From positions 1 to 20,179 of IMG/VR virus record IMGVR_UViG_3300042451_000626: 20,179 bases of DNA, one strand, 5' to 3'. Below are positions 1 through 20,179 of this stretch, piece by piece. How positions within the stretch are numbered: the first letter of the stretch is position 1; the number at the start of each line of letters is the position of its first letter. Under the pieces are notes generated by a model. That model did not search any database and was not told where the DNA came from. It was given only the letters and a program-made list of their open reading frames with translations. Source of the stretch: a virus. The position numbers were made by a program, and so were the translations under genes.

Positions 1-1349
1 GATGTAGTTAAAGACAATCTTCTCCATCCGTTGTAATCCCAACGTAAGTTCCAAGCCGCTCCTTTTCTCAAGTCACGTAAGATCTCACGGTCAATCTCAG
101 CTGCAACTTGCTCAGATAACAATGCAGTTAACTCAGCTTCAGCGTCAATGTTATGGAATGCAGCAACGTCTTGAGCTAACTCAGGAGACCATTGTGCTCT
201 TAGTTTTCTTTCAGTTACAGAAACAGTTACTGATTCTAAATCAAAAGAAACCTCACCGATTTTATCTTCAAACTCTAAGTTTTTGTATCTTCTGTAAACC
301 GCAGTAAATGCAGTAGCTTGAGCGATAGCACTTAAAGTTGTTCCTGTGTATCCGTCTAATGTAGTACCACAAGTAGCACATACAGGACAAGATAAATCAA
401 CCTCTAAATAGATACATCCTTCTTCATCACAGATATCGTAGTAAGAACCACCATTTCCTGTTGATGCGTAAGAAGTTTGAGCTTGACTACCGTATTTAAC
501 GATTCCTTTACCGTAGATTTGAGTAACAACTCTAAACAATAATGGTGTTGATGCGTCAACAGTACAAGGTGATGTTTCAGCTACAGTTAAACCTGAACTT
601 TTAATGATTTTAAGGTCAGATAAGAAAGTTTCAGTATCCATCTCGTTACCATCAGGTCCGATTAATTTACCTTCACCAGCTCTGTTAAAGTCACACATTT
701 TGATAATAACTTTTCTTGTTCCTGTAGTTGCAGTGTATTGTGAATTATTATCACCCGCATTTTCTAAGGTACTACCACTCCAAACTTGTACGTTTGTTGC
801 CGCAGTAACTGCAGTCCATTGACCTTTAGAGTAATCAAACAATCCTGGAGGATCTAACGCTGCTTCTGAACCTTCATAAAATAAATCATAAAGATTTTTA
901 GCGTATGATGTACCTGTTCCACCTGGGTATCCTGCGTTGTCTGCCGGTGCAGGGCCATTTGGTGATCCGATTGGTGAATAATGTTCTCCACCGTTAGCGG
1001 TTGAATTATCATATCCTTGGATACGAGGTACAAAGAAGAACAATTTACCAATTGGTAAGTTCATTGCTTGTACAGAAACGATATCGTTAGCCAACAATTT
1101 AGAGAAAACTCTTCTTACGATAGGGAAAACAACTGTTTCAAATGCTCCGTTGGAACCTTCAGAAGTTGCTTCGTTAATCAAGAAAGAAGCTTGGTTTTCA
1201 TACAACTGTGCTACGTTTTCTTTTAGGTGGCCTTTAAGGCCTTCAAGGAATCCTAATTTATCCCATTTGTTAATAGTATCTTCTTTGATAACTTTAAGGT
1301 GTTTTAACCCGATGTTACCAACAAGACCTGATTCTAATAATGCTCCCAT
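1..1349 (-). CDS. 23: Major capsid protein, T4 gp23-like (3' end cut by window edge)
   Basis: This is the shell-forming protein of a T4-type head. Translation from ATG at 1349 gives 449 residues before the window ends; T4 gp23 has about 520, so only the C-terminal tail is missing. Recognisable gp23 segments are VVFPIVRRVF..LLANDIVSVQAMN (about 73-96) and, near the end, RKLRAQWSPELAQD..FHNIDAEAEL..EIDREIL (about 381-423), matching the conserved HK97-fold part of gp23. The position after scaffold and protease genes agrees with T4 gene order. An N-terminal stretch upstream of about residue 65 is probably removed by the prohead protease, as in T4 (inference). A cysteine cluster, C307-x4-C312-x8-C321-x2-C324-x2-C327, is unusual for gp23. 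The start has no Shine-Dalgarno sequence, only an A-rich leader. It lies 33 bases from the scaffold gene and no TATTTATA motif precedes it, so it may be co-transcribed. Confidence 0.93.
   Translation of the reverse strand, partial: MGALLESGLVGNIGLKHLKVIKEDTINKWDKLGFLEGLKGHLKENVAQLYENQASFLINEATSEGSNGAFETVVFPIVRRVFSKLLANDIVSVQAMNLPIGKLFFFVPRIQGYDNSTANGGEHYSPIGSPNGPAPADNAGYPGGTGTSYAKNLYDLFYEGSEAALDPPGLFDYSKGQWTAVTAATNVQVWSGSTLENAGDNNSQYTATTGTRKVIIKMCDFNRAGEGKLIGPDGNEMDTETFLSDLKIIKSSGLTVAETSPCTVDASTPLLFRVVTQIYGKGIVKYGSQAQTSYASTGNGGSYYDICDEEGCIYLEVDLSCPVCATCGTTLDGYTGTTLSAIAQATAFTAVYRRYKNLEFEDKIGEVSFDLESVTVSVTERKLRAQWSPELAQDVAAFHNIDAEAELTALLSEQVAAEIDREILRDLRKGAAWNLRWDYNGWRRLSLTT
369..431 (-). other. 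Cysteine cluster (zinc-knuckle-like) in the capsid protein
   Basis: These codons encode capsid residues 307-327 with the spacing C-x4-C-x8-C-x2-C-x2-C. The run lies in the middle of the protein, between the conserved N-terminal and C-terminal gp23 blocks, where T4-like capsid proteins carry variable insertions. Metal binding or disulfide cross-linking is inference. Confidence 0.6.
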
Positions 1350-1382
1350 TTTTTTGGTTTTTTATTTTTTTTTAGTTTATTT

Positions 1383-2834
1383 TTATTTTATTTTTACCAT
1401 TAAATCTTTCATTCTCAAGAACTGAGGATTCTCATAAGTTTTAGATTCAATCAAATTAACGGCCGATCCTGATACAGGAGTTTTAGTGACCGATTTTTCG
1501 AATGACTCATTAATAGAGTTTTCCTTAGTTTTTTCAGATGAGAATTCATCTTTTAATGATTTGTAAAGACTTTTAGATTCTTTAAGTGTTTCAACATTGT
1601 CGAATCGTCTAAGTATATTTATTTTTTCTTGTTTTGTTGTTGAATGTTCTGTAAACAGTCTAGTTGCGTAAGCCAAATTAGAGTTAAAGATTGCTACTTC
1701 ATTTAATTTAGTTCTGAAAAGATTCAAAGCCTTTCTGTACTCTTCATTTTTAGACTTTAGTAATTCCACTTCAGTCTCACTAATGTGTTGAGGAGCTGCT
1801 TTTGGTTTTGGTAAACCTTTTCTTCCAAATTTTGTTCCCGCACCTAATGTACGTGAAGCTTCTGTAGTTTCTCTTCTCTTTTTAATTGGTCTGTATTCAC
1901 CATCTAAATTTTCTCCATCTTTATAAGAGAATTTTTTAGCACTTCCTGTATTGATCATTTTTTTACCTTCTTTTTGTTTGGTAGTTTTATAATCCATAAC
2001 TTGTCCGTACTTGAATTTAGGTGAACCCATTCCAACGCCTTTAGCTTTAAATTTTGATTCCATTACATGATCCAAATCTTCTTCATCTAATTCTTCATAT
2101 TCTTCTTCATCAGACATACCGAAGTCATCCATTTCAATTTCATACAAAGTTTCATCAACATTAGTTTCGTACATTGGAGTTTCATACATTTCTTCATTAT
2201 GTCTACGACTCATGCGTCTTGGTCTTTCTTCAAAATCCATTTCTTCATCTTCATCTTCATCGGACATACCGAAGTCGTCCATTTCAATTTCGTACAAAGT
2301 TTCGTCTAATGTAAGATCTTCATCTTCATATTCATCTTCATATTCATCTTCTTCATCAAGTTCATCTTGATATTGTTCAGAAAGTTGGATGAAATAATCG
2401 GCTCCTGTTTCACTATCCGATAATGTAATGTTATTACTCGCATCTCTCTTTACGATAACTCCATCTTCGTCATCCATAGATTTGAAAACTTTAATTACAT
2501 CTGACATATCTGCTCCAGTCATGTCAATTGCATCATCATCATCCGTACCCATGTCAATGTCTTCCATGTCGTCATCTTCCATGTCATCATCAGTATCCAT
2601 AGGTTCTGCACCTAAATCTACATCCTCGACATCATCTACTTGACCTTCAGGTTCAACAACCTCTTCTTCGTCTTCAACGTCAATCTCTTCTTGTTCTCTA
2701 AGAGATTCTTTTACTAATGAGCTGATTTCATTCTTCATTGTAGAAGAAAGTATTCCTTTTGCATTTTCTTTAAGAGCTTCTTCCAAACTTTGAATTTGGA
2801 ATAATGCGTCTTCAACAACTGATTTTTTGTTCAT
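1383..2834 (-). CDS. 22: Prohead core scaffolding protein, T4 gp22-like
   Basis: The gene lies between the protease and capsid genes, where T4 carries gene 22. The 483-residue product is much longer than T4 gp22 (about 270). It is strongly acidic from about 48 to 255, with runs of Asp/Glu, then basic and Lys-rich (260-345), then a helical C-terminal part (about 352-435) containing LFRTKLNEVAIFNSNLAYA and LFTEHSTTKQEKINILRRF, a pattern I recognise from scaffold proteins of marine T4-like phages. The scaffold fills the prohead and is degraded by gp21. A 17-residue stretch, DETLYEIEMDDFGMSDE, occurs twice (177-193 and 227-243). The ATG at 2834 follows a TATTTATA motif by 18 bases. The acidic expansion could control core density or be an internal head component; that part is inference. 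Confidence 0.82.
   Translation of the reverse strand: MNKKSVVEDALFQIQSLEEALKENAKGILSSTMKNEISSLVKESLREQEEIDVEDEEEVVEPEGQVDDVEDVDLGAEPMDTDDDMEDDDMEDIDMGTDDDDAIDMTGADMSDVIKVFKSMDDEDGVIVKRDASNNITLSDSETGADYFIQLSEQYQDELDEEDEYEDEYEDEDLTLDETLYEIEMDDFGMSDEDEDEEMDFEERPRRMSRRHNEEMYETPMYETNVDETLYEIEMDDFGMSDEEEYEELDEEDLDHVMESKFKAKGVGMGSPKFKYGQVMDYKTTKQKEGKKMINTGSAKKFSYKDGENLDGEYRPIKKRRETTEASRTLGAGTKFGRKGLPKPKAAPQHISETEVELLKSKNEEYRKALNLFRTKLNEVAIFNSNLAYATRLFTEHSTTKQEKINILRRFDNVETLKESKSLYKSLKDEFSSEKTKENSINESFEKSVTKTPVSGSAVNLIESKTYENPQFLRMKDLMVKIK
2106..2306 (-). repeat. Internal direct repeat in the scaffold gene
   Basis: Two copies of a 51-base segment, at 2106-2156 and 2256-2306, encode the same 17 residues. 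They differ mainly at third codon positions, so the protein sequence is kept while the DNA has drifted. This points to an old duplication under protein-level constraint. Confidence 0.85.
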
Positions 2835-2852
2835 CTATAGTTTGTTTTACAA

Positions 2853-2860
2853 TATAAATA
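2853..2860 (-). promoter_or_regulatory. TATTTATA promoter-like motif upstream of the scaffold gene
   Basis: On the minus strand this reads TATTTATA, 18 bases before the scaffold ATG, and downstream of the terminator that ends the preceding gene. It belongs to a family of identical octamers at gene starts in this window. Confidence 0.55.
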
Positions 2861-2901
2861 GTAGGTAAATTAAAAAAATTCATTTTTTCTAATTTTTAAG
2901 C

Positions 2902-2934
2902 AAAAAAAATGGGTACAACTAATGTCATACCCAT
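2902..2934 (-). terminator. Rho-independent terminator after the 71-aa gene
   Basis: On the minus strand a 7-bp stem (ATGGGTA with TACCCAT, 12-base loop) is followed by eight T residues. It lies 20 bases after the stop codon of the 71-aa gene and before the scaffold promoter motif. Confidence 0.8.
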
Positions 2935-2953
2935 CTTAAAAATTAATTAAAAA

Positions 2954-3169
2954 TTAACCAATCACCTCATCAATTTTACTTTCAGTGATTGACGTAATTC
3001 TCCAATCCATAGTATAGTGTTCATACACTTTAGTTACTTTTGCCTCAACATCAGTTGGTGTATAACCCAATACTAATTTTTCTTCTCTTGTTTTTTTTAC
3101 TTTGCCTGATTCAGTATCTAATAAATCAGATGTGATTTTAGCCACAAAATACTTTTCTCCTTGTTCCAT
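2954..3169 (-). CDS. Small DUF4494-like phage protein
   Basis: This 71-residue protein starts MEQGEKYFVAKI and contains KKTREEKLVLGYTPTDVEAKV and a final WRITSITESKIDEVI. The layout (a short beta-rich start, a threonine/glutamate turn, a 'sites-of-EAE' helix, then a last strand with an I..SKI.E motif) resembles the DUF4494 family of small proteins seen in Bacteroidota and their phages; no function is established. The start at 3169 lies 8 bases after the protease stop, preceded by an A-rich leader, so it is probably translated from the protease transcript. A terminator follows at 2902-2934. The family assignment is from memory of the pattern and is moderate at best. Confidence 0.6.
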   Translation of the reverse strand: MEQGEKYFVAKITSDLLDTESGKVKKTREEKLVLGYTPTDVEAKVTKVYEHYTMDWRITSITESKIDEVIG

Positions 3170-3177
3170 AGTTTTTT

Positions 3178-3906
3178 TTATTTATCTAAATAATCGGTTA
3201 ATCTTTTCATTAAGTCAAGTGATTTGTTACCACTTTCACCAACATTTCTTTCTACCGCTATTTTTTTGTCTTCTTCTAAGCTTTCCTCATATTTCATTCT
3301 ATCGTTCTTATCTTGGAAAAGATAAGCACCAGGTGTTGATGGTGAGGACACTAAGTCAAAACAAATAAGTTCAAAATCATCTTGTACTTCATTTTGTTCT
3401 CCAACTTTTTTAAGGGATCCTACACCACGAGAAGATATACCTAAAGTAACTCCTTGTCGTAAGTAGTTTGCTGCCAAATCACCTTTAGTAGAAACAATCC
3501 CTCTTTCATGAAAACCAGGACTTGTTAACAATTTAAGTTTACCTAACAATACAGGACCTTCCCACCATATATCTGTTATTAGGTGTGATACACGATCTAA
3601 ATCAATTAAAGAAGACTCAGGGTGGTTTAATTCAGATAATGAGGTTCCTTTCTCAATCATCTTTCTATAATTTTCTGATTCTCTCTTTAATATCTTCTCA
3701 GGGTATACTCTACCATTTCTGTTAGGTGTATTGTATTTTTGTAGAACGGCATAAAATTCAAATGGTTTTGAATGGTCCAAATGATTTGATGATTCTTTTA
3801 ATATCTCGTAATTACGACCTTCTTTTGGGTTAATATATCCTGCATCGTACTCAATAAGAATTCCTTTACCTGTATCTCTAGGTCCTAAAATTTTATATTC
3901 ACTCAT
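3178..3906 (-). CDS. 21: Prohead core protease, T4 gp21-like (S80 family)
   Basis: This serine protease should mature the prohead by cutting scaffold and capsid proteins. The 242-residue product has the gp21 hallmarks: SELNHPESS with the presumed catalytic His95, and GISSRGVGSL with the presumed nucleophile Ser158 or Ser159. It also has YNTPNRNGRVYP (about 59-69), typical of prohead proteases. Length is close to T4 gp21 (about 212) with a short charged C-terminal tail. It sits upstream of the 71-aa gene, the scaffold and the capsid gene in transcriptional order. The ATG at 3906 is 13 bases after a TATTTATA motif that directly abuts the stop codon of the preceding 155-aa gene, so the protease may start its own transcript. 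Confidence 0.93.
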   Translation of the reverse strand: MSEYKILGPRDTGKGILIEYDAGYINPKEGRNYEILKESSNHLDHSKPFEFYAVLQKYNTPNRNGRVYPEKILKRESENYRKMIEKGTSLSELNHPESSLIDLDRVSHLITDIWWEGPVLLGKLKLLTSPGFHERGIVSTKGDLAANYLRQGVTLGISSRGVGSLKKVGEQNEVQDDFELICFDLVSSPSTPGAYLFQDKNDRMKYEESLEEDKKIAVERNVGESGNKSLDLMKRLTDYLDK

Positions 3907-3919
3907 AATAAGTTTTAGT

Positions 3920-3927
3920 TATAAATA
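3920..3927 (-). promoter_or_regulatory. TATTTATA motif before the protease gene
   Basis: Minus-strand TATTTATA lies immediately after the TAA of the 155-aa gene and 13 bases before the protease ATG. Confidence 0.55.
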
Positions 3928-4395
3928 TTAGGCCGTTTCCGTTTTTACTTTAATTGGTTTAACATTACCTGTTTTTGTTAAATAAAATTTAAAATTAGGG
4001 TTGTTTATCAAAACATCTGAATAAATTTCTTTTACTAATAATTTAAGTGTTTTCTTTAATTTTAAGGATTTGAAATCTATTGGTTCATTTAAAAATAGAT
4101 TAATTTCTAAATTCATAAATGATTTCTTTTTTAGGTGTAGACCGCTTGTTCTAAGATCTAAGTCTACTATAAATTTATCATCAAACATTGTCTTATCTAA
4201 TTTGTGATAGACCGTATGTTTAATTGATCTACTCATATTTAGGACAACTCTTGTCCAATTTTCGGAGTCTTTTTTTGGTTCAACCCAAGTTTGGATGTTT
4301 AAGTAAAGAGATTTAAACTCTTTTGAATCTACCGTCCCATAGACTATTTTAGATGTTCTAAAGCCATTGATTTTTTCGGTTTTGCCTTTTTTCAT
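3928..4395 (-). CDS. Unknown 155-aa protein in the head-gene cluster
   Basis: I do not recognise this protein. It has 155 residues, is basic (many Lys), and alternates beta-like segments (KSLYLNIQTWVEP, FIVDLDLRTSGLHL) with a helix rich in Leu and Lys (SLKLKKTLKLLVKEIYSDVLI, written here only for its composition: about 109-129). No signal peptide or membrane segment is visible. It lies between the bS21 gene, which is divergent, and the protease gene. T4 has small prohead core proteins (gp67, gp68) in this interval, so a minor head role is possible from position only; the sequence does not show the acidic, helical character of those proteins. No TATTTATA motif precedes it in the 90-base divergent gap. 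Confidence 0.75.
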   Translation of the reverse strand: MKKGKTEKINGFRTSKIVYGTVDSKEFKSLYLNIQTWVEPKKDSENWTRVVLNMSRSIKHTVYHKLDKTMFDDKFIVDLDLRTSGLHLKKKSFMNLEINLFLNEPIDFKSLKLKKTLKLLVKEIYSDVLINNPNFKFYLTKTGNVKPIKVKTETA

Positions 4396-4485
4396 AAATT
4401 TTTTTCATACTGATATTGTTTATTTTAGATAATAATAACTAATTTTGTAGTATATATCAAATATATAAACTAATAACAAAAAAAT

Positions 4486-4674
4486 ATGCTGATCGTAAAA
4501 GTTAATAAAAATGGGGGGATTGAAAAAGCTCTAAAAGAATTAAAAAGTAAAGTTATTAAAACAAGACAAAACACCCATCTTAATAACAGAAAAGAACATA
4601 CAAAAAAATCTGTCCTTAAGAGACAGATTTTAAATAAAGCTATTTACAGACAAAAACAAATACTTAACAATTAA
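4486..4674 (+). CDS. rpsU: Ribosomal protein bS21 (phage-encoded)
   Basis: This 62-residue basic protein has the whole bS21 pattern: MLIVKVNKNGGIEKALKELKS at the N-terminus, a Lys/Arg-rich middle, and KKSVLKRQILNKAIYRQK at the C-terminus. bS21 binds the small subunit near the 3' end of 16S rRNA and acts in initiation. In Bacteroidota, bS21 helps hold the anti-Shine-Dalgarno tail out of reach; the protein ends in the short KA-x-Y-x-Q form of that group, with Tyr at residue 54. The gene is on the plus strand inside an otherwise minus-strand head cluster and its stop codon overlaps that of the 238-aa gene. There is no Shine-Dalgarno sequence before its ATG, only ACAAAAAAAT. Codon use matches the phage. 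It probably replaces or competes with host bS21 on ribosomes (inference). Confidence 0.9.
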   Translation: MLIVKVNKNGGIEKALKELKSKVIKTRQNTHLNNRKEHTKKSVLKRQILNKAIYRQKQILNN

Positions 4675-4693
4675 ATGTTTTCATTTAATTGTT
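4666..4693. terminator. Perfect 12-bp hairpin over two convergent stop codons
   Basis: AACAATTAAATG, a TTTT loop and CATTTAATTGTT form a perfect inverted repeat. It contains the stop codons of the bS21 gene (plus) and the 238-aa gene (minus), which overlap by four bases. Being symmetric and A/T-rich, it could end transcription from both sides, though it lacks a G/C-rich stem. Confidence 0.6.
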
Positions 4694-5387
4694 TTAATTT
4701 GAAATAATTTAATTTGTCGTAATTTTCTATTTGTAATTTTTCTATTGTTTCGTTAATTTTTTGATTAGTTTCGGAATCTTCATTTTTAGATAATAAAGTT
4801 TCTAATTTTTCAATCACATCTTCTTTAAGAAATCCATATTTTTGATTAAGTTTTTCATCGGAAGTGTTTAATAAAATATTAAGTTGTTTTTTCTCACCTT
4901 CGGTTAAACTATCAATATGTGATTTAATTGTATTGTTAGCCACCTCAACCATAGATTTTAATGGAACCTCAATCACTTTTTTTTCTTTTGATGGATCTTT
5001 TTTAAGATTTTCAGAAATAGTTTTTTTACTTCTTAATTTTTCTTCGATTGTAGATGCGTTAGATGAAAATAAATTATCAATGTCTTGATACCTATTTTCT
5101 GAAACAATATGACCTACCCACATATTAAGATCTTTAAGGTCGTTTTTTTCTACCTTAGAGATTGTATTTTCAAATAATATAATACTTTCGTTAATATATT
5201 CATTTATAAAAGATTCATTTAAACCTTTGTTTTTACTAAGTTCATCATATAAAAAATAAAGTGTACTTAGAGATTTGTTTTTTAATACAAGTTCTTCAAA
5301 AACAAACATATTTTTTTTTAGAGAATCTTTTCTATAAGATTCAACTAAACAATCTTCAATCCTTGATTTTAATATTCCAAATTTCAT
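4671..5387 (-). CDS. Unknown helical 238-aa protein, possible prohead core component
   Basis: I do not recognise a named family. The 238 residues are highly charged (Lys, Glu, Asp, Asn) and almost entirely helix-forming, with coiled-coil-like stretches (about 60-135 and 185-238) and a short motif LTEGEKKQLNILL near 160-172. It sits directly after the portal gene, where T4 has the small prohead core proteins gp67 and gp68; position and the charged helical character make a core or scaffold-associated role plausible, but this is inference. The ATG at 5387 follows, after 13 bases, a TATTTATA motif that abuts the portal stop codon. Its own stop is inside the hairpin shared with the bS21 gene. Confidence 0.75.
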   Translation of the reverse strand: MKFGILKSRIEDCLVESYRKDSLKKNMFVFEELVLKNKSLSTLYFLYDELSKNKGLNESFINEYINESIILFENTISKVEKNDLKDLNMWVGHIVSENRYQDIDNLFSSNASTIEEKLRSKKTISENLKKDPSKEKKVIEVPLKSMVEVANNTIKSHIDSLTEGEKKQLNILLNTSDEKLNQKYGFLKEDVIEKLETLLSKNEDSETNQKINETIEKLQIENYDKLNYFKLKQLNENI

Positions 5388-5400
5388 AATTTTTTTTTAT

Positions 5401-5408
5401 TATAAATA
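5401..5408 (-). promoter_or_regulatory. TATTTATA motif between portal and 238-aa gene
   Basis: Minus-strand TATTTATA follows the portal TGA with no gap and lies 13 bases before the next ATG, the same spacing as at the protease gene. Confidence 0.55.
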
Positions 5409-7220
5409 TCAATCATTTAGTAATTTGTTTAATTGATCTTCCATAGATCCCAAAGAATTTCTACCTTTTGATAAATCAATAAACGTATCTCCCAATATAT
5501 TATCATTTTCCAATAGTATATTTAAGTTATCTTTTTTTGATTCTCCTACAGGCATTTCACCTCCCATATCAGGTGGTGGTGGTGGCATTGCTCCTCCCAT
5601 ATCAGGTGCCGCACCAGGTGCAGGTGGTGCTCCTCCCGCATTTTGTGTTGCTCCTGTTGATGTGTGATAAAGTTTATCAACATTATCAAATAACCCCGTA
5701 TGTGTGATTATAGTTGCGGTGTTATCTAACTCAGCAGATACCGCTCTTTCTAATCTTATTTGTTGTACTTCAAGTTTAATATCTTCATCAGAGAAACCAA
5801 ATATATGTTTCTTAGCCCAAGTAGCAGATGTTGGTTGAATTGATTTAGCAATCTCAGTAACCATATCCTTATACAATGTTACTTTTTCTTTCCATACGTC
5901 AATCATTAATAGATCGGCTTGTTTAGATGGATTTGTTAAACCTAAGGTAAAGTTGTGTAATTCATCCTCAAACCCTAATAAGAATAGGTGAATAATTGCA
6001 ATTTTATTTAATTCGGCAATAATTGCCTTTTGTATTTTATTGATTGTTCTTGCAAATCTAATGTCCAATAAAGATAGATTTTTACCATCACCAACAACTT
6101 CCTCAAACCCTAAATACGCTTTTGGAATTCTTAGTGCGGTTAATAATTTCTTTTGGATGTACTCAATATCGGCAATCTCCGATAAGTTTTGAGCTCCCGC
6201 CAATGTCTCAATAGGCATTGTTTGGGCCACATCACGAACAGGAACAAAATAATCTTGATCTACCGCCATTTGATTGAAACGTAAATCCACATTACCTGTT
6301 TTACTATCCACAACTTGTTCTCTTTTAAACTTGTTTGCAACACGTTGTACATATGCCTCAACATCTTTGTCATCCATGTTACCAACAAACACTTTGAAAA
6401 CTCGTCTTTCAGGTGCTCTTGATGTTCTATAGATTAACATTGCATCTTCAGCCAATACCAATTGTTTCCAAATACGACGAGCCTTTTCTAACATTGATGT
6501 ACCATAAGGTAATTTTCTATCATCACCAAGTAATCTAAAGTGCGCAATTTCCCAAGTATTAAATTCCATGTCTTTTACTTTCCAATTGAATCTTAATCCT
6601 TTGTCGTTTGGATTTGGAGTTGCATTTACGGTTCTTGATTCCATACCCCTCTCTAATCTTTCAATTTCAATATTAGGTAATTGGATACATCCCGTAACAC
6701 CTTTTTCGGTATCTAATTTAAGGTAAACAAAGTTGTCACCATATTTACAAGTATTTCTAACCCACATAGGTAAGTTAGTATTGATATCTAAGTTGTTAAC
6801 AAATAAATCAACCAAGATACTTTTAATTCTTTTTGATTCGGAGTAAATTTGTAATAAATAACCATCTTGATTAGGTGTTGTAGATTCTTCAGAATAAATG
6901 TCTAATGCCGTTGAAATCTCAGGTGTAAATTCCATTGATTCATAATCATAGAATGAGGCAATTCTATTTGGTTCATAATAAATTGCTTGAGTATATAAAT
7001 TGTTTTCAATTTTTGCCCATTGATTATTTAAAAATACTGATTGTTGATATTGTAGTTTTTCTTTTTCGTACTCTTTCTTATCAGTAGTTTTAAGAAGGAC
7101 TTGTTTGTCCAACTTATATGTTGGATAATCCATCCCTAATAACGAGTTAGGTCCAAAAGTCTTTGATAACCTCTGCCATATCGTTAAATTATTCATGTTG
7201 TTATTATTATTTTGTTCCAT
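5409..7220 (-). CDS. 20: Portal vertex protein, T4 gp20-like
   Basis: The portal dodecamer sits at one vertex of the head, nucleates head assembly and is the channel through which terminase packs DNA. The 603 residues carry strong gp20 signatures: EISTALDIYSEESTTPNQDG (101-120), WVRNTCKYGDNFVYLKLD (153-170), RTSRAPERRVFKVFVGN (265-281) and PIETLAGAQNLSEIADIEYI (336-355) followed by KLLTALRIPKAYLGFEE. T4 gp20 has 524 residues; the excess is mostly a C-terminal Gly/Pro/Ala/Met linker (about 528-557) and a Ser/Asp-rich tail. An Asn run (4-8) marks the N-terminus. No tail sheath or tube gene lies between terminase and portal, unlike T4. The stop is TGA. The start has no Shine-Dalgarno sequence and lies just after a possible 14-codon frame. 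Confidence 0.95.
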   Translation of the reverse strand: MEQNNNNNMNNLTIWQRLSKTFGPNSLLGMDYPTYKLDKQVLLKTTDKKEYEKEKLQYQQSVFLNNQWAKIENNLYTQAIYYEPNRIASFYDYESMEFTPEISTALDIYSEESTTPNQDGYLLQIYSESKRIKSILVDLFVNNLDINTNLPMWVRNTCKYGDNFVYLKLDTEKGVTGCIQLPNIEIERLERGMESRTVNATPNPNDKGLRFNWKVKDMEFNTWEIAHFRLLGDDRKLPYGTSMLEKARRIWKQLVLAEDAMLIYRTSRAPERRVFKVFVGNMDDKDVEAYVQRVANKFKREQVVDSKTGNVDLRFNQMAVDQDYFVPVRDVAQTMPIETLAGAQNLSEIADIEYIQKKLLTALRIPKAYLGFEEVVGDGKNLSLLDIRFARTINKIQKAIIAELNKIAIIHLFLLGFEDELHNFTLGLTNPSKQADLLMIDVWKEKVTLYKDMVTEIAKSIQPTSATWAKKHIFGFSDEDIKLEVQQIRLERAVSAELDNTATIITHTGLFDNVDKLYHTSTGATQNAGGAPPAPGAAPDMGGAMPPPPPDMGGEMPVGESKKDNLNILLENDNILGDTFIDLSKGRNSLGSMEDQLNKLLND

Positions 7221-7221
7221 A

Positions 7222-7266
7222 TTAAAAATCTAATAATTTTTTGTCAATACTAAACATTTCACTCAT
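7222..7266 (-). CDS. Possible 14-codon leader frame before the portal gene
   Basis: ATG at 7266 opens a 14-residue frame (MSEMFSIDKKLLDF) whose TAA ends one base before the portal ATG. It overlaps or follows the 56-aa gene by one base. The tight stop-start junction would suit translational coupling in a genome without Shine-Dalgarno sequences, but a frame this short can arise by chance. Confidence 0.25.
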   Translation of the reverse strand: MSEMFSIDKKLLDF

Positions 7267-7267
7267 T

Positions 7268-7438
7268 TTACTTTTTATCAGTATTATTTGTGGTATTAGG
7301 TTGTTTACCATTACTTTTATCCCCCTTACTATTAAATGCCGGATCATTTACTTTTACATTATAAATAGGTTGGCCGGTAACCACAAGTCGTGATCCTCCA
7401 ATTATATTCCCTGATTTTTTTCTTGTAGTAAGTCCCAT
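7268..7438 (-). CDS. Unknown 56-aa protein between terminase and portal
   Basis: A small frame of 56 residues begins MGLTTRKKSGNIIGGSRLVV and ends in a polar Asn/Lys/Thr tail; it has no recognisable domain. Support for a real gene: it fills the gap between terminase and portal in the same direction, a TATTTATA motif lies three bases upstream of its ATG (abutting the terminase stop), and its first part has ordinary codon use for this phage. The sequence GGSRLVVTGQPIYNV looks like a short beta segment followed by a disordered tail. In T4 this interval holds genes 18 and 19, which this protein does not resemble. Function unknown. Confidence 0.6.
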   Translation of the reverse strand: MGLTTRKKSGNIIGGSRLVVTGQPIYNVKVNDPAFNSKGDKSNGKQPNTTNNTDKK

Positions 7439-7441
7439 GTC

Positions 7442-7449
7442 TATAAATA
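7442..7449 (-). promoter_or_regulatory. TATTTATA motif between terminase and 56-aa gene
   Basis: Minus-strand TATTTATA directly follows the terminase TAA, three bases before the ATG of the 56-aa gene. If it is a promoter, the message would be leaderless or would mainly serve the portal gene at 7220. Confidence 0.5.
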
Positions 7450-9219
7450 TTATCTATTACCAAATAACCAATTATATTTAATATAATCATCTTTAGATGG
7501 TCCTGAATCTCTTGACCATCTGTCATTTCTTACATTATTATTTGGGATAAGTGGGTCAAAATGTGTTTGTTGTCTTGCCGTGTTATCATTAACTACCGTC
7601 CAAGATTCTAACATTATTTTTGTTCTTTCAACAACCTTTTCTAATTTATTAAAAGATGACTCCCCAACATATATTGCCATAGAAATACCCATAATAAGGT
7701 CATCATGTTGACCTCTTTGGTGGTCAGGTCTACCATTAAGGTAAATAAAAGTGTTCATTTCGTTATATAACCTTACACTACGTATCTTAAACTTATGTCT
7801 CACATATTCTTCAAATGCCGCAATAATCTGCACACGTTTATTGTTAAAGTTTAATCCCGGTATTTTATCCGCCAATTTTGCATTGTATGACCATATACTT
7901 GTAGAATCAATTCCCTCAATGTATAAATTTTTATATCCAAGTTCTTGTAGTTTTCTAACTGTTGTAATACCCATACCACCAGTTATATCCACAACAATGA
8001 ATGCGTTATACATCATTCCCCATTTATATGCAATTTCAGCAAGAGCGTCAGGTGGAATTTTTCCAACATATTCAAATACTTGTTCTCTATCGTCAAAATC
8101 AATAATTTGTATGGAAGAAAAGTCTTCACTATCCCCACGAGAAACGTCAACACCCATAATATACTTATGTTCAGGTATAGGTTCTTTCCACATCCATAAT
8201 GAATTACCCATCAATTTACCTGTTGGGTCCATAAGGGTGTTATTTTTAATATATTCTAATTGTGTATTCTCAAATACGTTATCACCCGAACCTAAAAATT
8301 CACAATTTAACTCTTGGTTAATCTTTCTTTTATCGTATTTAAGTTTTTTAACCATTTTCTCATACCAAGTAGAACATGGTTTATATCCTTTCTTGAAATA
8401 TGAGTCTAATTCATCATAATCCCTTTTATATGGGTCAATGTGAGCAAAGGATATGTGTTTACTCTCATCCTGTTCTTCTTTATTAAGAAGATATTTAACT
8501 AAATCTTCAGTTGGAACTAAAAATAAATCTTTTGAATATCTTGGATCTCTATACCAAAACATCTCAGAGATTTTGAAGTTATTCATTCCCTTTAATGCTT
8601 GATCATATATATCATAATAAATCGGGTCATAACCATTTGGTGTTGAAACCACAATTACTTTACCCCCTGTGGATAAAGACGCCATACAAGCCGCCCAAAA
8701 ATCACCATCCGCTTCAATAAATGCGGCTTCATCAAATACAAGAATTGTGGGGGTAAAACCACGCAAGGCATCTTTTGATGTTGCTACCGCCTTTACCTCA
8801 GACCCATTTGTTAATTTATAGTGTTTTTGTGAATTTTTATCATTTGAGAATCCCGCACCAACCCAACTTGGCCATTGATCAACAAACGTACGTATTTTAT
8901 TTGCCATTTCCATTGATGTATCCAATTTGTTGGCAATAATAAGGATTTTTTCAGGTTGTGTTTTTTTAGCAAATACCAACCTTTTTGATATCCACGCACC
9001 TGTTACCGTAGACACACCCGCCTGACGATATTTTAACGCAATATTCTCTTCATATTCCTCATAGTCATTTAATAACGATATCTGATCGGGAAATAACTCC
9101 AATGGTACGTATTTTGAAACTGTATTATCGTATGTTTGTAGATATGTTTTTAATGCGTATGGAGTATCTTTCATACACTTCACATATTCCAACATTACCT
9201 GTTCTTTAGTTAAACCCAT
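7450..9219 (-). CDS. 17: Large terminase subunit, T4 gp17-like
   Basis: This is the packaging motor: an N-terminal ATPase and a C-terminal RNase H-fold nuclease. With the start at 9219 it has 589 residues (T4 gp17: 610). The P-loop is the terminase form, KYRQAGVST (63-71); Walker B with catalytic Glu is TILVFDEAAF (158-167), and the coupling motif is STPNG (192-196). Nuclease acidic residues are D358 (MGVDVSRGD), D411 (VVDITGG) and D506/D507 (HDDLIMG). An upstream in-frame ATG at 9243 is rejected because the TATTTATA motif (9232-9239) lies inside that extension, and 9219 gives the 12-13 base spacing seen at other genes. The gene stands alone after a terminator, so it probably has its own promoter. 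No small terminase (gp16) is seen in the window. Confidence 0.95.
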   Translation of the reverse strand: MGLTKEQVMLEYVKCMKDTPYALKTYLQTYDNTVSKYVPLELFPDQISLLNDYEEYEENIALKYRQAGVSTVTGAWISKRLVFAKKTQPEKILIIANKLDTSMEMANKIRTFVDQWPSWVGAGFSNDKNSQKHYKLTNGSEVKAVATSKDALRGFTPTILVFDEAAFIEADGDFWAACMASLSTGGKVIVVSTPNGYDPIYYDIYDQALKGMNNFKISEMFWYRDPRYSKDLFLVPTEDLVKYLLNKEEQDESKHISFAHIDPYKRDYDELDSYFKKGYKPCSTWYEKMVKKLKYDKRKINQELNCEFLGSGDNVFENTQLEYIKNNTLMDPTGKLMGNSLWMWKEPIPEHKYIMGVDVSRGDSEDFSSIQIIDFDDREQVFEYVGKIPPDALAEIAYKWGMMYNAFIVVDITGGMGITTVRKLQELGYKNLYIEGIDSTSIWSYNAKLADKIPGLNFNNKRVQIIAAFEEYVRHKFKIRSVRLYNEMNTFIYLNGRPDHQRGQHDDLIMGISMAIYVGESSFNKLEKVVERTKIMLESWTVVNDNTARQQTHFDPLIPNNNVRNDRWSRDSGPSKDDYIKYNWLFGNR

Positions 9220-9231
9220 AAGACATTTATA

Positions 9232-9239
9232 TATAAATA
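9232..9239 (-). promoter_or_regulatory. TATTTATA motif before the terminase gene
   Basis: Minus-strand TATTTATA lies two bases after a hairpin terminator and 12 bases before the chosen terminase ATG. Terminator then motif then gene is the arrangement expected of a promoter. Confidence 0.6.
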
Positions 9240-9241
9240 TC

Positions 9242-9275
9242 AAAACCCCCAGTTATTTTAATAAAAGGGGGTTTT
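9242..9275 (-). terminator. Terminator after the four-gene operon
   Basis: Minus strand: AAAACCCCC and GGGGGTTTT form a 9-bp stem with a 16-base loop, 18 bases after the stop of the 456-aa gene. The T-tract is short (four T inside the stem), so efficiency is uncertain. Confidence 0.65.
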
Positions 9276-9293
9276 AAGTATTTGTAGTTTAAT

Positions 9294-10664
9294 TTAGAAA
9301 CCTAATTTAGATAAGATATCATCATCTTCATCCTCATCTTCATAGTCTTCATCGTCCCCATCACCTTTATATTTTTTGTAATCTTCTTTCGCCTTAACTA
9401 ATAATTCATTGAATTTTCGTTTTGCTTTATCATTATCTCTTGGGTCTTCAGAAACAACATTAGCCATAATTTCTTTTAAGAATTCTTCAGCAGGAACTGC
9501 ATAAAGTAATCTTTCAAAGAATGGTAATAAATCTCTATTTTCAATATTTATCGTTAAATCGTCAGGTAAAAGGAATCTTAATTTTGTGATTAATTCTCCA
9601 CCTACTCTAAATTGCATTGGTTCATTTGAAAATACATCTGTTTGTCCCATCACATCTTGAGCCTTTCCTGGTTCCATACCTCTCCATTGTTCTCTTGTTG
9701 GTATTGCGGCAAAACCTTTAACTAACTCATGTAATAAAATAGGAAATATAACACCATTTGCAATAACTAAGTCTTTGTCTTCATCTTCACCATCTTCATC
9801 AACACCTGATGATCCAGCGGCACTACCACCCATAGCTTCAATTAAATCCTCATCGGTAAAATACATTAAGTCATTTGCCGACATAATTTTATTATAAAGT
9901 GGGTATAAACGAGGATCAATTTCATCTAATCTATCTTTAAATGCTTGGAAAGCAAATTGACCTTTTTTACCTTTACCTTGAATAATTGCGTTAATAACAT
10001 TTCTTTTTTCAACCTCAAGTTGGAATTCTTCTTGTGGAGTTAACTCATCAACATCAAACGAGAAATTTGAAGGAATTTCAAATTCAGGCTCCTCTTCCTT
10101 TTCCATTTGGAATTCGTTAGGGTTAATTCTTTTTTCGTTTAAAAATACCTCAACGTTAATAAATTCAAATTTATACTTTGTTCCAGCTCCGTTTGATGGT
10201 TCTTTTTCAATCAATCCCTCATCCATTGCATCTTCCAAAGTTTTACTATATGGTAACCAACCTTCTTCTTTAGCCGAAATTTCTAAGGCTAAATCTTTTA
10301 ATTCGTCTTTTTTAGGTGATTCAATTCCCATAACTTCTCTTACCGCATTCAATTGTTCAACTTGAATCCCGTGTTTAACTCTTGGATCAGTAATATTAAT
10401 ACCCTTATTTGGTCTACCTTGATCATCAACCATACCATAATAACGTTTAACGTAATCTACAATATCTTTAAATCGTTTTGATGTTATTTTTTCAACATCA
10501 GACGTACCACCTCTAAAGGCTTTATTTTTACCATATAAGTTTTTTTCAGGATTCTCAATATTACTTTGAGTTTTTGGATCCATTCTTTCAGGATAATCTC
10601 CATAATCAACAGGAGCTTCTTTAATAACCTTATTAATTAAATGTTGTATATATTTATCTTTCAT
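9294..10664 (-). CDS. Unknown 456-aa acidic protein, probable virion or assembly protein
   Basis: I do not recognise the family. The 456 residues form a globular N-terminal half with motifs such as YPERMDP and ITDPRVKHGIQVEQLNAV (about 92-109), a Glu-rich linker near 190-215, a second helical part with an acidic Gly/Ser loop (about 280-300: SAAGSSGVDEDGEDEDKD), a region VIFPILLHELVKGFAAIPT (about 308-326), and an acidic tail with YEDEDEDDD before the end. No signal peptide is visible, and the hydrophobic stretch is too short to call a membrane span. It is the last gene of an operon and its ATG is two bases after the previous stop. The neighbourhood (scaffold, portal, terminase) suggests a structural or assembly role; this is position-based only. 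Confidence 0.75.
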   Translation of the reverse strand: MKDKYIQHLINKVIKEAPVDYGDYPERMDPKTQSNIENPEKNLYGKNKAFRGGTSDVEKITSKRFKDIVDYVKRYYGMVDDQGRPNKGINITDPRVKHGIQVEQLNAVREVMGIESPKKDELKDLALEISAKEEGWLPYSKTLEDAMDEGLIEKEPSNGAGTKYKFEFINVEVFLNEKRINPNEFQMEKEEEPEFEIPSNFSFDVDELTPQEEFQLEVEKRNVINAIIQGKGKKGQFAFQAFKDRLDEIDPRLYPLYNKIMSANDLMYFTDEDLIEAMGGSAAGSSGVDEDGEDEDKDLVIANGVIFPILLHELVKGFAAIPTREQWRGMEPGKAQDVMGQTDVFSNEPMQFRVGGELITKLRFLLPDDLTINIENRDLLPFFERLLYAVPAEEFLKEIMANVVSEDPRDNDKAKRKFNELLVKAKEDYKKYKGDGDDEDYEDEDEDDDILSKLGF

Positions 10665-10666
10665 TA

Positions 10667-11548
10667 TTATTTAGTTAAAGCCTGTTTAATTAATCCAATA
10701 AAATCTTTTTTCATTTCATCCTTAGTTTTTATTTGTCCTCTTGGTTTTTCTTTTGTACCAGGGTTTGGATTCTTAAATGGATTGTCTCTTCTTTTTGGTG
10801 GAGTTTTAATTCCAGGATCTTTTACGGGAGCCTCTCTTTCTTTAGTATTCTCCTCCATTGTTCCCATAATTGGCATTCCCATTGTTGGTCTTTTCATACG
10901 TTTCATTTCAATTCCTGATTCTTTTGAAAACATAGTATTTTTTAATGGTTTTCTCAATATCATAGAATCTTGTGATTTTTCATTAATAGTACGAATTAAA
11001 TCACCTTTACTCATTCTAGGACTAATATTTTTTTCAATCAATCTAACAATACTTTCTTCTATAAATTTTTCATCAGATTCATTTTTTTCTTTTTTTTCAG
11101 GTGTTGTTTCATAGTCGGTTTTTTTAGAAGATTCTTTTGCCCATTTACACCATTTTTTTTCTGTTTTTGTTTTACCATTACCACATCTTGCGTAGAACAA
11201 TCTTTGTTGTGATTTGGATTCAAATTTTTCAAAAATACCCATACCATCTTCGGTAGCATCTGGGTCGTTAACAACATCTAATGTTGCGTCTTCACCAATT
11301 TCAGTCGCTTTAACCATTCCAGTTGGGTCAACTTTTATATTAACATTACCAATATCGGCTCCTGTTGTTTTTGCGGTTTCAGGAGAAATCTCATAAGTTG
11401 TTGCCACTTTTTTTGTGACTTGTTCTTTATTTTCCTCTTTAGAAATTTTCTCAGATAACACTCTTACCTGTGCCTCATTTAATCTTGCAACGGTGTCAAA
11501 TTTAAACCCGTGAGATAATAAGTTTAAAACGTGATCTTTAGTTTTCAT
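10667..11548 (-). CDS. Unknown 293-aa Lys-rich protein with a SKSQQRLF motif
   Basis: The start is placed at 11548 (MKTKDHVLNLLSHGF), whose ATG overlaps the stop of the preceding gene by 11 bases; an in-frame ATG at 11590 would extend into that gene by 53 bases and gives an unlikely N-terminus. The protein is basic and polar. A central segment SKSQQRLFYARC..KKWCKWAKE (about 110-139) carries the SK-x-QQR-F pattern found in many phage proteins of unknown function (DUF3008-like), here with two cysteines. A helical part IEESIVRLIEKNI follows near 160, and the C-terminal third is Pro/Lys-rich and probably unstructured, ending in a short helix. Function unknown; operon position suggests a virion-related role. 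Confidence 0.75.
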   Translation of the reverse strand: MKTKDHVLNLLSHGFKFDTVARLNEAQVRVLSEKISKEENKEQVTKKVATTYEISPETAKTTGADIGNVNIKVDPTGMVKATEIGEDATLDVVNDPDATEDGMGIFEKFESKSQQRLFYARCGNGKTKTEKKWCKWAKESSKKTDYETTPEKKEKNESDEKFIEESIVRLIEKNISPRMSKGDLIRTINEKSQDSMILRKPLKNTMFSKESGIEMKRMKRPTMGMPIMGTMEENTKEREAPVKDPGIKTPPKRRDNPFKNPNPGTKEKPRGQIKTKDEMKKDFIGLIKQALTK

Positions 11549-11945
11549 ATACCACTTTTTTTTCAAATTCAAGAACGATATCTCGTTCATATAGTTTATC
11601 TTTTACGTCTTGTTCTGAATCACCAAATTTAAATACTAATCTTTTGACGATTGAGAAATCAACATTGTTATTCTCTTTTTCCCACCCTAATGCTAATACA
11701 CCATCCATTGAGTCTATAACTGAAAAAACATCAGAGTCTTGTACTAACTCCAATGTTATCTCCCCGTTAGTCAAAATCCCAACTCGTTTAATATATTCAA
11801 CATCAGGAGGAAGTGGGTAACCATTTGCAGGTTTTGACTCCCAATTTTCACCCCAAACTTCTAATGTGTCTGAGAATATAAATTCATAAAGGTTGTCACC
11901 CTTATAATTAGGACCCATACCATTTATGTAAATTAATTTATTCAT
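11538..11945 (-). CDS. Unknown 135-aa protein, second gene of operon
   Basis: The 135 residues look like a compact alpha/beta protein: MNKLIYINGMGPNYKGDNLYEFIFSD.. with several aromatic residues, then YIKRVGILTNGEITLELVQDSD and a long acidic/basic helix at the end. I do not recognise a named family. Its ATG overlaps the stop of the 483-aa gene in an ATGA arrangement (11942-11945) and its own stop overlaps the next start by 11 bases, so translation of the three genes is probably coupled and their products made in related amounts. Tight coupling with large acidic Pro/Ala-rich and Lys-rich proteins hints at a shared structure, but no function can be assigned. Confidence 0.75.
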   Translation of the reverse strand: MNKLIYINGMGPNYKGDNLYEFIFSDTLEVWGENWESKPANGYPLPPDVEYIKRVGILTNGEITLELVQDSDVFSVIDSMDGVLALGWEKENNNVDFSIVKRLVFKFGDSEQDVKDKLYERDIVLEFEKKVVYEN

Positions 11946-13393
11946 ATAACTTGTCCGTTTGGTGTTATTCTAAATTCTTTAATTCCTTCTTTAAATACCA
12001 AATTTTTCTTAACGGTAGATCCAACTAAAATTGCTTTTGGATTTTCTTCCATAAACTTTAAAGAAGATCTTTCTTGTTTAATAGATTCTGATAATTTATA
12101 AACTTCTTTTTCGTTTAATTTTTTTAAAGTTTGTTTTTGTTTTTGTTCTTTTATTAATTTTTCATTTTTGTCAACCGAAAAATAGTTTGAAATAATTTTA
12201 TCTACTTTAGACTCAGTAAAAAGATCCTCAAATGTTTCTTCATCATCATATCTTCTAAATTTTTCTCTTGATCCGTGTCTTGGGTATTCATTTTCATACT
12301 CATTATATTCTTCATCATCAAATTCATTCATTAAATTATCTGACATTTTTGATGTGTATGCCGCTCCAAGATAATCATTAAATGCTCCTCCGAAGTTATC
12401 ATATTCTTCACCCATCTCAGTTTCAGGTTGTGGTTCAGTTACTTCACCTTCCATTCCTTCTCCTTCTGTGTCCATTTCTTCACCTTCCATTCCTTCTTCC
12501 TCACCATCAATTTCTTCTTCTTCACCTTCCAATCTTGAGATTATATCTTCAACATCATCTTCTTCCAATGTTGTTAAATCAAGTGCCGATAAAATTGAAT
12601 TGATTACGTATTTTGTATCATTTGAACTCATTTCTTCTTGACCAGTATAAGTTCTAATTTTTTGAGCTAATTTACCTGTAAGTTTTTGAATTATTTTAAA
12701 TGTAACTTCCTCTTCAGTTGCCGGTTCCTCTTCAGGTATTGGTACTTCATCAGTCATTGGTACTTCTTCAGGTGCAGGTGCCGCAGCAGGATCAGGGGCA
12801 GGTGCCGCAGCGGGATCAGGAGCAGGTGCAGGTTGTGGCGCTAATAAAGGATCTAATGCGGGGTCACCTTGTTCTTCCATTGGTTGTGGAGTTGGTGGTG
12901 CCGCAACAGGAGGTGCCGCAACAGGAGGTGCCGCAACAGGAGGTGCCGCAACAGGAGGTGCCGCAATTGTTGTTGTGGTAGTTGTTACAGGTTGTTTAGA
13001 TGTGGAAATTACGTATTTAGTGTCTTTTTTTTTTTCACCCTCTTGTTCAAAAAGAGAAGTACCACTTTCGTTACCGTGTAGTTGATTGAACTCCCTCGCC
13101 ATCAAGTTCATTTTCTTCAACGCTTGAGAATAAGAAGAATAATATCTTCTATTTTTCATAGGTGCAATATAATCAGAAACTGATTCAGATATCGTTTGTT
13201 TAATAATATACCCTTGTCTTTCTTTAATTATTTCATATGTGTTACCATCAGACAAAGACAACTTATATTCAGATGATTTGTCTTCATTTCTTGGTGTTGG
13301 TATATTTTCTTTGTATCTGGCAATTTCCATAATTCTACGGATCTTGTCCATACCGTCTAATTTCTCACTTCCAATAGGTTTTAATCCTCCCAT
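11942..13393 (-). CDS. Unknown 483-aa protein with Pro/Ala linker and acidic region
   Basis: Domain order: an N-terminal region (1-130) with KIRRIMEIARYKENIP and aromatic-rich SDGNTYEIIKERQGYIIKQ; a long low-complexity linker (about 136-210) with Thr run, APPVA repeats and AAPAPDP repeats; a helical block (228-290: VTFKIIQKLTGKL.., NDTKYVINSILSALDL..); an acidic Glu/Gly/Met region (about 286-335); then a charged C-terminal part. There is no membrane segment. The first gene of its operon, it follows a TATTTATA motif by 32 bases, a longer gap than at other genes. The architecture (folded ends joined by Pro/Ala and acidic linkers) resembles scaffold or inner-head proteins; function is not known to me. 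Stop codon is TGA. Confidence 0.75.
   Translation of the reverse strand: MGGLKPIGSEKLDGMDKIRRIMEIARYKENIPTPRNEDKSSEYKLSLSDGNTYEIIKERQGYIIKQTISESVSDYIAPMKNRRYYSSYSQALKKMNLMAREFNQLHGNESGTSLFEQEGEKKKDTKYVISTSKQPVTTTTTTIAAPPVAAPPVAAPPVAAPPVAAPPTPQPMEEQGDPALDPLLAPQPAPAPDPAAAPAPDPAAAPAPEEVPMTDEVPIPEEEPATEEEVTFKIIQKLTGKLAQKIRTYTGQEEMSSNDTKYVINSILSALDLTTLEEDDVEDIISRLEGEEEEIDGEEEGMEGEEMDTEGEGMEGEVTEPQPETEMGEEYDNFGGAFNDYLGAAYTSKMSDNLMNEFDDEEYNEYENEYPRHGSREKFRRYDDEETFEDLFTESKVDKIISNYFSVDKNEKLIKEQKQKQTLKKLNEKEVYKLSESIKQERSSLKFMEENPKAILVGSTVKKNLVFKEGIKEFRITPNGQVI
12897..12966 (-). repeat. 15-bp tandem repeat encoding the APPVA linker
   Basis: Four identical plus-strand units GGTGCCGCAACAGGA (12897-12956) plus a partial fifth encode the repeated five residues PPVAA on the minus strand. 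Identity at every base shows recent expansion, probably by replication slippage; copy number is likely variable between relatives. Confidence 0.9.
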
Positions 13394-13425
13394 ATCATAT
13401 TTGTTTTTAAAATATTATTTTTCTA

Positions 13426-13433
13426 TATAAATA
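13426..13433 (-). promoter_or_regulatory. TATTTATA motif before the four-gene operon
   Basis: Minus-strand TATTTATA, 32 bases before the ATG of the 483-aa gene; a one-mismatch copy (TATTTATC) lies just upstream at 13439-13446. No terminator hairpin is visible between this point and the nucleotidyltransferase stop at 13470. Confidence 0.5.
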
Positions 13434-13469
13434 TATCGATAAATAGGTTTATTTGTTGGTTTTATTTTA

Positions 13470-14207
13470 TTATTGTTTCATTGATAGTTTTTTATCAATA
13501 ATTTTAGTTGGTAGGTCGTATAATTTTTCAATATAACCATTTCTTCTAAGGAGTTTAAATACCAAATTTTCTAAAGACATTTCACCACCTTTTTCTAATC
13601 CACAATTTCTAAAATTTTTTAATTTTTCTTTATATTTTTTTACAATATTTTTTATTTCTTCAGGGTCTTCGTCTTCTATGTTGTCAACAACACCATCAAT
13701 AATTCTCATCCATTGTTTGGATCTTTCTTTAATTAATTCTTTGTCTATAGTTTCTTTATTAATTTTTTTAGGTTCATTAATCCACATATCATAAAGAATT
13801 GAATATACCCCACTACTAAATGCTTCTGTGTTTTCATCTTGAACAAAACACTCAACATCATACCCAAACATATTTATATTATGTTTTTGGTTAAAAATAA
13901 TTTTTTTCAAATCAAAAAATTCTAAATACAAATCTTTGGTGTTTTCAGAAAATTGATTAAAATTTACAACAATATGTAAATCTATATCTGAATATTTTGA
14001 CCAATTATAGTTAACAAGAGATCCAATCATAATTATGTCGGTGATAATAACATCAACACCTAATGAATCAATAAAAATATTTGAGGTTTCTAAAAGTTTT
14101 TTTCTAACTTCAGATTTTATAATATAAGATTTACCATCTTTTTCCCAAACTTTTGAGTTGAGGTTATCTTGTATTTTAAAACTGTTAATTAATTCTGCAT
14201 CCATCAT
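13470..14207 (-). CDS. Pol-beta-superfamily nucleotidyltransferase
   Basis: The motif IGSLVNYNWSKYSDIDLHIVV (62-81 region: GS at 62-63, D74 and D76) is the active-site signature of the nucleotidyltransferase fold, and the third acidic residue is probably E119 in YDVECFVQ. Such enzymes transfer nucleotides to RNA, antibiotics or proteins; the substrate here cannot be told from sequence. The product is 245 residues from ATG 14207, with a helical C-terminal half (about 140-245). An in-frame ATG at 14219 (MYLYMM..) is possible but lies upstream of or in the TATTTATA motif at 14209-14216. It could be a stand-alone host-modifying enzyme or the enzyme half of a toxin-antitoxin-like pair; no HEPN partner is adjacent. 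Stop is TGA. Confidence 0.8.
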   Translation of the reverse strand: MMDAELINSFKIQDNLNSKVWEKDGKSYIIKSEVRKKLLETSNIFIDSLGVDVIITDIIMIGSLVNYNWSKYSDIDLHIVVNFNQFSENTKDLYLEFFDLKKIIFNQKHNINMFGYDVECFVQDENTEAFSSGVYSILYDMWINEPKKINKETIDKELIKERSKQWMRIIDGVVDNIEDEDPEEIKNIVKKYKEKLKNFRNCGLEKGGEMSLENLVFKLLRRNGYIEKLYDLPTKIIDKKLSMKQ

Positions 14208-14208
14208 A

Positions 14209-14216
14209 TATAAATA
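14209..14216 (-). promoter_or_regulatory. TATTTATA motif at the nucleotidyltransferase start
   Basis: Minus-strand TATTTATA one base before ATG 14207. If this is a promoter the message would be leaderless, or would begin inside the gene; spacing is the same type as at 7442. Confidence 0.4.
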
Positions 14217-14231
14217 CAACGTTATTATAAA

Positions 14232-14477
14232 TTAACTTATCTTATTGTACTTGTATTTTTTTGCAATTTGTAAATTAAAGTAATTACCCTGAGATGGTGC
14301 GGATCTAAATTCCGTATATGATTGATGTGGTACATTATCATATTCATACTTAACCCCATTTTTAAATTCCACAATTAATTTTTTTGTTGCGGTATCATAT
14401 TCACTTCTTACAACATTAGACGATTGAACCTCGTTCAATATCTTTGTACCAATATATTCTTCTTTTAAGATTGCCAT
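14232..14477 (-). CDS. KTSC-domain protein
   Basis: The 81-residue protein matches the KTSC domain over about residues 18-76: SSNVVRSEYDTATKKLIVEF, then GVKYEYDNVPHQSYTEFRSA and SQGNYFNLQIAKKY. KTSC domains are small modules found alone in phages and bacteria, and fused to a few other proteins; the molecular role is not established. It follows a terminator (14511-14535) and a near-match of the promoter motif (AATTTATA, minus strand, 14503-14510), and lies 12 bases before the nucleotidyltransferase motif region. Whether it is transcribed with the nucleotidyltransferase gene is unclear. Confidence 0.85.
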   Translation of the reverse strand: MAILKEEYIGTKILNEVQSSNVVRSEYDTATKKLIVEFKNGVKYEYDNVPHQSYTEFRSAPSQGNYFNLQIAKKYKYNKIS

Positions 14478-14510
14478 AATATTTTTATTTTAAATATATT
14501 TCTATAAATT

Positions 14511-14535
14511 AAAAAATCCACCCTTTTGGGTGGAT
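14511..14535 (-). terminator. Rho-independent terminator after the UVR gene
   Basis: Minus strand: ATCCACCC, an AAAA loop, GGGTGGAT and a run of six T residues, starting six bases after the stop codon of the UVR-motif gene. Confidence 0.88.
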
Positions 14536-14540
14536 CTTAA

Positions 14541-14912
14541 TTATTTTAACTTGTTTATCTGATCACGATACTCAATGGACTTTTCAAATTCTTGATTCTT
14601 TATTGATTCGTCTAATTTAGATTGTAGTTCAAATATTTTTTCTTTATTCTCCTCCAATTTTTTTATCTTATCTCGTAACTCAACAGCTTCCTCAAAATTT
14701 TGATCTTCTATTGCCAAAATTAATTTATCTTTTAAATCAATCAAATCATCACCTTCAGTTTTACGAGTCATGTAGGTATAGGAAAAAGATCCATCTGAGG
14801 ATTTATAGGTTTTTTTAGTCCAATTCTTATCATCTAAAAATGATGAACTTAAACTCATTCGTTCTGAGAACATTTCATTAAAAATTTTATCAAAATTTCT
14901 AAAATTAAACAT
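14541..14912 (-). CDS. Protein with two UVR motifs, possible ClpC adaptor
   Basis: The 123 residues contain two tandem UVR motifs: LKDKLILAIEDQNFEEAVEL.. (about 60-87) and LQSKLDESIKNQEFEKSIEY.. (about 96-123). UVR motifs are helical hairpins known from UvrB/UvrC, from McsA, and from the middle region of ClpC, where they mediate protein contacts. The N-terminal 50 residues have no cysteines, so the zinc fingers of McsA are absent. The gene is divergent from a ClpC-type unfoldase that carries a matching UVR motif at its own residues 283-304, with two palindromic operator-like sites between them. I infer an adaptor or regulator of that ATPase. The FNEMF..W..KTYKSSDGSFSYTYMTR N-terminus also resembles small phage proteins of unknown role. 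Confidence 0.8.
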   Translation of the reverse strand: MFNFRNFDKIFNEMFSERMSLSSSFLDDKNWTKKTYKSSDGSFSYTYMTRKTEGDDLIDLKDKLILAIEDQNFEEAVELRDKIKKLEENKEKIFELQSKLDESIKNQEFEKSIEYRDQINKLK

Positions 14913-14934
14913 AGTATTATTTTTTATAGTTTAT

Positions 14935-14942
14935 TATTTATA
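14935..14942 (+). promoter_or_regulatory. TATTTATA motif in the UVR/clpC divergent region
   Basis: Plus-strand TATTTATA, 132 bases before the chosen ClpC start. On the other strand it reads TATAAATA, the T4 late form, 22 bases before the UVR ATG. Which gene it serves cannot be decided from sequence. Confidence 0.35.
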
Positions 14943-14978
14943 CTTTTTTTTACTAAATATGTGCCAAACCATAAAATA

Positions 14979-14991
14979 TGACAAAATGTCA
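14979..14991. promoter_or_regulatory. Operator-like palindrome, copy 1
   Basis: TGACA-AAA-TGTCA is a 5-bp dyad. An almost identical element begins 31 bases downstream (15010), about three helical turns away, so two dimers could bind on the same DNA face. Confidence 0.55.
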
Positions 14992-15009
14992 GTTAGTATT
15001 TTTTTACCA

Positions 15010-15022
15010 TGACAATTTGTCA
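15010..15022. promoter_or_regulatory. Operator-like palindrome, copy 2
   Basis: TGACAA-T-TTGTCA is a perfect 6-bp dyad sharing the TGACA/TGTCA half-sites of copy 1. It overlaps a TTTG (15016-15019) that could be a Bacteroidota -33 element, with TAAACTTG (15037-15044) one mismatch from the TAnnTTTG -7 box. Binding would then repress the ClpC gene. The promoter reading is weak. Confidence 0.55.
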
Positions 15023-15074
15023 AAAGGTATACTTTTTAAACTTGATTTACTATTTTTTAATAAAACAAAAAGAT

Positions 15075-17135
15075 ATGATTGAATTTATGGATGAAAACGA
15101 TAAAGGTAAAAAAAAGACCGATGGGGGAACACCAGTTTTAGATAACTTTAGTAAGGACTTAAATAAATTGGCAAGTGAAGGAAAATTAGATCCTGTAATT
15201 GGTCGTGAAAAGGAAATTTTTAGAATTGCACAAGTATTATCTCGTAGAAAGAAAAATAACCCAATAATCATTGGTGAGCCAGGTGCGGGTAAAACTGCAA
15301 TTGTTGAGGGACTTGCAATGATGATACATAATGGTCAATGTCCAAAAAATTTATCAGATAAAAGAATCGTATCTTTAGATATTAACTCTATTGTTGCGGG
15401 TACAAAATATAGAGGTCAATTTGAGGAAAGAATGAAGATTATCATTGAGGAACTTCAAATGGCCCCAAATATCATCATCTTCATTGATGAGATCCACACA
15501 ATGGTTGGTGCTGGTAATAGTTCAGGTTCTTTAGACGCATCTAACATATTCAAACCTGCATTATCTCGTGGTGAACTTCAATGTATTGGGGCAACAACTT
15601 TAGATGAGTATCGTAGACATTTTGAAAAAGATGGAGCATTAGAAAGAAGATTCCAAAAAATTGTTATTGATCCATCTACCAAAGAAGAAACCTTTGAAAT
15701 CCTTAAACAAAGTAAGGGTAAATATGAAGAACATCACAAAGTTAACTATACTGATGAGGCATTGTTATTATGTGTAGAATTGGCAGATCGTTATATCACA
15801 GATCGTGAATTTCCTGATAAGGCGTTTGATATTTTGGATGAGGTTGGATCAAGAATGCAAATTGACATTAAACTTCCTGAAATTATTGAAAAATTAAAAC
15901 AGGATGCTCAAGACATTAAAAAAGAAAAGGTAAATGTCATTAAAAAACAAAACTACGAACAAGCAGCAGAATTACGTGATAAAGAACGTAAAATTTTAAC
16001 TGATTTGGAAAACGAAAAGAAAAAATTTGACAATGAACTTAAAACAAGTAAACGTGGTATTCCAGAAGAGATAATTTATGAGGTAGTTTCAAATATGACT
16101 AAAATACCTGTAAGTAAGATAAATATTGATGAGAAAAATTCTTTAGTTAATTTAGAATCAACATTAAACACTAACGTTATTGGTCAAGAAGAAGCCGTTG
16201 GTAAAATATCTAAATCAATTAGAAGAAATCGTGTTGGAATTAAAGATCCAAATAGACCTATCGGTTCATTCATCTTTTTAGGGTCTACAGGTGTTGGTAA
16301 AACATTCTTAGCAAAACAATTAGCAAAAGAAATATTCGGTAGTGAGGATAATCTTATCCGTGTGGATATGTCCGAATACCAAGAAAAACACACAATATCA
16401 AGATTAATTGGATCTCCTCCAGGATATGTAGGACACGAAGAAGGTGGACAACTTACAGAACAAGTTAAAAACAAACCTTATTGTGTTATTTTATTTGATG
16501 AGATTGAGAAGGCAAATAAAGATATATTTTCAACGTTATTACAGATGTTAGATGATGGACATCTAACTGATGGGTTAGGTAGAAAGATCAATTTCAAGAA
16601 TTGTTTGATTATCATGACATCTAACATTGGTGTTAGAAAATTACAAGACTTTGGTACAGGTGTTGGTTTCAAATCAAGTAACTCAAGTGAAGTTGTCCAA
16701 GAAGAACAAAAAAGAGATGTTCTTAAAAAAGAACTTAGTAAATTTTTCGCCCCTGAATTTTTAAATAGAATTGATGATGTTGTTATATTTAACTCTCTAA
16801 ATAAAGATAACATTGATAAAATTGTAAAATTAGAAATTGATATTTTAGTTAAAAGACTAAAATCTATGAAGTATAATTTCACATATGAAAATTCAATAAT
16901 TGATTTAATTTCAAAAGTTGGTTTTGATGAGATATTTGGGGCAAGACCAATTAAAAGAGCAATTCAAAATAAAATAGAAGATTTAATATCTGAAAAAATC
17001 TTAACAGGTGAAGTTACAGAAAACAAAGATTATAGGTTATTTGTTAAAACAGAAAATGATGAACAAATAATTGATCTTGAAGAAAAAGTAATAATGGAAC
17101 CTAAGAAAAAAGTTAGAAAGAAAAAGGGAGAATAA
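15075..17135 (+). CDS. clpC: ClpC-type AAA+ unfoldase lacking the Clp N-domain
   Basis: A double-ring AAA+ unfoldase of 686 residues. D1: Walker A GEPGAGKT (67-74), Walker B IIIFIDE (133-139), pore loop KYRG (111-114), arginine finger ERRF (190-193). A UVR/middle segment follows (about 283-304, KEKVNVIKKQNYEQAAELRD). D2: Walker A GSTGVGKT (403-410), Walker B VILFDE (471-476), pore GYVG (450-453), sensor-2 GARP (622-625). A VGF tripeptide (530-532) sits where ClpC and ClpA carry the ClpP-docking loop, so it is not ClpB. The usual ~150-residue Clp N-domain is absent: the protein starts just before TPVLDNF, the D1 entry. The start at 15075 is preferred over an in-frame ATG at 15009 because the latter lies in the operator palindrome and has a poor N-terminus. 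Degradation would need host ClpP; none is seen here. The tail is Lys-rich. Confidence 0.93.
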   Translation: MIEFMDENDKGKKKTDGGTPVLDNFSKDLNKLASEGKLDPVIGREKEIFRIAQVLSRRKKNNPIIIGEPGAGKTAIVEGLAMMIHNGQCPKNLSDKRIVSLDINSIVAGTKYRGQFEERMKIIIEELQMAPNIIIFIDEIHTMVGAGNSSGSLDASNIFKPALSRGELQCIGATTLDEYRRHFEKDGALERRFQKIVIDPSTKEETFEILKQSKGKYEEHHKVNYTDEALLLCVELADRYITDREFPDKAFDILDEVGSRMQIDIKLPEIIEKLKQDAQDIKKEKVNVIKKQNYEQAAELRDKERKILTDLENEKKKFDNELKTSKRGIPEEIIYEVVSNMTKIPVSKINIDEKNSLVNLESTLNTNVIGQEEAVGKISKSIRRNRVGIKDPNRPIGSFIFLGSTGVGKTFLAKQLAKEIFGSEDNLIRVDMSEYQEKHTISRLIGSPPGYVGHEEGGQLTEQVKNKPYCVILFDEIEKANKDIFSTLLQMLDDGHLTDGLGRKINFKNCLIIMTSNIGVRKLQDFGTGVGFKSSNSSEVVQEEQKRDVLKKELSKFFAPEFLNRIDDVVIFNSLNKDNIDKIVKLEIDILVKRLKSMKYNFTYENSIIDLISKVGFDEIFGARPIKRAIQNKIEDLISEKILTGEVTENKDYRLFVKTENDEQIIDLEEKVIMEPKKKVRKKKGE

Positions 17136-17148
17136 CCTCCCTTTTTTT
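17124..17148. terminator. Bidirectional terminator between clpC and peptidase genes
   Basis: AAGGGAG, a six-base loop that contains the clpC stop codon, and CTCCCTT, followed by T residues (17142-17148) on the plus strand and by five T residues on the minus strand. It can serve both convergent genes. Confidence 0.88.
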
Positions 17149-17150
17149 AT

Positions 17151-17936
17151 TTAGTGTTTTTCGTAACCTAATTCCTCAATCATCATCTTACCAACTTTAA
17201 TTCCATTGTAAGTGTCCTCTACGACCACATATTCGTTTCTTGTATGGTAGTTGTAGTATCCAATAGATATATTGAAACACGGGATGTTAAACATAGTTCT
17301 AATTGGGTAAATGTCTGTGTAAGGATGTTTGTGATATTTCGTATCAGATGGAAAGTGTTCTGTAATCAATCGTCCACCAACTTCAAAGAATTTACTATCA
17401 CGATCAAACATACTTCTTCCCATCAAGAACTCAGAAATCATATTATTCTCAGGAGCGTCAAATTGAATCCCATAACCAACATTTGTGAAAAACTCAGGAT
17501 CCGCCTTAAATGAACCTTTACAACCTGTTTCCTCAGATACAAAAAACGCAGCTTTTAAATTAGGTAGTTCATTCAACAATTCCAAACAACCGTACACACC
17601 ACATTTATCGTCACCACCAATACCTGTTGGTTCGTCATTGTCGTTATACGCTTTTAATGATAATTTTACATTGCCCTGAGCGTCAGGTAACATTTCTTCA
17701 AATACATTAATTGTATCAATGTTATGTACCGTATCGGTATGTGCCATCACACAAGGGAAATATGATACGTTTTCATCGGTTTGTTTTGTTGCATAAATGT
17801 TTGACATTTCGTCAACATAAAAGGGAATATTGTTTTTGGTCAACCAATTTGTGATAAATTGAACCATTCTTTCTTCCTGATAAGTTTTAGTGGGTACAGA
17901 TAATACCTCCTTCAATAATTCATAATTTCGTTCCAT
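17151..17936 (-). CDS. Short M20-type zinc metallopeptidase
   Basis: This is a co-catalytic zinc aminopeptidase or dipeptidase of the M20 (PepT-like) group or a near relative. Expected ligands are in order: H66 in VMAHTDTV, D109 or D110 in GIGGDDKCGVY, the catalytic E135 and zinc-binding E136 in FFVSEETGCKG, D160 in IQFDAPEN, and H231 in NYHTRNEY. With 261 residues it is about 120-150 shorter than PepT or carboxypeptidase G; the gap between D160 and H231 (71 residues) is too small for the usual dimerisation/lid domain, so this is a minimal single-domain form. The substrate is probably small peptides. Next to a Clp unfoldase it could finish the breakdown of ClpP products (inference). A host-like TATATTTG box lies four bases upstream of ATG 17936. 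Confidence 0.85.
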   Translation of the reverse strand: MERNYELLKEVLSVPTKTYQEERMVQFITNWLTKNNIPFYVDEMSNIYATKQTDENVSYFPCVMAHTDTVHNIDTINVFEEMLPDAQGNVKLSLKAYNDNDEPTGIGGDDKCGVYGCLELLNELPNLKAAFFVSEETGCKGSFKADPEFFTNVGYGIQFDAPENNMISEFLMGRSMFDRDSKFFEVGGRLITEHFPSDTKYHKHPYTDIYPIRTMFNIPCFNISIGYYNYHTRNEYVVVEDTYNGIKVGKMMIEELGYEKH

Positions 17937-17940
17937 AACA

Positions 17941-17948
17941 CAAATATA
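17941..17948 (-). promoter_or_regulatory. Host-like -7 box (TATATTTG) before the peptidase gene
   Basis: Minus-strand TATATTTG fits the Bacteroidota -7 consensus TAnnTTTG; no clear -33 TTTG is seen at the expected distance. It is only four bases from the ATG, so the message would be nearly leaderless. Confidence 0.35.
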
Positions 17949-17963
17949 GACAATTAATTTGAA

Positions 17964-19337
17964 TTATAAAAATTTTTTTCTTACTATTCTTCTTTCATTA
18001 AATAATTCTGGTTGATTGTCCAATTGATATAAACCATCAACATCCAAAAGTCTTTGATGGTATTTACCGGTCTTATCGTTATGAACGTTAACTAAAACTT
18101 TATTAGTTTCAGGTTGGACCTTTAAAATTAAAAATTGTAGGTTTGGATCCTTTTCTGTTTGTCTCCATTCATACCCATATGTTTTTTCAACATGATCTAA
18201 CATTTCATTGTAATCATCAATATTAATAAAACGATCATCCTCTTGTACTTTTTCTAACATTGAGTCCAAACTTTTTGAGAAATACTCTTGCATAACATTA
18301 TCGTCCCAATCATCACAATTTACTTCATACATTAACTCATTCCAATAACCTCTATCTTTCTTATCATAAAGTTTTATTAATTTATTTAATAACTCACTTA
18401 ACGTAAATTTATCATTTTCAACATCACTATACCAATGTAATAATACTCCAACAGTTGTTTCAAATCTATATCCTCTATGTATTTCTTTTATTCCGAATTT
18501 ATCAAATGGTTTAGCAATCTCACCTAAGATTATATCTTTAACCACATCATCAATACAATCTTGCCATTTGGATGCGTACTCATAAATTAAATCATCAACA
18601 ATTCTTCCAAAGTGTTCACTTAAAATAGCCGCAATACCTCTTTTACTACTAAGTTCAGCTCTATTTCCATAAAATTTGGCAACTTGGATAGCTTTACGTT
18701 GGTTTTCAGTGTTAAAATGGTATTCAATAAATTCACCCTCTTTCCATCTATCCTCCTCACCATATGTGTCAGTATCACGACCTGAGTAATTACCAACAAA
18801 CGTTCTATAAGTATATACATCATCAATAGACTCAACATTAATGGTGTCTAAAAAAACTTCATCATCTTCAAATTTAATAATAACCTTAGAATTACTTGGG
18901 TTCCTTTCATTGAAGTTTATCCCATCAATTATTGGATCGTCACCATTATCATTCCATTTAGGGTCATAACCTTTGGAAACCTCTTTTAAAAATTCATATG
19001 TTTTACCACCTTTAATCAACGGTGATAATATCTTTAATGAAGATAAAAATGCACGTTTTAAATCGTTTACAGTAACAATTTCATTGTTTTTATTAAGGTC
19101 TCTAATAACACTACCATCCTTATCATTAAAAATAGAATATATATTTTTATCCTTTTTACTAATTATAAAATATAGATCACCATTTCTATAGTGACTATTC
19201 CAATTATCATTACCATAAAAATCAGTTCCAAAATATTGGGCAGATTTTAAATTTAATGTTTTAACAACTTTAACGTTCTCATCATCCTGTATTATATCAA
19301 CATCCTCATCGTATGGGTTATATTTTCCCTTTTCCAT
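17964..19337 (-). CDS. Unknown 457-aa phage protein
   Basis: I do not recognise an enzyme family. The N-terminal part contains SAQYFGTDFYGNDNWNSHY followed by GDLYFIISKKDKNIYSIF (about 32-70), a layout (Y-G..W...Y..G.LY.I..K) seen in a group of phage proteins of unknown function. Acidic, aromatic-rich stretches follow. The middle (about 220-330) is helical with ELSSKRGIAAILSEHFGRIVDDLI; the last part has a beta-like LQFLILKVQPETNKVLVNVHN and a basic C-terminus. There are no membrane segments. A one-mismatch TATTTATT motif lies four bases upstream of ATG 19337 (19342-19349). It is the last minus-strand gene before the tmRNA, with which it is divergent, and may share a transcript with the peptidase gene 27 bases downstream. 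Confidence 0.75.
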   Translation of the reverse strand: MEKGKYNPYDEDVDIIQDDENVKVVKTLNLKSAQYFGTDFYGNDNWNSHYRNGDLYFIISKKDKNIYSIFNDKDGSVIRDLNKNNEIVTVNDLKRAFLSSLKILSPLIKGGKTYEFLKEVSKGYDPKWNDNGDDPIIDGINFNERNPSNSKVIIKFEDDEVFLDTINVESIDDVYTYRTFVGNYSGRDTDTYGEEDRWKEGEFIEYHFNTENQRKAIQVAKFYGNRAELSSKRGIAAILSEHFGRIVDDLIYEYASKWQDCIDDVVKDIILGEIAKPFDKFGIKEIHRGYRFETTVGVLLHWYSDVENDKFTLSELLNKLIKLYDKKDRGYWNELMYEVNCDDWDDNVMQEYFSKSLDSMLEKVQEDDRFINIDDYNEMLDHVEKTYGYEWRQTEKDPNLQFLILKVQPETNKVLVNVHNDKTGKYHQRLLDVDGLYQLDNQPELFNERRIVRKKFL

Positions 19338-19389
19338 ATAAAATAAATATCAAAAAATTTTGATTATTGTAGGTTTACACTTATCTTTG

Positions 19390-19397
19390 TATTTATA
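19390..19397 (+). promoter_or_regulatory. TATTTATA motif upstream of the tmRNA
   Basis: The octamer is on the plus strand here, matching the direction of the tmRNA, 23 bases before its mature 5' end. It is an independent, opposite-strand instance of the motif. Confidence 0.55.
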
Positions 19398-19420
19398 ATA
19401 TAATAAGTTATTTGACATAT

Positions 19421-19830
19421 GGGGGTGTTTTTGGATTTGACAGGTATTGGCTGAAGACAAAGGGCACGTGGAGACTGAATTAATCTCCTTAAAAACTGAT
19501 TCACAAAAACAATCGGCGACGTTTTATCGAAAATGGAAACTCTTGGTTTACTAAGAGAATCTGAAGTTACTGTAGCCTAAGAGGTTTACGGAAACGGGGG
19601 GTCGGTGGACACATAACCTAGCAACAGAAGTCTTTATGGTGGAATACGATTGAACCATAAATCGAGTCGTCCATTGGTTGTTGATTTACGATGGTGAAGA
19701 ACAAATCAACTTTGTTTTTGGTCAAATTAAAACCAAATATTTTGGGGTATTAGAAAATACCAACCTAAACGTGTAGTCCTTATCTGACAGGATATTATGG
19801 ACCGGAGTTCGAGCCTCCGCACCTCCACCA
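19421..19830 (+). ncRNA. ssrA: tmRNA (transfer-messenger RNA), one-piece
   Basis: The ends pair as a tRNA-like acceptor stem: GGGGGTG at 19421-19427 with CACCTCC at 19820-19826, then A-CCA encoded at 19827-19830. The T-arm is CGGAG-TTCGAGC-CTCCG (19803-19819). The 5' side has the tmRNA signature TGGATTTGACAGG. A PK1-type stem GGAGA (19470-19474) with TCTCC (19484-19488) precedes the resume site. The mRNA-like frame runs 19515-19580, followed by the usual pseudoknot-rich region. The RNA rescues stalled ribosomes with SmpB and tags the nascent protein for proteolysis; no smpB is seen in the window. Length (410) is typical (350-420). It is flanked by a TATTTATA motif and a terminator, so it is a stand-alone transcription unit rather than a degraded remnant. 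Confidence 0.95.
19515..19580 (+). other. tmRNA tag reading frame (21 residues, then TAA)
   Basis: By alignment with Bacteroidota tmRNAs, the resume codon is GGC in CAATC-GGC-GAC. The frame gives a 21-residue tag starting GDVLSK, with METLGLLR in the middle and ending ESEVTVA before TAA. Bacterial tags are typically about 8-15 residues and end in ALAA or similar; the -TVA end is atypical, as is the length, though long tags are known in other phage tmRNAs. Frame choice relies on the conserved context and the stop position; other frames hit stops or lack the GGC start. Confidence 0.8.
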
Positions 19831-19835
19831 AATGT

Positions 19836-19863
19836 AAACCTCATCTTCGGATGGGGTTTTTTT
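19836..19863 (+). terminator. Terminator after the tmRNA
   Basis: AAACCTCATC, a TTCG tetraloop, GATGGGGTTT and a T-run: a 10-bp stem with one G-T pair, starting six bases after the tmRNA CCA end. Confidence 0.92.
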
Positions 19864-19890
19864 ATGTGTTAATATTATATTTTAGTGCAT

Positions 19891-19913
19891 AAAAAAAGGG
19901 ACTAATTGTCCCT
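19891..19913 (-). terminator. Terminator of a minus-strand transcript entering from the right
   Basis: Minus strand: AGGGAC, AATTA loop, GTCCCT and six or more T residues. It shows that something to its right is transcribed leftward, which supports the RNA candidate below. Confidence 0.85.
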
Positions 19914-19936
19914 GAATGTCTTATATATGTTTTAAT

Positions 19937-20179
19937 AAAAAAAACCTGAGATTACAGTTTTCGTAAGTGTCTTTCGAGTCATTATTGGTTCTACTCTTAT
20001 CCACAGGATTTTGTCCTGTAACACTCATTACCGATTGGTTAGACCAATCACTCCTTGACGATACAACTACTCTCTTACTACTCCTGTCTCCCCAAGATTG
20101 CGTCCTGGTTCGGTCTTCGACGACCTAGAGATTTTTCATAAAAATACGGTCAAACTTGCGGTTATCACGTTCCACTGAC
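19937..20179 (-). ncRNA. Candidate structured RNA (right end outside window)
   Basis: No convincing gene fills this stretch. On the minus strand it holds a series of hairpins: ATTTTT/AAAAAT (20131-20145), GGTC/GACC with loop GTCGAA (20112-20125), CCAGG/CTTGG with a 7-base loop (20092-20108), GATTGG/CCAATC (20033-20049) and ACAGGA/TCCTGT (20003-20019). An outer stem TGAGTGTT (20020-20027) pairs with GACACTTA (19964-19971). Between 20030 and 20129, 49 of 100 bases are G or C, high for this A/T-rich window. It ends in CTCAGG plus eight T residues (19937-19944) and a terminator follows. The alternative is the end of a protein (17 codons to a TAG at 20125-20127), with the RNA as its 3' part. Large phage RNAs such as GOLLD or ROOL often lie near tRNA-like genes, but I cannot match this to either. 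Confidence 0.45.

Follow-up and report, generated by a model that had tools for sequence, protein, structure and literature searches.

A tmRNA with a long, conserved tag peptide in a lineage of T4-like phages that very probably infect Bacteroidota

The stretch of viral DNA analysed here, hereafter the window (20,179 bases; IMG/VR virus record IMGVR_UViG_3300042451_000626), is a fragment with T4-like head genes. It carries an intact tmRNA gene whose tag, 21 residues ending in -EVTVA, is under selection at the peptide level, to judge from codon comparisons among relatives. The lineage is very probably one of large T4-like phages of Bacteroidota. The reading that we favour, at about even chances, is that this is a functional phage tmRNA whose tag would be a phage-specific degron directing proteins to ClpP, possibly via a ClpC-type unfoldase encoded nearby. 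On the question of what tmRNA does for phages, the present family provides a large lineage in which the tag is both selected and distinct from the sampled Bacteroidota tags.

Structure of the tmRNA

The following features belong to the tmRNA locus of the window.
19421..19830, + strand: tmRNA (ssrA) gene, one-piece, with encoded CCA (RF00023, 105.8 bits, E 8e-41)
19470..19503, + strand: pseudoknot PK1, 19470-19474 pairing with 19484-19488 and 19476-19482 with 19497-19503 (covariation)
19515..19580, + strand: tag open reading frame, GDVLSKMETLGLLRESEVTVA followed by TAA, with resume codon GGC (codon-position entropy, pN/pS)
19803..19819, + strand: T-arm of the tRNA-like domain, the site of a group I intron in some relatives
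19359..19389, + strand: putative Bacteroidota-type promoter, TTTG at 19359-19362 and TATCTTTG at 19382-19389 (TAnnTTTG in relatives)
19836..19859, + strand: intrinsic terminator, downstream of the tmRNA

A first-pass annotation, made from the letters of the window, had described the tmRNA as intact, and all the parts that it listed (acceptor pairing, T-arm, encoded CCA, PK1 and terminator) were found. The covariance model RF00023 aligns from end to end (model positions 1-374) with 105.8 bits against a gathering score of 47, and confirms the ends at 19421 and 19830 exactly. ARAGORN, which had been proposed as a further check, reports no gene and leaves the window tmRNA uncalled.

The termini, 5' GGGGGUG and 3' CACCUCC-A-CCA, form an acceptor stem with a G3-U70 pair, the identity element for alanine. 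With the T-arm and the CCA, this pair gives the window tmRNA an alanine-type tRNA-like end, for which charging is predicted from sequence. Among the matches listed, G3-U70 is kept in 121/122 detected relatives, the exception being a 307-nt misdetection from locus L117, and CCA is encoded in 79/122. Around the constant G3-U70 pair the acceptor stems covary (GGGGGUG, GGGGAUG, GGGGGUA, GGGUCCG, GGGCCCG and others).

PK1 was assessed in 41 of the 72 distinct 5' segments, after removal of 16 that were divergent and 15 that were similar. In this sample, 99.6% of the cells are paired and 79 cells are changed on both sides, and none of 500 shuffles reaches either value. Two of the five measures lie within the shuffle range, namely the pairs changed on both sides (reached by 79/500) and the further pair types (491/500).

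Some relatives have unusual structures. A deletion in the tmRNA of L008 begins in the middle of the tag and reaches close to the 3' domain; it is either real or a misassembly. In L034 the 5' acceptor GGGGGUG is unpaired with a 3' UAGGUCC of another acceptor type, so that this RNA is either recombinant or misassembled. L143, L157, L160, L164, L170 and others have the T-loop AGUCGGA or AGUCAGA rather than UUCGANN, many of them together with the acceptor GGGCCUA.

Sampling of the family

Relatives were collected from IMG/VR by several routes, and the resulting counts refer to its closer members. Searching with a 5'-end pattern of the tmRNA retrieved 118 stretches, 114 of which belong to the family by sequence (L057, L067, L106 and L110 fall outside); two loci, L024 and L038, stop short of the tag, and 5 further ones break off within it. 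A pattern for the tag end retrieved at least 120 stretches, and the same tag type is present in all 81 loci newly fetched in this way among the matches listed. For the third route the window's Clp protein served as query, and the best 80 loci were kept. Further tags were obtained from matches to RF00023, which is blind to the tag sequence.

Pooling of the routes yields at least 279 tag occurrences (overlapping loci included) and at least 62 distinct tags. The detected full-length tmRNAs number at least 122 distinct sequences with 51 distinct tags, or 121 once the L117 misdetection is removed. Among the matches listed, 84 of the 279 tag occurrences lack a full structure by the search expression; most of these are explained by contig ends, introns or T-loops outside the expression, and L034, L302 and L307 are exceptions. 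No named phage was placed in the family by blastn of the tmRNA or by tblastn of two tags, which at 21 residues are weak tests, and Flavobacterium phage immuto gave no tmRNA match.

The tag peptide and its reading frame

The tag frame consists of 21 codons (19515-19577), from the resume codon GGC at 19515 to the stop at 19578-19580, and the peptide GDVLSKMETLGLLRESEVTVA ends in -EVTVA, just as it had first been read. This length is the rule: among the complete tags obtained via the 5'-end pattern, which is blind to the tag (window included), 107/108 have 21-22 residues, and the odd one is that of L008 with its deletion.

The frame was examined with 77 distinct 63-nt tags, among the matches listed. 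Mean entropy at codon positions 1, 2 and 3 is 0.88, 0.41 and 1.18, respectively. The pN/pS ratio, whose pair counts depend on kinship among the tags, is 0.57 in the tag frame as against 0.80 and 1.66 in the two others, and these off-frames hold 10,867 and 5,341 stop cells. The concern, raised with the initial reading, that a covariance model might put the resume codon in another frame can be set aside, since model and codon comparison agree on this one.

Constraint varies along the tag. The pN/pS ratio is 0.46 for codons 1-4, 0.60 for codons 5-10, 0.30 for codons 11-13 and 0.36 for codons 17-21 at the tag end, and codons 14-16 are free (1.07). It is thus codons 11-13, G-L-[ILV], and 17-21 that are most strongly constrained. 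The conserved body can be written G-x-[VTI]-[LIF]-x-[KN]-[ML]-x-x-x-G-L-[ILV].

The tag ends seen are EVTVA, EVSVA, AVVA, AVIA, ISVA, VAVA, VNVA, VEVA, VVAA and, rarely, EVTVS. The search expression required V, I or A as the penultimate residue and A or S as the last, and under this condition 60 of the 62 distinct tags among the matches listed end in Ala and 2 in Ser, with Val penultimate in 60. A charged residue is present in the last two positions of 0/62 and in the last three of 1/62 distinct tags, again among the matches listed. The 107 tags obtained through the 5'-end pattern, which ignores the tag, show the same end pattern as those found by the expression. The canonical ssrA degron end, -LAA or close, is absent from the window tag, which ends in -EVTVA.

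Host assignment, promoter and host tags

The host is very probably a member of the Bacteroidota. This assignment is based on the promoter box, a Pedobacter-like Clp, the terminase match to phage immuto and the T-loop introns described below. The window Clp is 56% identical to Pedobacter homologues, in 3/3 genomes, and the best named match of the terminase is Flavobacterium phage immuto, at 27%.

The promoter-like motif noticed upstream of the tmRNA proved to be recurrent. TAnnTTTG is the consensus of the Bacteroidota -7 box, and TATCTTTG at 19382-19389 fits it. Within -60..-20, TAnnTTTG is present in 104/122 distinct detected members among the matches listed, compared with 8.3 on average and 17 at most in 200 shuffles, although this excess does not stand for 104 independent events because the members are related. 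A sigma-70 scan gave hits no commoner than in shuffles (1 vs 2.9).

Host tags were read from the best-scoring 30 tmRNA loci of 40 genomes in the class of Pedobacter. In 26/30 loci they have 8-10 residues and end in -AA, 24 of these in -ALAA or -AMAA; of the remaining loci, two have no ARAGORN call and two give odd peptides. The Bacteroidota ssrA (e.g. that of Pedobacter, with the tag GENNYALAA) shares with the phage RNA its one-piece RF00023 architecture, a Gly resume codon and a similar 5' end. In contrast, the phage tags, with 21-22 residues, have another body and another end. It had been remarked at the outset that the tag end is not the usual -ALAA, and this holds against the sampled Bacteroidota tags. 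The end type EV[TS]VA, the only one searched, occurs in 0/395 Bacteroidota genomes.

The ClpC-type unfoldase and the syntenic gene block

The following protein genes were noted, two in the window and three in related records.
15009..17135, + strand: ClpC-type AAA+ unfoldase without N-domain, with a ClpP-docking VGF loop (best PDB matches are ClpC)
17151..17936, - strand: M20/PepT-like peptidase between clpC and the tmRNA (phrog_4191, E 8e-34; below the Pfam and NCBIfam cut-offs)
Record G108, 68265-68786 and 138238-138636: ClpP and SmpB
Record G101, 167371-167898: ClpP

The first of these is the phage ClpC that had been recognized in the initial reading. Residues 28-675 align on ClpC residues 149-792 in the best PDB matches; two AAA+ modules, a pore loop and a ClpP-docking loop are present, with a weak UVR match in the short middle domain, and there is no N-terminal domain. 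The ClpC structures of Staphylococcus aureus, Bacillus subtilis and Mycobacterium likewise comprise both AAA+ domains, a short UVR-bearing middle domain and the ClpP loop, but the phage proteins are without the N-terminal domain. Among the matches listed, all 72 distinct phage Clps have the KYRG pore loop, 67/72 have a [VILM]GF ClpP loop (the other 5 are unreadable by the anchor), and the stretch before the first AAA+ module is 35-69 residues long in the 70/72 where the anchor was found.

Just upstream of clpC, at 14541-14912 of the window on the - strand, lies a gene for a small UVR-motif protein. The ClpC partner McsA carries similar UVR motifs. In two records (G069, 31847-35469; G108, 149257-152894) clpC is interrupted, in both at profile position 223/224, by about 1.7 kb of sequence that is probably an intron.

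A Clp of phrog_4871 is encoded in 23/23 records examined, that of the window included. A direct test of the effect of the tag on protease choice is therefore feasible, a selected tag and a ClpC-type unfoldase being available together. ClpP is found in 2/23 and SmpB in 1/23 of these records, which may be fragments, so that most members would need host partners. One record, G108, combines tmRNA, SmpB, ClpC and ClpP.

When loci were ascertained through Clp (best 80 loci), the tmRNA was found downstream on the same strand in 48 of the 50 with at least 5 kb of room, about 2-5 kb from ClpC, the tag expression accounting for 35 of them and RF00023 for 13. This argues against the window being a chimera. 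No tmRNA was found at the other two of these 50 loci: L317 may end before it, and L341 has both the gene block and the room. The Clps of LR756502 and LR745206 are 56-58% identical to that of the window, and these records have no tmRNA over the cut-off; LR756508 carries a tmRNA.

The order portal, TerL, NTase, KTSC, Clp, M20, tmRNA forms a syntenic block, and in the best 80 Clp loci NTase is a neighbour in 77, KTSC in 78 and the M20 peptidase in 76. The linkage of clpC and tmRNA was rejected as functional evidence, since the genes to either side are conserved to a similar degree. It is unspecific because the block is syntenic as a whole.

Possible fate of tagged proteins

Under the favoured reading, SmpB (the host's in most members) and the phage tmRNA would, in infected cells, release ribosomes that have stalled on broken mRNAs. 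Alanine and the phage tag would be added in place of the host's 9-residue -ALAA tag. With moderate confidence, the tag may be regarded as a phage-specific C-terminal degron, composed of a nonpolar end (mostly VxVA) and a conserved body that would serve as recognition element. The conserved nonpolar end argues for proteolysis, and the conserved upstream body for a recognition element beyond the end. Tagged chains would then pass to the ClpP protease, possibly via the phage ClpC and not via host ClpX and adaptors. An unfoldase without adaptor domain would need a direct signal, which makes the N-domain-less ClpC with its ClpP loop a candidate reader. That the phage ClpC reads the tag, as the first-pass annotation had suggested, is plausible, but its co-location with the tmRNA is no proof, the whole block being syntenic.

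A more far-reaching version of this proposal is a private quality-control channel, in which the phage ClpC would read the tag body, so that stalled chains, of phage and host alike, would reach ClpP without the help of host ClpX or of the adaptors of ClpX and ClpC. We hold this version tentatively, and more probably than not it goes too far. At least one member, G108, carries the full set that such a channel would use (tmRNA, SmpB, ClpC and ClpP). As to whether phage proteins avoid ends resembling the tag, VA ends number 0, compared with 1.5 per interior position (1,232 ORFs), and a looser ORF set has tag-like ends in 1/1,673, in both instances too few cases to judge by.

Alternatively, the tag may be a divergent ssrA degron of ordinary trans-translation, read by host ClpXP or ClpAP, the phage ClpC serving for disaggregation or acting on other proteins. 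LVA is an active ssrA variant end in E. coli. The phage tag ends are nonpolar and nearly always Ala-final like host tags, one relative even ending in -VVAA, and general synteny accounts for the neighbourhood of Clp and tmRNA. However, neither the length of the phage tag is explained in this way, nor the constraint on upstream residues that host tags do not have, above all codons 1-13 (pN/pS 0.46, 0.60 and 0.30). We consider this alternative possible but somewhat doubtful.

It had been proposed initially that the tag is selected for a different fate of tagged proteins, such as slower decay. The first part is borne out to the extent that the peptide is under selection and unlike the sampled host tags; a stabilising or decay-slowing role is unlikely. 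An end other than -LAA, and Ser as last residue in 2/62 distinct tags among the matches listed, could be taken to favour it. However, with a pN/pS of 0.36 the final five codons rank with the most constrained ones, and among the matches listed the ends are nonpolar, nearly always Val-Ala, and uncharged in the last two positions of all 62 distinct tags and in the last three of all but one. An end of this kind, nearly always Val-Ala, is more in keeping with a degron than with a stabilising signal.

It is quite improbable that the tag has a non-proteolytic role, or that the RNA acts chiefly by occupying SmpB and the ribosome at the expense of host tmRNA. The conserved tag body might form a helix, to judge from its residues, but a non-proteolytic role has no known partner, and competition alone would not maintain a 21-residue peptide. 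An artefact, either a chimera with a bacterial ssrA locus or a wrong frame, has a negligible chance. The silence of ARAGORN on the window could be taken to favour it; against it, this tmRNA recurs with its phage gene block on many independent contigs, and the codon evidence is frame-specific.

Relation to known phage tmRNAs

ARAGORN detects 40/121 distinct full-length members among the matches listed; for these 40 its tag is exact in 11, shortened in 24 and wrong in 5. It follows that surveys based on ARAGORN undercount phage tmRNAs and misread their tags. The long uncultured phage record LR756511.1, which we take to come from the study of huge phages cited below, has an ordinary tag, ANPEFAMAA, unlike those of the present family.

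Several complete phage tmRNAs are known, and in completeness the present family resembles them. The available portions of the respective papers describe those of the mycobacteriophages Bxz1, Catera and Wildcat and of Bacillus phage G (PMC4131195), and that of the marine phage Melnitz, together with an ARAGORN count of 402 of 18,146 phage genomes (PMC9004378). A 2025 tmRNA database, as far as its available text goes, holds 79 bacteriophage sequences, draws its viruses from RefSeq and gives 10 as the commonest tag length (PMC11915505). In the portions available, the sources of the earlier surveys are RefSeq or collections of isolates, and ARAGORN is at least part of the method, whereas the present family comes from IMG/VR and is mostly missed by ARAGORN. 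Huge phages with tmRNA and SmpB are described in the available part of PMC7162821; phage-borne components of trans-translation are common to them and to the present family. The word Clp is absent from the main text of that paper.

Within the open-licence literature, the lineage, the long peptide-conserved tag and the company of a trimmed ClpC seem to be new. The searched tag strings led to no paper there, and the accessible parts of PMC10747093, PMC9723777 and PMC5587285 contain nothing bearing on the tag.

GOLLD RNA and T-loop introns

A second structured RNA adjoins the tmRNA.
19943..20179, - strand: GOLLD RNA, 3' part, convergent with the tmRNA and cut at its 5' side by the contig end (RF02032, 174.4 bits)

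The score exceeds the gathering cut-off of 150, and the RNA ends 112 bases from the tmRNA, tail-to-tail. GOLLD is above cut-off in 37 of 100 related records (100 of the 114 family records from the 5'-end pattern were covered). In 38 places in relatives it is on the opposite strand in 38/38; if the tmRNA end is approximated by a point 400 nt after the start, 30 of the places are no more than 2 kb from it and 34 no more than 5 kb, and 4 are far away. According to the available part of PMC12286853, GOLLD RNAs form cages and are frequent neighbours of tRNA islands, and ribosome binding has been reported for them.

Group I introns (RF00028) of about 200 nt interrupt the tmRNA T-loop in 13 of 14 relatives scanned, which had been picked for their long 3' spacing (L013, L058, L060, L068, L099, L119, L144, L165, L169, L200, L205, L209 and L221). 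T-loop group I introns in tmRNA are already known, and the subsite between T-loop residues 2 and 3 is, according to the available text and if the numbering is correctly matched, reported only from Bacteroidia (PMC11915505). This is the insertion site in several of the relatives; L205 and L221 may use another subsite.
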